Assembly (NCBI GenBank): GCA_902792085.1 | Contig: CADAYE010000008.1 | Coordinates: forward strand, 1-57,045 | DNA length: 57,045 nt | Origin: an uncultured bacterium | GTDB taxonomy: Bacteria; Cyanobacteriota; Vampirovibrionia; Gastranaerophilales; Gastranaerophilaceae | Direction: 5' to 3' | Shown: in pieces, positions 1-57,045 of the stretch | How positions within the stretch are numbered: position 1 is the stretch's first letter | Layout: every line of letters begins with the position of its first letter | Position numbers and translations under genes: made by a program | Notes under the pieces: generated by a model | The model's database searches: none | Seen by the model: the letters and a program-made list of their open reading frames with translations, nothing else | What the model was told of the DNA's origin: nothing

Positions 1-9
1 CGAAGGGCT

Positions 10-260
10 GAGGGTAGAAAATCAAAACGAAGAATGAGTTTTAGATTTTCGGGTGAGGTTTCAAATTAAAAAAGAAACTTCCCCTCGCCCACAGCATCAA
101 TTGGGTGGGAGAGGGTAGAAAATCAAAACGAAGAATGAGTTTTAGATTTTCGGGTGAGGTTTCAAATTAAAAAAGAAACTTTCCCTCGCCCACAGCATCA
201 ATTGGGTGGGAGAGGGTAGAAAATCAAAACGAAGAATGAGTTTTAGATTTTCGGGTGAGG
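10..260. repeat. 101-bp tandem repeat (2.5 copies), family A palindromes
   Basis: Two full units (10-110 and 111-211) and a half unit (212-260) are nearly identical. Each contains an imperfect hairpin (GAAAATCAAAAC against GTTTTAGATTTTC) and family A blocks (CCCTCGCCC, GGGTGGGAGAGGG, GGGTGAGG). The last unit runs into the ribosome-binding site of the next gene, so its GAGGG at 257-261 probably serves as the Shine-Dalgarno. Confidence 0.9.
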
Positions 261-264
261 GTAT

Positions 265-1614
265 ATGGGTACTACAATTGATAAAAGTTCAATAGATAAT
301 CTAAAACAAAGGGTCAGAGATAAACTTGACCAAACGCAGTTGTTTACTTATCGTGGTTCAGTTTCAAAACTTTTGGGTTTAACTGTTGAAGTAAAACTCC
401 CCGGACTAAAAATCGGCGATTTGTGTTACATCGAAACCTATGACGGCAGACAAAAACCTGCAGAGGTTCAGGCTTTTAAAGGCGAAGTTGCACAACTTTC
501 ACTTTTATTGGACGGTGAAGGCATCGGGCAGGGCAGTCTTGTAACTTCAACCGGAAAACCGATTATTATACCTGTCGGGGACTTTTTACTCGGAAGATTG
601 ATTGATCCTATGGGGAACCCGATAGACGGACGACCTTTAGATTTGGAAAACGCAGAGTACAGACCAATTGAAGGTCCGCCACCGGGACCGTTTGAACGCC
701 CGATTATTACCGAACAATTTTCAACAGGAGTCAGAGCAATTGACGGATGTATGACAATGGGTGCAGGTCAGCGTCTTGGCTTGTTTGCAGGTTCAGGGGT
801 CGGGAAAAGTACACTTTTAGGTATGATTGCAAGAAATTCCGATGCGGATGTCAATGTCGTTGCACTAATTGGAGAACGAGGCAGAGAAGTAAAAGAGTTT
901 GTTGAAGATGCATTGGGCGAATACGGTATGAGCCGTTCGGTTCTTGTGTGCTCAACAGGTGATAAACCTCCTTTGATTCGTCAAAAATGTCTGCTTGCCG
1001 CTACTGCTGTGTGTGAATACTTTAGAGACCAGGGTAAAAAAGTTTTTTTAATGACTGATACCGTTACCCGTTGTGCTATGGCAGGGCGTGAAGTCGGTTT
1101 GTCTTTGGGTGAACCGCCTACAATGAAAGGTTATCCTCCGTCAATTTTTTCGTGGCTACAAAAAGTTCTTGAACGAGCCGGAAACAGCGAAAAAGGCTCT
1201 ATTACTGCTCTTTATACAGTTTTGATGGAAGGTGATGATATTAACGACCCGATAGTTGATATTGTGCGTGGTATCGTTGACGGTCACATTTTCTTATCAA
1301 GAAAAGTTGCAGAAGCAAACCATTATCCTGCAATTGATGTTTTAGGCAGTATTTCCCGTCTTATGAGTGCGATTGCTTCACCTGAGCATAAGCAGGCAGC
1401 CGCAAAATTGAGAACAATAATGTCTTTGTACCGTGAAAATAAGGACTTGATTGATGTCGGGATGTACCAACCGGGGTCAAACCCAAGACTTGATACTGCT
1501 ATCGAAATGATGCCTAAAATTAACGGATTTTTGCAGCAGAGAACAGACGAAAGTGTTACAATGGAAGGTACAATTAACCAACTTATCGAAATGATGCAGG
1601 ATGTCGAAATTTAA
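265..1614 (+). CDS. Type III secretion / flagellar export ATPase (FliI/SctN family)
   Basis: This 449-aa protein has the full FliI/SctN architecture: an N-terminal beta-barrel domain (about 25-95), a RecA-like core with Walker A GSGVGKST at residues 176-183, the LIGERGREVKEF block at 201-212 carrying the catalytic Glu, the GEPPTMKGYPPSIF stretch typical of export ATPases rather than F1 subunits, and a helical C-terminal domain. Such ATPases act as cytoplasmic hexamers that unfold export substrates. No other flagellar or injectisome gene is recognisable in the window, so FliI and SctN cannot be separated. GAGGG lies three bases before the ATG, inside the upstream repeat. The coiled-coil protein at 2968-4140 is a conceivable substrate. 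Confidence 0.9.
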   Translation: MGTTIDKSSIDNLKQRVRDKLDQTQLFTYRGSVSKLLGLTVEVKLPGLKIGDLCYIETYDGRQKPAEVQAFKGEVAQLSLLLDGEGIGQGSLVTSTGKPIIIPVGDFLLGRLIDPMGNPIDGRPLDLENAEYRPIEGPPPGPFERPIITEQFSTGVRAIDGCMTMGAGQRLGLFAGSGVGKSTLLGMIARNSDADVNVVALIGERGREVKEFVEDALGEYGMSRSVLVCSTGDKPPLIRQKCLLAATAVCEYFRDQGKKVFLMTDTVTRCAMAGREVGLSLGEPPTMKGYPPSIFSWLQKVLERAGNSEKGSITALYTVLMEGDDINDPIVDIVRGIVDGHIFLSRKVAEANHYPAIDVLGSISRLMSAIASPEHKQAAAKLRTIMSLYRENKDLIDVGMYQPGSNPRLDTAIEMMPKINGFLQQRTDESVTMEGTINQLIEMMQDVEI

Positions 1615-1702
1615 TTATATGAATTGTCAATTGACCAAATAGGGCAATAAGTAAATAAGTCAATAGAACTGTAAAATAATATATAATTACCAAAATTTAT
1701 TA

Positions 1703-1714
1703 TATAATACTGAT
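1703..1714 (+). promoter_or_regulatory. -10 box placing the start site at the ATG (leaderless)
   Basis: TATAAT at 1703-1708 is followed by six bases and then the ATG at 1715. There is no Shine-Dalgarno. A 23-base stretch beginning ACTGTAAAATA at 1669 recurs with one change at 14291, again with an embedded TATAAT. Confidence 0.55.
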
Positions 1715-2095
1715 ATGAAAATTGAGAGTTTATTAAAGATAAATAGTCCGGCAGGGAAATTTGAATTTTTTAAATATTCAATTGTTATCGGGCTTATTCA
1801 GACGATATGCGCTTTAATGTTTGTTTTTTTGACAAGTGATATTTTGGGTTTGAAATCAATATTTTGGCTGCCTTTTCTATTTGTTATCGTAATTGAATTA
1901 CCGCTTTTATATTTATATTTTATACAATGTGCAAGGCGTTTGTGGGATATTACGGGAAATAAAAATGCAGGTCTGATTATAAATACTGTGCTTTTTGTAA
2001 TTTCGGTTATTGGTATGATAAGTTTTCCGCTTGTTACTATTATAATTTTTCTTGTATTGATATTGTGTCAGGGAAAAATTGTCAAAAATGTTTAA
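1715..2095 (+). CDS. Small membrane protein, DUF805-like
   Basis: A 126-aa protein with hydrophobic segments at about 20-41, 49-70 and 85-118. Between the second and third lies QCARRLWDITGNKNAGL, which resembles the ARRLHDxGxSG signature of DUF805 inner-membrane proteins. That family has no established biochemical role. The start fits a leaderless transcript, with a -10 box ending six bases before the ATG. The 3' end overlaps the next gene, suggesting cotranscription. The family call rests on one motif and the topology. Confidence 0.6.
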   Translation: MKIESLLKINSPAGKFEFFKYSIVIGLIQTICALMFVFLTSDILGLKSIFWLPFLFVIVIELPLLYLYFIQCARRLWDITGNKNAGLIINTVLFVISVIGMISFPLVTIIIFLVLILCQGKIVKNV

Positions 2096-2921
2096 AAAAA
2101 TCATATCGGTTATAATTTTTTCGATGTTTTGCCTGCCTGCTTTGGCTTATGATTTGGATACTTCCGTCAATTCACAGATTGAGCAGAAATACGATTCAAA
2201 TAAACTGAATAAAGACATGAAAGTTAATCAGACAAGTACAAATACAAATAATAAACCTCCAAAAACAACCCCCGTGTTTGACAATTCTACTCCGATAATA
2301 ACAAAGGTTTCAAATACGATTTCTAATATTACTACTCCCAAAACAGGAATAAAAATTCCGTCAGGGACAAAATTTAGCGTAAAATCAAATATTGCCGTAT
2401 CAGGTTGGAGCGGTGTAAATTCTTTACTGTCCTTTACTTCTACAGAGCCGGTTTATAAATCAGGTGTAACGATTCCACAAGGCACACAGTTTAAAGGAAC
2501 AATTACCGCTTCTCATGCAGGACAAATGACAGGCAACGGCGGACTTATAAAAATCAAAATTACAAGTATGACTTTTAACGGAAAAACCGTTCAGGTTGAA
2601 GGAAAAATTACAAAAGCAAACTCAAAAAATGTATTTTTTAATAATATAAAAGGTGCAAGGCAATACTTACAGGGCGTTGATAACAAAATCAATCAGGGAA
2701 TAACTTTCTACAAAAAAGCCCGAAATCTTTCATCGAAAATGTCATCAAATCCTGTTGGAACAATTCTTGCTCCGCTGCCGACAATTACAGGTTGGCTTGG
2801 TTCTGCACTATGCACAGTAAGTTCTCCTGTTACCGGTTTAACCCAAAAAGGCAAAAATATTTCACTCCCGTCCGGTACGATTTATGAAATAAAACTAACT
2901 CAGGATGCATATATAAACTAA
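2088..2921 (+). CDS. Secreted protein with repeated IP-x-GT motifs (VirB10/TrbI-like flavour)
   Basis: About 277 aa. Residues 1-20 (MFKKIISVIIFSMFCLPALA) form a clear Sec signal peptide. An Asn/Thr-rich linker follows. The body then repeats a proline-glycine motif: IPSGTKF at 90-96, IPQGTQFKG at 129-137 and LPSGTIYEI near the C terminus. Similar IP-x-G-T/S-x-x-x-G turns occur in VirB10/TrbI beta-barrel domains, but no other conjugation gene is nearby, so this is only a structural hint. The ATG at 2088 overlaps the upstream gene. A TTG at 2079, four bases after GGGA, is an alternative start adding three residues. A strong terminator follows. Confidence 0.75.
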   Translation: MFKKIISVIIFSMFCLPALAYDLDTSVNSQIEQKYDSNKLNKDMKVNQTSTNTNNKPPKTTPVFDNSTPIITKVSNTISNITTPKTGIKIPSGTKFSVKSNIAVSGWSGVNSLLSFTSTEPVYKSGVTIPQGTQFKGTITASHAGQMTGNGGLIKIKITSMTFNGKTVQVEGKITKANSKNVFFNNIKGARQYLQGVDNKINQGITFYKKARNLSSKMSSNPVGTILAPLPTITGWLGSALCTVSSPVTGLTQKGKNISLPSGTIYEIKLTQDAYIN

Positions 2922-2923
2922 AA

Positions 2924-2952
2924 GCGGTAAGAAATTCATCTTACCGCTTTTT
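2924..2952 (+). terminator. Bidirectional intrinsic terminator
   Basis: GCGGTAAGA (2924-2932), a six-base loop and TCTTACCGC (2939-2947) form a perfect stem followed by TTTTT. The upstream A-tract lets it also serve the convergent gene ending at 2968. Confidence 0.85.
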
Positions 2953-2967
2953 ATGTTTGTTTTATTT

Positions 2968-4140
2968 CTATGCGTTAAATGTTTTGAATGAAGATTCAAC
3001 ATTCTTGGAAATAACTTTTTTAACCGCATCCATTTCTGTTGAAATAGCATTTTCTTCTGTATCAAGTTGTTTAAGTTTAAGTTCGAGGTTTTTATCTTGT
3101 ACCTGAATAATACTGATTTTTGCGTTGATTTCTTCAACCATCTGATCATAAATTGCTTTGTCGTAGTAGTATTGATTCATCGCATCATTGTAGGCATTGT
3201 CATCAGTTTCTGTTATAGTAGTTAATTCATATCTTGTACCTGATTCGTGGCTTGCATCGTTAAAGATATATAATGCCTGATATCTGCCTGAAGCATCCTT
3301 TTCTACAAGGGCTTCAGCATTTTTGATTTCTCTTGATTCGGTTGTCTGACCGAACATATACGCTCTGACTCCGCCCAATGATAAAGATGTTCTGTCATTA
3401 TAGTCTATATTTTCTGTTTCTTTTTTACTGTAAAATGCAGGTTCATAATTACCGGTTGATGAATTTTGAACATACCTTACATACCAATTTTCATCTGTAT
3501 ATTTTTCAACTGCCATTGCTCTGTATTGATTTTCAACTTTTAATTTATCTTTAAGTTGCTCTATAGAGTATTGATTTACAACTTCTGCCGGAATACCTGC
3601 TGCAATAAATCTATTTCTGATATCAGTAAGTCCGTAATATTTAATTGTATCAGTGCTTTGAGGAATAGTTGCTTTGGGATTTGTAACATTATCAATGATA
3701 TTTACATCTTTGTTAGTGACTTCACCGGTTGTAGGATTTTTGTAAGTTAAATCTTCAGCATTTTGGAGTTTAACTTTGCCAATGTAGTAACCACCGTTTG
3801 ACTTGGAAATCACATTAGTCCCGCTGACTATCATATTATCTGCAGGTATTTCTTGAACATAGTTTAACATATAAACACCTGTCGATTTAGTATCTTTTGT
3901 TGCAACAATTGATGTTACCGTATTCTTTTCAGAACCGTCGCTAAATGTATATGTAACTTTTGTAAAATCTTCTGTTGATGGTGGAATCGGGACATCCATA
4001 GATGTCAATTTACTATAGTAGTTAGAAGATTCATTAGACAATGTGGTACGCTGTTGGTTAATTTGTTGACCTTCGTATTCAACATTGGTCTTGCGAGCCG
4101 TCAAAGTTAGAAATCTAGCTTGTGATGCTGACATTCCCAT
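2968..4140 (-). CDS. Coiled-coil protein with filament-like architecture, unknown function
   Basis: A 390-aa protein without signal peptide or membrane segment. It begins MGMSASQARFLTLTARKTNV, a helical stretch rich in Ala/Ser/Gln, and ends in a long heptad-rich helix (about 320-385). The middle is a beta-rich, Thr/Asn-rich domain. Helical ends around a variable centre are seen in flagellin-type and other type III exported proteins, which also lack cleaved signals; with an export ATPase 1.4 kb away this is a tempting but unproven reading. An AAAGGA ribosome site lies 11 bases before the ATG. It shares the terminator at 2924-2952 with the convergent gene. Confidence 0.75.
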   Translation of the reverse strand: MGMSASQARFLTLTARKTNVEYEGQQINQQRTTLSNESSNYYSKLTSMDVPIPPSTEDFTKVTYTFSDGSEKNTVTSIVATKDTKSTGVYMLNYVQEIPADNMIVSGTNVISKSNGGYYIGKVKLQNAEDLTYKNPTTGEVTNKDVNIIDNVTNPKATIPQSTDTIKYYGLTDIRNRFIAAGIPAEVVNQYSIEQLKDKLKVENQYRAMAVEKYTDENWYVRYVQNSSTGNYEPAFYSKKETENIDYNDRTSLSLGGVRAYMFGQTTESREIKNAEALVEKDASGRYQALYIFNDASHESGTRYELTTITETDDNAYNDAMNQYYYDKAIYDQMVEEINAKISIIQVQDKNLELKLKQLDTEENAISTEMDAVKKVISKNVESSFKTFNA

Positions 4141-4244
4141 AGTGCTTAGCGTCCTTTCTTTGTATTTACATGTTTCTTATCGGCACAAAACACCATGGAA
4201 TTAAGCATTTTTATGCTTTTGTTACATTTTCTTTACATAATTAT

Positions 4245-4694
4245 TTATTTAAATACGCAAGTAATTAAAACTTCTTTACCATTAGCACGCGATTCTTTTA
4301 CGGCTTCTTGCGAAGATAAAGGAACTATATGCCCATCATCAATAATACCTTGTACCATGCATCTTACGGATTTGTCATTATCATTTGCAGGGGAAAAAAC
4401 TTTTCTTTCAAGTTCGTCTAATCTTTCTGTTATTTGTAAAATTTTATTATTTGTTTCTTCATTATTGTTAATACTGTTGTTGGAACTTTGAGTTGCAAAA
4501 TCTTTTCTATTAAATTCGGTTGTTTGAATTTCTTGTTCTGTAACAGGTTGCTGTACTTGTTCTTGCACAATATCACCTGATTTCAATTTTTTATTTGCAA
4601 TATCTTTAGTATTTGTATAAATTGCGGCAACAATAAATATAAACATTAATATAAAGCCGGCTGTTATTACTCTGTATTTGCTAAACTCCTGCAT
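4245..4694 (-). CDS. Single-pass membrane protein with coiled coil, unknown function
   Basis: The ATG at 4694 is preferred because GGAG lies seven bases upstream; a longer reading frame would begin at 4724 without support. The 149-aa product has one membrane segment (about 8-27), a Gln/Asn-rich linker and a short heptad-like stretch (NKILQITERLDELERKVF) followed by a compact tail containing two cysteines. It is probably anchored in the inner membrane with its C terminus outside. No family is recognised. Confidence 0.7.
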   Translation of the reverse strand: MQEFSKYRVITAGFILMFIFIVAAIYTNTKDIANKKLKSGDIVQEQVQQPVTEQEIQTTEFNRKDFATQSSNNSINNNEETNNKILQITERLDELERKVFSPANDNDKSVRCMVQGIIDDGHIVPLSSQEAVKESRANGKEVLITCVFK

Positions 4695-4794
4695 ACTCTT
4701 TCTCCGTTTGTTAACAATATACATATTAGCATAAATTTTAATAAAATGTTTTGTGTAAACTTATTTTGTTATAAAATTATTGCAAGGGGTATTT

Positions 4795-5232
4795 ATGATG
4801 ATTTTAAAAATAAAAAGATTAGAAAATAACAGAGTTTTACCTGAATATAAAACAGAAGGCGCAGCAGGTATGGATTTGTGTGCCGCAATTGATGAGCCTG
4901 TAGTGTTAAAACCGTTTGAGCGTAAATTGATTCCGACAGGTTTAAAAATTGAACTTGAACACGGGTATGAAGCACAAATTCGTCCACGCTCAGGTTTATC
5001 AATCAAATACGGAATTACACTAATTAATTGTGTCGGCACAATTGACGAAGATTACAGAGGAGAAGTTTGTGTTCCTGTTGTAAATATCTCAAATGAAGAA
5101 TATACAATTCAGCCTGATGAAAGAATAGCCCAAATGGTAATTGCAAAGGTTGAACAAGCAAATATAGAGGTTGTAACAGAACTGTCTCCGACTCAAAGGG
5201 GCGCAGGAGGTTTTGGTTCGACAGGAATGTAA
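4795..5232 (+). CDS. dut: Deoxyuridine 5'-triphosphate nucleotidohydrolase (dUTPase)
   Basis: A 145-aa trimeric dUTPase, which hydrolyses dUTP to dUMP and pyrophosphate, limits uracil in DNA and supplies dUMP for thymidylate. All five family motifs are visible: AAGMDL (23-28), PRSGLS (64-69), [10 protein letters not shown] (81-90, supplying the catalytic Asp), RIAQMVI (110-116) and [10 protein letters not shown] (135-144). Length is normal. The ATG at 4795 is favoured because AAGGGG sits five bases upstream; a TTG at 4780 would place that site inside the gene. It stands alone between a divergent membrane-protein gene and a repeat region. Confidence 0.95.
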
Positions 5233-5283
5233 TTGTAATATAAATTTTACATCGGCTCTGTCATCTGCGGCTCTGCAAAATTC

Positions 5284-5723
5284 GCGTCTTGGATTTTGAC
5301 AGTTTAAGGTTTTGCATTCCGCTTTGTTTATGCTGTCCGCATAAACAGTCGCTCCATCAAACCTTTCACCATAATAGTTCAGTTCGCTTATATCTTTGCC
5401 ATATTTCAACAAAAAAGTTTGCTCATATTCCTGCGAAAAGCGTGATATTTTCGCAAACTTTTTGTGGTGTAATTTCGCGCTCACTCCACTATCGTCAAAA
5501 TCCGCGTCTTGGATTTTGACAGTTCAAGGTTTTGCATTCTGCTTTGTTTATGCTATACGCATAAACAGTCGCTCCATCAAACCTTTCACCATAATAGTTT
5601 AGTTCGCTTATATCTTTGCCATATTTCAACGAAAAAGTTTGCTCATATTCCTGCGAAAAGCGTGATATTTTCGCAAACTTTTATTTTGTATTTTGTCGCT
5701 CACTTCTCTATTGTCAAAATCCG
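5284..5723. repeat. Tandem duplication, 220-bp unit
   Basis: Copies at 5284-5503 and 5504-5723 are about 90 percent identical by eye. Each starts GCGTCTTGGATTTTGAC and ends near GTCAAAATCCGC. Internal inverted pairs include GTTTATGC/GCATAAAC and AAAGTTTGC/GCAAACTTT. Open frames in the unit are interrupted and have no ribosome site, so I see no gene. The stretch fills most of the gap 5233-5958. Confidence 0.85.
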
Positions 5724-5724
5724 C

Positions 5725-5842
5725 AAAAAAAACCACTCAACTGGTGAGTGGGTCGTTTTCTGCATCCTAATGGTCTCTTTTAGTGTTTATTATTTAGGAG
5801 TTTATATGTTTTGGGGTTAATGAACTATTTATATTTAGTGTT
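5725..5842 (-). ncRNA. Candidate small RNA with own promoter and terminator
   Basis: On the minus strand TTGACA (5871-5876) is followed after 16 bases by TAATAA (5849-5854), predicting a start near 5842. About 110 bases on, CCACTCA-CCAGT-TGAGTGG (5751-5733) is followed by eight Ts (5732-5725), a textbook terminator. No convincing ORF lies between. The transcript would end at the edge of the 220-bp repeats. Confidence 0.45.
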
Positions 5843-5958
5843 TAATTATTATTACACGGTAAAATTTTCCTGTCAACAACATTTATTTCTAATTTTATTA
5901 AATTGGTGAAAATCAAGTTATAGTGTATAGTTTACACTTTACAAAACTTAATAATGTG

Positions 5959-6765
5959 TTAATTTTTATTAGAATTGTATTTTAAACCAAATGTTTGTGC
6001 ATCACCGTAATATATCTGTTCATTTCGATTGTTGGGCAAGCGTTGAGGGTTTTGATTATTTTTTGTCTGAGGTTCGATGTATTGTTGAACCTGTCTGAAT
6101 TGTTCTTCTCTTTGATTTGATTGAACCATATCCTGCGGGACATAAGTTTCGTTAACATTAGTATTAGGTTGGTTTTGTTGCTGATAATCAGGATAAAGCT
6201 CGGTTTCGCCCCCCATCATTATAGCAGAGCCTGCATCACTTCTTTCAATATCTCTGTTTCCGTTTAGGAATGTTTCCATTCTGCCCTGATAAAAAATATC
6301 ATCAGAATTTTCTATTTCATCAAGCATTTTATCAAGTTCATCTTTATACAAAGCAGTTTTACGGCATGTTTTGTAATTGTCATACATACTTGATAAAGTT
6401 TTAATATTGCCTTCCACAACACTTCTTCTTGAAGTATCTTCGTTTGCGCTCTTATAAATCAGTTTATACATTGATTTGATATTATGTTGAGCATAATCCA
6501 AATACGCACAGGACATATTTTTGACGGGTAAATTTTTGTTCTTTTCAAGTTTTTGGTTTAAAGTGTCCCAAATTGATAAGTGCTTGTAATACTTATCAGA
6601 AGTTGAAATATGAATATTATTATCAAGTTCGTCAAAATCGATTTTGTCTGTCACAAGTTTAATTTCAGAATAAGATGTTATACAGTAAACTAAAAGTGCC
6701 AATCCTGCGAGAATTGAAATTATACCAACTGTCAACAACCCATTGTAACTTTTTTTGTTATACAT
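5959..6765 (-). CDS. Membrane-anchored protein with Gln/Asn-rich tail, unknown function
   Basis: A 268-aa protein with one hydrophobic segment at about residues 8-31. A helical, probably extracytoplasmic domain (about 45-165) containing two cysteines follows, then a low-complexity Gln/Asn/Pro-rich tail ending in TFGLKYNSNKN. AGAGAG precedes the ATG by four to five bases. No known domain is recognised. It is divergent from the DUF4145-like gene at 6838. Confidence 0.7.
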   Translation of the reverse strand: MYNKKSYNGLLTVGIISILAGLALLVYCITSYSEIKLVTDKIDFDELDNNIHISTSDKYYKHLSIWDTLNQKLEKNKNLPVKNMSCAYLDYAQHNIKSMYKLIYKSANEDTSRRSVVEGNIKTLSSMYDNYKTCRKTALYKDELDKMLDEIENSDDIFYQGRMETFLNGNRDIERSDAGSAIMMGGETELYPDYQQQNQPNTNVNETYVPQDMVQSNQREEQFRQVQQYIEPQTKNNQNPQRLPNNRNEQIYYGDAQTFGLKYNSNKN

Positions 6766-6837
6766 AAAACTCTCTTTTCTAAAATAAATTATACTATAAA
6801 TTTAAAATAATTCTTTTTTGTAATAAAATTTAGTCAG

Positions 6838-7494
6838 ATGGCTAAAACAAATTTTGATTATTTAAAAGATGTCGATAAAAATCTGTTTGAAATAGTGCTT
6901 GAAGCGGAAAGACTTTACCGAGGAGAGTTTTTTGAGCAATGTATGGGGCAGACAAGACGCTTTGGTGAACATTTATGCCGAAATGTTTTAGGTTCAAAAC
7001 GCACAAATGAAGTTACTTTTGATGAAATGCTTTCTACTCTGAAAGATACTCCAAATCAGAGCGAACAGGAAAAAGAATTTATTGATGATTTATATTTTCT
7101 CAAAAAACAGGGCAATTTGTCGGTTCATTCCGGTACTGTCGGCAAAGACGCAACAACAGCATTAGAATGTCTGCAAAGAGCGTTTGAAGCAGGTTTAAAT
7201 TATTCTGTTTTTCATAAAAGAGCAAGTTCTGATATCTTAAAGTTAAGATACGATACCGAACTTTTAATAACAGGTAATCCGTCAAAAAAATCTTTATCGG
7301 ATAAATACCTTGAAGCACAGGAGCAGGCAGCAAAAACTTCTAAGAAAAAACCTGCTAAAAAGCCTCAAAAACCTAAACCTCAGGCTACATCAATGAATTC
7401 TGTTCCGAGAAGAACGGGGATTCCGCCATTTTGGATAGTTGTCGGGGTATTTTTTGTTATTGCCCTATTTACAATTATTTATATTCTTGTCTGA
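6838..7494 (+). CDS. DUF4145/HEPN-like protein with C-terminal membrane anchor
   Basis: A 218-aa protein. Residues about 15-125 form an all-helical domain reading ARLY..FEQCMGQTRRFGEHLC, then LKKQGNLSVHSGT, resembling the DUF4145 domain in which a helical bundle ends in an 'RNxxxH'-like turn (here GNLSVHSG at 92-99). A Lys/Pro-rich linker (160-190) leads to a single C-terminal membrane segment (about 197-217), so the domain would face the cytoplasm. The start lies nine bases after a TAAAAT box with no ribosome site, suggesting a nearly leaderless mRNA. The last 20 bases overlap the convergent gene at 7475. Confidence 0.65.
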   Translation: MAKTNFDYLKDVDKNLFEIVLEAERLYRGEFFEQCMGQTRRFGEHLCRNVLGSKRTNEVTFDEMLSTLKDTPNQSEQEKEFIDDLYFLKKQGNLSVHSGTVGKDATTALECLQRAFEAGLNYSVFHKRASSDILKLRYDTELLITGNPSKKSLSDKYLEAQEQAAKTSKKKPAKKPQKPKPQATSMNSVPRRTGIPPFWIVVGVFFVIALFTIIYILV

Positions 7495-8029
7495 ATTCAA
7501 GCGCTTTAATTGCTGCCCACGCTTTAACATCTCCTCTTTCGTAGCGGATTAAGAAATATTTTCCGTCTTTATTGTATTCAATTGAGGCTTCTTGGTAAAT
7601 TTGTTCTTCTTCATTCACGGGAGGCATACCTTTGCGCTCACGCTTACGGTTTGTTTTCCAAATTTCTTTGTCTTTTTTGCGTTTTGCTTTTAAAGATTTT
7701 GCATCATGCACCTGCGGTTGCTCATCCATTGATACCTCAAGTTTAAACACTGGAATAATTGCACGAAGTTCTTTTGCTTCAAGTAAAAGCAAAAACTGTC
7801 TGTCATCAGACAGCGCAAGTTCATAATGCCCTGCAGGTATATAATTCCCTCTGCCATCCTGCAACTCATCAACTATAACAAGCGTAGGATAAGAAGATTC
7901 TCTCAGTCCGTAACGATAAACCGCATCAGTACCTTCTTTTAAGCCTGAAGTAATTGTCGGGAATTGAGGATAAACTCTTGTTTCAGAGTGCATCATTGCG
8001 TTTTCAAAATACATGCCTTCTAATATCAT
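7475..8029 (-). CDS. Conserved-looking protein downstream of rnpA, unknown function
   Basis: A 184-aa soluble protein. The N-terminal two thirds look beta-rich (YRYGLRESSYPTLVIVDEL...GHYELALSDDRQFLLLLEAK). A strongly basic stretch (LKAKRKKDKEIWKTNRKRER, about 113-132) and a short C-terminal domain follow. Its start overlaps the end of rnpA by four bases, so it is translationally coupled to the RNase P protein. Basic charge and position would fit an RNA-associated role, but no family is recognised. Confidence 0.7.
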   Translation of the reverse strand: MILEGMYFENAMMHSETRVYPQFPTITSGLKEGTDAVYRYGLRESSYPTLVIVDELQDGRGNYIPAGHYELALSDDRQFLLLLEAKELRAIIPVFKLEVSMDEQPQVHDAKSLKAKRKKDKEIWKTNRKRERKGMPPVNEEEQIYQEASIEYNKDGKYFLIRYERGDVKAWAAIKALEFRQEYK

Positions 8030-8379
8030 TGTAATTTCTCCAATGTTTTTTTAACGGCATTTTTTATTTCGTCAAAATTTTTACCCAACGCATTTTCTCC
8101 ACCGACAAAAATAAGTGATAAAAATTTATCAGAACCATACAAATTATTTTCTTTTAAAAGTTGTCTGTAACTTTCTCTTAACAGACGCTTCAAACGATTT
8201 CTTTTGACCGCTCTTTTGTGAACCTTTTTGCTAACCACAAAACCTACTTTTGTGAATGTTTCTTCTTTTTTTTCTATTCCTGCAAACAAAGTTACTCCAC
8301 CCGAATGGGAGGAGTGCTTAACTTTATATGTTGCTTTGAAAGCGGTTCTTTTTTTTAAACGATATTGTCTTGGAAGCAT
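8026..8379 (-). CDS. rnpA: Ribonuclease P protein component
   Basis: The protein subunit of RNase P, which helps the catalytic RNA mature tRNA 5' ends. The 117-aa product starts MLPRQYRLKKRTAFKATYK and carries the basic RNR signature KVHKRAVKRNRLKRLLRESYR, the RNA-binding helix. It lies downstream of rpmH on the same strand, the classical order. The open frame extends 14 codons further to a GTG at 8421, but family starts match the ATG at 8379 and the extension reads into a palindromic repeat. No clear Shine-Dalgarno precedes 8379. Confidence 0.95.
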   Translation of the reverse strand: MLPRQYRLKKRTAFKATYKVKHSSHSGGVTLFAGIEKKEETFTKVGFVVSKKVHKRAVKRNRLKRLLRESYRQLLKENNLYGSDKFLSLIFVGGENALGKNFDEIKNAVKKTLEKLQ

Positions 8380-8407
8380 AACGAATAACTTATACAATTT
8401 ACTGTAT

Positions 8408-8470
8408 GAGATTCTCCGCACTTTGTCATTCTGAGGGCTTTAACCCGAAGAATCTCCTTGTTCAGAATGA
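8408..8470. repeat. Family C palindromic element between rpmH and rnpA
   Basis: Contains TCATTCTGAGG...CGAAGAATCTCC...TCAGAATGAC. The same blocks lie inside the genes at 10043 and 54720. Here they fill the rpmH-rnpA spacer. Confidence 0.75.
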
Positions 8471-8480
8471 CTTTTTATTA

Positions 8481-8633
8481 CTATGCTCTTTCCTTTGCAG
8501 TAATAGCAAGTTTATGACGACCTTTTGCACGGCGTCTGTTTAATACTTCTCTGCCACCCGGAGTAGCCATTCTTGCTCTGAATCCGCTTACATTTTGTCT
8601 TTTTCTTTTAGTTCCTTCTAGTGTACGTTTCAT
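8481..8633 (-). CDS. rpmH: 50S ribosomal protein L34
   Basis: A 50-aa protein beginning [19 protein letters not shown] and continuing [20 protein letters not shown], the L34 signature, then HKLAIT. It is a basic, extended protein of the large ribosomal subunit that threads into 23S rRNA. Length is typical. It heads the rpmH-rnpA cluster, commonly found near oriC, although no dnaA or DnaA-box cluster is visible here. The start is preceded by AAGGAAAT on the minus strand. Confidence 0.97.
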
Positions 8634-8727
8634 TTTTTATTTCCTTTGCTATTTTTATCGTATAATACAGATGTTATAGTAAAAAAAACTAATAGTCAAC
8701 AAAACAAAAAAGGAATGGTTAAATAAT

Positions 8728-9558
8728 ATGAAGAAAATCGGTTTTATAGGCTGCGGAAAAATGGCAGGCGCAATTATCAGCGCAATTAAAGAAGATTATA
8801 ATGTTATAGGTTCTGAAATAAGTGAAGAATTTGCAAAATCAGCTTCTCAAAGACTTGGAATAGAAGTTTATTGTGACAACAGAAAACTTGCACAAGACTC
8901 TGATGTCATTTTTATTGCAACAAAACCAAATCAGGCGGTCGAAGTTTTAGAGGGGATAAAAGATTTGATTACTCCCCAAAAACTTGTTGTATCAATCTGC
9001 GCAGGAGTCACGACAAAAAAAATTGAGAATATTTTAAATCCCTCTACCTCTGGGAGAGGGTGTCACGAAGTGACGGGTGAGGGTAAAAAAGTTATAAGAA
9101 TTATGCCAAACACTCCTGCGCTTGTAAAACTCGGAATGTTTGGAATTTGTGCCGGTTCAAAAGCGACAGATGAAGATGTAAAATTTATTGAAAATTTACT
9201 TTCCTCTATCGGAAAATGCATTGATGTAACAGAAAAACAAATGGATATTGTAACGGCAATTTCAGGTTCAGGACCTGCATTTTTCTATCAGGTTATAGAA
9301 GATATGGCTCGTGCCGGTGAAAAACTTGGGCTTGAATACGAAAAATCACTTACTCTTGCAACTCAAACTGCTTTAGGTTCTGCTCAAATGATTTTTAACA
9401 GAGGAGAAACTCCTGTTCAGACTTTAATTGATAATGTAGCAACCAAAGGCGGATGCACTTTTGTCGGAATACAAGAAATGAAAAAATATGACAGCACAAA
9501 AGTTTTTTATGATGTCATAGACAAAACTACCCAAAAAGCCTGCGAATTGGGAAAATAG
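8728..9558 (+). CDS. proC: Pyrroline-5-carboxylate reductase (with in-frame repeat insert)
   Basis: Reduces 1-pyrroline-5-carboxylate to proline with NAD(P)H. The Rossmann start MKKIGFIGCGKMAGAI, the IMPNTPALVKLGM block and the C-terminal signature AISGSGPAFFYQVIEDM...VATKGGCTFVGI are intact. Between the IENIL helix and KKVIRIMPNTP sit about 15 extra residues (NPSTSGRGCHEVTGEG, 104-119), encoded by a family A palindromic element. They fall just before the conserved MPNTP strand, probably in a surface loop. AAGGA lies 14 bases before the ATG, a long spacing. The gene stands alone. Confidence 0.95.
   Translation: MKKIGFIGCGKMAGAIISAIKEDYNVIGSEISEEFAKSASQRLGIEVYCDNRKLAQDSDVIFIATKPNQAVEVLEGIKDLITPQKLVVSICAGVTTKKIENILNPSTSGRGCHEVTGEGKKVIRIMPNTPALVKLGMFGICAGSKATDEDVKFIENLLSSIGKCIDVTEKQMDIVTAISGSGPAFFYQVIEDMARAGEKLGLEYEKSLTLATQTALGSAQMIFNRGETPVQTLIDNVATKGGCTFVGIQEMKKYDSTKVFYDVIDKTTQKACELGK
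9040..9084. repeat. Family A palindromic element inside proC
   Basis: A 45-bp (15-codon) segment: CCCTCTACCTCTGGGAGAGG, then TCAC-GAA-GTGA, then GGGTGAGGGT. It folds as two small hairpins with complementary ends and has no counterpart in ordinary ProC. Confidence 0.8.
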
Positions 9559-9626
9559 ATAAGTGAAAAGTGAATAGTAAATGGTGAATAGCTGTTATCA
9601 GTTTATTAATTTAGCAATTAAAATAT

Positions 9627-9917
9627 TTAGAAATGCATATCAATTTTTGACTGTTTACCGTTTACTTTTTCATCTTCCATACGCATCAATGAACCAATTG
9701 TAAAGTTCTGAGCAACAGTTTTGTTTATTTCAAAGGCTACATCACCGTTAAATACTTCTTCATTTTCTTCCAAAAAATTGAACAGAGGTTCTGTCGGCGC
9801 TTTGATTAAATTTTCCAAAGACTGACCTGCCTGCTGAATCGTTCTTTCAGGAACCTGAATGTTAAATCCGAAAGGTTTATAAGGTCTGTTAAAACTGAAT
9901 TGTGAATTTTCTGCCAT
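9627..9917 (-). CDS. Small soluble protein, unknown function
   Basis: The ATG at 9917 is chosen because GAGGA lies six bases upstream; a longer frame to 9950 has no support. The product is about 96 aa, beginning MAENSQFSFNRPYKPFGFNI. The start is rich in Phe, Asn and Pro; the rest looks helical (IQQAGQSLENLIKAPTEPLF), acidic and without membrane segment. No family is recognised. It is divergent from the Fe-S protein gene at 10043. Confidence 0.65.
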   Translation of the reverse strand: MAENSQFSFNRPYKPFGFNIQVPERTIQQAGQSLENLIKAPTEPLFNFLEENEEVFNGDVAFEINKTVAQNFTIGSLMRMEDEKVNGKQSKIDMHF

Positions 9918-10042
9918 GATTAATCCTCTTTCAATATTAGTTATTAACAATGTCGGATATGTTTTGGAAAAAGTTTAATAATTTTGGTTATTTATTAAAA
10001 TTTGTTTACAAAAACTTTGTTTTATCGTGCTATCATTTTGTT

Positions 10043-11182
10043 ATGAAAACGCTAAAAGACTATGAAAAAGAACTTTCTAAATGCTCAAAATGCGGTCAGT
10101 GTCAGGTTGCCTGCCCTATATATAAACTTACAAAAAATGACTGCACCGTCAGCCGTGGTAAATTCATTATGCTTCATGGGGTTACACAGGGAGAACTAAA
10201 ACTGTCAAAAAATATCAACAAATACCTTGATATGTGTTTAAAGTGCGGTAAATGCTCGGATTTTTGCCCCGCAGGAATTGATGCGCTTGAAATTATAACC
10301 TGCGCAAAGCAAGAATATATGAAAACCACGTTTTTAAGTAAAATTATAAACTTTTTCCAGAGTAAATTAGTGTTTTCTAATTTTATTAAAATTGGGGAAT
10401 TAATATTTCGTCATTCTGAGCAGGGGCTTCTTCGGAATAAGACCCTCGGAATGACAGAGTGCGAAGAATCTTCTTATATTACGAAAGAGAATTGTTTATC
10501 CGTTATGTATTTCAAAGGTTGTGTTAATAAGGTTTTACCTGATTCAGACAAATATTTAAAAAAAATATTTGAAAAATCAGATATTGAAATTATTACACCC
10601 GATTTTGACTGCTGCGGACTGCCGTTTTTATCCGAAGGCAATTTGGAAAGATTTGAACAGTCTGCTAAAACTAATATTGCAAACTTAAACACTTCTTATG
10701 ATTACCTTGTAACAGATTGCGCAAGTTGTGAAAGTACTCTGCTTTCCTATAAAAAGTATTTTGACTGCAACATCACATCAGAAAAGTTGCTTAATTGGGG
10801 CGATATAATAGCACTTAAAGATTTAAAATTTGAATTTAAACACCCTCTAAAAGTGACTTTTCACAAACCGTGCCATCTGAAAAACGATTCATTTTTCGAA
10901 AAAATTATTCAAAACTGCACAAATGTTGAATATATTAAAATGAACGATTATGATGAGTGTTGTGGTTTTGCGGGTAGTTTCGCACTCAAAAACCGTGGAC
11001 TTTCAAAAGAAATATCAAAAAATAAAGCACTAAATATCCGAAATACCAATGCCGATTATGTCATAACCTCTTGTCCTGCTTGTATTTTAGGACTAAAACA
11101 AGGTTTATTTTTAACAGGGAACAAAAAAACAAAAGTTGTCAGCCTTTTAGAATTTCTTTCAATTGCGGATAAAGTTTATTAA
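10043..11182 (+). CDS. GlcF/LutA-type Fe-S oxidoreductase subunit (with repeat insert)
   Basis: A 379-aa protein with two N-terminal [4Fe-4S] ferredoxin motifs (C14/C17/C20/C24 and C65/C68/C71/C75) followed by two cysteine-rich CCG domains (FDCCGLPF and DECCGFAGSF with distal CxxC partners). This is the layout of the glycolate oxidase iron-sulfur subunit and lactate-utilisation and heterodisulfide-reductase relatives. It likely passes electrons from a flavin dehydrogenase to the quinone pool; no flavoprotein partner is adjacent. Residues about 123-144 come from a family C repeat. The start fits TATCAT (10031-10036) plus six bases with no Shine-Dalgarno. An open frame extends upstream to 9950 but lacks family similarity. 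Confidence 0.85.
   Translation: MKTLKDYEKELSKCSKCGQCQVACPIYKLTKNDCTVSRGKFIMLHGVTQGELKLSKNINKYLDMCLKCGKCSDFCPAGIDALEIITCAKQEYMKTTFLSKIINFFQSKLVFSNFIKIGELIFRHSEQGLLRNKTLGMTECEESSYITKENCLSVMYFKGCVNKVLPDSDKYLKKIFEKSDIEIITPDFDCCGLPFLSEGNLERFEQSAKTNIANLNTSYDYLVTDCASCESTLLSYKKYFDCNITSEKLLNWGDIIALKDLKFEFKHPLKVTFHKPCHLKNDSFFEKIIQNCTNVEYIKMNDYDECCGFAGSFALKNRGLSKEISKNKALNIRNTNADYVITSCPACILGLKQGLFLTGNKKTKVVSLLEFLSIADKVY
10409..10474. repeat. Family C palindromic element inside the GlcF-like gene
   Basis: CGTCATTCTGAGCAGGGGCT to GCGAAGAATCTTC, with an internal CGGAATGACAGAG. It encodes RHSEQGLLRNKTLGMTECEE in frame, between an amphipathic helix and the first CCG domain. Confidence 0.75.
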
Positions 11183-11216
11183 CTTTTGTAACAAAAATAA
11201 CTTTCTTTGAAATATA

Positions 11217-11376
11217 TATAATAGTATATACTTTATATATACAAGAGAGCATTAAATAAACACGAGAGATATTAAGAGAGAGATTTACAATCCGTTTAAA
11301 TAGTAAAGAGAGAACATTTAATTCCTATTCCTAATTCCCTAAAAGATTTTACCCCGCAACTAGCGGGGATTTTTTT
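11217..11376 (+). promoter_or_regulatory. Candidate leader RNA or sRNA upstream of thrC
   Basis: TATAAT at 11217-11222 could start a transcript near 11229. The next 120 bases carry four GAGAG blocks (11245, 11264, 11276, 11308), each followed by an A/T-rich ATTA or TTTA. The stretch ends in an intrinsic terminator at 11352-11376, only 34 bases before thrC. It could be a free sRNA, an attenuated thrC leader, or the terminator of the upstream gene. Confidence 0.4.
11352..11376 (+). terminator. Intrinsic terminator upstream of thrC
   Basis: CCCCGC-AACTA-GCGGGG followed by ATTTTTTT. It terminates the transcript from 10043 or a thrC leader. Confidence 0.85.
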
Positions 11377-11409
11377 GTAGTAAAATAATAAAAAAGAAAA
11401 GAGGGAAAT

Positions 11410-12459
11410 ATGTACGAAGGATTAATAAACAAATACAGACAATATTTGCCTGTTAGTGATTCAACACCTGTTGTAACTTTGAACGAAGGTAACACACCGC
11501 TTATAAAGGCTGACAATTTAGCAAAAAAAATCGGACTTGATGCGGAAATTTATTTGAAATTTGAGGGCTGTAACCCGACAGGCAGTTTTAAGGACCGAGG
11601 AATGACAATGGCAGTTACAAAGGCAAAGGAATCAGGTTCAGGCGCTATAATTTGTGCTTCAACAGGAAACACATCGGCTTCTGCAGCAGCTTATGGAGCC
11701 AAAGCAGGTTTAAAGACTTTTGTACTTATTCCTGACGGATATATTGCTTTAGGCAAACTTTCACAAGCAATGATGTATGGTGCGGAAATTATTGCCATTC
11801 AGGGGAATTTTGACAGAGCATTGGAAGTTGTTCGTGAAATTGCCGAAAAATACCCGATTACTCTTGTAAATTCGGTTAATCCGTATAGAATTGAGGGGCA
11901 AAAAACAGGTGCTTTTGAAATTTGTGAGGCATTAGGTCAGGCTCCTGATTATCACTTTATACCTGTCGGAAACGCAGGAAATATTACCGCATATTGGAAA
12001 GGTTACAAAGAATTTTACGATTTAGGTAAAATTTCTGCTAAACCGAAAATGATGGGTTTTGAAGCAGAAGGTGCCGCAGCAATTGTAAAAGGCGAAAGAA
12101 TTATGAATCCTGAAACGCTTGCAACTGCTATAAGAATAGGTAATCCTGCAAGTTGGGAAAAAGCCGAAGCGGCTCGTGATGAAAGTAACGGTATGATTAA
12201 TTTTGTAACTGATGACGAAATCGTTAAAGCATATAAACTTATCGCATCAACTGAAGGTGTATTGGCAGAACCTGCATCTGCCGCTTCTGTTGCAGGACTT
12301 ATAAAAGTAAAGAATCAGATCAAAGAAGGTTCAAAAATCGTTTGCATTTTGACAGGAAACGGCTTAAAAGACCCTGATAATGCCATTAAATATTCAAATG
12401 CGGATGTTAAAAAGACCACATCCGATATTACTGATATTCTGAAGGTTATGAATATTTAA
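11410..12459 (+). CDS. thrC: Threonine synthase
   Basis: A 349-aa PLP-dependent lyase converting O-phosphohomoserine to threonine. The family hallmark [18 protein letters not shown] places the PLP-binding lysine at K61. [14 protein letters not shown] is the phosphate/cofactor loop, [12 protein letters not shown] the second PLP-binding turn, and [13 protein letters not shown] the C-terminal signature. Length suits the short class typical of Gram-positives and cyanobacteria. GAGGG lies about five bases before the ATG. No other threonine-pathway gene is adjacent. The terminator 34 bases upstream and a Cys-codon-rich mini-ORF downstream are noted separately. Confidence 0.96.
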
Positions 12460-12478
12460 TCATTATCCGATTTCCTTA

Positions 12479-12507
12479 TTGACAAAAAATAATTTTTCGT
12501 GTTTTAT
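12479..12507 (+). promoter_or_regulatory. Sigma-70-type promoter of the polycysteine leader
   Basis: A consensus -35 TTGACA (12479-12484), a 17-base spacer and TTTTAT (12502-12507). The predicted start is about 12514-12515, coinciding with the ATG at 12515. Confidence 0.5.
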
Positions 12508-12514
12508 GAGTGTT

Positions 12515-12571
12515 ATGAAATATTCATTTGTAGAAAATTTAATTTGTTGTTGCTGTAAGTCTTGTTGTTAA
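12515..12571 (+). CDS. Polycysteine leader peptide (candidate Cys-responsive attenuator)
   Basis: An 18-codon ORF reading MKYSFVENLICCCCKSCC then TAA, so six of the last seven codons but one are Cys (TGT/TGC). An in-frame ATG three codons earlier (12506) overlaps the proposed -10 box. There is no Shine-Dalgarno; the promoter would make the transcript leaderless. The Cys codons overlap the 5' arm of a hairpin (GTAAGT...ACTTAC, 12555-12579), and a terminator follows at 12627-12658. Ribosome stalling on Cys codons could therefore alter folding before the downstream gene. Polycysteine leaders acting this way are known in mycobacteria; function here is inference. The downstream gene has no evident link to sulfur. 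Confidence 0.5.
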   Translation: MKYSFVENLICCCCKSCC

Positions 12572-12626
12572 GAACTTACTTGTAATTTTTTGCGCAGATT
12601 AAACGGTTATCACATAAAAGTATAAA

Positions 12627-12658
12627 AAAGTTCTTAAATATGTTTTAAGAACTTTTTT
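12627..12658 (+). terminator. Intrinsic terminator between mini-ORF and membrane-protein gene
   Basis: AAAGTTCTTAAA, a short loop and TTTAAGAACTTT followed by more Ts. It lies 18 bases before the next ATG, so it either ends the thrC/leader transcript or works as an attenuator. Confidence 0.8.
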
Positions 12659-12675
12659 TAACGGGAGAAATACAA

Positions 12676-14367
12676 ATGAAAATAGAAAAGATTAACAATA
12701 CCCTGAGTTTTAATGCCTCAATGGGCGGTTTATCGAATGCTCTCTACACCCTGAGTAATAATGACATGCTGAACGCTTCTTTTGTTGACATTTTTGCAAT
12801 GGACACCCCTCGCACTGTAGTGGAAACAAAAAACAGAGGTAAACAAGCCGGAATTGAAATGGGTTTTAGAGAATACACAGGGACATTTATTGCCGAATTT
12901 TCAGCTGCGTTATTTGCAGTTTTTGCTTCAAAATTTATTTCTAAAAAACTTAAACCCGAAGTCAAAGTTAATTCAAGTTCTTGGATAACCAACAACGGTT
13001 TATATGTATTTTCAAAAATATATGAGAAGTCGAATAAATCACCAAAGGATTATGTAAAAAATATTTTTGATTCTATGTACGGTGTTTCCGGGAATAAAAC
13101 AGTTGAATTTTCAAAACTTAAAAAAGAAAAAAGTCTAAGTGTTATTGAAAAGTTAGCAAATCTTATCAGCAATAAGTCTATTAAAGATAAAAATCTCAAA
13201 AAAACATTATCAGAGATACAGGATGAAATAATCAGCCTTAGCGGTGCGGATAATAATATAACTATCAAATCCGGTTCAAGCCAAGTTTCATCAAATCTTA
13301 CCCATGCATTGAGAGATATTGTTGATTCCGGAAGAAATATTTTCTTTACTGAAACAAAACAAAGTTCAAATAACATCATATCAAAACTTAAATCAATGAA
13401 TAATTTGCGTATAGGAATTGCAATACCTTTATCAATGGGGCTTGCAATTACAAATCAATACCTCAACAGATATTTAACTAAACGCAGAACAGGAATTGAC
13501 AATTTTGTCGGCGAAAACGGCTATGAAAACAATGTCAAAAACAAAAACGAAAAAAATAATGAAAAAGGATTGTGGCTCAAAAAACTTATTTCTGCCGGAA
13601 TTTTTGTCTTGATGCTTTCCAAAGTTATGGGTGTAAAAAAGCCGATAGATTTAGTTAAAAAACTTGAATTTGACGGACCGGTCACAAGCGGAAATGCAAT
13701 TAAAACAATATACGGAACACTAATTTTAGGAAGAATATTTGCATCAAAAGACTCTACAGAATTGCGTGAAACTAATGTTCGTGACTATTTAGGATTTCTT
13801 AATTGGCTTGTATTAGGCGGGTTTGTTTCAAAAGGTGTTGCTCAAATACTTGACCCGAACCAAGAAAAATTGTTTAATATTACAAAGAAAGGCACAGGAA
13901 TAAAACATTGGCTTAGAGATATTTCTTTAAAATCTCAAAAAGAAATTTTGGCTGGTGGCGGTGACGTAAAAGCAAATTTAAGAAAATTGAATTTTGCTCA
14001 AATATCCGGGATTTTATATAGCGCATTAATGTTAGGAGTTCTGCTCCCGAAATTAAATATATGGATGACCAAAGGGCAGGCAAAAAAAGATATAAAAAAT
14101 GTTAAAAATGAAATCCCAAAAAAAAAGGGTAACTATATACAATGTTACAGTAAATATGTCTGTCATTGCGAGGAGGAAATGGCTTTCCGACGAAGCAATC
14201 CAGTTATTTCATCATTATCGACAAATCACATACAGGCTCACAAGGCTCATTATTATTTCGCCTGTTCGCTTTGTATCGCAATGACATGCTACTGTAAAAT
14301 AGTATATAATTACCTAAACAAATCAGCAAATATATCAATGAAAAAATTTGTTGAATGCACAAAATAA
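12676..14367 (+). CDS. Large membrane protein with N-terminal F-x-A motif, unknown function
   Basis: A 563-aa protein preceded by GGGAG eight bases before the ATG. Its N terminus (KINNTLSFNASMGG, F12) carries the N-x-x-F-x-[G/A] motif shared by several unrelated proteins here. Hydrophobic segments lie at about 77-95, 246-262, 309-325, 338-356, 374-392 and 439-458, with a polar helical region between the first two. Residues 496-537 (HCEEEMAFRRSNP...) are encoded by a 126-bp family B element, so the natural C terminus was probably near residue 495 and the last 68 residues are acquired. A -10-like TATAAT follows the element. No known family is recognised. Confidence 0.7.
   Translation: MKIEKINNTLSFNASMGGLSNALYTLSNNDMLNASFVDIFAMDTPRTVVETKNRGKQAGIEMGFREYTGTFIAEFSAALFAVFASKFISKKLKPEVKVNSSSWITNNGLYVFSKIYEKSNKSPKDYVKNIFDSMYGVSGNKTVEFSKLKKEKSLSVIEKLANLISNKSIKDKNLKKTLSEIQDEIISLSGADNNITIKSGSSQVSSNLTHALRDIVDSGRNIFFTETKQSSNNIISKLKSMNNLRIGIAIPLSMGLAITNQYLNRYLTKRRTGIDNFVGENGYENNVKNKNEKNNEKGLWLKKLISAGIFVLMLSKVMGVKKPIDLVKKLEFDGPVTSGNAIKTIYGTLILGRIFASKDSTELRETNVRDYLGFLNWLVLGGFVSKGVAQILDPNQEKLFNITKKGTGIKHWLRDISLKSQKEILAGGGDVKANLRKLNFAQISGILYSALMLGVLLPKLNIWMTKGQAKKDIKNVKNEIPKKKGNYIQCYSKYVCHCEEEMAFRRSNPVISSLSTNHIQAHKAHYYFACSLCIAMTCYCKIVYNYLNKSANISMKKFVECTK
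14161..14286. mobile_element. Family B MITE-like element with 11-bp terminal inverted repeats
   Basis: TGTCATTGCGA at 14161-14171 is the exact reverse complement of TCGCAATGACA at 14276-14286. The 126 bp (42 codons) carries no stop in the frame it interrupts. Its left end continues AGGAGGAAATGGC...GAAGCAATCC, matching the ends flanking the GIY-YIG gene at 52628. Confidence 0.75.
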
Positions 14368-14378
14368 AGGTATAGAGT

Positions 14379-14990
14379 ATGAAAAAGATTTTATGTTACG
14401 GAGATTCAAACACATTCGGATATAATCCTTGTGATGCATCAAGGTATGATGAGCATACAAGATGGACTGCCCTTTTGCAAAATATTTTGGGGGACAGATA
14501 TCAAATTATTGAAGAAGGTATGTGTGACAGAACAGGAATTGCCAATAATGACAACGGCTTTTTGTTTTCGGCACAAAAACATTTTCCAAAATTAATGCCA
14601 AAAACAAAGGAAGTTGATATTCTTGTTCTATGGATAGGGACAAATGATTTGCAATTCAAATATAATTTGTCTTTAGAGCAGATTGAAAAGGGACTTGAAA
14701 AACTTATTGTAATTGCGCAAAATTATGCTAAAAAAATCATTTTAATACCTTCTGTTGAACTTTCAGACAACATTTTAGACGGATATTTCCGTTGTCAGTT
14801 TGACAATGTAAGTGTTGCAAAATCAAAAGAAATGAGTAAAATTTATAAAAAACTCCGTCGGATTTATAATCTTGAATATTTTGACATTAACGAATTTGTA
14901 AAACCATCGGAAGTTGATGGTTTGCACTATGATGCAAACGGGCATAAAATTATCGCTCAAAAATTGTCTGAAGTAATTTTAAATATTTGA
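14379..14990 (+). CDS. SGNH/GDSL-family hydrolase
   Basis: A 203-aa cytoplasmic esterase/lipase-like hydrolase. Block I is LCYGDSNTFGYNP, with nucleophile Ser in GDSN; the oxyanion-loop Gly and Asn blocks are present (LWIGTNDLQ), and block V is DGLHYDANGHKII, supplying the catalytic Asp and His. The RWTALLQNILGDRYQIIEEG layout resembles arylesterase-type members that act on small acetyl esters, but the substrate cannot be read from sequence. There is no signal peptide. AAAGG lies about nine bases upstream of the ATG. It follows the membrane-protein gene by 11 bases, so the two are probably cotranscribed. Confidence 0.88.
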   Translation: MKKILCYGDSNTFGYNPCDASRYDEHTRWTALLQNILGDRYQIIEEGMCDRTGIANNDNGFLFSAQKHFPKLMPKTKEVDILVLWIGTNDLQFKYNLSLEQIEKGLEKLIVIAQNYAKKIILIPSVELSDNILDGYFRCQFDNVSVAKSKEMSKIYKKLRRIYNLEYFDINEFVKPSEVDGLHYDANGHKIIAQKLSEVILNI

Positions 14991-15046
14991 GTAGTATATT
15001 TTTTTGTTACTTATAATATATTTTATGTATTTAGTTTCAAATATTA

Positions 15047-15418
15047 TTAATTCAAAATCCCTGCGGTTTCGTTATACATTATCATGTTAAAATCTGAAAC
15101 CGTCAGATGAGGATTGCTTTTCATAAACTTTTTGACATCAAATTTGCATTTGTATTTATCAAGTTTTTCAAGAATTTTCGGTTCATTTTCATGTTCATTT
15201 TTTCTTTTGGTTATAAATTCGTTTAACAGATAAATAACATCATCTTCGGTTAATTCAGGTCTTTGGCTGATAGAAACTTCGTCATTGTCATCTTCATCAA
15301 GTAATCTGCGTTCGTCTTCGTCGTTTTGCTGCTGATTTTGACGCTTGTTTTCCTGCCCTGTCGAAACTGCGGATTCTATTTTTTGATTGAACGGATTACC
15401 GTTTACAAAATTGAACAT
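15047..15418 (-). CDS. Acidic small protein, unknown function
   Basis: A 123-aa soluble protein starting MFNFVNGNPFNQKI. A Gln-rich then strongly acidic linker (NDEDERRLLDEDDNDE, about 33-48) is followed by a compact helical C-terminal part (PELTEDDVIYLLNEFITKR...). An AAAGGA site lies about eight bases before the ATG. A perfect hairpin with a T-run sits in its leader. No family is recognised. Confidence 0.65.
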   Translation of the reverse strand: MFNFVNGNPFNQKIESAVSTGQENKRQNQQQNDEDERRLLDEDDNDEVSISQRPELTEDDVIYLLNEFITKRKNEHENEPKILEKLDKYKCKFDVKKFMKSNPHLTVSDFNMIMYNETAGILN

Positions 15419-15438
15419 AGTCTTCGTCCTTTATGTTA

Positions 15439-15468
15439 AAAAGTACCGACAAAAATATCGGTACTTTT
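15439..15468 (-). terminator. Terminator-like hairpin in the 5' leader of the acidic protein gene
   Basis: AAAAGTACCGA and TCGGTACTTTT pair around a short A/T loop with a T-run on either strand. It lies between divergent genes, upstream of 15418 on the minus strand, so it may act as an attenuator; no gene ends here. Confidence 0.5.
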
Positions 15469-15605
15469 ACTATTTTTCTTTAATCAATTCGGTCATTTAA
15501 AGTATTTTTAAGGTATTACTAATTTTTGCATGTTCATATAACAAAAAAAATGATATAATTCGTGTGTTCGTTTATGTAAATTTTTGGAATTATTGAAAGG
15601 AGAAA

Positions 15606-15980
15606 ATGATGGAAGAACAAAGAGGTAAAAATTGGTTAGCAACAATGCTTGCATGTTGGTTTTTAGGGCCTTTGGGTATGCACAGATTTTATACGGGTAA
15701 GCAAAACTCTGCTTGGGTAATGCTCGTTTTAACAATATTAACATGTACTGCTCCTATCAGTTGGATTTGGTCTATTGTTGACGGATTTATGATTGCTCTG
15801 GGCAAATTTAAACATGCTGACGGAAGCGAATTATATGAAAGAATCAATTGGGTTGGTATTGTTTATATAGTTTTGGCTATACTCGGAATAGTGATTGTAT
15901 TATTTTATTCTGCAACAATTTTGGCTCTTGCAAGTGCAATGGCAGGTGGCGCAGGTGCAGGCACAGGTGCAGGATTTTAA
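15606..15980 (+). CDS. TM2-domain membrane protein
   Basis: A 124-aa protein with a TM2 domain: WLATMLACWFLGPLGMHRFYTGK, then a second hydrophobic segment ending IWSIVDGFMIALG. The G-x-x-x-x-HRFY-x-G pattern and the Asp in SIVDGF are family hallmarks. A third hydrophobic helix (about 82-105) precedes a Gly/Ala-rich tail (AGGAGAGTGAGF). TM2 proteins are poorly understood. AAGGAG gives three bases to the ATG at 15606 and six to the ATG at 15609, so the second is as likely. A strong hairpin follows the stop. Confidence 0.88.
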   Translation: MMEEQRGKNWLATMLACWFLGPLGMHRFYTGKQNSAWVMLVLTILTCTAPISWIWSIVDGFMIALGKFKHADGSELYERINWVGIVYIVLAILGIVIVLFYSATILALASAMAGGAGAGTGAGF

Positions 15981-16001
15981 TTAAGATAAATATATAAATG
16001 T

Positions 16002-16031
16002 AAAGGCTGTACTAAAATGAGTACAGCCTTT
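16002..16031 (+). terminator. Hairpin after TM2 gene
   Basis: A perfect 12-bp stem, AAAGGCTGTACT/AGTACAGCCTTT, with loop AAAATG. It is followed by ATAATA rather than a T-run, and the TATAAT at 16031-16036 is a likely -10 box for the next gene. Confidence 0.6.
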
Positions 16032-16046
16032 ATAATACTTGTTGGT

Positions 16047-16343
16047 ATGAATAAAAAGGATATTTGTTTAACACTTAAAAGAATTTTTGTTGTAAGTTTG
16101 CCATTTTTGGCAGTAATTTGTGCAAATATTGCAGTAAGTGCGAATTTGAAAAATTTTTGTTTGTTCAAGTTACTTTTTCATCATGAATGTACCGGGTGTG
16201 GTTTGACAAGAGCATTTGTTGCATTGTGTAGGTTTGAATTTGAAAAAGCGTACGAATTCAATCCATTAATTGTAGTTATTGTCCCGATATTATGCGTAAT
16301 TTGGGTATTTTTGCTAAAAGAAGTTTTTAAAAAGAGTAATTAA
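16047..16343 (+). CDS. DUF2752 membrane protein
   Basis: About 98 aa. It has two or three membrane segments and the signature HHECTGCGLTRAFVAL, matching the C-[PT]-x-CG-x-TRA motif of DUF2752, small membrane proteins of unknown role. The ATG at 16047 is preferred; one at 16017 lies in the loop of a terminator hairpin. TATAAT ends ten bases before the ATG, so the leader would be only a few bases. The gene ends four bases inside the convergent gene at 16340. Confidence 0.85.
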   Translation: MNKKDICLTLKRIFVVSLPFLAVICANIAVSANLKNFCLFKLLFHHECTGCGLTRAFVALCRFEFEKAYEFNPLIVVIVPILCVIWVFLLKEVFKKSN

Positions 16344-17179
16344 ATTGAATAATAATAATCTCTCAAAATTTTTGTATCGGTTTCAATATTAGGACTTTCA
16401 CAGACTAAAGCGCCTTTTACCCCAAAAGATTTCAGGGCTTTGAGCAGGTCTTTGTAATTCATATCTGATTCTTCAAGTATCAGGTGTCGTTTTTCTCCTT
16501 TGGAGGTGTAATCAATCCCTGCAAGATGTGCGTGGAAATTATCTATCGCTTTTTGTCCGAGTTCTTTTGAAATTCTGTCTAAGATCAGGCAAAATTCATC
16601 ATAGGTGTTATATTCGCCTGCGGTTCTTGCATGAACATGTGAAAAATCAACGCAGGGCAATACCTGTTCAAATTCTTTTGACAGTCTGATAATTTCTTCA
16701 TAATCGCCCCACTGAGTTGCTTTGCCTGTTGTTTCAGGTCTAATCCAAACATCAATTTTTTCTTTTTCAAGTGCTTCAATAATTTTTGCAGTTTGTTTTT
16801 TAACCTGTTGATAAACAGTTTCTTTTTCTCCACCCATATAAAATGCAGCATGATAAGTTATACTGTAACCTCCAAAATCGTTTGCCGCCTGAACAGTTTC
16901 AATAATTCGCTGAACACTTGCTTCAACTTTTTCTTCTTCTTTTGAATTGAGATTTATATAAAAAGGTCCGTGTGAAGTTAAGATAAAACCTTGTTCCTGA
17001 GAAATTTGTTTAAGATATTTTCTTGTATCGTCAGACATTCTGACACCATGCACAAATTCAACCTCAAGTCCGTCAAGTTCCATGTCTTTTAAAATTTCAA
17101 ATGCTGACGGATATCCTCTTTTATCTGTTTGCAAAGGCATTCCTGCCGTTAAAAAATTCAGTTTATCAGGTTTTATCAT
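16340..17179 (-). CDS. Endonuclease IV-like TIM-barrel protein
   Basis: A 279-aa protein of the AP-endonuclease-family-2 fold. Metal-ligand positions are recognisable in order: LTSHGPFYINL (His), ITYHAAFY (His), IRPETTGK (Glu), CVDFSHVHAR (Asp and His), NFHAHLAGI (His), KGEKRHLIL (His) and LVCESPN (Glu). Endonuclease IV uses this trinuclear zinc site to cleave DNA 5' to abasic sites. Sequence and length (about 280 aa) fit Nfo-like proteins of anaerobes. Because sugar-phosphate isomerases share the fold, DNA-repair function is likely but not certain. It is the last gene of a three-gene minus-strand cluster. Confidence 0.8.
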   Translation of the reverse strand: MIKPDKLNFLTAGMPLQTDKRGYPSAFEILKDMELDGLEVEFVHGVRMSDDTRKYLKQISQEQGFILTSHGPFYINLNSKEEEKVEASVQRIIETVQAANDFGGYSITYHAAFYMGGEKETVYQQVKKQTAKIIEALEKEKIDVWIRPETTGKATQWGDYEEIIRLSKEFEQVLPCVDFSHVHARTAGEYNTYDEFCLILDRISKELGQKAIDNFHAHLAGIDYTSKGEKRHLILEESDMNYKDLLKALKSFGVKGALVCESPNIETDTKILRDYYYSI

Positions 17180-17182
17180 TGT

Positions 17183-17581
17183 CTATACTTTCACTTTCAT
17201 TAATTCTTCTAAAATATCGCAGGCATCAGATACAAATTTGGTGCAGTGATTTTTTCTTTCGCTTCCGCTGAATCCTGCCGATAGTATTCTGCAACAGGTT
17301 ACTTTGTTGCGCTTTTTAAATTCTTCCACAAATTCACCTGCTTTTTCTCTTGCGCTGATTGTGTTTCCGAATTTGTTCCCTCTGCCAAACAGATAGCCAA
17401 GTACAAGTTGAGAACCTGTAACGCTTCCGCAGGCACAACCGGAGGACATTCCGCCTGAAAATGTAGTTGCACAAGGTAAAAGACTGTTTTCACAAATTCC
17501 TTCGTCTATGCAAGCCTGAACTATGCATTCCGAACAAGAATATCCGCTCATAAAATATTGTATTGCTCTATCTTTTATCAT
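17183..17581 (-). CDS. C_GCAxxG_C_C family cysteine-rich protein
   Basis: A 132-aa protein with the family's conserved cysteine pattern: SGYSCSECIVQACIDEG, then FSGGMSSGCACGSVTG, then CCRILSAGF...CTKFVSDACDI. Members are thought to bind a metal or Fe-S centre in redox metabolism, but the role is undefined. Length is normal. It lies one base after the lipoprotein gene and three bases before the endonuclease IV-like gene, suggesting one transcript. Confidence 0.88.
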   Translation of the reverse strand: MIKDRAIQYFMSGYSCSECIVQACIDEGICENSLLPCATTFSGGMSSGCACGSVTGSQLVLGYLFGRGNKFGNTISAREKAGEFVEEFKKRNKVTCCRILSAGFSGSERKNHCTKFVSDACDILEELMKVKV

Positions 17582-17582
17582 T

Positions 17583-18008
17583 TTAGTTCCTTATATAAAA
17601 ATAATTTGTTGTCAAAAGTTTTGTCGGCTCATCTTTTGAATATGCCCTCATTTCATAAGCACCGGTTGAATGAAATACAAAGTAATCCGTGTAATAAAAA
17701 ACCTGTTCATCACGAACTTTAACTTGTTTGCCCCAAACAGTTTCATAACCGAGTCTTTCGTCTTTACCCATTTTCATTACCTGTAATAGCAGACGCTTTG
17801 TCTTTACAGTTTTTGGTGTTGTAACAAGATAATATATCTTTTCTCCCGGTTTGAAAACATTAGTGGTTGCGCTCATGGATTCTTCGCTGAACGGGTATTT
17901 GTTGAAAAGAATATACGCTTCTTTTTCACATGCTGTTGTAAATATCATTACAAAACCTAATGTTGCAAGTAAAAATAAATTTTTTAAAAGTTTTATTATA
18001 ATCTTCAC
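17583..18008 (-). CDS. Predicted lipoprotein, unknown function
   Basis: A 141-aa protein with a lipoprotein signal peptide: basic start, hydrophobic core LLATLGFVMIF and lipobox TTAC with Cys near residue 27. The mature part is beta-rich with many Tyr/Phe/Lys and no known motif. Translation starts at GTG (18008); the GGGGGT just before it, serving as ribosome site, belongs to a palindromic repeat. It heads the cluster with the C_GCAxxG_C_C and endonuclease IV-like genes. Confidence 0.75.
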   Translation of the reverse strand: MKIIIKLLKNLFLLATLGFVMIFTTACEKEAYILFNKYPFSEESMSATTNVFKPGEKIYYLVTTPKTVKTKRLLLQVMKMGKDERLGYETVWGKQVKVRDEQVFYYTDYFVFHSTGAYEMRAYSKDEPTKLLTTNYFYIRN

Positions 18009-18055
18009 CCCCTACCCGCTTCGCATACTTCCCCCTAAAAGGGGGCAGAAGGGTT
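18006..18055. repeat. Family A palindrome at a gene start
   Basis: CTTCACCCCCTACCCGCTTC and CTTCCCCCTAAAAGGGGGCA form a small hairpin cluster between two minus-strand genes. It appears to supply the ribosome site of the lipoprotein gene at 18008. Confidence 0.65.
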
Positions 18056-18090
18056 TATTAACCCTATTCTTATTGTCTGATTATCTTTTA

Positions 18091-20190
18091 CTACTGTAAT
18101 TTTTTAATCATTTCTTCAACGGTATTTTTTAAATCTTTATCGTTGTTGTGTTTGATAAATGTTTTATAATTCTTTACGGCATCTGCTTTTTTACCCTGAT
18201 GTTCAAAAGCCATTCCGAGAGCATAGTATGCATAACCGGAATTGTAATCAGGGTCAATTTCTATGACCTTTTCAAAACTCTTTTGAGATTCAATCAAATT
18301 ATTTTCATTTGCATAAGCAAGCCCTAAATTAAACCAACCATCTGTGTATTCAGGATTAACAATAATTGATTTCTGATAGAAATTAATCGCTTTTGTATTA
18401 TCCTCTTTCATTTTGTATATATTACCGATTTTTAGCAGTGTTACTTCATCATTCGGAACAAGTTGCAGAGCATCCTGATAATTTTTTACTGCCGCATCGT
18501 AGTTGTTTTCTTTATAGTTTTTATCCCCCTGAGTGATAAAATCTTTACTTTTCTTCACCGCAACATCAGAGGTTGCAGGTTTTGATTGTGAGGTTTGGGC
18601 AGGTTTTGCTTTTTCAGTTTCTTTTGGAGTTTCCTGAGGGGAATTTACACTCAAATTTATTGACGGTAACTCGGAAGATTTGTCTGAAGATTTAACCTCA
18701 ACTTTTGTACTGTATAAATCCGAAATAAATTCGCTGTATTCTGCCGAATAAGCCGTTTTTTCAGGGTCTATTGATATTGCCTTTTCATAATTTTCAGCGG
18801 CTTTTGAGTTGTCGCCGTCTTTTCTGTATGCTTTAGCAAGACCGTAATAAACATATCCTTCGGTATAACCGCCTTTAATTGCATCTTTAAAATACGCTAT
18901 GGCATCTTTCGTATTTCCTGCTTCAATAAGTTCATGCCCTCTTGAAACAAGCGCATCGTTAAGATTGGTTTTGATAGCCTTTTCATTTTTTTCTGAAAGA
19001 AGTTCTTTATAAATAGAAATGGCATCTTCGTATTTGTTTAGGGCATGCAGAGCAAGTGCCTTATTAAATCTTATATTAAAATCTTTCGGCTCAACTGCCA
19101 AAACTTCCTCGTAATATTTTAATGCCGTTTGGTAATCCTTTTTGTTATGATAGCAGTTTGCAATATCTTTTTTGTAATCAATGTTTTTATCATCTTTTGA
19201 TATTGCAATCAAATAATTTTCGATAGCCTTATCATAATTTTGAAGTTTTTTATAAACTCCTGCTATATTGCCATAACCTTTAATATCATCAGGGAACGCT
19301 TTGATATACATATTGTATTGAACAACTGCCTCAGTATTTTTATCCATATCGGCAAGCAGATTTGCATAATCAAGTCTTACGGTGTTTAGATTTGGCATAT
19401 TTTTAAGAACAATTTGATATTGTTCATAAGACATTTCATTTTTCCCCAAATCCTGATAGGCCTGTGCTAAACCAAGATGAGCAGAATCATTTTCGGCATC
19501 TATTTCAATTGCTTTTTCAAGAAATTTAGCGGATTTTTCGGAATCCCCATTATTTAAAAGTGCAATACCGTACTCATAATTATGCTTGAAATTGTCAGGA
19601 TTTTTTTCATACAATTTACTGTATTGCGTTTCAGCATTTTTGTAATCTTTTAATGCTAAATATGAACCGGCAAGATTTTCTCGTGCTTCAAGGTGACCTG
19701 AATATGTTTCTAAAAATGAATTGTAATCCTTGATTGCTTCTTTGTAATTTTTTAACTGATAATTTACATTTCCTAAATTAAAATAGTTATATTTGTATTC
19801 GGGAAACAAGTCCAAAGCCTTTTGATACGCATTAAGAGCATCCTTGTATTTCCCCTGATTTTCGTAAATACTTCCAATACTTATATAGATAAAAGCATCT
19901 TCCGGATTGATTTTTATTACTTTGTTGTAATTTTCAAGTGCTTTATCAAACTCGTCAATTTCAGAATAAATTCCTGCAAGTTTGGTGTAAAGCATTGCAT
20001 CTCCGCCTGAGATAGCAATAGCCTGTTCAAGTTTTGCAATGGCTTCTTTTAAATCCTGCTGATGTTCGGCGCTGCAAGCCTGCTGATATAATGAACTTGC
20101 TTCAGGTGACATATAGCAATATGCCGGAACACCTCCCATACACAAACCAGATACCAAAAAAGCCGTTAATAAATTTTTTCTTATATCCAT
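18091..20190 (-). CDS. Secreted TPR-repeat protein
   Basis: A 699-aa protein with an N-terminal signal peptide (LLTAFLVSGLCMGGVPAYCY, about 6-25) and a near-continuous array of tetratricopeptide repeats. Typical units read YNKVIKINPEDAFIYISIGS and YQKALDLFPEYKYNYFNLGN. The array is split by a Pro/Ser/Thr/Lys-rich linker at about 510-550; roughly four further repeats follow. TPR arrays bind proteins, so a periplasmic or outer-membrane scaffold is likely, partner unknown. The start lies 11 bases after the stop of the methyltransferase gene, suggesting coupling; GAGTG is a weak ribosome site. Confidence 0.92.
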   Translation of the reverse strand: MDIRKNLLTAFLVSGLCMGGVPAYCYMSPEASSLYQQACSAEHQQDLKEAIAKLEQAIAISGGDAMLYTKLAGIYSEIDEFDKALENYNKVIKINPEDAFIYISIGSIYENQGKYKDALNAYQKALDLFPEYKYNYFNLGNVNYQLKNYKEAIKDYNSFLETYSGHLEARENLAGSYLALKDYKNAETQYSKLYEKNPDNFKHNYEYGIALLNNGDSEKSAKFLEKAIEIDAENDSAHLGLAQAYQDLGKNEMSYEQYQIVLKNMPNLNTVRLDYANLLADMDKNTEAVVQYNMYIKAFPDDIKGYGNIAGVYKKLQNYDKAIENYLIAISKDDKNIDYKKDIANCYHNKKDYQTALKYYEEVLAVEPKDFNIRFNKALALHALNKYEDAISIYKELLSEKNEKAIKTNLNDALVSRGHELIEAGNTKDAIAYFKDAIKGGYTEGYVYYGLAKAYRKDGDNSKAAENYEKAISIDPEKTAYSAEYSEFISDLYSTKVEVKSSDKSSELPSINLSVNSPQETPKETEKAKPAQTSQSKPATSDVAVKKSKDFITQGDKNYKENNYDAAVKNYQDALQLVPNDEVTLLKIGNIYKMKEDNTKAINFYQKSIIVNPEYTDGWFNLGLAYANENNLIESQKSFEKVIEIDPDYNSGYAYYALGMAFEHQGKKADAVKNYKTFIKHNNDKDLKNTVEEMIKKLQ

Positions 20191-20201
20191 TTTTTCACAC
20201 T

Positions 20202-21113
20202 CTATAACTGCGTATAACTGTTAGAAAATATTTCTTTCCCTGTCAGAATTCTGACTGTTTTAATGATGTTTGACTGTTCGGAATTATTTTGATTATATCC
20301 GATATCATCAACGTCTCCAAAACATTGTACCATATTTGCGATATTTGTGTATAATTTATCAACATCATTTTGCGGATTGTTACATTCAAGCATGCGTATT
20401 ATCCTGACAAGTTCTACATCCTTTGCATCAACAATTGCACCATCAAGTCCCGCCCCAAATAGCATAACCGCAAAAGTTCTGTTTATAAGTCTGCGCAAGT
20501 CAGAGGACATGCCGTTTGAAATATTCGAAAGCCCGACAATTGTATTTACCTTGGGCTCAAAACTTTCTTTAATCATTTGTATTGTGCTGACAACTTCGTT
20601 TGCCTGACTCTGTTCAACATTCAAAGGCAAAATTAATGGGTCAAAAAAGATTTTATCGGATTCAATTCCTTTTTCCATACATTTTTCATAAATTTTGAAT
20701 ATCAATTCCATTCTTCCGTCTGCATCTTTGGGAATCCCTGTTTCTTTAGACATTCCAAGAGCAATAAGGTTGCAGTTATATTCTTTCGCCAAATCTGTCA
20801 GTCGTTCAAGCCTGTCATCATCAGCACTTGTACTGTTGATAAAACAATTCTCAGAATTTGATACAAGTTTCAAGCCGTTTTCTATTGCATCAATATTGGA
20901 CGAATCAAAAGAGATATTGTCGTGTTTTATGAGCGGAACAAGCCAATTGAAAATCGTGTCAAGTTTTCCTTTTGCAGGCCCAACATTCAAATCAACCGCA
21001 TCACAATTTTGCATAATTTTCACCAAATTTTCTATAAAATTTTGGTCTCTGTTTTCTAATGCACAACGAACGTTTTCTGAGATTATATGTATATTTTCAC
21101 CAATCAGTTTCAT
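20202..21113 (-). CDS. Methyltetrahydrofolate:corrinoid methyltransferase family protein (pterin-binding)
   Basis: A 303-aa DHPS-like TIM barrel. Pterin-binding features include MKLIGENIH at the first strand, CDAVDLNVGP, ISFDSSN, INSTSADD, and the MeTr signature VGLSNISNGMSSDLRRLINR...FGAGLDGAIVDAKD. This matches the methyltetrahydrofolate:corrinoid/iron-sulfur-protein methyltransferase family (AcsE-like), which moves methyl groups from CH3-THF to a cobamide protein. No corrinoid protein is next to it, so the acceptor is unknown. The start fits TATAAT (21120-21125 on minus) plus six bases with no Shine-Dalgarno. It lies 11 bases upstream of the TPR gene. Confidence 0.85.
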   Translation of the reverse strand: MKLIGENIHIISENVRCALENRDQNFIENLVKIMQNCDAVDLNVGPAKGKLDTIFNWLVPLIKHDNISFDSSNIDAIENGLKLVSNSENCFINSTSADDDRLERLTDLAKEYNCNLIALGMSKETGIPKDADGRMELIFKIYEKCMEKGIESDKIFFDPLILPLNVEQSQANEVVSTIQMIKESFEPKVNTIVGLSNISNGMSSDLRRLINRTFAVMLFGAGLDGAIVDAKDVELVRIIRMLECNNPQNDVDKLYTNIANMVQCFGDVDDIGYNQNNSEQSNIIKTVRILTGKEIFSNSYTQL

Positions 21114-21282
21114 AAAAAAATTATACCACGAAAAGTTTAAAATTTTGTCAAAATTTTACATTAAAGTGCGAATAATTATAAAAACAAAATATCTTTACAA
21201 AATTTTACATTTAAAACCCTTTAATAGTAGCAAATTTTTTGAATGTCATGTTTTATATCTTTAAAAGGTAGAAACTATATGT

Positions 21283-21338
21283 TATAATTAATGGCATATA
21301 GGGGGTCAGATGACCTAAAATGTGTAAAGGAGTGTTTT
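21283..21338 (+). promoter_or_regulatory. Promoter and ribosome site of the 52-aa gene
   Basis: TGTTATAAT (extended -10, hexamer 21283-21288) lies 17 bases after TTTAAA (21260-21265). The 44-base leader contains a small GGTCA/TGACC hairpin and AAGGAG seven bases before the ATG at 21339. Confidence 0.6.
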
Positions 21339-21497
21339 ATGGCAACAGTAACAACGGAAAAGGAAGTAAAAAAGATTAAATCACCGTTTGCTGATGAATT
21401 TGAAGATTACTTAAAACATCAGTGCGCAAAAACAACTTTCAATGGTACAGAACTTGAATCGTTCTCTTGGTACAAAAAAGTTTTAGGTCTTATGTAA
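21339..21497 (+). CDS. 52-aa small protein, unknown function
   Basis: Starts MATVTTEKEVKKIKSPFADE and ends SWYKKVLGLM. AAGGAG sits seven bases upstream and an extended -10 promoter precedes it; an excellent terminator follows directly. The regulatory framing makes it a convincing gene despite its size. The middle (FEDYLKHQCAKTTF) looks helical with one Cys. There is no membrane segment and no family recognised. Confidence 0.75.
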   Translation: MATVTTEKEVKKIKSPFADEFEDYLKHQCAKTTFNGTELESFSWYKKVLGLM

Positions 21498-21504
21498 GAA
21501 TTTA

Positions 21505-21532
21505 AAGCGGACTTATTTAGTCCGCTTTTTTA
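21505..21532 (+). terminator. Intrinsic terminator
   Basis: AAGCGGACT-TATTT-AGTCCGCTT followed by TTTTT, ending the 52-aa protein gene. Confidence 0.9.
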
Positions 21533-21951
21533 AGATTTTGTACCGATACCGTTTAAATTTGTGGTTTTTATATCTATTCTCTCTCATAAGTTTTGATATG
21601 TGTAGTCGTATGATTTGACTTGGGGTGTTATATTTTGAATGGCAGTGAGGTATTGTTCTGTTAATTACAAGTTTAACAGTGTTATACGATTGGTTTTTTT
21701 CGTGCAGTTTTGCAAAATAAACCAACAAATTTTTCACAACATAAAAAATTAATGTCCAATTCCTTTTTTTTATGGTGTCGACGAGGTTACTATTTTGGAA
21801 CCCTGCGACAATGAAACCGTATCACAAAAAACTTTGCCTAACAACATTTGTTAACGCATAGTTCATATCATGAAACAATCTACACAAGAGTATTACAATA
21901 TGAGAATGTTATTAGGATTTGAATGCAAGTAATTGTTGGGTTTTATACAAT
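21532..21951. other. Intergenic stretch with tRNA-Leu 3'-end fragment
   Basis: About 420 bases without a convincing gene. The only structure seen is a copy of the tRNA-Leu 3' end at 21769-21783, followed by a GGTTACTATTTTGGAACC hairpin, and near 21840-21940 an A/T-rich stretch without clear promoter or ORF. Confidence 0.5.
21769..21783 (-). repeat. Att-like copy of the tRNA-Leu 3' end (distal)
   Basis: TTTATGGTGTCGACG is identical to 22604-22618, which spans the 3' acceptor end and CCA of tRNA-Leu. Both have the same orientation and bracket 0.82 kb. A degenerate third copy lies at 22416-22435. Confidence 0.65.
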
Positions 21952-22368
21952 CTATTTACTAATATAAACTGATTCTATTATTTTCCCGTTGTTATATAAA
22001 GTGCGTAAAGGTTTTAATATAGCATCAACATAACCATAAAAAATAGTAGTATTTCCTTTTTTTGATGATGTCTTTACTAATTCTTCTCCAAAATTTTTAA
22101 GATTATTTTTATCTCTGACACCTACATATGATTTATAAACAATTCCGTCCTTATCAGATGCTATTGCAGTTCTTTCATATGTCTCAAGTATTTTCCCGTC
22201 ATTCACTGTATTAGCTAGCGATATTAAATCTCTATATTCTTTAAATTGCTTTGAACTAAAATGTTTTAAACAGCTGTCTAATACAGCATTGTTCGTTAAT
22301 TGTCCTTGGAATTTGATATTACGTACTTTATATTGATTATTAATTGGTAAAATTTGCACTTCACACAT
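21952..22368 (-). CDS. F-x-G motif protein inside the tRNA-bounded segment, unknown function
   Basis: About 138 aa. The ATG at 22368 (MCEVQILPINNQYKV) is chosen because TATAAT (22375-22380 on minus) ends six bases upstream, giving a leaderless start; the longer frame to 22407 runs into repeat sequence. Residues 17-22 (NIKFQG) match the N-[V/L/I]-x-F-x-G motif of other proteins in the window. The rest is a mixed alpha/beta domain (TYERTAIASDKDGIVYKSYV) without known motif. It lies between two copies of the tRNA-Leu 3' end, so it may be cargo of a small integrated element. Confidence 0.65.
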   Translation of the reverse strand: MCEVQILPINNQYKVRNIKFQGQLTNNAVLDSCLKHFSSKQFKEYRDLISLANTVNDGKILETYERTAIASDKDGIVYKSYVGVRDKNNLKNFGEELVKTSSKKGNTTIFYGYVDAILKPLRTLYNNGKIIESVYISK

Positions 22369-22570
22369 ACCTATATTATAGTTCGTGGGTTGGGTGAAAC
22401 CCAACATTATTATTATGGTGACGTAGTGGGGACTTGTCTTGCTCGTTCGCGTTTAACGGGTCTACGGTTTTTCTTTTCAGAAACTTCGTTTCTTCCAAAG
22501 AAAAGACCTTCGCCCTCAGCTCACTCGCGCTGAACCCCAAAAGGTGTTCTGGTCCATACCCATACGGACT

Positions 22571-22608
22571 ATAAAGCAGATTAGGAGACGAGCTCCAATC
22601 TGCTTTAT
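22571..22608 (-). terminator. Hairpin just 3' of tRNA-Leu
   Basis: ATAAAGCAGATT (22571-22582) pairs with AATCTGCTTTAT (22597-22608), extended by GGAG/CTCC. It abuts the tRNA CCA end; no T-run follows, so termination is only likely. Confidence 0.5.
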
Positions 22609-22691
22609 GGTGTCGACGGGGGGACTTGAACCCCCACAGCTCTCGCCACATGCACCTCAAGCATGCGTGTCTACCATTCCACCACATCGAC
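22608..22691 (-). tRNA. tRNA-Leu(GAG)
   Basis: On the minus strand the 84-nt gene folds as a full class II cloverleaf. The 7-bp acceptor GTCGATG/CGTCGAC includes one T-G pair; the D-arm is GTGGAATGGTAGACAC; the anticodon stem CATGC/GCATG encloses loop TTGAGGT, giving anticodon GAG (CUC/CUU). A long variable arm (TGGCGAGAGCTGT), GGGGG-TTCAAGT-CCCCC and an encoded CCA follow. Partial copies of its 3' end lie at 21769 and 22416, and of its 5' end at 22817. Confidence 0.95.
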
Positions 22692-22745
22692 ATGGTATTT
22701 GATTATTTTATAATTATACTATGAAATTGTTACTTGACCAATACC

Positions 22746-22827
22746 GTCGATGTGCCGGAAGTTGTCTTTGACAACCCTCTCCTCGAACGATACTCAATCG
22801 TTCTCGTCGGCAGAGTACCACATCGAC
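22746..22827. repeat. Cloverleaf-like palindromic element with a tRNA-Leu 5'-end match
   Basis: Ends GTCGATGTG (22746) and CACATCGAC (22819-22827) are perfect inverted repeats. Inside are hairpins GTTGTC-TTT-GACAAC (22761-22775) and GAACGAT-ACTCA-ATCGTTC (22785-22803). The outer sequence equals the first 11 bases of the tRNA-Leu on the minus strand. Confidence 0.7.
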
Positions 22828-22844
22828 TTAATGGTATATTGTAA

Positions 22845-22870
22845 AGATTCTGAATCAAGTTCAGAATGAC
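22845..22870. repeat. Family C palindrome, intergenic
   Basis: GATTCTGAATCAAGTTCAGA followed by ATGAC, a small family C hairpin between the tRNA region and the outer-membrane protein gene. Confidence 0.6.
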
Positions 22871-22954
22871 ATATGCAAACATATCATACCACAAAAAACT
22901 TTTTTCATACAAAAAGATTATTGAAGTTCCCATTTTCTATTGTAAAATGTGGGT

Positions 22955-23872
22955 ATGAAACGGATTGTTTTAGGTTTGGTAGTATTTTTGTTCACATTTA
23001 TGCCCGCTTTTTCACAGGAATTTGACATAAATTCGTTTTTTGTTGCGCAAAACGGAGTATTCAAATATCATATTCCTGATGAAGATGAAGACCAAACAGA
23101 AGAACCACAGAGCCAAACAGCAGATGAAGTAACGGTAAAAGAAGATATTGTCAGTGATGATGTGACGGCAGATACTTCAGGAATTCCCAAATACGATTCT
23201 GATCAGGAAATTTCTAATGAAAGTGATTATGAATTAGAAGATATGTATGACTATGTTCTGCACGGTTATGCCGAGTATTTTGATGATGAAGAAAATGCTA
23301 TATCACTTGATTTGCCTGAAAATGAATATCTCGTTTTGAATATCAAAAAACCTGTTGTGATAGAAGGTAAATATTTTGGTTATCTTCAGTCTTCGCCGTC
23401 GTTATTTGATAATAATTATACAAAATACAACGGTTCTGAATACAGTATTTCGCCTATATCAGGTTCAAGTTCAAAATCTGTCGGCGGTTTTAGCGCAGGT
23501 GCGACATATTCTCAAGGGATAGACTACGGAGAACTCGAACAGTCCTCAGGAATATTTACAAAATATCAGTACAAAAGATTTGCCATAAGTACTTCTTACG
23601 CAAAAACCGTAAATACCACAAATAATACATATAATGACAATTTTTATATAATGCCTGAATTGAAGTTAAGCCAATATTTTACAATAAAAAATATTCTTTC
23701 TGCAGATACTGTCAAAAAACGTAAGAAAGCAGAAGTTGTGTTATCGGTCAATCCGTTTGGGAATAAAGATTATGACAGGTTGCGTCTTGAATTTGGTGCA
23801 AGTGGGACTTATGACGAAGTTAATAATTCTTTTAAAAATCAGTTAAAATTTTCTACAATGTATAAATTTTAG
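22955..23872 (+). CDS. Predicted outer-membrane beta-barrel protein
   Basis: About 305 aa. It has a signal peptide (MKRIVLGLVVFLFTFMPAFS), a long acidic linker (about 40-110) rich in Asp/Glu, and a C-terminal half of alternating beta strands (FSAGATYSQGIDYGE, FTKYQYKRFAISTSYAK) ending in KFSTMYKF. A terminal aromatic is the classic Bam recognition signature of outer-membrane barrels. The strand number is small, so it is a porin-like or anchoring barrel of unknown substrate. TAAAAT (22943-22948) lies six bases before the ATG with no Shine-Dalgarno, implying a leaderless mRNA; a GTG two codons earlier is less likely. Confidence 0.78.
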   Translation: MKRIVLGLVVFLFTFMPAFSQEFDINSFFVAQNGVFKYHIPDEDEDQTEEPQSQTADEVTVKEDIVSDDVTADTSGIPKYDSDQEISNESDYELEDMYDYVLHGYAEYFDDEENAISLDLPENEYLVLNIKKPVVIEGKYFGYLQSSPSLFDNNYTKYNGSEYSISPISGSSSKSVGGFSAGATYSQGIDYGELEQSSGIFTKYQYKRFAISTSYAKTVNTTNNTYNDNFYIMPELKLSQYFTIKNILSADTVKKRKKAEVVLSVNPFGNKDYDRLRLEFGASGTYDEVNNSFKNQLKFSTMYKF

Positions 23873-23976
23873 AATTTGTAAATATTTGTTACAAATCTTT
23901 CGGTTTTTCTAAAGTTTTACATCTTATACTCCGACTAAAACTATGTTGAGTTTAATACATATTAAGGAGTGTAGAA

Positions 23977-24186
23977 ATGTCTGAAAAAAGAATTATGGAT
24001 GTAGAAGATTTGATGATTGATTATGCTGAAATGACAAGTTTTGATTTCGGTACTTTATCAAACGAAGAAATGGATACTTTAAACAAGATTACTAATACAG
24101 AGTATATGAAAAAACCTATTCCGTTTAAATATGGCAACTTTAAGATGGCAGATTTCTTTCACGAATTGATGTCAGACAGAGGTTAA
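23977..24186 (+). CDS. 69-aa acidic small protein, unknown function
   Basis: Preceded by AAGGAG nine bases before the ATG. The sequence MSEKRIMDVEDLMIDYAEMT is acidic and helical, with a basic patch near the C terminus (KKPIPFKYGNFKMADFFHEL). No membrane segment or known motif. It is followed 22 bases later by another small-protein gene, so the two likely form an operon. Confidence 0.7.
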   Translation: MSEKRIMDVEDLMIDYAEMTSFDFGTLSNEEMDTLNKITNTEYMKKPIPFKYGNFKMADFFHELMSDRG

Positions 24187-24208
24187 TTGCTGAAGATTTT
24201 GGAGATAT

Positions 24209-24451
24209 GTGAACATGAACGAAGAAAGATGGCTATTTGAAAAAGGATGTTTCTTAGGAGGCTGGAATGATGATATTCCGGTTAAAAAAGAAGCCCCGAT
24301 TGAATCAGTCACCAAATTGCAGGATAAAGATTTGAACACTTTACTTGCAGAACTTGAGGACATCAAACATCATATTGAAGATGTCAAACAAAGACAGTGG
24401 CATCTGGCAAAACTGATTGAATACCACAACAACGGTTTTGTCGCAGACTAA
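24209..24451 (+). CDS. 80-aa small protein with coiled coil, unknown function
   Basis: The frame starts at GTG 24209, with GGAG five to six bases upstream; an ATG at 24215 is a possible start. The N terminus (ERWLFEKGCFLGGWNDDIPV) is Trp-rich, and the C-terminal part (LNTLLAELEDIKHHIEDVKQ...) is a heptad-like helix of the kind that dimerises. A terminator follows 33 bases after the stop. It probably shares a transcript with the 69-aa gene. Confidence 0.7.
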   Translation: MNMNEERWLFEKGCFLGGWNDDIPVKKEAPIESVTKLQDKDLNTLLAELEDIKHHIEDVKQRQWHLAKLIEYHNNGFVAD

Positions 24452-24483
24452 CGGCTACCGGAACAAATTCACACAAATTTATA

Positions 24484-24510
24484 GGGCATAAACATTGTTT
24501 ATGCCCTTTT
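24484..24510 (+). terminator. Bidirectional intrinsic terminator
   Basis: GGGCATAAAC-ATT-GTTTATGCCC followed by TTTT, between convergent genes. Confidence 0.85.
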
Positions 24511-24536
24511 GTTTTAATTATTTTGTAAAGTGCTTT

Positions 24537-24917
24537 TTAGTAGTATGATTTCCAGCCTTTTCCGCCTGCGTTCCAGTAAGAATTGCCCTGACTTCTTTGT
24601 TTTGTTCTGATTCTTACTCTCGGCTTAGTTTGAACCGGCACCGGTTCACCTTTTGCTGCTGCATTTTGCGGAATCATATTAGGGTCTGTTTCAACATAAC
24701 TTGCAGGAACATAAGTTGCTTCATAAGCACCGTTTGCGTTTGATGATGACGCGTTTGAATTTGATGAAACTGTTTGATTGACGCCTTCTGCAATGGCTGA
24801 TTGTGCAGTAGGTTCAGGTCCGATAGATAAAACTGTTGATATCGGTAACAGACTTTCTGCACAGGCAAATGATGGAATTAACATCATAACTGCCAATAAT
24901 AACGCTGTTTTTTTCAT
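24537..24917 (-). CDS. Secreted low-complexity protein, unknown function
   Basis: A 126-aa protein with a clean signal peptide (MKKTALLLAVMMLIPSFACA). The mature part is Ser/Asn/Ala-rich (SNSNASSSNANGAYEA), then Pro/Val-rich, and ends in a basic, Gly/Tyr/Trp-rich tail (RVRIRTKQRSQGNSYWNAGG). No domain is recognised. GGAG lies seven bases before the ATG. The lone Cys of the signal lies in FACAE, which does not look like a lipobox. Confidence 0.7.
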   Translation of the reverse strand: MKKTALLLAVMMLIPSFACAESLLPISTVLSIGPEPTAQSAIAEGVNQTVSSNSNASSSNANGAYEATYVPASYVETDPNMIPQNAAAKGEPVPVQTKPRVRIRTKQRSQGNSYWNAGGKGWKSYY

Positions 24918-25031
24918 TTTGTACTCCTGTTATTCATTTTATATTACATTTTATATTATAATTATATTATAACATAAATCTAAACAAAAATAAATTTGCT
25001 ATATATATATAAAACAAATAAGGGATAAAAA

Positions 25032-25874
25032 TTGCGCATAAGATTGCCTGAATATTTAAAACGACCAATAATTGATACCGAAAAAACAAGAGAAGTAAGA
25101 AAAATTCTCAAAGTAAACTGTCTTAATACTGTTTGCGAAAACGCAAGATGCCCAAACAAAAACGAATGCTATACAAAACATACCGCAACTTTTTTGATTA
25201 TGGGAAATAATTGCACAAGAAATTGCCGTTATTGCAATATTATCTGCGCAAAGCCGGAACCTTTGGACAATGAAGAACCAAAACATATTGCACAAGCCAT
25301 AAAAGCACTTAATTTAAAATATGCGGTTATAACATCCGTTACAAGAGATGATTTAGATGATGGCGGTGCAGAGCATTTTGCAAATTGTATTTACGAAATT
25401 AAAAAACTTTGTCCTGAAACAAAAATAGAAATTCTTACACCTGATTTTAAAAATAATAAAAATGCCCTTGATATAATCATTAAGGCAAAACCTGATGTCT
25501 TTAATCATAATATTGAAACAGTAAAAGAAGTTTTTAAAATTGCGCGACCGCAGGGAGATTATCAAAATTCGCTTGATGTTCTTAAATATATTAAAGAAAA
25601 CAGCAATATAAAAACAAAGTCAGGACTTATGATAGGTTTAGGCGAAACCTTTGAGCAAATAAAATCTACAATGAATGATTTAAAAGAGGTTGGTTGTGAC
25701 ATATTGACAGTAGGCCAGTATATTCAGCCCTCAAAAGAACATCTTGAAGTATCTAAATATTATACTTTAGACGAATACGAAATATTAAAACAAATGGCAA
25801 TAGAAAGCGGATTCAAACACTACCAAATCGGACCTTTGGTCAGAAGTTCTTATAATGCATCAGGACTTTTATAA
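25032..25874 (+). CDS. lipA: Lipoyl synthase
   Basis: A 280-aa radical-SAM enzyme that inserts two sulfurs into protein-bound octanoyl groups to make lipoate. The auxiliary cluster cysteines are C35/C40/C46 (CENARCPNKNEC), the radical-SAM cluster is C61/C65/C68 (CTRNCRYC), and the C-terminal RSSY motif (271-274), which binds the auxiliary cluster, is present. Length is typical. The start is TTG at 25032 with AGGG eight to nine bases upstream; no ATG fits as well. No lipB or glycine-cleavage gene is adjacent. Its last six bases overlap the convergent HAD gene. Confidence 0.96.
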   Translation: MRIRLPEYLKRPIIDTEKTREVRKILKVNCLNTVCENARCPNKNECYTKHTATFLIMGNNCTRNCRYCNIICAKPEPLDNEEPKHIAQAIKALNLKYAVITSVTRDDLDDGGAEHFANCIYEIKKLCPETKIEILTPDFKNNKNALDIIIKAKPDVFNHNIETVKEVFKIARPQGDYQNSLDVLKYIKENSNIKTKSGLMIGLGETFEQIKSTMNDLKEVGCDILTVGQYIQPSKEHLEVSKYYTLDEYEILKQMAIESGFKHYQIGPLVRSSYNASGLL

Positions 25875-26174
25875 TATATTTTGCATAATTTTATTATAAT
25901 CGCCGTCAAATTTTACTGCTCTGTCATCAATATAATAAACAGCAGGAATTTTCCTGTCTGTTACATCCTCAATAAATTTCAGAAGATTATGTTTTTTAAG
26001 CCATTTTATTACGCTAATCGGCTCTCTGCTTGTCAAAATGGTTACTCTGTATTTTTGAGATAATTGTTCAAGAAATTGCGGACAACCTTCACGCATTTCA
26101 CAAAGGTCATTTGGGTCATAATGGGTGTATATATTCAGTACTCCGTCAAAATCAACACAAATATCTTTTTTCAT
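25869..26174 (-). CDS. Small HAD-superfamily hydrolase-like protein
   Basis: A 101-aa protein beginning MKKDICVDFDGVLNIY. The DxDG motif (D8 and D10) is HAD motif I. LTSREP resembles motif II and YYIDDRAVKFDGD the motif IV acidic pair. It is capless and very short, like small 5'-nucleotidase or polynucleotide-phosphatase-type HADs. The substrate is unknown. AAGGA lies about eight bases before the ATG. Confidence 0.8.
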   Translation of the reverse strand: MKKDICVDFDGVLNIYTHYDPNDLCEMREGCPQFLEQLSQKYRVTILTSREPISVIKWLKKHNLLKFIEDVTDRKIPAVYYIDDRAVKFDGDYNKIMQNIL

Positions 26175-26194
26175 AAATGTTTCCTTTTATTACC

Positions 26195-26276
26195 TAACAT
26201 GTCTTTTATAACATGTATAATATCTTATAACACTCATTTAGTCAATTATAAGAAATAAATATATACTTTTATTACT
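26195..26276 (+). promoter_or_regulatory. Promoter and possible operator of the XRE gene
   Basis: TATACT (26262-26267) ends nine bases before the ATG. Upstream are two direct copies of TAACATGT (26195, 26209) and an inverted CTTATAA/TTATAAG pair, plausible sites for autoregulation. Confidence 0.4.
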
Positions 26277-26495
26277 ATGTATATTATTAATTTATACAAT
26301 GTTAGATGGAAGAAAAAATATACCCAAAAAGAAATTGCGGAAGCGACAGGTTTGGGTTTAAAGACAATAAGTCAATTATTTAGTGGTAAGCATTATAATT
26401 ACGAATTATTTACACTTGAAACTATTGCAAAGTTTTTCAACTGTGATTTGCATGAGATACTGATTAAAGTTGATGATAATACTCAAGAGAGTTAA
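26277..26495 (+). CDS. Small XRE/Cro-type transcriptional regulator
   Basis: A 72-aa helix-turn-helix protein. The HTH lies at about 15-60: KKYTQKEIAEATGLGLKTIS then QLFSGKHYNYELFTLETIAK, followed by FFNCDLHEILI, the HTH_26/Cro-like pattern. It is a close paralogue of the product at 33564-33770, sharing the start MYI-x-NLY, YTQ-x-EI, LFSGK and LETI-x-KFF. There is no ribosome site; the start is close to a -10 box. It is convergent with cysS. The target is probably its own promoter region. Confidence 0.88.
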   Translation: MYIINLYNVRWKKKYTQKEIAEATGLGLKTISQLFSGKHYNYELFTLETIAKFFNCDLHEILIKVDDNTQES

Positions 26496-26502
26496 TGGAG
26501 CT

Positions 26503-27876
26503 TTATTTCCTCTCAACCTTTGTGCCCTCAGGTGTGTCTTTTAATATAATTCCGATATTATCAAGTGAAACTCTGATTTTATCCGCAATTTCCCAATTTT
26601 TCTCGGCTCTCGCTTTTTTGCGCAAGTCAAGAATATCATCCATTGACTCAAAAGTTTGCCCCAAAGCCTCTGATACAGATTTTATTGCTTTTGATAAATC
26701 TTCGTCACTCAAACCTGCTTTTTCAAAGGTGAACCCCAGTGTTGTACCGAGTTTATATAGAATTGTATAAGCGTCTTTTTCGTCTTTGTTTGCTCTTGTT
26801 GTAAGGTCAAACAGTACGGCAAGCGCTTTTGAGGTGTTTAAATCTTCATCCATTGCTTCGCAAAATGCTTTGTATTCAGGTGTTTGTGTTATATCCAAAT
26901 TTTCATTAATCGGAGTTTGTTTTGCATTTGTTAATCTTTTTGCGCCAGCCTGAGCAGATGCTAACGCTTCATCAGAAAACTCAACAGGCATGCGATAATG
27001 ATTTGTCAGAATAAATAATCGCAAAGTGTTTGCGTCATAATTTTTGAGCATATCGTCTATTGTCAAAAAGTTGCCTAATGATTTTGACATTTTTTCTTTG
27101 TTAATGGTAACAAATCCGTTATGAAGCCAATAATTTACAAATCTGCAGTCATTTGCACATTCACTCTGCGCAATCTCATTTTCGTGGTGCGGGAATATCA
27201 AATCAGCTCCGCCTGCGTGAATATCAATGGTTTTACCCAAATGTTTACGATTCATTGCGGAACACTCAATATGCCACCCAGGACGACCAACACCCCAAGG
27301 GGAATTGTACCCGAATTTTTCATCTTTTTTCCAAAGAGCGAAATCCAAAGGATCCTCTTTTTGTTCGCCGACAGCAATTCTTGCTCCACTTTCAAGTTGG
27401 TCAATCGGCTGACCTGAAAGACTTCCGTACCTGCCAAATTTTTTTACCCTAAAATAAACATCCCCATTTGATTCGTAAGCATAACCTTTTGCTATCAAAT
27501 CCTTTACCATAGAAATCATTTCGCCCAAAGTTTTTGTGGCAAACGGTTCAATATCAGGGGGTAAATTATTTAATTTGTTCATAGAGTTTGTAAATTGCTG
27601 ATACCAATATTGTGAAACCTCTTGCGGTGTTTTGTTTTCTTTTTCTGCTTTTTTAAGGATTTTATCATCAACATCGGTTACATTTCTGCAATATGTAACA
27701 TCATATCCTCTGAATTTGAGGTAACGGTATAAAACATCCCAGGTTATGTAGCATCTTGCATGTCCAAGGTGTGCATAATCATATACAGTCGGCCCGCATA
27801 CATACATTTTGACCTTGTTTTCTTCAATAGGTTTAAATTCTTCTAATTTCCCGGAATATGTGTTAAATAATTGCAT
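26503..27876 (-). CDS. cysS: Cysteinyl-tRNA synthetase
   Basis: A 457-aa class I aminoacyl-tRNA synthetase. The HIGH motif is HLGH (36-39) and the KMSKS motif is at 262-266. The zinc ligands that discriminate Cys from Ser are visible: C27 (VCGPTVYDYAH), C205 (HIECSAM), and H230 with E234 (FPHHENEIAQSE). A helical anticodon-binding C terminus completes the protein. GGAG lies six bases before the ATG, and a family D palindrome sits directly upstream. The polycysteine leader at 12515 is unlinked. Confidence 0.97.
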   Translation of the reverse strand: MQLFNTYSGKLEEFKPIEENKVKMYVCGPTVYDYAHLGHARCYITWDVLYRYLKFRGYDVTYCRNVTDVDDKILKKAEKENKTPQEVSQYWYQQFTNSMNKLNNLPPDIEPFATKTLGEMISMVKDLIAKGYAYESNGDVYFRVKKFGRYGSLSGQPIDQLESGARIAVGEQKEDPLDFALWKKDEKFGYNSPWGVGRPGWHIECSAMNRKHLGKTIDIHAGGADLIFPHHENEIAQSECANDCRFVNYWLHNGFVTINKEKMSKSLGNFLTIDDMLKNYDANTLRLFILTNHYRMPVEFSDEALASAQAGAKRLTNAKQTPINENLDITQTPEYKAFCEAMDEDLNTSKALAVLFDLTTRANKDEKDAYTILYKLGTTLGFTFEKAGLSDEDLSKAIKSVSEALGQTFESMDDILDLRKKARAEKNWEIADKIRVSLDNIGIILKDTPEGTKVERK

Positions 27877-27888
27877 TTTTACTCCTTT

Positions 27889-27912
27889 GTCGGCATAGTA
27901 ATAACGACTTAC
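27889..27912. repeat. Family D palindrome upstream of cysS
   Basis: GTCGGCATAGTAATAACGAC followed by TTAC, a degenerate version of the GTAGGTCGG...CCGAC family at 33448, 34167 and 54683. Confidence 0.55.
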
Positions 27913-28038
27913 AAAATTATATTATCATAAATAAATGTAAATAATTGTGAACATGTATAAATTTTCATGGCAATTTTTAATATAAAAAATATTTAATAAA
28001 TATATATCGTAATAGAACACGAAGAAAGGATTGAGACG

Positions 28039-28497
28039 ATGGGTAACATTATTCCTGTAAAATTGAGTGTATGCGTAAATGGTAAGTATGAACCAAGAAC
28101 CATATATGCTGAAGAAGGTATGAGCATATCATTTGGCGGTAAATCATACAAATTCACAAAAGATGCTAAAGCTATTGTGATGGATGCGAAATATTATGCG
28201 GCATTAGGCGGGGTATCGCAAGAAGTGAGAGAAAATGACCCTCACAATAAAGATTCTTATGTTTTAACTAATTCTGATGTTGCAAATATTTATAACAACA
28301 GACATGACGGGTTTGGGATTTTGCAAAATCATGTAAATTCCGCTCAGGACAGATTGGATACAGGTTCCAAATTGAAAACGAGTCCTGAAACAGGTAACGC
28401 AACTGATGTTAATCCGCAACAAAACGGTTTGACTATTCATTTAAGAGATAGCCATAATAAATCAACAGGTTCTATCAGTATATTTAAAGCGAAATAG
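28039..28497 (+). CDS. Soluble protein, unknown function
   Basis: A 152-aa protein without signal or membrane segment. The first 60 residues look beta-rich (LSVCVNGKYEPRTIYAEEGM, SFGGKSYKF). A helical stretch, an Asn/Asp-rich region and a short C-terminal strand region (GLTIHLRDS) follow. AAAGG lies about nine bases before the ATG. The 3' end overlaps the convergent carboxypeptidase gene by 14 bases. No family is recognised. Confidence 0.7.
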   Translation: MGNIIPVKLSVCVNGKYEPRTIYAEEGMSISFGGKSYKFTKDAKAIVMDAKYYAALGGVSQEVRENDPHNKDSYVLTNSDVANIYNNRHDGFGILQNHVNSAQDRLDTGSKLKTSPETGNATDVNPQQNGLTIHLRDSHNKSTGSISIFKAK

Positions 28498-29560
28498 AAC
28501 TTAATATATCAAAAATATCAAATACCGGTTGTTCCAGTTGTTCGACCGGTATTTTTTCGTCTAATTCAAGAGTAATAGTCGGTATGTTGCGCTCAACCCC
28601 GCAATAAGTCCCAAAACTCCCCGGTGTCGGATAGCCGATACTTGCCTCAACAGGATAACCGATAATATCTGATATTTTTTGTGCAATATCTTGTGCCGGT
28701 CCGTCATAATTAACTATTTTATAGGGTGAATGCAAAGTTAAAATCATTTTTGGCTGATATTTTTCAATAATATCAATAACAAATTGAGTTTCAATTTCGC
28801 TGCCTGCTGATTTACCCCCATAATAATCATCAGGATTATCTCCTGCAGCACTCGTATCCTCGCCCCAATTTTTGGTTGGGAAATTCCTGTTTAAATCAAC
28901 CCCGTTTGCATTTGTTCTTGTGTTGTTTTCCAGTCCGTCAGGGTTTAAACAGGGGATGAATAACAGATTATCACTATTACCCTCCCCTTGAGGGAGGGTG
29001 GGAATTTTAAATTCCCGGGTGGGGGATATTTTATCTTTTATATATTCTAAAACACTTTCGATATCTTTTGAAATATCATTATTAAATATTCGTATAACCT
29101 CAAAACCTGCATTTTTTAAAAATATATCTCTTTTTTGGTCATATTCTTTGTTATCTATATGTTGACTGCCATCTAATTCAATTATAATTTTTGGATAAAA
29201 ACAAGTAAAATCGGCAATATAAGGTCCTATAGGTTGTTGCCTTCTGAATTTTAAACCTAAAAATTGGCTTCTTCTTAAATATTGCCACAATATTTGTTCA
29301 TTTGGAGTTGGGTTATTTCTTAATTCTTTAGATTTCTCCTTTGCGAACGCACTATATTTATGTCCCCACCCCGAAATCACAGATTTCGACCCTCCCTCAA
29401 GGGGAGGGTATTCTCCTGATAAATATTTTTCAATCAAATATTTCCCCTGAGGTTCGTCACCATGAAAAACACCGATTATTAAAACATTATTTTCATTCGG
29501 TGTTCCGATAAGTTCTATTTTATTGCCAAGTTTTGTTGTTGCAGATTGTAATATTTTCAT
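28484..29560 (-). CDS. M14 zinc carboxypeptidase interrupted in frame by a DUF559 endonuclease domain
   Basis: About 358 aa, made of two proteins. Residues 1-50 and 195-358 form an M14 peptidase resembling murein-peptide amidase: zinc ligands H33/E36 (FHGDEPQG), the LNPDGLENNTRTNANG and VDLNRNFPTKNW block (205-232), third ligand H277 (LTLHSP) and catalytic Glu in TLELDE (about 332). Residues 51-194 are foreign: after a palindrome-encoded linker, a DUF559 (Vsr-like) nuclease domain (75-178) reads NNPTPNEQILWQYLRR, GPYIADFTCFYPKIIIELDG, with the PD-(D/E)xK core. The insertion separates the zinc site from the LNPDG strand, yet both reading frames stay open. Start at 29560: GGAG is nine bases upstream. 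Whether the hybrid is an active peptidase is unknown. Confidence 0.88.
   Translation of the reverse strand: MKILQSATTKLGNKIELIGTPNENNVLIIGVFHGDEPQGKYLIEKYLSGEYPPLEGGSKSVISGWGHKYSAFAKEKSKELRNNPTPNEQILWQYLRRSQFLGLKFRRQQPIGPYIADFTCFYPKIIIELDGSQHIDNKEYDQKRDIFLKNAGFEVIRIFNNDISKDIESVLEYIKDKISPTREFKIPTLPQGEGNSDNLLFIPCLNPDGLENNTRTNANGVDLNRNFPTKNWGEDTSAAGDNPDDYYGGKSAGSEIETQFVIDIIEKYQPKMILTLHSPYKIVNYDGPAQDIAQKISDIIGYPVEASIGYPTPGSFGTYCGVERNIPTITLELDEKIPVEQLEQPVFDIFDILSSISL
28978..29410 (-). mobile_element. DUF559 nuclease element with 22-bp terminal inverted repeats (family A)
   Basis: Bases 28978-28999 are the exact reverse complement of 29389-29410 (CCCTCCCCTTGAGGGAGGG core). Inward of each end lies a second hairpin (AATTTTAAATT on one side, GAAATC...GATTTC on the other), then a GGGTGGGG-type block. 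The 433-bp element contains the DUF559 ORF in the frame of its host gene. Confidence 0.8.
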
Positions 29561-29566
29561 ATCCAA

Positions 29567-29606
29567 CACTCCGAAATCGCAGATTTCGACCCTCCCTCAG
29601 GGAGAG
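29567..29606. repeat. Solo end of the family A element
   Basis: CACTCCGAAATCGCAGATTT continuing CGACCCTCCCTCAGGGAGAG closely matches the 29362-29410 end of the nuclease element. It lies in the ftsY-carboxypeptidase spacer and provides the GGAG ribosome site of the carboxypeptidase. Confidence 0.75.
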
Positions 29607-29613
29607 AATATGT

Positions 29614-30531
29614 TTATTCAAACAATGCATCGATAAAATCGTCAGCATTGAACGGTTTTACATCTTCCATTTTTTCGCCGACACCAACAAGTTTTACAGG
29701 CAATTTCATTTCTTTTGCAATAGCCAAAATAATTGCCCCTTTTGCACTTCCGTCAAGTTTTGTCAATGCTGCGCATGTAAGATTCACGCACTCGCCAAAA
29801 ACTTTTGCCTGTTGCAAGCCGTTTTGACCTGTATTTGCATCAAGTACCAAAATACTTTCCCTTAAAGATTCAGGAGCTTGCTTATCTATGACCGTTTTAA
29901 TTTTTTTAAGTTCTTCCATAAGGTTAAACTTGTTTTGCAAACGACCTGCGGTATCTACCAAAATTACATCATAATTTTCATTTTTTGCTTTTTGGATTGC
30001 TTCATAAACAACTGATGCAGGATCTGCTTTATCTCGGCGCACAATATCTGCTCCTGCTCTGACAGACCAAATATTCAACTGTTCTTCTGCTGCGGCTCTG
30101 AAGGTATCACCAGCCGCAACCAAAACTTTTTTGCCTTCTTGTTTGAATTTGTAAGCAAGTTTTGCGATAAGAGTCGTTTTCCCTGCGCCGTTTACCCCTG
30201 TTATGAAATAAATGTTCAGTTCTCCGTCTTTGAAATTTAATTCGGTTGAACCTGCTTCATAGAGAGTTTTTTTAAATTCCTCTTTTAAGTAGTCTTTCAG
30301 TTCAGACGGTTTTGCACCTTTTTTTGAACGCAGATTATCCACGAGTTCTGATGCGTAAGTCACCCCCAAATCTGCACTAATTAAGGTGTCTTCAATATCA
30401 TCAAGCGCAAATTCAGAGTACTGCTCCTCGCTTTGGTCAACATTAGAAAGTACATTCCCGACCAAATTCTTTGCCGTATTTGATACGGTTTGCTTAAAAT
30501 CTTCAATCTTTTCTTTAAAAAATCCAAACAT
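29614..30531 (-). CDS. ftsY: Signal recognition particle receptor FtsY
   Basis: A 305-aa SRP GTPase that docks ribosome-SRP complexes at the inner membrane. After a short acidic N terminus comes the four-helix N domain (about 10-95). The G domain carries GVNGAGKTT (112-120), DTFRAAAEEQL, DTAGR (193-197), TKLDG (257-261) and the closing FNADDFIDALF. The short A domain is like Gram-positive and cyanobacterial forms. G1-G5 are intact. TAATAT ends six bases before the ATG and no Shine-Dalgarno is present, so the mRNA is probably leaderless. Confidence 0.97.
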   Translation of the reverse strand: MFGFFKEKIEDFKQTVSNTAKNLVGNVLSNVDQSEEQYSEFALDDIEDTLISADLGVTYASELVDNLRSKKGAKPSELKDYLKEEFKKTLYEAGSTELNFKDGELNIYFITGVNGAGKTTLIAKLAYKFKQEGKKVLVAAGDTFRAAAEEQLNIWSVRAGADIVRRDKADPASVVYEAIQKAKNENYDVILVDTAGRLQNKFNLMEELKKIKTVIDKQAPESLRESILVLDANTGQNGLQQAKVFGECVNLTCAALTKLDGSAKGAIILAIAKEMKLPVKLVGVGEKMEDVKPFNADDFIDALFE

Positions 30532-30615
30532 AAATACATATTAGCATAAAATTTTTATTGCATTTTATTTTTTATATTCTATTATATGTTTATATTGAAA
30601 AGAAGGAGCGTATAT

Positions 30616-31341
30616 ATGTTAGAAAAAATTGAAAAATTTCAAATTTTGCTTTTGGCACTTGTACTTGGAATTTGCGGTATTGTAGCAACCGTAATTTTTA
30701 CAAATACTATGTCAAAAGATGTTATTACTGTTACCGGTTCTTATTCGCAGACTGTTACATCAGACAAAGGTTCTTATGATTTTGATGTAATTGCAAGAGA
30801 TAAATCAAGAGCGGCGGCTTATGCAACTTTGAAAAAGCAAAAACCGATTATTATTAAATATCTCAAATCACAGGGGTTTAAAGACAATCAGATTGAAGAA
30901 AAATATGTAAACGGATATAACATTTACAAAACGAATTATAACGGTAATTCAACAGAAGAAATTATTGGTTTTAATGCCAATCAAAAGTACATTGTTAAGT
31001 CTGATGATGTTGAAAAAATAAAAAAACTTTCAACTGAAATCAACACTTTGACTGAACAGGGTATTGAAATTTCCGGTTACGAACCGTCTTATTTTTATTC
31101 AAAACTTTCGGATTTGAAAATCGAAATGCTTGAAAAGGCTTCAAAAGATGCAAAGCAGAGAGCAAAGGCAATGTTGAAGGCAACACATAACAGAGTCGGC
31201 AAAATTCAATCACTTCAGATGGGTGTATTCCAAATAACTCCGGAAGATTCAAATGATGTATCAGATATGGGTATAAGTGATTCTTCTTCTATCAAAAAGA
31301 AAGTAACTTCTGTTGCGAATGTAACCTTCAGAATAAAATAG
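30616..31341 (+). CDS. SIMPL-domain (DUF541) membrane-anchored protein
   Basis: About 241 aa. An N-terminal hydrophobic segment (about 7-31) anchors a periplasmic SIMPL domain: VITVTGSYSQTV, then YATLKKQKPIIIKYLKSQG, GFNANQKYIVKSDDVEKI, and the DAKQRAKAMLKATHNRVGKI signature. The family has been tied to interaction with membrane or toxin partners but lacks a clear biochemical role. The ATG at 30616 is chosen because AAGGAG lies seven bases upstream; an ATG at 30586 is unsupported. Confidence 0.88.
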   Translation: MLEKIEKFQILLLALVLGICGIVATVIFTNTMSKDVITVTGSYSQTVTSDKGSYDFDVIARDKSRAAAYATLKKQKPIIIKYLKSQGFKDNQIEEKYVNGYNIYKTNYNGNSTEEIIGFNANQKYIVKSDDVEKIKKLSTEINTLTEQGIEISGYEPSYFYSKLSDLKIEMLEKASKDAKQRAKAMLKATHNRVGKIQSLQMGVFQITPEDSNDVSDMGISDSSSIKKKVTSVANVTFRIK

Positions 31342-31354
31342 TTTTGTGTGAATG

Positions 31355-31430
31355 GTGAATAAGTGAATTGACCTTTATTCAGGATAATAAAATTTGTTAT
31401 CAGATTGATAAAGACTATTCACTTATTCAC
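31355..31430. repeat. Inverted repeat, 14-bp arms
   Basis: GTGAATAAGTGAAT (31355-31368) and ATTCACTTATTCAC (31417-31430) are perfect inverted repeats 48 bases apart, in the gap between convergent genes. A related AAGTGAATAG/GGTGAATAG run follows proC near 9563. Confidence 0.75.
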
Positions 31431-31443
31431 AATTTACTTTAAT

Positions 31444-31908
31444 TTACTGCATTTCTTTGATTACATTATCCGTAATATCTTCTCCGCCGGAGATTACCAT
31501 ACCTGTCGGCAGAACAAGATTATAATCTGTTTTTTTTGCCTGATTAGAGATTAGATTTTTAATATTCGAGGTTATCTGTACAATTTTTTTGCTGTAATCT
31601 TCATCAATAGCATTTCTCTTTGTTTCAATTTCTTTGCTGTAATTTGCTTGCAGTTCAAGTGCTTTATTTTGGTCCTGAGTGTTGGCAATTTCGTTTTGCG
31701 CCTTTGAAATGAGTGTTTCAAGTTCTTTGAGTTGTTTATCTTGTGACGCTTTAAGATTTTTTATATCTTTAGATTGTTCCATCACTTTTGTAATATCTAC
31801 AACTGCAACTTTGTATCTTGGCAGAGAAATTGCGACATCATTCATTGTATAACCGCCGATAAAAAACAGTGCGCATGCACCAACTAACCAAATGTTTTCT
31901 TTTTTCAT
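31444..31908 (-). CDS. OmpH/Skp-like periplasmic chaperone
   Basis: A 154-aa protein with an N-terminal hydrophobic segment (about 6-24). It then has the OmpH pattern: KVAVVDITKVMEQSKDIKNL, a long lysine- and glutamine-rich coiled coil (about 50-125), and the closing strand NLVLPTGMVISGGEDITDNV. Skp trimers hold unfolded outer-membrane proteins in the periplasm, consistent with the predicted barrel at 22955. AGGAT lies about six bases before the ATG. The preceding minus-strand gene ends in a terminator, so this gene is separately transcribed. Confidence 0.88.
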   Translation of the reverse strand: MKKENIWLVGACALFFIGGYTMNDVAISLPRYKVAVVDITKVMEQSKDIKNLKASQDKQLKELETLISKAQNEIANTQDQNKALELQANYSKEIETKRNAIDEDYSKKIVQITSNIKNLISNQAKKTDYNLVLPTGMVISGGEDITDNVIKEMQ

Positions 31909-31977
31909 TTTAAAATCCTCATCTTTTACATAAGAATTTTATTCTGGTTTATAAAAAAAAATATTGCCCGTACGGAT

Positions 31978-32007
31978 AAAAAAATATCATCTCTTTTGAG
32001 ATGATAT
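31978..32007 (-). terminator. Intrinsic terminator
   Basis: ATATCATCTC-TTTT-GAGATGATAT (31984-32007). Read on the minus strand, the stem is followed by TTTTTT, ending the gene at 32065. Confidence 0.8.
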
Positions 32008-32064
32008 CGATTATACACTTACTTTGTAAACACTTTAGATGCCTCTGTACATGAGGATTTATAA

Positions 32065-32598
32065 TTAAGCAAAAATGCTTTTTAATTCGTTTTTGGTTTC
32101 TTCTTTTTTAGAATTGTTGTTATTCATAAGTAATTCGCCGCCATAGAAAGGATTAGAACCGTTTTTGTCTTTTGCGGTTTCTGAAGTGAAAATACTTACA
32201 AATTGAGATTTGTTTGTTTCAGAAGTTTTTTGTGCTTCCGGTACAATTGCGTTAGCATTAACATTTGGCATATATTTTCCGTCAATTTTAGAAGAAATTG
32301 CTGCCTGTGAATTCAAAAACTTAATTGAATTTAATGTTTCCAAATTGAACTGAAATTGTAAGGTGTTATTCAATGCGATTTGTTTTTGAGCCTGAACATC
32401 TATTTTTCCGTTATATAAATCAATCCCCAATTCAACAGGTTTAGCAAGAGTATTAACCTGAGCATTTGCAGAGATATTATTTGAATAATTCGCACTTTTT
32501 TGAGTCGCACGATTAAGAATCTCCTGAGAAACTTCTTTAAGCATTGTTCTGTCAATGCCGTTATTATATAGAGAAGTATAATTTACATTAAGACTCAT
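32065..32598 (-). CDS. Asn/Ser-rich soluble protein, unknown function
   Basis: A 177-aa protein starting MSLNVNYTSLYNNGIDRTML. It has no signal or membrane segment and is rich in Asn, Ser, Gln and Ala, with predicted helices at about 18-35 and 75-100 (ALNNTLQFQFNLETLNSIKF). The composition resembles exported or surface-filament proteins without cleaved signals, like the product at 2968, but no family is recognised. AAGGGA lies about seven bases before the ATG. Confidence 0.65.
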   Translation of the reverse strand: MSLNVNYTSLYNNGIDRTMLKEVSQEILNRATQKSANYSNNISANAQVNTLAKPVELGIDLYNGKIDVQAQKQIALNNTLQFQFNLETLNSIKFLNSQAAISSKIDGKYMPNVNANAIVPEAQKTSETNKSQFVSIFTSETAKDKNGSNPFYGGELLMNNNNSKKEETKNELKSIFA

Positions 32599-32691
32599 AG
32601 TTAATCCCTTGTTTCCTTACAAATAAATAATCGGCATTTTATTCGGAAACTTTAGGATTTTATTGGTTTTTGTTAAGAATTTGTAACAATA

Positions 32692-33426
32692 CTAAATATG
32701 TCTTTGACCGGGAGTTAATAATAAGTCTGCAAGCCTGTCAGAACCTTCAAAATCTCTTTTTGACATCAGTCTTGCGGCAAGGTGATTGTCATAAGGAACA
32801 AATCTGTGTCTTAATTCAAATGAGCCTTCATTAAAATCAATTATGCAATAGCATGCTTTTGGTTCTTCTGTCATAGGACGACCGATAGAACCAACATTGA
32901 CAACGGTTTGACCTGTGTTTGTTTGATATCCGCAAGGAATATGTGTATGCCCGCAAAGTATAAGTTTTTCTGTCGTACCTTCAATAATTTCTTCAATTGT
33001 TTCAAGCGGCATATTAGGTAAAATATCCTCATTATTTGCCCTTGGCGAACCATGAACAAAAAGTACGCTGCAACCTTCAATTTCCTGACTCAATTGCGGC
33101 GGAAGATTATTGAGGTATGCTCTGTATGATTCGTCTAAAAGTTCAACATCACTTTCTATGGCATTTGCCATAACAGGATATTGAGCATCAAGAAAATCAA
33201 CAACTTCAGGTCCAAAGTTTGCAATCATTTTATCGGTATTTCCTTGAATTACTGTCCAGGTGTCCTGTTCCATTACATAGTCCATAACTTCTTTTGGCTG
33301 AGGGCCTGCAAGAGCCAAATCCCCTAAACAAAAAACATGTTCGCAACCCTGCTCAACGACATCAGTCATTACTGCTTCAAGTGCCTGAACATTTGCGTGA
33401 ATATCAGATAAAACTGCAACTCTCAT
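32692..33426 (-). CDS. Calcineurin-like metallophosphoesterase (YfcE/MJ0936 type)
   Basis: A 244-aa phosphodiesterase with the full metal-binding set: SDIHAN (D8, H10), LGDLALAGPQP, QGNTDKM (the GN(H/D) block), FVHGSPRA and CGHTHIP, then VNVGSIGRP. This is the arrangement of YfcE-like phosphodiesterases acting on cyclic or phosphodiester substrates; the true substrate cannot be read. There is no signal peptide. GGAG lies about six bases before the ATG. Family D and C repeats separate it from the XRE gene. Confidence 0.9.
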   Translation of the reverse strand: MRVAVLSDIHANVQALEAVMTDVVEQGCEHVFCLGDLALAGPQPKEVMDYVMEQDTWTVIQGNTDKMIANFGPEVVDFLDAQYPVMANAIESDVELLDESYRAYLNNLPPQLSQEIEGCSVLFVHGSPRANNEDILPNMPLETIEEIIEGTTEKLILCGHTHIPCGYQTNTGQTVVNVGSIGRPMTEEPKACYCIIDFNEGSFELRHRFVPYDNHLAARLMSKRDFEGSDRLADLLLTPGQRHI

Positions 33427-33447
33427 TTATTTCTCCTTAGTATTCCT

Positions 33448-33560
33448 GTCGGCGTAGCAACGCCGACCTACTTTTATATCTGCTTACATCCGAATTATAT
33501 AGTTTCCAAATCAAGTTCGGAATGACACTGCACTGTCACCCTGAACTTGTTTCAGGGTCT
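33448..33560. repeat. Family D and C palindromes in the metallophosphoesterase-XRE gap
   Basis: GTCGGCGTAGCAACGCCGAC (33448-33467) is a family D hairpin. TCAAGTTCGGAATGACACTG and CCCTGAACTTGTTTCAGGG with a following T-run (about 33511-33560) are family C. The latter hairpin can act as a terminator. Confidence 0.7.
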
Positions 33561-33563
33561 TTT

Positions 33564-33770
33564 TTATTTGTCTTCTATTTCTATAAGAATATCATGAATT
33601 TTACATTTGAAAAACTTGCTTATCGTTTCTAATGTACTCAAGCGATAATCATGATACTTTCCGCTGAATAGATTATTAACTGTTGTCGGACTCAATTTTG
33701 TAGTCTTAACAATTTCTTCTTGGGTATATTTTCTATCCCAACTTATTTTGTATAAATTAACAATATACAT
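33564..33770 (-). CDS. Small XRE/Cro-type transcriptional regulator
   Basis: A 68-aa helix-turn-helix protein. The HTH lies at about 14-58: RKYTQEEIVKTTKLSPTTVN, LFSGKYHDYRLSTLETI, then SKFFKCKIHDILIEI. It is a paralogue of the regulator at 26277. TATTAT on the minus strand ends six bases before the ATG, with no Shine-Dalgarno, so the mRNA is probably leaderless. It is divergent from the 84-aa gene at 33881, and the shared gap contains inverted repeats that look like its operator. Confidence 0.88.
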   Translation of the reverse strand: MYIVNLYKISWDRKYTQEEIVKTTKLSPTTVNNLFSGKYHDYRLSTLETISKFFKCKIHDILIEIEDK

Positions 33771-33798
33771 AATAAAATAATAGCATTTATTATTTTAA

Positions 33799-33847
33799 TT
33801 GACTTTTATTACATAATAATGTCATATTATTACAATATTATGTAATA
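33799..33847 (+). promoter_or_regulatory. Divergent promoter with XRE operator-like inverted repeats
   Basis: TATTACATAATA (33807-33818) and TATTATGTAATA (33836-33847) are perfect inverted copies, with AATAATGTCATATTATT between them. A -35-like TTGACT (33799-33804) lies just before the first copy, so binding would cover the plus-strand promoter. Confidence 0.55.
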
Positions 33848-33880
33848 AATATTCACATAAATTAATATAAGGAGAATGCT

Positions 33881-34135
33881 ATGCACGAAGCGCTTGAAAC
33901 TTTGGAAGATTTTTTAGAAGATACAAAACTTCCGATACTCGCCTCAAAAAACATAATAAATCTTTTGCGTGATAACTATGATACGAATTGGGTAATTTAT
34001 GGAAAAAATCAAACAAGAGAAAGTTATGAAAATTTCATTTCTTTAGTTTATACTCTTGAACTTTTGAATGAAAGAAATCGGAAATTGTACGATTTGTATA
34101 ATCGAAAACTTAGTTATTTGTATAAAAATTATTAA
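33881..34135 (+). CDS. 84-aa helical small protein, probable XRE target
   Basis: Starts MHEALETLEDFLEDTKLPIL and is predicted all-helical and Tyr/Leu-rich, ending YNRKLSYLYKNY. AAGGAG lies about seven bases before the ATG. It is transcribed divergently from an XRE regulator, with operator-like repeats in its promoter, a layout typical of regulator-target pairs including small toxin or antitoxin modules. I see no known toxin motif, so that reading is only a possibility. Confidence 0.7.
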   Translation: MHEALETLEDFLEDTKLPILASKNIINLLRDNYDTNWVIYGKNQTRESYENFISLVYTLELLNERNRKLYDLYNRKLSYLYKNY

Positions 34136-34145
34136 ATTCTTGTGC

Positions 34146-34208
34146 TAAAATAGTCTTATGGTAAAAGTAGGTCGGATTTACTAATCCGACATGTAAAATT
34201 AGAAAATT
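34146..34208 (+). promoter_or_regulatory. ispG leader: stranded leaderless start, family D palindrome, second -10 box
   Basis: TAAAAT (34146-34151) plus six bases gives an ATG at 34158 that reads eight codons to a stop. A family D hairpin (GTAGGTCGG...CCGAC, 34167-34190) follows. A second TAAAAT (34194-34199) lies nine bases before the ispG ATG. The palindrome may have separated the original promoter from the gene. Confidence 0.5.
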
Positions 34209-35258
34209 ATGATAAACAGACGAAAATCAAAAGTAATTTCAATAGGAAATGTAAAAATCGGGGGGGATAATCCTGTCAGTGTTCAATCAATGTGCAATAC
34301 TGATACCCGTGATATCAATGCAACTTCAAGACAGATTTGCGAACTTGCGGATGCGGGGTGCGAAATTGTCAGACTTGCGGTTTTGAATAAAGATGCCGGC
34401 GAAGCAATAAAAGAACTTGTCAAAATTTCACCTGTGCCATTGGTTGCGGATATTCATTTTGATTATCGTCTTGCGCTTCAGTGTATAAATAACGGAATTT
34501 CGGCATTAAGGCTTAATCCGGGAAATATCGGTAAAATTGAACATACGCAGGAAGTTGTAAAACTTGCCAAACAACAAAAAATACCTATAAGAATCGGTGT
34601 TAATGCAGGTTCTTTGGAAAAAAAATTGCAGGATAAAGATATTCCGTTGAGTGAAAAAATGGTTGAAAGTGCTTTAAATCACATAAAAATTCTTGAGGAT
34701 TTGGATTTTGACCTTATAAAAATTTCTTTAAAATCGTCGGATGTAATGACGACTATCAAGGCATACAGATTGATGACCGAAAAAGTTGATTACCCCTTGC
34801 ATATCGGTTTAACGGAAGCAGGGACTTTAAAAGGCGGACTTATTAAATCGGCAGTTGGTATAGGTGCGCTTTTATCAGAAGGAATAGGTGATACAATAAG
34901 GGTTTCGCTGACTGAAAATCCGGTAGAAGAAGTTTATGCAGGTTATGATATTTTAAAAAGTTTGGGGTTAAGAAAAAGAGGGGTAAATTTCGTTTCCTGC
35001 CCGACATGCGGCAGAACGCAGATTAATCTTATAGAACTTGCCAAAAAAGTTGAGGACAGGTTTAAAAATTATGATAAAAATATAACAATTGCCGTTATGG
35101 GCTGTGCCGTAAACGGCCCCGGGGAAGCAAAACATGCGGATTTTGGTATTGCAGGCGGAATCGGAGAAGGGTATATCTTCAAAAAAGGTGAAATTATTGC
35201 AAGAGTTCCTGAATCAGAACTTTTACAAAAATTTGAAGAAATTGTTTTAAATTCATAA
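34209..35258 (+). CDS. ispG: 4-hydroxy-3-methylbut-2-enyl diphosphate synthase (IspG/GcpE)
   Basis: A 349-aa enzyme of the MEP isoprenoid pathway, converting ME-cPP to HMBPP with a [4Fe-4S] cluster. The TIM barrel starts GGDNPVSVQSMCNTDTRD. The cluster ligands are C264 and C267 (CPTCGRTQ) and C299 with Glu in MGCAVNGPGEAKHAD. The length is the bacterial form without the plant-type insertion. No Shine-Dalgarno is visible; the start is close to a -10 box. Confidence 0.97.
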   Translation: MINRRKSKVISIGNVKIGGDNPVSVQSMCNTDTRDINATSRQICELADAGCEIVRLAVLNKDAGEAIKELVKISPVPLVADIHFDYRLALQCINNGISALRLNPGNIGKIEHTQEVVKLAKQQKIPIRIGVNAGSLEKKLQDKDIPLSEKMVESALNHIKILEDLDFDLIKISLKSSDVMTTIKAYRLMTEKVDYPLHIGLTEAGTLKGGLIKSAVGIGALLSEGIGDTIRVSLTENPVEEVYAGYDILKSLGLRKRGVNFVSCPTCGRTQINLIELAKKVEDRFKNYDKNITIAVMGCAVNGPGEAKHADFGIAGGIGEGYIFKKGEIIARVPESELLQKFEEIVLNS

Positions 35259-35300
35259 ATTTTCTGATGACATTTATTAATAATTCGTTATAATAATTAT

Positions 35301-35825
35301 ATGAAAAAATGGTTTTTGTTGTTTTTGTTGATATTTGCGCTTCCTGTCTGCGCAGAAACTTTGACGGGCGGTATAAAATACACCGTTGATGATGCCAAAA
35401 TTGAACTTCAAAATAATCGACCTTCGGCATCGGATTATATTGTTACTCAAAATAATTTTGTTGATAAAGACCGAAATGCTAATTATTTTGCTTTGTTGAA
35501 AGGAAAAACCGATTTTAAAGACAGAATTTTGGCATTGTTTTCTGACGGAAGTTATGCGGTTAATTATAAAAATGACTTGCAACATGTATGGTATTACGAT
35601 AAAGACGGAACTTTAATTAATGTTGAATTTCGTACATCTTTAGAATATCCGTACGGTAGTTATAAATACAGCCCTGACGGCGAATTGGTCAATATGAGTT
35701 TAAGAGTTTCAAAAGATGAAACATATATCTTTTCTCCATTTGGAGAACTTTTGGGGCATTGGGTCGGGGACAAATGCTATGACGAAAACGGCCAAGTTGT
35801 CATGACAAGAGAGATAATTAAGTAG
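35301..35825 (+). CDS. Secreted protein with beta-repeat (MORN-like) features, unknown function
   Basis: A 174-aa protein with a signal peptide (MKKWFLLFLLIFALPVCA). The mature domain repeats Tyr/Gly/Asp-rich beta turns such as LFSDGSYAVNYKNDLQHVWY, YYDKDGTLINVEF and YKYSPDGELVNMSL. Such 'dG-x-Y-x-x-y' turns resemble MORN or toxin-antitoxin YD-like hairpins but are not a firm match. TATAAT (35289-35294) lies six bases before the ATG, so the mRNA is leaderless. It lies just downstream of ispG with its own promoter. Confidence 0.7.
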   Translation: MKKWFLLFLLIFALPVCAETLTGGIKYTVDDAKIELQNNRPSASDYIVTQNNFVDKDRNANYFALLKGKTDFKDRILALFSDGSYAVNYKNDLQHVWYYDKDGTLINVEFRTSLEYPYGSYKYSPDGELVNMSLRVSKDETYIFSPFGELLGHWVGDKCYDENGQVVMTREIIK

Positions 35826-35896
35826 TTTTTTCAAGCAAACGGTTGATGGAAAGTGCCTTAATTTATTATAAAATTATCCCAAAAAGGATAAGGATT

Positions 35897-37105
35897 ATGG
35901 CAGTAAACAAAGAATTACTTGAACGATATAAAGCAATGAAAGGGGCAAAACTTGCGCAAAGTGAGCAAAACGGGCAAACTCCCAAGACAGGTTTTTCGGC
36001 ATTGAGTCAGCCTTCATATCCTTCGGCTCCAACGGCTGAACCTACACCTGAGCCTGTTCAGAGTCAGAATTCGTGGCAAACTGTTTACGGTGATACATCT
36101 CAAAATCAGCAGGCCTCAGGTAATTATGAAAGTCAATTTGGTGCATCACAGTCGTTTATGACGCCTGCGCCTATGCCTGAAGCAACGGATATTTTTAATA
36201 CTCCTGCTTCCGTGCCGACAGTTGCCTCTGTTCAGTATCAGGCTTCGGTTCAGGAACAAACCGTCAAAAAATTTGCCCTGATAGGTTATCCTATTGATTA
36301 TTCAATGTCTGAATATATACATATTGCGGGGTTCAAAAGTATGGGTGTTGATGCGACTTATGAAATTCTGCCAACAACACCGGAGGAACTTTCCGACAGA
36401 ATAAAATATTTAAGAACTAACGGCTATAGCGGTTTTAATGTAACTATTCCGTTAAAACTCCCTGTTACATTGTTCCTTGATGAAATAGACAAATCTGCGG
36501 AAGTTGTTAATGCAATAAATACCGTGATGATTGATTCTCAAACCAATGCTTTGAGAGGATATAACACTGATGCAAAAGGCTTTATTTCCGCAATTCCCGA
36601 TGATTTTCAGTTGTATCAGAAAACTATTGCTGTTCTTGGAACAGGCGGGGCTGCAAGAGCCGCTATTACTGCACTTGCTCAAAAACAGGTAAAAGAAATA
36701 AGGCTTTATACAAGAAATATTGCAAATAGTCTTGAACTGATTGATTATTTGAGAAAAACATTTCCTGATATAACTTTTAATTCTTATCAAATAGACAAAT
36801 TCAAAGATTTTTCGGATGTAAATCTGCTTGTGAATGCCACTCCGATAGGTATGAGCGGACCTGCTGTGGGTTATACCCCTGCTGAAGAAGACGAACTCCG
36901 TACCCTTCCATGCGATGCGTTGATTTATGATGTCGTTTATAATCCTAAAAAGACTAATTTAATACGACTTGCGGAAAAACTGAATTTAAGACACATAAAT
37001 GGAGTTGATATGCTTGTATGGCAGGCTTATGAGGCTCAAAAAATCTGGACAGGTCGTACCCCTGATTTTAAAGATATGAAAATCGCTCTGCTTGAAAATC
37101 TTTAA
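35897..37105 (+). CDS. aroE: Shikimate dehydrogenase with unusual N-terminal extension
   Basis: Reduces 3-dehydroshikimate to shikimate. The catalytic domain spans about 124-402: FALIGYPIDYSMSEYIH, NVTIPLK with catalytic K187, YNTDAKGF with D225, the NADP-binding GTGGAARAA (248-256), and GVDMLVWQAYEAQ at the end. Residues 1-123 are unusual: a short basic helix (LLERYKAMKGAKLAQSEQNG), then about 95 residues of Gln/Pro/Ser/Thr-rich disorder. Ordinary AroE is about 270-290 aa. The ATG at 35897 is chosen because AAGGA lies four bases upstream; the further upstream frame is unsupported. The gene ends directly against the convergent permease stop. Confidence 0.93.
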   Translation: MAVNKELLERYKAMKGAKLAQSEQNGQTPKTGFSALSQPSYPSAPTAEPTPEPVQSQNSWQTVYGDTSQNQQASGNYESQFGASQSFMTPAPMPEATDIFNTPASVPTVASVQYQASVQEQTVKKFALIGYPIDYSMSEYIHIAGFKSMGVDATYEILPTTPEELSDRIKYLRTNGYSGFNVTIPLKLPVTLFLDEIDKSAEVVNAINTVMIDSQTNALRGYNTDAKGFISAIPDDFQLYQKTIAVLGTGGAARAAITALAQKQVKEIRLYTRNIANSLELIDYLRKTFPDITFNSYQIDKFKDFSDVNLLVNATPIGMSGPAVGYTPAEEDELRTLPCDALIYDVVYNPKKTNLIRLAEKLNLRHINGVDMLVWQAYEAQKIWTGRTPDFKDMKIALLENL

Positions 37106-37942
37106 TTATCCTTTTACTGCCCCTTCATTTTCTCCTGAAATGAAGTATTTTTGCATAGCAAGGAAAAATATTATAATAGGAACTGTTGAAATTATTGAAC
37201 CTGCCGCAATAAATCGCCAATTTGATGAGAACATTCCCTGCAAATTATTTACTCCGACAGGCAAAGTAAACATTGATTCTTTGGTTAAAACGATACTTGG
37301 CCATAAAAATTCTCCCCATGAGCCGATAAATGTAAATATTGCCAAAACTGCCAAAGAAGGTTTTACCATTGGTAAAAGTACTTTCCAAAATACCTGAAAA
37401 ACATTACACCCGTCAACAATCGCTGCTTCTTCCATTTCCTTTGGAATTGCCAAAAATGCCTGACGCATAAGAAATATCCCAAATGCACTCACCGCAAAAG
37501 GCATTACAAGCCCGATAAACCCTAAAGTATCGCCATAAGTATCAACAAGATGAAGTTTGAGAGTTATCAGATAAACAGGTAACATTATTGCCTGAAAAGG
37601 TATCATAATTGTTGCCAAAATGGCAAAAAATGTAATTTTTTTACCCCTAAACTCCATTCTTGCCAAAGGATATGCGGCAAGAGATGATAAAATCAAATTT
37701 AAAACAACCGTTGCACTCGCAACTATCATTGAATTGATAAAATAACGCATTAAATCAACTCTTTGCCATACTCCGACATAATTATCCCAAGTAAAATCCT
37801 GCGGGATTATTGTGGGCGGATACGCAAAAATATTTTCCCCTGCACCTTTTAGTGATGTTGATAAAAGCCAAATAAAAGGGAAAATTGACAGTATTGATAC
37901 GATAATCAGTATTATATGTGTTGGTATATTTTTAAATTTCAT
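37106..37942 (-). CDS. Carbohydrate ABC transporter permease (MalG type)
   Basis: An about 278-aa inner-membrane permease with six predicted helices and the EAA loop MEEAAIVDGCNVFQVFWKVL followed by PMVKPSLAVLAIFTF, which contacts the ATPase. MalG-type permeases work with a MalF partner and an SBP; no second permease or ATPase is nearby, although an SBP lies at 53022. The start ATG at 37942 is seven bases after TATAAT, with no Shine-Dalgarno. Confidence 0.92.
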   Translation of the reverse strand: MKFKNIPTHIILIIVSILSIFPFIWLLSTSLKGAGENIFAYPPTIIPQDFTWDNYVGVWQRVDLMRYFINSMIVASATVVLNLILSSLAAYPLARMEFRGKKITFFAILATIMIPFQAIMLPVYLITLKLHLVDTYGDTLGFIGLVMPFAVSAFGIFLMRQAFLAIPKEMEEAAIVDGCNVFQVFWKVLLPMVKPSLAVLAIFTFIGSWGEFLWPSIVLTKESMFTLPVGVNNLQGMFSSNWRFIAAGSIISTVPIIIFFLAMQKYFISGENEGAVKG

Positions 37943-37988
37943 CAACTCTATTATATATGTTGTATGAACTTTAGTCTATAACTTATTA

Positions 37989-38507
37989 CTAATTAAATTT
38001 TATTATTTCCACGGGTCTTTCAAAAACTTTTTCAGATGTTACAGTAAGATAATAGTTATTTTTAAAAACGGTTGTATAGGAGTCTTTTACTGAAGTATGC
38101 AGTTTATAAGTTGCTTCTTTCAGCGTCCAAAAACGGTAAAATTCATCGGCATTTACAAAATTTTTATTATAATGTTGTGATATTTTTTCAAAATTTCGTT
38201 CTTGGGCAAATTCTATATCAATTCCGCACTCGTTTTCGTCAAAGCAAACAATTGCATAATCTTTTGAATGTGAGAGGCTGAAATTCAGGTCAGAGTTTTT
38301 GAATTGAGGTTTACCGTTTTTATTAACAGTAATTTCGCAATCATCAATTTTATAGATTTTTTTTGCAACATTTTTTATTAAATATCTGCCGATAGAGTAT
38401 TCAAAAAATCTTTTTTCGTTTTCGATTTCCTTATCAGCGTATTCTGACAGAAAATTTTTATCGTGAGTTTGTTTAAATTCTTTAATATCAATATAATAAA
38501 TATTCAT
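37989..38507 (-). CDS. 4'-phosphopantetheinyl transferase, Sfp type
   Basis: A 172-aa enzyme that activates carrier proteins by transferring 4'-phosphopantetheine from CoA. Motifs: NFSLSHSKDYAIVCF, GIDIE (95-99, metal-binding) and FWTLKEATYK (126-135). It is shorter than classic Sfp (about 220 aa) but has all three core blocks. No carrier-protein or synthase gene is adjacent, so the target is unknown. It is the next minus-strand gene before the permease. Confidence 0.88.
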   Translation of the reverse strand: MNIYYIDIKEFKQTHDKNFLSEYADKEIENEKRFFEYSIGRYLIKNVAKKIYKIDDCEITVNKNGKPQFKNSDLNFSLSHSKDYAIVCFDENECGIDIEFAQERNFEKISQHYNKNFVNADEFYRFWTLKEATYKLHTSVKDSYTTVFKNNYYLTVTSEKVFERPVEIIKFN

Positions 38508-38576
38508 AATAATTTAAAAATCTTATTTTTAGAAAAAGGAACAGGGTAATTTTGAGAATTTGAGTAATAAAACTAA

Positions 38577-38852
38577 TTAAATATTATGCATACTGTCAAA
38601 AATTTCTTTTTTCTGAACCCATACTTCCATACCAAGTTCTGCTCCTGTTTTTGTTACGGCTTCTTTGATTTCTTTGAATGAATAGGTTGATTTTTCAATA
38701 TCACAAAGCATAAACATTACAAAATGTCCCTGCATAAGAGTTTGTTTTATGTCTTCAATATTAACTTCATATTGTGCCAATATTGTTGTAACTTTGGCTA
38801 CAATGCCGACTTTATCAACACCTGAAACTGTAACAAATATCTTTGAACTCAT
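38577..38852 (-). CDS. ACT-domain protein (UPF0237 type)
   Basis: A 91-aa single ACT domain beginning MSSKIFVTVSGVDKVGIVAK with VEDIKQ-like helices (VNIEDIKQTLMQGHFVMFML). ACT domains bind amino acids or other small ligands and regulate enzymes. UPF0237 proteins are free-standing and poorly understood. The ATG at 38852 is chosen because AGGA lies about eight bases upstream; the longer frame to 38891 overlaps the symporter. It follows the AGCS symporter by 16 bases, hinting at amino-acid linkage. Confidence 0.85.
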   Translation of the reverse strand: MSSKIFVTVSGVDKVGIVAKVTTILAQYEVNIEDIKQTLMQGHFVMFMLCDIEKSTYSFKEIKEAVTKTGAELGMEVWVQKKEIFDSMHNI

Positions 38853-38868
38853 AATACTATTCCTTATT

Positions 38869-40377
38869 TTATTTATTTGCCCATTTTGCAATATTATGTG
38901 TATTGCAGTATTCTTTAAGGTCTTTTTTCACATCTTTACACAAGATATACAATACAATAACATTTGGTACGCACATTGCAATCATCATAGCATCCGTAAT
39001 ATTGATGATTGATGCTACATTCATACAAGAACCGATTATTATAAACAAGCAATAAATCATATTGAATGTGAATACACGCTTTTTACCTTCACCAAGTAAA
39101 AATGTCCATGCTTTTTGTCCGTAATATGCCCAACTAATCAATGTTGACATTGCAAATAAAACTGCAATAACAGACAAAATAATCGGAAAGAACGGAATAA
39201 CCGATTGAAAAGCATTTGAAGCAAGTTCGATACCCGAAATTTCACCGATTTTTGTATTGTCAAGCACTCCTGAAAATACGATAGCGCAAGAAGTGAATAA
39301 ACATAAAACACCTGTCAAAAATGTTTCAAGTAACGCAACAAACCCCTGCGAAACATGTTCTTTGGTTTGAGCCGTTGCATAAACAATAGCAGCCGCACCT
39401 GTTCCTGCTTCATTAGACTGAACTGATCGTCTTAAACCTATGATTATCACGCCGAAAAATCCGCCTGCAACTGCTGTCGGGTGGAATGCTTCTCTTACGA
39501 TAAGTTCAACGGCATGTGGCAACTGTGCAATATTTGCGCCGATAACAATTAAGCCTGAAATTATATATAAAAGACACATTGTCGGTGTTAAAACGGTTGT
39601 TACCTTTGCGATACTTTTGATACCGCCGACAACGACAAGCCCTATTAAAATTGCGGCAACAAGTCCGATGACCCACGCATAACCGTGGAATATGCTGTGT
39701 TCTCCACCTGTAATAAATATAATTTGGTGCGCAGTTTGATTTATTTGAATCATATTACCGCCTGTTATACCTCCGCCGATACAAAGAATTGCAAAGATTA
39801 CAGACAACGGCTGACCCAACCAGCGCATATTTTTTCTTGTAAGACCGTGTGCTATATAGTGCATAGGTCCGCCTGAAATTGAACCGTCAAGGTTAAATCT
39901 TCTGTATTTTACCGCCAATGTTGCTTCAACAAATTTTATGGACATACCTAAAATTGCGCCGAAAAATATCCAAAATGCAGCCCCAGGTCCGCCGATAGAT
40001 ATTGAAATTGCCACCCCTGCAATACTTCCGATGCCTATTGTGCCTGACAGTGCCGTTGCAAGTGCCTGAAAAGATGATACTTCCCCTTCTCCACTATTGC
40101 CGGCATTTTTAGGTTTAATAATTAAATCCAAAGCATGTTTAAATCCCCAAATGGCAATCCCTTTAAAGTAGATTGTAAAAAATATCCCTGCAAAAAGTAT
40201 CCAAAAGATAATTACCGGAACTTCGTTACCACAAATTTTAACAGGATAAAAAATAATATTTGCGATAAAATCGGAAATCGGTGCAACATGTTTGTCCATA
40301 AATGCATCAAAATTCATTGCATTTGCACTCTGTATTCCGCTTAAAAGTAACATTATAAAGGTCAAAAATTTTTTCAT
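38869..40377 (-). CDS. Sodium:alanine symporter family transporter (AGCS)
   Basis: A 502-aa inner-membrane symporter with about ten predicted helices. AGCS hallmarks include SGTIGIGSIAGVAISISIGG and GPGAAFWIFFGAILGMSIKF, followed by VEATLAVKYR and GGPMHYIAHG. Substrates of the family are alanine, glycine or glutamine with Na+. The first 20 residues look like a cleavable signal (MKKFLTFIMLLLSGIQSANA), which is unusual for this class. AAAGGA lies about nine bases before the ATG. Confidence 0.94.
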   Translation of the reverse strand: MKKFLTFIMLLLSGIQSANAMNFDAFMDKHVAPISDFIANIIFYPVKICGNEVPVIIFWILFAGIFFTIYFKGIAIWGFKHALDLIIKPKNAGNSGEGEVSSFQALATALSGTIGIGSIAGVAISISIGGPGAAFWIFFGAILGMSIKFVEATLAVKYRRFNLDGSISGGPMHYIAHGLTRKNMRWLGQPLSVIFAILCIGGGITGGNMIQINQTAHQIIFITGGEHSIFHGYAWVIGLVAAILIGLVVVGGIKSIAKVTTVLTPTMCLLYIISGLIVIGANIAQLPHAVELIVREAFHPTAVAGGFFGVIIIGLRRSVQSNEAGTGAAAIVYATAQTKEHVSQGFVALLETFLTGVLCLFTSCAIVFSGVLDNTKIGEISGIELASNAFQSVIPFFPIILSVIAVLFAMSTLISWAYYGQKAWTFLLGEGKKRVFTFNMIYCLFIIIGSCMNVASIINITDAMMIAMCVPNVIVLYILCKDVKKDLKEYCNTHNIAKWANK

Positions 40378-40553
40378 TTAACTGTTATCCTTTCGGCTTT
40401 GCAAGGTAAATCCAACCTGTTTTTTTAACTTCTGCTAAAAGTATAGCAAAAACATGAAAATCTGTCTGTTTATCATACTTTTTTATTTCGGTTTGTAACA
40501 AGAGGTTAAATTTTAAGACAAAAAATATATTTTCGAGTTTTATATTCCGTGTC

Positions 40554-42527
40554 ATGATAATTAGTCCCATAAAAGTGTCTGTAATTTCGAATTTTTATAC
40601 ACAACAGGCTCAAATTTCGCATAGAAATCTTCTTACTTTACCGTATCAAAATGACAGGGCAGAGCTTAGTTTTATGGGAATTTTTGAGAATTCAAATGTT
40701 CCAATCAGACTTGAACAGGCTCAGGGACATTCGGGAATACATTGTCCAAATTGCGGGGTAACAATGTTGTCAAAACACGATTATGACTGTATTGTAAAGA
40801 AAGCAATGGATGTCACTAACGCAGAACAACTTGTTAATATTATAAGAAATAATAAAAAATTTATACCTCCGAGGTTTTCATATATTCTTGAAGATATAGA
40901 TAATCTGCAGAGTCTTGAACAAATGTCTATTCCTCAATTTAGAGATGCAATGAGGGAAATTTCTAATTATAAAAAAAGACAGGTTACTAATGATGTTCGG
41001 GATTATTTGCGAGTGTATGCGCAAAATTTTGATGCTGAAAAGCGGAAAAAAGCACTTAAAAATGTCGATAAAATTCAGTCAAAACAAATATATCAGGTTC
41101 AAAAAGATTTGGTAGTGAATTTTGTAAAAGATTTGAATTTAAATCCGGAGGAAACAAATCTGGTGTTTGCTCATACTCTTAAACCATTATTTGATGCAAA
41201 CGGATATTGTTTGCTTTTCAACTATTCAAAGATAATGAAAATCCCGCAGGATTATTACGGAGTTTTTATTGTTCAAAGGCTTTTTTCTTCTTCTATAAGT
41301 CAAATAACCCCTATATCTAAGTATCCTGTGCATAAAAATTTATCAAATAATAATGTTTTGATATGTCAAAATTGTTATCAAAGCCAATCAAAAAATGTTT
41401 TTTGGAGAACAAATAATTATGCTGAATTAAAAGATAATATAAAGGCGTATTTAACTGATATTTCATATTTGATGGGAACAGGAAAAATGGAGACTTCACG
41501 TGATTATCTCAAAGCCTTTTCATCTATATCATCCAAACTTTCAAAGCAGCAAATTGTATTTACTCCGAGCGAAATTAAGGGTATACAAAATATGCAAAGA
41601 GCGGTAAATAGGCATGAATTATTTATACCTATAGAGCAAACTCAGGTGGATATTCCATGTGCAGAATGTGGTTCTGTAATGCTTCCGCACACAAAGAGAA
41701 AAGAGATTGAAAAAGAATTAAAAAAATGCTCTACTCCTTATGAATATTCTCAAGTGTTAGAAAAAAATATGAAGTATGTCGGAAAAAATTACAGGGTTTT
41801 GGCAAACATCTTTCTGGATATTGTAAAAGATAATCCCAAAATATCAAATGAAAAATTTGTAAAAGAATTTCTTAAAATAGAGGCGCATTATTCTGATAAA
41901 GCCGTTGAAAATGCATTGAGAACATTTTTGAGTAATCGTTCTTATGTTGCAGATAATTATTCGTCTAAATGTCTTGAAATATATGATACTTTTGCAACGA
42001 GATTATTAGAATATGTATTACACGGGAAGTTCAAAGATTATGATGTATTTGCCTTGTACAAAACTTGTCTAAAGGATTTGGATATGAAAAATTATCCCGT
42101 TAAACCGATTTATATATTGATGAGAAACTTGAAAACAATATCATACAAACATTTATGTGCAAAATTTGATAATAAGTATGATTTTAATGATAAAGATCCT
42201 ATATATACAATTTTATTTCATTTATTTAAATACAATGTTGCTACCGCTGATCATTTGACTCCTGAAGTAAAAGGGGGAGAGGGTGATAAATATAATCTTA
42301 TAGGATTATGCAAAAGTTGTAATCGCACAAAATCGAAAAAAAATGTACTTAATTGGTATATTGAAAATAAACATTTAGCGCAAAATTTGAAAAAACAATT
42401 GATTGTGGTTGATGATATGGCAAAATCAGGAAAAGTAGAAGGATATGATGACTGGGCAAAAACTATTGCCCAAAAAGTTTATGAACAAACCTACGGGGAA
42501 CTTGATTTGCGAGAAGATTTTGTTTAA
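40554..42527 (+). CDS. Large F-x-G protein with four zinc-type CxxC sites and HNH-like end
   Basis: A 657-aa soluble protein. It carries the N-terminal motif (RAELSFMG, F40). Zinc-type pairs follow: HCPNCGVTML (about 54-63), CQNCYQSQ (about 270-277), CAECGSVMLPHTKR (about 370-383). Near the C terminus is ATADHLTPEVKGG, then YNLIGLCKSCNRTKSKKN (about 563-600), matching the HNH nuclease pattern D-H-x-x-P ... N-L-x-x-LC-x-x-CN-x-x-K. The rest is helical. An HNH nuclease with a large recognition part is plausible, but the target is unknown. A TATATT box seven bases before the ATG gives a leaderless start. It overlaps the convergent gene at 42524 by four bases. Confidence 0.7.
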   Translation: MIISPIKVSVISNFYTQQAQISHRNLLTLPYQNDRAELSFMGIFENSNVPIRLEQAQGHSGIHCPNCGVTMLSKHDYDCIVKKAMDVTNAEQLVNIIRNNKKFIPPRFSYILEDIDNLQSLEQMSIPQFRDAMREISNYKKRQVTNDVRDYLRVYAQNFDAEKRKKALKNVDKIQSKQIYQVQKDLVVNFVKDLNLNPEETNLVFAHTLKPLFDANGYCLLFNYSKIMKIPQDYYGVFIVQRLFSSSISQITPISKYPVHKNLSNNNVLICQNCYQSQSKNVFWRTNNYAELKDNIKAYLTDISYLMGTGKMETSRDYLKAFSSISSKLSKQQIVFTPSEIKGIQNMQRAVNRHELFIPIEQTQVDIPCAECGSVMLPHTKRKEIEKELKKCSTPYEYSQVLEKNMKYVGKNYRVLANIFLDIVKDNPKISNEKFVKEFLKIEAHYSDKAVENALRTFLSNRSYVADNYSSKCLEIYDTFATRLLEYVLHGKFKDYDVFALYKTCLKDLDMKNYPVKPIYILMRNLKTISYKHLCAKFDNKYDFNDKDPIYTILFHLFKYNVATADHLTPEVKGGEGDKYNLIGLCKSCNRTKSKKNVLNWYIENKHLAQNLKKQLIVVDDMAKSGKVEGYDDWAKTIAQKVYEQTYGELDLREDFV

Positions 42528-44575
42528 GCGGCTTGTTCTCCGTTCATTTCGGCTAACATTTCATAAATAGCATTTCGAGGGATTGCTCTTGAGGGCATAT
42601 TTTGGAAGCCGAATTTTGTAACTAATCTTGTCACTGTTTCGTATTCTGCCGGATTGATTTTTTCATTTAAAATATTTAATTCTTCTTCCATTGCTTTTAC
42701 TGTTTTTGCAAGTTCCGTATCAGAAGGATTATTTATCATTTTTGTATATTGTTCGTAATATTCAAGACCTTTTGTTTTGTATTCAATAATTGCTTTTGCT
42801 TTTTCAATTATTTTAAGCATATCTGCTTCCTGTTCGGGAGTTAAAGTTCCTGCTGCTTTCATTTCATTCATTTTTGTCGTCAAATTTCTGATTAAGAAAT
42901 TATTTCCGTTTTTCTGAGCCAAAACTTCTTCAGGACTGAATTGATATTGATTAAACGATTTATTCGATGCAAACATACCGTTTAAACCTGCAACTCTGCC
43001 GTTGCCTTCAATTGTTGTAATATTATCAATCAACGATTTTTCTGCCTGTGCGAGTTGCTCTCCCGTTAATTCAGGTACATCAACATAATTTGGCTGATAA
43101 GATGTTCCTCTGTTTATTTTTACATCAGAAAAACACTGATATCTTGTTTGTTCGGATTGAACATATTTCAGTAATTTTGTAAATGCATCATCTTCTGTTG
43201 ATATTGAGGGCTTATTCATTTCAGAATATTGCGGGTGTTTATCAACCATTGCATGCAATTTTTTAAATAATGGTTCTAATGCTTGTTCTGCCTGCTCAAG
43301 AGTTTCAGGGTTAAATGCTTTTTCTCCTTTTGCTTTCCAATTGGTATGATTGATAAAATCTCTTATGTTTGAACTTAATGCGCTGTCTTCTGTGTAGCAC
43401 ATATCTTTTGCAAGTTGAGCGAATTCTTCTTTCATACCCTGAGGAAGTTTAGGAGCCTTCATCATTTCAGGCCCCAAAAAACCTCCACGAACAATTATTT
43501 CTTCACTTTCACCGTTCAAAATTCTTGATATGAGTTCGTTTTTGACGATTTCCTGCGCACGTTGTTTTGGAATACCTGCTCTTAAAAGAGCTTCTTTACA
43601 GTGCGTTGCTTCATGCATTACCACATCATCAAGTTCAAAAGTTCCCGAACGATATGCATCAGGATTAATTTCAAGAGTATGTCTGCTTTTGCCGTAACTC
43701 CCGCCGTGTTCAAGTTTTGAACTTTTTTCTATTTGCAAATTAGGACGCTGATTTTTTGGAATCCCAAGTTCGTCAAATGCCTTATCAAACAGTGTTACAA
43801 CTTCTTGTTCTACCTGCTCGTCAGACAATCCTGCGCGCCTTATTCCTTCGGGTGAGGCTTTAAATTCTTTGACTTTTTGTTCTGTGCTTTTAAACACTTT
43901 TCTTTTAGTTGTTTCTTCAGCTTTTTGAGGTTTGAAAAACTTTAAGAAATTTTCTGTTCTGTATTTTAACACTTCAGGATTAAATTGGGTCTTTACCACT
44001 TTAAGTCCTGATTTTGTTGTAAATAAAGACACTATTTCTTTAATATTTGCTATAAAGTTATTATTTTGGACTTCTGACAGTATTTGCTCTTTTACACCTT
44101 TATCCAAAACTTTTACATTGAGTTCGCTCATCATTTTGGCTTCTTTAGACACTTGGGCACTCTGTTTCACTCCTATCAAAGACAACAGTGTACCGACAGT
44201 TCCCTGACCGATGAGGTCAAAAGATTTTTCTGCTTTGTCATATTCACCGTTGCTATAATTCTTAACCGCATCAGCAGAACCCTTAATCATTTGTCCTGCG
44301 CTCAATGCTCCAAAACCCAACAGCATTGCCGGTCCTAAAATCGGAACAACCGAACAGGCCGCAACCGTTCCGGCAAGCAATCCGACTGTTAAAAACGGGT
44401 GTTTTATTGCGGCTGTAACAGGACTGATTGCACCTTTGCCAAAATTTTTCGCCGCTTCGCTAAAATCAAATTCATTATTATTTGATTTGTCGATTTTATG
44501 TAGTCTCTTTTCACCTTTAAATTGAACATTGTTGTTACCGGACGGAGTATTACTGATACGATTTACTGTCAGCAT
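42524..44575 (-). CDS. F-x-G protein with membrane segments and HEXXH metalloprotease motif
   Basis: A 683-aa protein with the N-terminal motif NNNVQFKGEKR (F19). Two hydrophobic segments lie at about 58-95 (HPFLTVGLLAGTVAACSVVP, ILGPAMLLGFGALSA). The mid region carries VVMHEATHCKE, an HEXXH zinc site at 321-325, with downstream acidic residues, preceded by GSYGKSRHTLEINPDAY. The rest is helical and Lys/Glu-rich. A zinc peptidase function is plausible; the family is unknown. A long hairpin (TTACAATTTATTTTTGC...) lies in the region upstream of the start. No signal peptide precedes the membrane segments. Confidence 0.65.
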   Translation of the reverse strand: MLTVNRISNTPSGNNNVQFKGEKRLHKIDKSNNNEFDFSEAAKNFGKGAISPVTAAIKHPFLTVGLLAGTVAACSVVPILGPAMLLGFGALSAGQMIKGSADAVKNYSNGEYDKAEKSFDLIGQGTVGTLLSLIGVKQSAQVSKEAKMMSELNVKVLDKGVKEQILSEVQNNNFIANIKEIVSLFTTKSGLKVVKTQFNPEVLKYRTENFLKFFKPQKAEETTKRKVFKSTEQKVKEFKASPEGIRRAGLSDEQVEQEVVTLFDKAFDELGIPKNQRPNLQIEKSSKLEHGGSYGKSRHTLEINPDAYRSGTFELDDVVMHEATHCKEALLRAGIPKQRAQEIVKNELISRILNGESEEIIVRGGFLGPEMMKAPKLPQGMKEEFAQLAKDMCYTEDSALSSNIRDFINHTNWKAKGEKAFNPETLEQAEQALEPLFKKLHAMVDKHPQYSEMNKPSISTEDDAFTKLLKYVQSEQTRYQCFSDVKINRGTSYQPNYVDVPELTGEQLAQAEKSLIDNITTIEGNGRVAGLNGMFASNKSFNQYQFSPEEVLAQKNGNNFLIRNLTTKMNEMKAAGTLTPEQEADMLKIIEKAKAIIEYKTKGLEYYEQYTKMINNPSDTELAKTVKAMEEELNILNEKINPAEYETVTRLVTKFGFQNMPSRAIPRNAIYEMLAEMNGEQAA

Positions 44576-44717
44576 AAATTTTTCCTTTTACTTTTTACCT
44601 ATGTATTTATAAAGTCGATTTACAATTTATTTTTGCTAAAAAATAAGTGATTGTAAAAAAATATTAAAAACGCAAAAAATATTTTTATGGTTTTTAATCT
44701 TAAAAAAGGAGTATATA

Positions 44718-45137
44718 ATGGAAATTTCAAATAACGTAAGTTTTGGTGCAAAATTTGTTGAGAATAAAGATTTTATTGCTGTTGCGGATTACGCATTCGG
44801 CAAACACAAAATGGATGTATTTAACAAGGCATTGCAAAATATAGATCGTATTCGCAAAGATACTTTTATAAAAATGGACTTATGCTATACGGATAAAAAA
44901 CCGACAGTTGTTTTTTCAAGATACGAAAAAGGCTGGAATCATAAATTGCAACAACAAACTGATGAATATGTATTGAAAAGACAGGTGGATTATATCGCAG
45001 AAGATGAAAAACTCAACCCGTTAAAAATGGCTTTTGATAAGATTATTAAAATGGGAAATAATAAAACGCATAACAATATTTTCAATTATGTAGTAATAGA
45101 AAAAGAGCAAAGTAAAAAACCGTATTTTTTGTTTTAG
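44718..45137 (+). CDS. Small F-G-A motif protein, unknown function
   Basis: A 139-aa soluble protein with the motif right at its start (MEISNNVSFGAKF, F9). The rest is basic and mixed alpha/beta (MDLCYTDKKPTVVFSRYEKG). AAAGGAG lies about eight bases before the ATG. It is divergent from the HEXXH protein and convergent with the phosphoesterase, overlapping it by four bases. No family is recognised. Confidence 0.7.
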   Translation: MEISNNVSFGAKFVENKDFIAVADYAFGKHKMDVFNKALQNIDRIRKDTFIKMDLCYTDKKPTVVFSRYEKGWNHKLQQQTDEYVLKRQVDYIAEDEKLNPLKMAFDKIIKMGNNKTHNNIFNYVVIEKEQSKKPYFLF

Positions 45138-45772
45138 ATAATATTTGGCGACTGTATAAAATATTCTTTCCCGTTTTCACTTATAAATGCCGTTAGCGGA
45201 TGGTCTTTAAATTTTCCGCAACCGGTATCTATACAAATTTTATCTTCCATAATTAAAGGTTTATCAAATTCAGTGTGCCCAAAGATAATTTTTTGAGGCA
45301 AATTGTGTTTATGGTTATAAAATTCACTTCTTATATAAACCATATCAACCAAATCCTGCTGCTCTAAAGGTATTCCAATGCGTATGCCGGCATGGATAAA
45401 TAAATATTTATCAGTTAAATAATATGGTTTTAAAGAATTGAAAAAATCTCCGTGGATTTTAAAAATATTTTCATAACTCCCGTAACTTCTTGCTGTTGCA
45501 TCTCCTCCGTAATTCCAGAATAAATACTTATAATATTCATCGCTGTTTGAATGTAAAAGTGCATATTCATGCGAACCTATTAAATACTCACAGTCGCAAA
45601 CATCTTTCATTGAAATTACTTTATCAACAACTTCTTTTGATTTTTTGCCTCGGTCTATATAGTCACCCATAAAAATTATCTTGTCTTCAAAAGTCGGAGT
45701 AATTTCGTCTAAAAGTGAACATAACTTTTCGTATTCGCCATGAATATCTGTTATTGCGATAAGTCTTCCCAT
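45134..45772 (-). CDS. PPP-type serine/threonine phosphatase-like phosphoesterase
   Basis: A 212-aa calcineurin-fold phosphatase. Motifs: TDIHGEY (D9, H11), GDYIDRG (D37), HAGI and FGHTEFD. The usual GNHE reads IGSHEY here, with Ser in place of the metal-bridging Asn (position 67). Such proteins may be bis(5'-nucleosyl)-tetraphosphatases (ApaH) or protein phosphatases. It starts a few bases after a TATAAT box, with no Shine-Dalgarno. Confidence 0.85.
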   Translation of the reverse strand: MGRLIAITDIHGEYEKLCSLLDEITPTFEDKIIFMGDYIDRGKKSKEVVDKVISMKDVCDCEYLIGSHEYALLHSNSDEYYKYLFWNYGGDATARSYGSYENIFKIHGDFFNSLKPYYLTDKYLFIHAGIRIGIPLEQQDLVDMVYIRSEFYNHKHNLPQKIIFGHTEFDKPLIMEDKICIDTGCGKFKDHPLTAFISENGKEYFIQSPNII

Positions 45773-45897
45773 ATAGAAAGATTATTATAAAAAACATCAC
45801 AGTTCAAATATAAGAATTTGCTTTATCTAATATTGCAAATTTTAGTGTTTATATTACAATTATTAGTATATTATGTACATAAAAGGAGGATTTCTAT

Positions 45898-47499
45898 ATG
45901 GAAACTTATGGTATTGAAAAATTAGGTATCACTTCTTCATCAGCAGTTCACAGAAACTGGACACCTGCTCAGTTAACCGAAGCAGCATTAAGACGCGGAG
46001 AAGGTACATTAGCAAACAATGGTGCGCTTGTTGTTACAACAGGTAAATACACAGGCCGTTCACCTAAAGACAAATTTATTGTTGATACTCCGTCAATTCA
46101 TGATGATATTGCATGGGGCAAGGTAAACAGACCTATTTCAAGAGAAGCATTCAATTCAATTAAATCAAAAATGATTGATTATTTGAATGGTAAAGAAGTA
46201 TTTATTTTTGACGGTTTTGCAGGTGCAGACAAAAAATATACTCAAAAATTCAGAGTTATTAACGAAATGGCATCTCAAAATATGTTTATTCACCAATTGT
46301 TAATCAGACCGACTGAAGAAGAATTGGCATCTTACGGTGAAGCAGATTATACAATTATTTGTGCTCCTGGCTTCAAATGTAATCCTGAAGTTGACGGTAC
46401 AAATTCTGAAGCATGTATCGCAATCGACTATGAAGCTCATATGATTATCATTGCAGGAAGCCAATATTCAGGCGAAATTAAAAAATCAGTATTCGCTACA
46501 ATGAACTATGTAATGACTAAGAAAAATGTTCTTCCGATGCACTGCTCTGCAAATATGGATCCGCAAACTCATGAAACAGCAGTTTTCTTTGGTCTTTCAG
46601 GAACAGGTAAAACAACATTATCAGCTGATCCTTCAAGAAAATTAATCGGTGATGATGAACACGGTTGGTCACCTGACGGTGTATTCAACTTTGAAGGCGG
46701 ATGCTATGCAAAATGTATCAACTTAACAGAAGAAAATGAACCTGATATTTATAATGCTATCAAATTCGGTTCATTGGTTGAAAATGTAATTATGAATCCT
46801 GAAACAAGAGAACTTGATTTTGCGGATGGTTCATTAACAGAAAATACTCGTGTAGGTTACCCTGTTAATTACATCAACAATGCTGCCATTCCTTCAATGG
46901 GCGGTATTCCAAAAGTTGTTGTATTCTTAACTGCTGACGCGTTCGGCGTATTGCCTCCAATCTCAAGATTAGACAAAAACGCTGCAATGTATCACTTCGT
47001 AACAGGCTTCACATCTAAACTTGCCGGTACTGAAAGAGGAATTACAGAACCTGTTCCTACATTCTCAACATTATTCGGCGAACCGTTTATGCCGATGGAT
47101 GCGAGTGTTTACGCTAAAATGTTAGGTGACAAGTTAGATCAATACGGTACTAAAGTTTACTTAGTAAACACAGGCTGGGCAGGCGGAAGTGCATCTTCAG
47201 GCGCTAAGAGAATGAAACTTGCTTACACAAGAGCAATGGTTACTGCAGCATTGAACGGTTCATTTGACAATGTTGAATTCAAACATCATGATGTATTCAA
47301 TGTTGATTATCCGACATCTTGTCCGAATGTTCCTGATGAAATGCTTGATGCAAGAGGAATGTGGTCTGATAAGGCTGCTTATGATGAAGCGGCCAATAAG
47401 TTGGCTCAAATGTTCAACGATAACTTTACTTCTAAATATCCGAACATGCCATCAGAAATCGTTAATGCAGGCCCAAAGCCATTAAGCACTGTTAGATAA
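45898..47499 (+). CDS. pckA: Phosphoenolpyruvate carboxykinase (ATP)
   Basis: A 533-aa ATP-dependent PEPCK. The kinase-1a motif GLSGTGKTTLS is around 232-242, the kinase-2 block is IGDDEHGWSPDG, and FNFEGGCYAKCINL follows. The enzyme interconverts oxaloacetate and PEP; in anaerobes it often runs toward oxaloacetate. A perfect AGGAGG lies about eight bases before the ATG, the strongest ribosome site in the window, suggesting high expression. A clean terminator follows. Confidence 0.97.
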   Translation: METYGIEKLGITSSSAVHRNWTPAQLTEAALRRGEGTLANNGALVVTTGKYTGRSPKDKFIVDTPSIHDDIAWGKVNRPISREAFNSIKSKMIDYLNGKEVFIFDGFAGADKKYTQKFRVINEMASQNMFIHQLLIRPTEEELASYGEADYTIICAPGFKCNPEVDGTNSEACIAIDYEAHMIIIAGSQYSGEIKKSVFATMNYVMTKKNVLPMHCSANMDPQTHETAVFFGLSGTGKTTLSADPSRKLIGDDEHGWSPDGVFNFEGGCYAKCINLTEENEPDIYNAIKFGSLVENVIMNPETRELDFADGSLTENTRVGYPVNYINNAAIPSMGGIPKVVVFLTADAFGVLPPISRLDKNAAMYHFVTGFTSKLAGTERGITEPVPTFSTLFGEPFMPMDASVYAKMLGDKLDQYGTKVYLVNTGWAGGSASSGAKRMKLAYTRAMVTAALNGSFDNVEFKHHDVFNVDYPTSCPNVPDEMLDARGMWSDKAAYDEAANKLAQMFNDNFTSKYPNMPSEIVNAGPKPLSTVR

Positions 47500-47529
47500 T
47501 ATATCTGATTAGTGCATAGATTTAAAAAA

Positions 47530-47562
47530 CAAGCCTCTGAAAATTCAGAGGCTTGTTTTTTA
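47530..47562 (+). terminator. Intrinsic terminator after pckA
   Basis: AAGCCTCTGA-AAAT-TCAGAGGCTT followed by GTTTTTT. Confidence 0.92.
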
Positions 47563-47635
47563 TACAGATTGTCATAATTCAGTGTGCTGTGAGGTTATCC
47601 GATTTTTGCTCTGGTTCAAATCTCAACCGGAATAA

Positions 47636-48244
47636 TTACAACCAGTCAAGAAGCCTTTTAAATTCTCCAAAATCAAGTTTCATAATCTTTTGCCCAAATT
47701 CTTTGACAAGAAATTCAACCCCTAAATTATAAGTCAGCGGTTCTTGTTTATAGCCGGTTTTTTTAAATAATTCTGTTGAAAAAGTTTTATTTTCCTGATC
47801 GTAAACTTCGCTGTAATTTAATCCCTGTTCAATGCAAAAAGGAACTTTAAGTGTATTTTTTTGGGTATATTCATCTTTATCATAATAAGAAAGTCCGAAA
47901 GTTCGACAAATTATCATTCTGTAGGGATAAACACTGCATTTGTGATCAATTAGAAACGGGCATTTGTGCATAAACATTTTACCTGTAAATTTGGCTTTTT
48001 CTTCTTTTAATCTAATAGTTTCATCCACAATTTTTTGTTGGGTTTCTCTGTCTAAAGTCATAAAACCTATTTTTAAAAATTCAAATTCAAGTTCGGAACA
48101 AGGGTATTCGCCTTTTTCGCAGCAAAATGAACAACCTTCTTTGCAGTGAATATACTCTTTTTGATTTTCAAAATGAGCATTTATTCTCTCCATGATTACT
48201 CTCATAAATTGGTAAAATTTGTCCATTCTTTCCTGTTCGACCAT
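47636..48244 (-). CDS. YkgJ-family cysteine-cluster protein
   Basis: About 202 aa. The signature is HCKEGCSFCCEKGEYPCSEL, then HKCPFLIDHKCSVYPYRMII and CRTFGLSYYD, matching the CxxGCxxCC/CPFL...C-x-x-YxxRPxxCR pattern of YkgJ proteins, thought to bind zinc or a cluster. The function is unknown. The ATG at 48244 lies one base after the stop of the upstream gene, supporting translational coupling over the longer frame to 48274. Confidence 0.85.
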   Translation of the reverse strand: MVEQERMDKFYQFMRVIMERINAHFENQKEYIHCKEGCSFCCEKGEYPCSELEFEFLKIGFMTLDRETQQKIVDETIRLKEEKAKFTGKMFMHKCPFLIDHKCSVYPYRMIICRTFGLSYYDKDEYTQKNTLKVPFCIEQGLNYSEVYDQENKTFSTELFKKTGYKQEPLTYNLGVEFLVKEFGQKIMKLDFGEFKRLLDWL

Positions 48245-48245
48245 G

Positions 48246-48923
48246 CTAATAGTGCCTTTCTCCGGAAAATACATTGTAAAACAACATGATAGTCAAAATT
48301 CCTATTACTCCGTAAATTTTGAAATTTAATACTATAACAGTAACCATAATTCCGATAATCAGCATAATAAATGCCATTTTGAGATAGCGTTTCATTTTTT
48401 CTTTTTTTTGTTCTTCCAAATATTTTTGTGCCATTTTTTCGATATTTGACTGAACTTTTGCTTTTTCTTCGGTTTCCTCTGTTATAATATTGGAGTTTTT
48501 TAATTCTTCTACGGCATCATTATAGGTTCTTGTAACATATCTTTCTATTACGCTTAAAACAACATTGTCAGGCGCATTATTTTGGATACACGCAAACATA
48601 ACTTCCCACATTGTGTACCAAATTTTCTGCATAACAATTTTCCAGTACTTTGCCGGAATACCTGAACGGAAAAGATCAATTTCTTTATGGAATGACCACT
48701 CCGCCATTATTTGAATGAAGGTACATTGTCTTTCAAAATCCAAAGTCTGAAAAACTTTATCTTCCTGCATAGAACGGGCAAGAAGCATAGTTGAACGTCT
48801 GATATTATTAATCAGATAATCTCGCTGAAGTTTGTTTACATCTTCGGGAAGTTCAGGAGCAATTTGCTTTATCATATTTTCAATATATATAATATATTTG
48901 CGTTCAACTTTTATTTCTTCCAT
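48246..48923 (-). CDS. Helical protein with C-terminal membrane anchor, unknown function
   Basis: The ATG at 48923 (MEEIKVERKYIIYIENMIKQ) is chosen because TATAAT (48930-48935 on minus) ends six bases upstream, a leaderless start. The 81-codon extension to 49166 overlaps the divergent LysM gene and is unsupported. The 225-aa product is helical, with a basic linker (EEQKKEKMKRYLKMA) before two hydrophobic segments at the C terminus (about 174-215). It is coupled to the YkgJ gene. No family is recognised. Confidence 0.7.
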   Translation of the reverse strand: MEEIKVERKYIIYIENMIKQIAPELPEDVNKLQRDYLINNIRRSTMLLARSMQEDKVFQTLDFERQCTFIQIMAEWSFHKEIDLFRSGIPAKYWKIVMQKIWYTMWEVMFACIQNNAPDNVVLSVIERYVTRTYNDAVEELKNSNIITEETEEKAKVQSNIEKMAQKYLEEQKKEKMKRYLKMAFIMLIIGIMVTVIVLNFKIYGVIGILTIMLFYNVFSGERHY

Positions 48924-49058
48924 TCTGATATTATAGATGAGAAAATCGAATAATTTGTCATATAGATAGAGTAAATATAAAAAATTAAAAACTTGAATAA
49001 TGACTTTGTCTGTGTTAGGATTTTGTTTAAAGTTACAGACATTGCGGAGAGGTACTAA

Positions 49059-49769
49059 ATGAAAAGTTCTACAATCAGAAGATCTGCTCTTTCTAAAGAG
49101 TCTATGGATGTTATTGAAAATCTTGCAAACGAAACACAGACTGATTATTCTCAAAATTCGGAGCAAAACAGTGATTATACTCCGAGTGAATATTACAGAG
49201 AAACCGAAAATCGTGTTAATAATAAATCAAAAGAAATTGATTTGTTGTGGCAAACATTCAAATCTGCACAATTCAACACAAAATCACCGATTATGCATTG
49301 GATTGGCGGATTTATTTTAGGTGTTGTTATAACTGTTGTTGCGATATCTCTTTGGGGAATGTTTGTTGCAAATTCCGATAATACGGCACTTAAAAATAAA
49401 ATGCCAATTTTGAATACAACTGCTGAAACACAAAAAATTGAAGAAGATGTTGAAGATGCTTCAACAATGGTAAATGAACAAAATATACCGACTGACGAAA
49501 TTGATACTCCAACAGTTGTTTCAGAAGAAAAAGTTACGGAAAATAAAAAATCTCATAAAGCATCTAAAGAAGAAAAAATCGAAGCAAAAGCACCGATTAA
49601 AACTAAAAAATATGTTATCAAAGACGGTGATACGGTTGAAGCAATTATAAAACGCAACTATGGTTCATATACTCCGGAAAGAGCCGAAGCGATTATGAAA
49701 GCGAATAACTTAAAAGACTTAGACCATATAAGTATTGATCAGGAACTTCTTTTACCTATCGAGAAATAG
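49059..49769 (+). CDS. Membrane-anchored LysM protein
   Basis: A 236-aa protein with a polar cytoplasmic N terminus, one membrane segment at about 81-104, an acidic/Thr linker and a C-terminal LysM domain (about 181-236): KKYVIKDGDTVEAIIKRNYG, ending ISIDQELLLPIEK. LysM binds N-acetylglucosamine in peptidoglycan, so this is a cell-wall-binding inner-membrane protein. GGAGAGG lies about five bases before the ATG. It is followed ten bases later by the GH13 gene, probably cotranscribed. Confidence 0.9.
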   Translation: MKSSTIRRSALSKESMDVIENLANETQTDYSQNSEQNSDYTPSEYYRETENRVNNKSKEIDLLWQTFKSAQFNTKSPIMHWIGGFILGVVITVVAISLWGMFVANSDNTALKNKMPILNTTAETQKIEEDVEDASTMVNEQNIPTDEIDTPTVVSEEKVTENKKSHKASKEEKIEAKAPIKTKKYVIKDGDTVEAIIKRNYGSYTPERAEAIMKANNLKDLDHISIDQELLLPIEK

Positions 49770-49778
49770 GAGTTTAAA

Positions 49779-51296
49779 ATGAAAAAACTTCTTTTGACAT
49801 TGTTAATGTTGTCACTCCCGTGTGCTGTTTTTGCACAAGATGAGTGGAGAAATGACTTGCGTTCAAAATTTCTTAATAACGAAACTGTTATTATGGAAAT
49901 AAATATGCGCTCTTTTAATTCGCAGGATTTAGACGGTGACGGGTTTATCAATGAAGATTTGGGCGAAGTCAGAGGAACTTTTGTTAATGGTGTTGAAAGA
50001 CTTGATGAAATTAAAAATCTTGGAATAAATACATTGCATATTTTACCGATAACGCCGACAGGAAAATTAAAATCTCTCGGTACGGCGGGAAGTCTTTATG
50101 CGGCATCTGATTTCAAATCATTAAATAAAGATTTGTATGATAAAAATTCTAAATTAACATTTGAAGAACAAGCCAAAAATTTTATTGACGAAGCGCATAA
50201 AAGAGGAATCCGAATAATCGTTGATATTCCTGCATGCGGAAGTTACGATTTATTTTTACAAAGACCTGATTTATTTGTAACAAATGCTTCAGGCGAACCG
50301 ATTGTGCCGTCAGATTGGACTGATGTAAGACTGCTGGCAACGGGTACGGAAGAAAAAATTGATGTAAATGTATATAGTTTATACAAAGATTTTGTTAAAT
50401 ATATGATAAATCTTGGTGTTGACGGGATAAGAGCAGATGTTGCACATTGTAAGACTATGGCATTCTGGAAAGAACTTATCTCTTATTCAAGGAAAAAAGA
50501 CCCTGAATTTATGTGGCTTGCGGAAGTTTCTGAAAGTTGGAAAGACCCTGTATCATCTTATGGCGTTTTTACTTCGTATGACAAACTTTTAGAAGCAGGT
50601 TTTGACGGATATTACGGTTCATTTTTTAATATAAAAGACTGGAAAAATGCTGACGAATTGTATAATCAAATTAATTTTACCCTTAATGAACTTAAAAAAT
50701 TCAGTACTCCAAAGACGGTAATCGGAAGTTTTACAACTCATGATGAGGTCAGTCCGATATTACTGAAAGGTCCTGCGTTAAGTGATATGATTATTTGGCT
50801 TAATGCGACTTTGCCCATTAATTCTTACTTTGTTGACGGATTTCAGACAGGGGATGACTACAAATATTTAATGGGGAATAAACCTGCACCGAATACAAAT
50901 ACTGATGATGATATTTATTTCACTCACAGGGGAAAAATTGATATTTTTAATCTCTCCCGTAAACCCGAAGGAAATAATACTTATCTGAAAAATGATTTTA
51001 TTTTGGGAAATGATGTCAAAAAAAGTCTTTTACCTATTTTGAACGAGAAGAATTTTACCCCGCTTAAAACCAAAAATTCAAAAGTTTTTGCTTACACAAT
51101 GGGCGATTTAAATAAAAGAGTACTTGTGGTCGGGAATCTTAATTTCAACGAAAATGAAAAAACAACGGTAATTATTCCGAAGTATAAAAAAGAAACTATT
51201 TTACCAATAAAAGTAACTCAGGTTCCGGTAATCAAGCATGGCAAAATTCAGATGAATTTGCAACCCGGTGAAATTGTTGTGCTAATTTTAAATTAG
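49779..51296 (+). CDS. Secreted alpha-amylase family (GH13) protein
   Basis: A 505-aa protein with a signal peptide (KKLLLTLLMLSLPCAVFAQ). The GH13 barrel shows region II GIRADVAH (nucleophile D220), region III WLAEVSES (acid/base E249) and region IV FTTHDEV (H321, D322). Region I is unusual: IVDIPACGSYD in place of D-x-V-x-N-H. The catalytic triad is present, so an active alpha-glucan or alpha-glucosyl enzyme is possible, but substrate specificity may be altered. AGGAG lies seven bases before the ATG. The last four bases overlap rarA. Confidence 0.9.
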   Translation: MKKLLLTLLMLSLPCAVFAQDEWRNDLRSKFLNNETVIMEINMRSFNSQDLDGDGFINEDLGEVRGTFVNGVERLDEIKNLGINTLHILPITPTGKLKSLGTAGSLYAASDFKSLNKDLYDKNSKLTFEEQAKNFIDEAHKRGIRIIVDIPACGSYDLFLQRPDLFVTNASGEPIVPSDWTDVRLLATGTEEKIDVNVYSLYKDFVKYMINLGVDGIRADVAHCKTMAFWKELISYSRKKDPEFMWLAEVSESWKDPVSSYGVFTSYDKLLEAGFDGYYGSFFNIKDWKNADELYNQINFTLNELKKFSTPKTVIGSFTTHDEVSPILLKGPALSDMIIWLNATLPINSYFVDGFQTGDDYKYLMGNKPAPNTNTDDDIYFTHRGKIDIFNLSRKPEGNNTYLKNDFILGNDVKKSLLPILNEKNFTPLKTKNSKVFAYTMGDLNKRVLVVGNLNFNENEKTTVIIPKYKKETILPIKVTQVPVIKHGKIQMNLQPGEIVVLILN

Positions 51297-52525
51297 TTTG
51301 TGTATTTTTTCCCGATGAGTTCATCAGGCATAAATTGCTGTTCAACTTCAGGAGCATTGTGAGTATAGACATAACCTATTCCAAAGCCGTAATTTTTAGC
51401 ATCTTTATAATGTGCATCTCTCAAATGCATTGGCGGAGGGAAATCTTTACCGCTTGAAATATCACTCAAAGCACCATCAATAGCCATAATTGTTTCATTT
51501 GATTTTTTTGCTCTTGCGACATAAATTACTGCCTGTGCAAGCGGAATTCTGCCTTCGGGTAAACCCAAAAGTTCAACTGCTTTATAGGCATTTACTGCAA
51601 CATTGAGGGCATTAGGGTCGGCATTGCCGACATCTTCGGATGCACAAACAATTAATCGTCTTGCAATAAACCTTGGATCTTCTCCTGCGGTTATCATTTT
51701 GGCAAGATAATAAATTGCAGCATCGGGGTCGCTTCCTCTGAGGCTCTTTTGAAATGCAGATGCACAGTCATAATGCTCTTGTTGAGAATATCTTGTATTC
51801 CTTTGCTGACAAATTTCTTCGATTGTTTTAACTGACAAAAATCTTTTACCGTCTTTTAAATCACTTGCAAAATAGGCATTTTCAACTATATTGAGTGCAT
51901 ATCTTGCATCTCCTCTTGCAAGGTTTATAATAAAATCCAAAACTCCGCTTTCGCAGTCCATTTGGGAATAAGTTTTAGCAAGATAACCAAACCCTTTTTT
52001 AATAATACTTGCCATACTCTCATCATCAATAGAATTGAGCCTTATAACCTGAACTCTTGATAAAAGCGCAGGAACAACCTGAAAAGACGGATTCTCAGTC
52101 GTTGAGCCGATTAAAAACAGTGTTCCGTTTTCAAGATGCGGTAAGAGTGCATCCTGCTGAGTTTTAGAATAGCGGTGAATTTCGTCGATAAAAAGAATTG
52201 TTTTTTGTCCTGCTCTCAAACCTTCTTTTGCTCTTTCTACCGCATCTTTAATATCTTTTACCCCTGAAGTTACGGCTGAAATTTCAATAAAATTTGCATT
52301 CGTTTTAGTTGCAATAAGTCTTGCAAGAGTAGTCTTACCGCATCCGGGAGTTCCCCAAAAAATCAGAGAAAATAATCTGTTTGTTTTCAGCAAATTTAAC
52401 AGGGGACTTTTTGGTGAAATAACATTACTCTGCCCTAAAAAATCTTCAATCGTTTTCGGTCGAAGTATTTCTGCAAGCGGTGTTTGCTTTGTTTGATTTT
52501 CAAGTTCCGTAAATAAATTATTCAT
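51293..52525 (-). CDS. rarA: Replication-associated recombination protein A (RarA/MgsA)
   Basis: A 410-aa AAA+ ATPase that works at stalled forks with clamp-loader-like architecture. GTPGCGKTT (58-66) is Walker A, FIDEIHRYSKTQQDALLPHL (113-132) Walker B, GSTTENPSFQ sensor 1. The C-terminal domain ends LPEGRIPLAQAVIYVARAKK...APEVEQQFMPDELIGKKY. It is complete. TATAAT (52532-52537 on minus) ends six bases before the ATG with no Shine-Dalgarno, so the mRNA is leaderless. Confidence 0.95.
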   Translation of the reverse strand: MNNLFTELENQTKQTPLAEILRPKTIEDFLGQSNVISPKSPLLNLLKTNRLFSLIFWGTPGCGKTTLARLIATKTNANFIEISAVTSGVKDIKDAVERAKEGLRAGQKTILFIDEIHRYSKTQQDALLPHLENGTLFLIGSTTENPSFQVVPALLSRVQVIRLNSIDDESMASIIKKGFGYLAKTYSQMDCESGVLDFIINLARGDARYALNIVENAYFASDLKDGKRFLSVKTIEEICQQRNTRYSQQEHYDCASAFQKSLRGSDPDAAIYYLAKMITAGEDPRFIARRLIVCASEDVGNADPNALNVAVNAYKAVELLGLPEGRIPLAQAVIYVARAKKSNETIMAIDGALSDISSGKDFPPPMHLRDAHYKDAKNYGFGIGYVYTHNAPEVEQQFMPDELIGKKYTN

Positions 52526-52580
52526 AATATAATTATATCAGGGGTAAGTATAAAATCAATTATGCAAATATATTGTGAAA

Positions 52581-52965
52581 TGTCATTGCGAGGAGCGTAA
52601 GCGACGCGGCAATCCAGGAAATATATTATGAAAAAAGGTTATGTATATATATTATTTAATAAGCGTAATGGAACTCTATATACCGGAGTAACATCAGATA
52701 TTGTTAAGCGTATATATGAGCATAAAAATAAATTAGTTGATGGTTTTACTAAAACATATTCGGTGGATAAACTTGGTTATTATGAAATAAGTGATAATAT
52801 AGAAAGTGCAATTATAAGAGAAAAACAAATTAAAGCAGGAAACAGAAAAAATAAACTTAAATTAATTGAATCAATTAATCCTAACTGGGATGATTTATAC
52901 TATGATATAATTAATTAACAAACTAGATTGCCACAGTCGGACAAAAGTCCTCCCTCGCAATGACG
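52581..52965 (+). mobile_element. GIY-YIG nuclease element bounded by inverted family B repeats
   Basis: Left end TGTCATTGCGAGGAGCG...GCGGCAATCC (52581-52614) and right end GATTGCC...CCTCCCTCGCAATGACG (52926-52965) are inverted: both read GTCATTGCGAGG...GGCAATC inwards. They enclose exactly one gene, the GIY-YIG nuclease. The same ends bound the 126-bp element at 14161. Confidence 0.75.
52628..52918 (+). CDS. GIY-YIG endonuclease domain protein (UPF0213-like)
   Basis: A 96-aa single-domain nuclease: GYVYILFNKRNGTLYTGVTS contains the paired Y-V-Y-I-L and L-Y-T-G-V motifs, followed by DIVKRIYEHKN with catalytic Arg, and a Glu in SAIIREKQIKAGNRKNKLKL. Such stand-alone GIY-YIG proteins (UPF0213) are common and of unclear role. 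AGGA lies eight bases before the ATG, at the edge of the left family B repeat. It fills the gap between two inverted repeats, so it reads as the payload of a mobile element. Confidence 0.92.
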   Translation: MKKGYVYILFNKRNGTLYTGVTSDIVKRIYEHKNKLVDGFTKTYSVDKLGYYEISDNIESAIIREKQIKAGNRKNKLKLIESINPNWDDLYYDIIN

Positions 52966-52975
52966 AACAAAGTTT

Positions 52976-53005
52976 TGCTATTGCGTACTCAAACGAAGCA
53001 ATCCG
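52976..53005. repeat. Partial family B end
   Basis: TTGCTATTGCGTACTCAAAC then GAAGCAATCCGG: a degenerate third copy of the element's arms just after the GIY-YIG element, upstream of the solute-binding protein. Confidence 0.6.
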
Positions 53006-53021
53006 GAAGAAAAGGGGTAGC

Positions 53022-54281
53022 GTGGAGAAAAAATTTGCATCAATCATATTAACAATATTTATGCTTATTGCAGGATTATTTTTTATCTTCAAAAAGCCAA
53101 ATACAAATGATGAAGTAGTTTTTTGGACTTTGCAGATGAGTGATTTTGCACCGTACATAAACGGGGTTATAAATGATTTTGAAAAAGAAAATCCAGATAT
53201 AAAAATCAAATGGGTAGATGTTCCGTTTAGCGAAGGAGAAAAAAGGACACTTGCTTCTGTTTTGAGTGATAATCCGCCGGATTTGGTTAATCTTAATCCT
53301 GATTTTAGCGCAACTTTGGCACACAAAGGCGCACTTTGGGAAATTCAAAAAAGTAAACTTACGCAGTTTAATGATGAAATTTTTAAATCACTTGAAACAG
53401 ACGGAAAAATGTATTCAATCCCGTGGTATGCAACAAGTGCGATAACAATTTATAATAAAAATTTAATTTCGTTTGTTCCTAAAACTTATGGCCAGTTAGC
53501 AGAAATTGCTCCGCAAATACGCAAAAAAAAGGCATATATTACTCTGCCAAATATCACAGAAAACGACACAATGCTAAAAATTTTAAATAAATACGACTGT
53601 ACCCTCTCCAATGGAGAGGGAGCCAATGTTAGTGAGCAAAGCGAACTTTACATTGGCGGGAGAGGGTTAAGTTCTGTTAGTTGTAAAAAAGTATTCATTT
53701 TATTTAAAAATCTTTATTCTAAAGATTTGATACCTAAAGAAACAGTTACAATGACCTTATCCGAGGCGTTAGAAAAATATATGTCAGAAAATATTGCGCT
53801 AATCGGTGCAGGGGCAAATTTTTTGAATATGATAAAAGAAAATGCACCGCAAACATATTCAAAAACTGATGTCGCAGAGCAAATAAAAGGGGATTTGGGA
53901 CAAAATGATTTTTCTTTGATGAATTTTGTAATTCCTTTGAGAGCGAAACATAAGGAAAATGCACTGAAATTTGCATTATTTTTGACAAATGACAAAAACC
54001 AATTAGAACTTGCAAAACTGACTAATGTTCTTGCGGTGAATAAAGAAACTTTGAATAATGATTTTTACAAAAAATATGACAAAAACGACCTTATGGCAAA
54101 GGCAAGGGTAATCAGCGCAGGGCAGTTAAATAAACTTCAGCCTGTATTCAGAACTCAAAAAAATCAAAAAGAAATAAATAATCTTGTAAATAACGCAGTC
54201 CAAAATATATTATTAAACAAAGACAAAACAGAAAACATTTTAAATAAATTGGTGAAAAATATAGAATTATTAAATAAATAA
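53022..54281 (+). CDS. Carbohydrate ABC transporter substrate-binding protein (with repeat insert)
   Basis: A 419-aa extracellular solute-binding protein of the MalE type. A signal anchor (about 5-24) is followed by FWTLQMSDFAPYINGVINDF, DIKIKWVDVPF, NPPDLVNLNPD, YSIPWYATSAITIYNK and ALKFALFLTNDKNQLELAK. No lipobox Cys is visible, so it is probably tethered by its N-terminal helix. Residues about 194-216 (TLSNGEGANVSEQSELYIGG) are encoded by a 67-bp family A element. The start is GTG with AAGGGG about five bases upstream. A MalG-type permease lies 15 kb away at 37106. Confidence 0.9.
   Translation: MEKKFASIILTIFMLIAGLFFIFKKPNTNDEVVFWTLQMSDFAPYINGVINDFEKENPDIKIKWVDVPFSEGEKRTLASVLSDNPPDLVNLNPDFSATLAHKGALWEIQKSKLTQFNDEIFKSLETDGKMYSIPWYATSAITIYNKNLISFVPKTYGQLAEIAPQIRKKKAYITLPNITENDTMLKILNKYDCTLSNGEGANVSEQSELYIGGRGLSSVSCKKVFILFKNLYSKDLIPKETVTMTLSEALEKYMSENIALIGAGANFLNMIKENAPQTYSKTDVAEQIKGDLGQNDFSLMNFVIPLRAKHKENALKFALFLTNDKNQLELAKLTNVLAVNKETLNNDFYKKYDKNDLMAKARVISAGQLNKLQPVFRTQKNQKEINNLVNNAVQNILLNKDKTENILNKLVKNIELLNK
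53601..53667. repeat. Family A palindromic element inside the solute-binding protein gene
   Basis: ACCCTCTCC...GGGAGAGGGT are inverted ends. Inside are a CCCTCTCCAATGGAGAGGG hairpin and GCCAATGT/ACATTGGC. The 67-bp insert keeps the frame open. Confidence 0.8.
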
Positions 54282-54290
54282 AAAAAGTAG

Positions 54291-54318
54291 TATGGGCATG
54301 CTCAATGCTATGCCCATA
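54291..54318 (+). terminator. Hairpin after the solute-binding protein gene
   Basis: TATGGGCAT (54291-54299) and ATGCCCATA (54310-54318) pair around a 10-base loop, between convergent genes. The following T-run is imperfect. Confidence 0.65.
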
Positions 54319-54327
54319 TTATATTCC

Positions 54328-54447
54328 TTAATTTTTATAAATAGTTCTCGTGGCGATATTAATTTTTTCCGCAAACTGTTCTTGTGAGAGGTTTTCTTTT
54401 TTCCTAAGCCTTTTTATTTTTAGCCCGATTTCTTTTTTAATATCCAT
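54328..54447 (-). CDS. Truncated XRE-type HTH protein (39 aa)
   Basis: A 39-aa ORF starting MDIKKEIGLKIKRLRKKENL and continuing SQEQFAEKINIATRTIYKN, an HTH_3 fold that ends right after the recognition helix where full regulators continue (normally with an E-N-G-K motif). TAAAAT on the minus strand ends six bases before the ATG, so a leaderless mRNA is likely; this argues it is expressed, not just a remnant. It could be a minimal DNA-binding protein or a decaying gene. Confidence 0.55.
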   Translation of the reverse strand: MDIKKEIGLKIKRLRKKENLSQEQFAEKINIATRTIYKN

Positions 54448-54599
54448 ATCAATATTTTATAAACTGTTTTTAAAAATAGTAATGCAACATCAATGCATAA
54501 AATATTATACTAATGCGATTATTCGACATAATAATTTAAAATTGTGCATTTTAAATGCATGAATAGAAATTTATAACTCGTGATATAATAAAAACGGTT

Positions 54600-54618
54600 G
54601 GATTGCTTCGCAATGACA
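54600..54618. repeat. Solo family B end
   Basis: GGATTGCTTCGCAATGACA, the inward end of family B, inserted between a TATAAT box near 54583 and the alcohol dehydrogenase gene. Confidence 0.65.
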
Positions 54619-54652
54619 TGTTATCAAAGGACATTATATAGTTAAAATATAT

Positions 54653-54706
54653 CCCTTCCCTAAATAGGGAAGGGTGCAGAATGTAGGTCGGCTTACTATG
54701 CTGACA
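54653..54706. repeat. Family A and D palindromes upstream of the dehydrogenase
   Basis: CCCTTCCC-TAAATA-GGGAAGGG (54653-54674) is a family A-like hairpin and GTAGGTCGGCTTACTATGCT then GACA (54683-54706) a family D one. With the family B end at 54600, three families fill the dehydrogenase leader. Confidence 0.7.
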
Positions 54707-54719
54707 AGAAGGAGAAAAA

Positions 54720-55778
54720 ATGAAAGCACTTGTATTTAATAAAGAATTGAAACTTGTGGAGAATTATGAAAAACCTGTTCCAAAACCAGGTGAGGCGCTT
54801 GTGCGTGTTACTTTGGCAGGAATTTGTAATACTGATTATGAAATTACAAAAGGGTATATGGGATATGTTGGAATTTTAGGTCACGAAGCAGTCGGAATTG
54901 TTGAAGATGTAAATATAAACGGTCATTCTGAGGCGAACAAACAGGAGATTCTTCGCTCCGCTCAGAATGACACAAAAGCCGAAGAATCTCCTAACTGTGC
55001 AAATAATTCATATAAACATCCGCTTATCGGAAAACGCGTTGTTCCCGAAATCAGTTACGGGTGTAAAGACCCGAATTGCGAATGGTGTGCAAAGAAAAAC
55101 TACCGCCATTGTCCGAACAGACACACTCTCGGTATCTGGAGAAAAGACGGTGTTTTTGCACAGTATTTTACAATGCCTGTTGAAGTTCTGTTTGAAGTGC
55201 CTGATAATGTCCCCGATACTCAGGCTGTTTTCGTTGAACCTTTGGCGGCTGCATTGGAAATTAATGAACAACTGCATATAAAACCGATGGATAAGGTCGT
55301 GGTGCTTGGTGACGGAAAGTTAGGCTTAATTACCGCACTTGCACTAAACGCTCAAAATATTAATGTAACATTAGTCGGCAAACACAAAAATAAACTTGAT
55401 ATTGCAAAAGCACAAGGGGTAAAAACCGCACTTTTGAGTGATTTTAAAACAGAAAAAATCTATGATGTCGTAGTAGAAGCAACGGGAAGCGTAAACGGAT
55501 TTGAAACCTCACTTGCCCTGACCAAACCAAGAGGAACACTTGTCTTGAAAAGTACCGTTGCGACAGGGAAAGAACTGAATCTTGCCCCGATAGTTATTGA
55601 TGAAATTACTGTTTTGGGTTCTCGTTGCGGTCAGTTTCCGCCGGCTTTAAGAATGTTAGAATCCGGAAAAGTCGATTTTTCACCGCTAATTTCAGGGATT
55701 TATTCAATGGATAATGCACAAAAAGCGTTTGAAAAGAATAAAGAAAAAGACACTCTCAAAGTGCTTTTAAAGATGTAA
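54720..55778 (+). CDS. Zinc-dependent medium-chain alcohol dehydrogenase (with repeat insert)
   Basis: A 352-aa MDR enzyme. The catalytic-zinc residues are in LAGICNTDYE (C38) and GHEAVG (H/E); structural-zinc cysteines appear as CKDPNCEWCAKKNYRHC; the NAD-binding motif is VVLGDGKLGLITAL. Substrate is unknown: sorbitol- and threonine-dehydrogenase-like enzymes share this layout. Residues about 68-91 (GHSEANKQEILRSAQNDTKA...) come from a family C element between the GHEAVG region and the structural-zinc lobe. AGAAGGAG lies about six bases before the ATG. Confidence 0.93.
   Translation: MKALVFNKELKLVENYEKPVPKPGEALVRVTLAGICNTDYEITKGYMGYVGILGHEAVGIVEDVNINGHSEANKQEILRSAQNDTKAEESPNCANNSYKHPLIGKRVVPEISYGCKDPNCEWCAKKNYRHCPNRHTLGIWRKDGVFAQYFTMPVEVLFEVPDNVPDTQAVFVEPLAAALEINEQLHIKPMDKVVVLGDGKLGLITALALNAQNINVTLVGKHKNKLDIAKAQGVKTALLSDFKTEKIYDVVVEATGSVNGFETSLALTKPRGTLVLKSTVATGKELNLAPIVIDEITVLGSRCGQFPPALRMLESGKVDFSPLISGIYSMDNAQKAFEKNKEKDTLKVLLKM
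54922..54992. repeat. Family C palindromic element inside the dehydrogenase gene
   Basis: TCATTCTGAG/CTCAGAATGA (10 bp) and AGGAGATTCTTCG/CGAAGAATCTCCT (13 bp) are interleaved inverted repeats. The insert keeps the frame open and has no counterpart in standard MDR proteins. Confidence 0.8.
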
Positions 55779-55816
55779 GTTTATAATGTCAGGCTAATAA
55801 AGACTGACCAACACAT

Positions 55817-55874
55817 AAAAAGTGGAAATTTTGTCATTCTGAACTTGTTTCAGAATCTAAAATTCCCACTTTTT
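55817..55874 (-). terminator. rpmB terminator with a family C repeat in its loop
   Basis: AAAAAGTGGAAATTTT (55817) pairs with AAAATTCCCACTTTTT (55859-55874), with one mismatch. Its loop is the family C element TCATTCTGAACTTGTTTCAG then AATCT. On the minus strand the arm ends in a T-run. Confidence 0.7.
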
Positions 55875-55891
55875 ATAACCAAAATTTTTAA

Positions 55892-56080
55892 TTACGCCTT
55901 TGTAACTTTACCTGCTTTAATGCAAGAAGTACAAACTCTGATTCTTTTTACAGTACCATTTACGACTGCTTTAACAGACTGCAAATTCGGTTCTTGTGTA
56001 TGAACATTCTGCTTCATAGAAAATGATCTGTCAGCAGATTTTCTTGGAGCTTTTCCGCATATTTCACAACATTTTGCCAT
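55892..56080 (-). CDS. rpmB: 50S ribosomal protein L28
   Basis: A 62-aa protein beginning MAKCCEICGKAPRKSADRSF, with paired CxxC motifs (CEIC here and CTSC near the end), the zinc-binding C+ form of L28. SMKQNVHTQEPNLQSVKAVV and RIRVCTSCIKAGKV match the family. AAGGA lies nine bases before the ATG. A separate transcript is likely, since a terminator follows. Confidence 0.95.
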   Translation of the reverse strand: MAKCCEICGKAPRKSADRSFSMKQNVHTQEPNLQSVKAVVNGTVKRIRVCTSCIKAGKVTKA

Positions 56081-56265
56081 AATTATATTCCTTTTCTATC
56101 TCTGTAAATCTTTAACATTATTTATATTATCCTAAAAATACTATTTTGCAAGTTGTATAAATATTTATATGTTAAAATTTGTAAAACATTTTTTTAAATT
56201 AATCAAAAATTTTCTTTCACATCATTTACATGAAAGCGTGTGGAAGTTATGAAAGGATAATAATT

Positions 56266-57045
56266 ATGATAGTAAATTCTGTTACCCCAAATTATGCACA
56301 AAATGTGCAAGCAAGAAAACAAAATGTTAATTTCCAAGGTAATTTAGGAAATAAATTTGTTAATGACATTATCAGAGGTGCTGATGTTCAACCGGATGTA
56401 TTGATTAAAGAAATGAAAGGTACTTTTGGTATTAAAACTGAAAAGGCAGAAGATATTTTAGAATCTTTTATCGGAAAAGTTAAAGAATTATTTAATGACA
56501 AAATGTCTTTAACAAATAAAATCAATGAACAAGGAAGAAAAATTTATGATTTTCCTAAAGAAAAACAAGATGCCATCTGGGATGCAGAAGCAAAAGTGCG
56601 TGAAAGTTTTCAATCTGTAATTAAAGCTAAAAATGAAGAAGTTGCGGCAAAAGATAAAGAAGTTAAAGACATGAAAGCGCAACTTGAAAAATATCAGCAA
56701 GTTGTAAAAGTAAAATCCGTTGAAGAAATCGATACAATAATGCCTGATAAAGCGATTGAACTTATTGATGAAATGATTAAAAACAAAATTCCTTCAAGAA
56801 AAAGTATGGCAGATTTTTTATTAACAGGTAAAGGACAAGAAGATGCTTTAGCTCAAATCGAAAGAAATAACATGGTTATGAAAGCTCACAGAGATGGTAT
56901 TACAGAAATTCCTGAAGTCAAGGCAAAAATTGATAATGATATGCGCCATTCAGGTGTATGGTTTAGTAATGATTCATACTATACATTAAATATGATTGAA
57001 GATGCTTTAAAAGGTTGTTCAAAAGGCGGATATCTGAAAAGTCCT
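56266..57045 (+). CDS. F-x-G motif protein, partial (runs off the window)
   Basis: At least 260 codons from ATG 56266 (AAAGGA nine bases upstream) with no stop before the window ends. The N-terminal motif is KQNVNFQGNLG (F23). The sequence is long-helical, Lys/Glu-rich (NEEVAAKDKEVKDMKAQLEK) with coiled-coil character around 120-155. There is no signal or membrane segment in the visible part. It is the sixth protein here with this N-terminal motif. Confidence 0.75.
   Translation, partial: MIVNSVTPNYAQNVQARKQNVNFQGNLGNKFVNDIIRGADVQPDVLIKEMKGTFGIKTEKAEDILESFIGKVKELFNDKMSLTNKINEQGRKIYDFPKEKQDAIWDAEAKVRESFQSVIKAKNEEVAAKDKEVKDMKAQLEKYQQVVKVKSVEEIDTIMPDKAIELIDEMIKNKIPSRKSMADFLLTGKGQEDALAQIERNNMVMKAHRDGITEIPEVKAKIDNDMRHSGVWFSNDSYYTLNMIEDALKGCSKGGYLKSP

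Follow-up and report, generated by a model that had tools for sequence, protein, structure and literature searches.

A predicted cysteine-responsive transcription attenuator with a leaderless leader peptide in Gastranaerophilales, and its serine-run relatives

Short leader orfs with runs of Cys codons precede the cys operons of mycobacteria and P. acnes and the cbs gene of B. longum, without terminators (PMC1262725). The mycobacterial orfs, predicted in PMC1262725, are leaderless and, according to PMC9031893, which cites Canestrari et al. 2020, act as Cys-responsive attenuators; they have been called translational (PMC13236596). In 2010, leader-peptide attenuators were reported from Proteobacteria and Actinobacteria only, plus one his case in Firmicutes (PMC2965389). 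In B. subtilis under Ser starvation TCN codons are slow and AGY codons are not (PMC3862929). A first-pass annotation of the locus described here cited leaderless polycysteine leaders of mycobacteria as precedent and regarded such a leader as new in this lineage; a literature search with subscription papers mostly outside its reach found no paper on attenuation in Gastranaerophilales, and none on a Ser-run attenuator.

The window is a 57,045-nt stretch of DNA (contig CADAYE010000008.1, positions 1 to 57,045) from an uncultured member of the Gastranaerophilaceae. The promoter (TTGACA-17-TTTTAT), the ATG at 12515 and the polycysteine mini-orf of the first-pass annotation can all be read in it as described (Table 1). 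From promoter spacing, the transcript is predicted to start at ~12514–12515, at or next to this ATG. The orf, MKYSFVENLICCCCKSCC, has 18 codons, six of them Cys: the four consecutive control codons and two more at 12563–12568. A second in-frame ATG (12506), inside the −10 box, is found in the window only. In a simple consensus scan of the window neither the leader promoter nor the leader terminator reached its cut, because an A is missing from the second position of the −10 box and just two G-C pairs occur in the stem. The call from the window sequence alone is weak, and it was conservation that settled it.

Table 1 Features of the leader and downstream genes in the window.
Feature	Position	Strand	Remarks
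−35 box TTGACA	12479..12484	+	sequence; invariant in orthologous leaders
−10 box TTTTAT (weak)	12502..12507	+	17-nt spacer from −35; position conserved
Leader-peptide orf MKYSFVENLICCCCKSCC, predicted leaderless	12515..12571	+	ATG 12515, stop TAA 12569–12571
Control codons TGT TGT TGC TGT (four consecutive Cys)	12545..12556	+	synonymous TGT/TGC changes among relatives
Arm 1 GTAAGTCTT	12555..12563	+	in control-codon region; pairs with arm 2 (AAGAACTTAC)
Arm 2 TTAAGAACTT	12568..12577	+	partner of arm 1 or, as antiterminator, of arm 3
Arm 3 (terminator left arm)	12624..12638	+	12628–12637 pairs with arm 2
Arm 4 (terminator right arm, with U tract)	12644..12658	+	−13.2 kcal/mol; compensatory GC/AU changes among relatives
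Shine-Dalgarno GGGAG of regulated gene	12663..12667	+	sequence
Regulated gene P0001, alpha-helical membrane protein, 563 aa	12676..14367	+	no Pfam family, no solved relative
Dispersed repeat, 11-nt terminal inverted repeats	14161..14286	+	in frame, near 3′ end of P0001
SGNH/GDSL-type hydrolase	14379..14990	+	probable second gene of operon

The arms between 12555 and 12658 are predicted to form the 1:2/2:3/3:4 layout of a ribosome-mediated amino-acid attenuator. The first-pass annotation had Cys codons overlapping one arm of a GTAAGT/ACTTAC hairpin, and arm 1 does lie within the control-codon region (GTAAG(T)...ACTTAC; 12555–12563/12570–12579); the 1:2 pairs are preserved in 21 aligned leaders, mostly through invariance. 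The intrinsic terminator is likewise present (12624–12658), at corrected distances of 52 nt past the leader stop and 17 nt ahead of the ATG at 12676, rather than 56 and 18. An antiterminator pairing, absent from the earlier account, joins 12568–12577 (TTAAGAACTT) to a fully complementary segment in the terminator's left arm (12628–12637, AAGTTCTTAA). Calculated pairing energies are −7.9 (1:2), −10.4 (2:3; shuffle p 0.01) and −13.2 kcal/mol (3:4).

A DNA search of 46 genomes of the window's genus identified 11 orthologous leaders (73–95% identity), all retaining TTGACA, the Cys run, AAGAACTTAC and the terminator, and each followed by a P0001 gene. The gene upstream of the leader varies, with thrC there in the closest loci only. 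The ATG lies 35–36 nt from the start of the −35 box (39 in one leader, which has an earlier in-frame ATG), a geometry conserved in the window's clade and matching an AUG at +1, as the first-pass annotation proposed for the window. That annotation also took the Cys run and terminator in orthologous loci as the features to look for, and loss of the Cys codons from otherwise conserved DNA as evidence against it. Both features are conserved, and among 17 distinct leaders of the window's clade the four run codons vary almost solely between TGT and TGC, with few replacements, while the leader peptide outside the run drifts. Separately, one Cys leader (L177, G311:C33) has a stop codon just ahead of the Cys codons while the DNA further downstream is preserved, which may reflect a switch lost not long ago or a fault in the assembly.

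A wider survey of the rumen/gut Gastranaerophilales family drew on 288 genomes, mostly metagenome-assembled, from ~41 genera and on regions extracted from these genomes. Homologous leaders were found before 103 non-identical proteins, 51 with a Cys run and 52 with a Ser run, and all except L148, where none was found, have a terminator-like hairpin (102/103). When the best pairing between the terminator left arm and the sequence downstream of the control codons was compared with dinucleotide shuffles (p ≤ 0.05), 2:3 complementarity exceeded the shuffles in 87 of 100 leaders tested (37/48 Cys; 50/52 Ser), with differing arm sequences. The spacing from the end of the run to arm 2 is alike in Cys and Ser leaders (median 10 nt). 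Pairing of 1:2, although seen in the window's clade, was above shuffles in just 10/48 Cys and 0/52 Ser leaders, so that a protector hairpin across leaders is not generally supported. Rfam covariance models (T-box and known riboswitches) gave no match near a gathering score for the leader. Two further Cys-run leaders (L188 and L189) have the terminator directly after the stop, leaving no room for an antiterminator, and may represent a simplified form or decay; in the genome of L189 the full switch is instead located before lyase genes.

These data bear on an alternative in which control is translational, stalling on the Cys codons unmasking the Shine-Dalgarno sequence of the gene at 12676, the mode of action reported for the leaderless polycysteine orfs of mycobacteria. 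In Ser leaders, base pairing of the UCC run with a GGAG Shine-Dalgarno is also conceivable. However, the mycobacterial leaders have no terminators, whereas nearly all leaders here have the terminator-like hairpin and most an antiterminator partner, and the Shine-Dalgarno at 12663–12667 lies outside the hairpins, making translational control improbable.

The Ser-run leaders precede more distant relatives of P0001 (~40–45% identity) and share the promoter, short orf, arm 2 and terminator, with a run of Ser codons (e.g. MIKLFAKSNTSSSSKFKYSGLGSFSV, arms CGGGACTT/AAGTCCCG). In most of them the 5′ leader is longer and carries a Shine-Dalgarno sequence, so the leaderless start appears to be a trait of the window's clade. 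The run codons are TCC (150), TCA (73) and AGY (6), of 239. Paralogs that share ~30% identity, as a rule arranged in tandem, lack a run leader. A maximum-likelihood tree of the proteins places the Ser leaders in a single clade (SH-aLRT 98) that branches from within the Cys leaders, suggesting a single Cys-to-Ser switch of the leader as the simplest history. Two Cys leaders that also contain Ser codons (L190 and L191; proteins with 4.5% Ser) adjoin the Ser clade and are possible intermediates of this switch.

Target proteins are poor in the residue counted by their own leader. The proteins behind the 51 Cys leaders contain no Cys (28), one (19) or two (4), with a median of 7.2% Ser; those behind Ser leaders contain 1–6 Cys and 4.3% Ser. 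For comparison, run-less paralogs have 8.3% Ser, and among the window's genes ≥200 aa long the median content is 6.1% for Ser and 1.2% for Cys. Among Ser codons, the AGY share is 38% in Ser-leader genes vs 23–25% elsewhere, and TCC accounts for 3% in Ser-leader genes. Rank tests on target composition gave p ~1e-15 to 1e-17, values that do not count as independent evidence because the Cys-to-Ser switch happened once; despite the single switch, the pattern has held across deep branches. The Cys leaders L190 and L191, with their low-Ser proteins, depart from it.

The mini-orf might alternatively encode a small, Cys-rich protein with a role of its own in metal or redox binding, the terminator merely ending the mini-orf's transcript: the orf is conserved, and CCCCKSCC could bind metal. 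Yet Ser runs substitute for the Cys run in homologous leaders, the remaining peptide is unconserved and reading frames enter arm 2 differently among homologous leaders, and the mini-orf is always upstream of the same targets, whose composition tracks the leader; this reading is accordingly very improbable. Chance or ordinary intergenic conservation, with a Cys-holding short orf before the upstream gene's normal terminator, could draw on the failure of promoter and terminator to pass the consensus scan, but is scarcely credible given that the leader stays while the upstream gene differs between loci and that 103 leaders are spread across the family, with Cys codons varying synonymously.

A pattern search and a covariance model applied across the Gastranaerophilales family placed the attenuator ahead of P0001-family genes and of one new target only, an mccBA-like operon in three genomes (G069, G074 and G170), comprising a cystathionine gamma-lyase-like gene and a cystathionine beta-synthase/cysteine-synthase-like gene (assigned from best NCBIfam matches, below curated cut-offs). 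Thus, as in mycobacteria, genes of cysteine metabolism lie behind this type of leader, here in relatives. No P0001-family protein was found in G069 or G074, and no close homolog of the cystathionine gamma-lyase-like gene in the window's genome. Lyase operons in G147, G301, G186, G129 and G201 follow Cys-rich leaders that look unrelated and then a hairpin (identified by eye). In G204 (C134; L307) a lyase operon of unlike base composition lies behind a different Cys leader, MAGVQSCACCVITGRLDKMHN, and may be horizontally acquired or a contaminant. Within the genus, a pattern search for Cys- or Ser-run leaders ahead of further genes yielded, apart from this family, mainly coding-sequence-like matches, which were rejected, plus one His leader.

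The first-pass annotation called the downstream gene an unfamiliar membrane protein, which it does appear to be, and a candidate for sulfur or cysteine transport or stress. The AlphaFold model of P0001 is mostly helical (pLDDT 78.5, pTM 0.77) and six hydrophobic segments were read by eye from the sequence, and neither a fold search of PDB and viral models (no significant match) nor sequence searches of Pfam and PDB (no match) allowed function to be read from structure. Orthologs are ~502 aa. The window's protein has no Cys in residues 1–484, its eight Cys all lying behind residue 484, in the part inserted with the dispersed repeat and at its edges. This repeat, near the 3′ end of the gene, reads CHCEEEMAFRRSNPV and has many copies elsewhere in the genome. 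The SGNH hydrolase gene that follows is probably the second gene of the P0001 operon, judging from gene order: in many Cys-leader loci a P0001-family gene has an SGNH hydrolase behind it, and so does the mccBA-like operon that shares the attenuator. Placement of the attenuator before lyase/synthase-like genes, together with this hydrolase after both kinds of target, ties the switch to cysteine supply, and, judging from the shared regulon, the membrane protein may be a further route to cysteine.

The His-run leader (MTQNFLQKHHHHNHISLKEL), met by chance in the Ser pattern search, precedes a 426-aa protein in G001, relatives of which occur in 334 of 353 genomes, the window's genome among them. 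These proteins contain no His in 29 of 30 cases and one in the remaining case (window genes, 1.3%). His-run leaders (LQKHHHTHH) with an attenuator-like terminator were seen at L326 (window's genome, G000:C30:7157-8395), L308 and L253. Profile comparison of the His-leader family with the Cys/Ser family was at most suggestive, too weak for a claim of homology.

The leader in the window is very probably a ribosome-mediated transcription attenuator sensing charged cysteinyl-tRNA. It combines a run-bearing leader orf, predicted to be translated, with a terminator before the first gene and a 2:3 pairing that excludes the terminator; the candidate Cys attenuator of the first-pass annotation gains support from conservation of the Cys codons, a complete antiterminator, conserved leaderless geometry and Cys-biosynthesis-like targets in relatives. 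Transcription would start at or next to the leader AUG and translation would begin leaderless. With ample Cys, the ribosome would translate all six Cys codons, reach the stop (12569) and cover arm 2 or release it into 1:2 pairing, and the 3:4 terminator would form ahead of the gene at 12676. With Cys-tRNA short, the ribosome would stall on the Cys codons ~20 nt ahead of arm 2, which could then pair with arm 3, blocking the terminator so that P0001 and the SGNH hydrolase are made. As P0001 proper is without Cys, its synthesis could go on when Cys is scarce. The protein would probably serve to obtain Cys or a Cys source, an alternative to the reverse transsulfuration that appears to be under the same switch in relatives.

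In a broader picture, more likely than not, Gastranaerophilales possess a class of starvation-induced membrane proteins, every one under an attenuator that senses a single amino acid (Cys, Ser or His) and itself cleared of that amino acid; in one family the sensed residue would have changed once, from Cys to Ser, with recoding to match. The predicted attenuator would bring leader-peptide attenuation into Gastranaerophilales, in a Cys version that has a full terminator and antiterminator and, by prediction, a leaderless start. The replacement of Cys runs by Ser runs among homologous leaders amounts to a natural codon-swap experiment. Residue depletion in the targets shows independently which amino acid a given switch senses, and gives an entry point to proteins that fold and family searches could not name.

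Compared with mycobacterial polycysteine orfs, the leader in the window is likewise a short orf, predicted to be leaderless and bearing a run of Cys codons, of a type found before cysteine/sulfur genes (here in relatives), and would work in the same way; the mycobacterial leaders respond to Cys supply, a response predicted here from sequence. It differs in phylum, in its main target, a membrane protein of unassigned function, and in having an intrinsic terminator and antiterminator where the mycobacterial leaders are called translational and have no conserved terminator, and because of the terminator it is not filed among them. A control-codon peptide, mutually exclusive hairpins and an intrinsic terminator are shared with the trp, his, leu and thr leaders of Proteobacteria, from which it differs in its Cys or Ser control codons, the predicted leaderless start in the window's clade, a non-biosynthetic target in most genomes and a weak 1:2 hairpin, especially in Ser leaders. 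The Ser leaders, with TCC/TCA and almost no AGY, and their AGY-enriched targets recall B. subtilis sinR, in which TCN codons are sensitive to starvation (PMC3862929), although sinR acts within its own coding sequence, without leader or terminator. What is unusual about this attenuator is that it switched from Cys to Ser, that its targets are free of the sensed residue and that its start is predicted to be leaderless. The second of these resembles cognate bias (Fasani and Savageau 2014, PMC4209129), in which proteins made during starvation are poor in the scarce amino acid; that bias was described for biosynthetic enzymes, whereas here it concerns membrane proteins and tracks a residue switch within one family.
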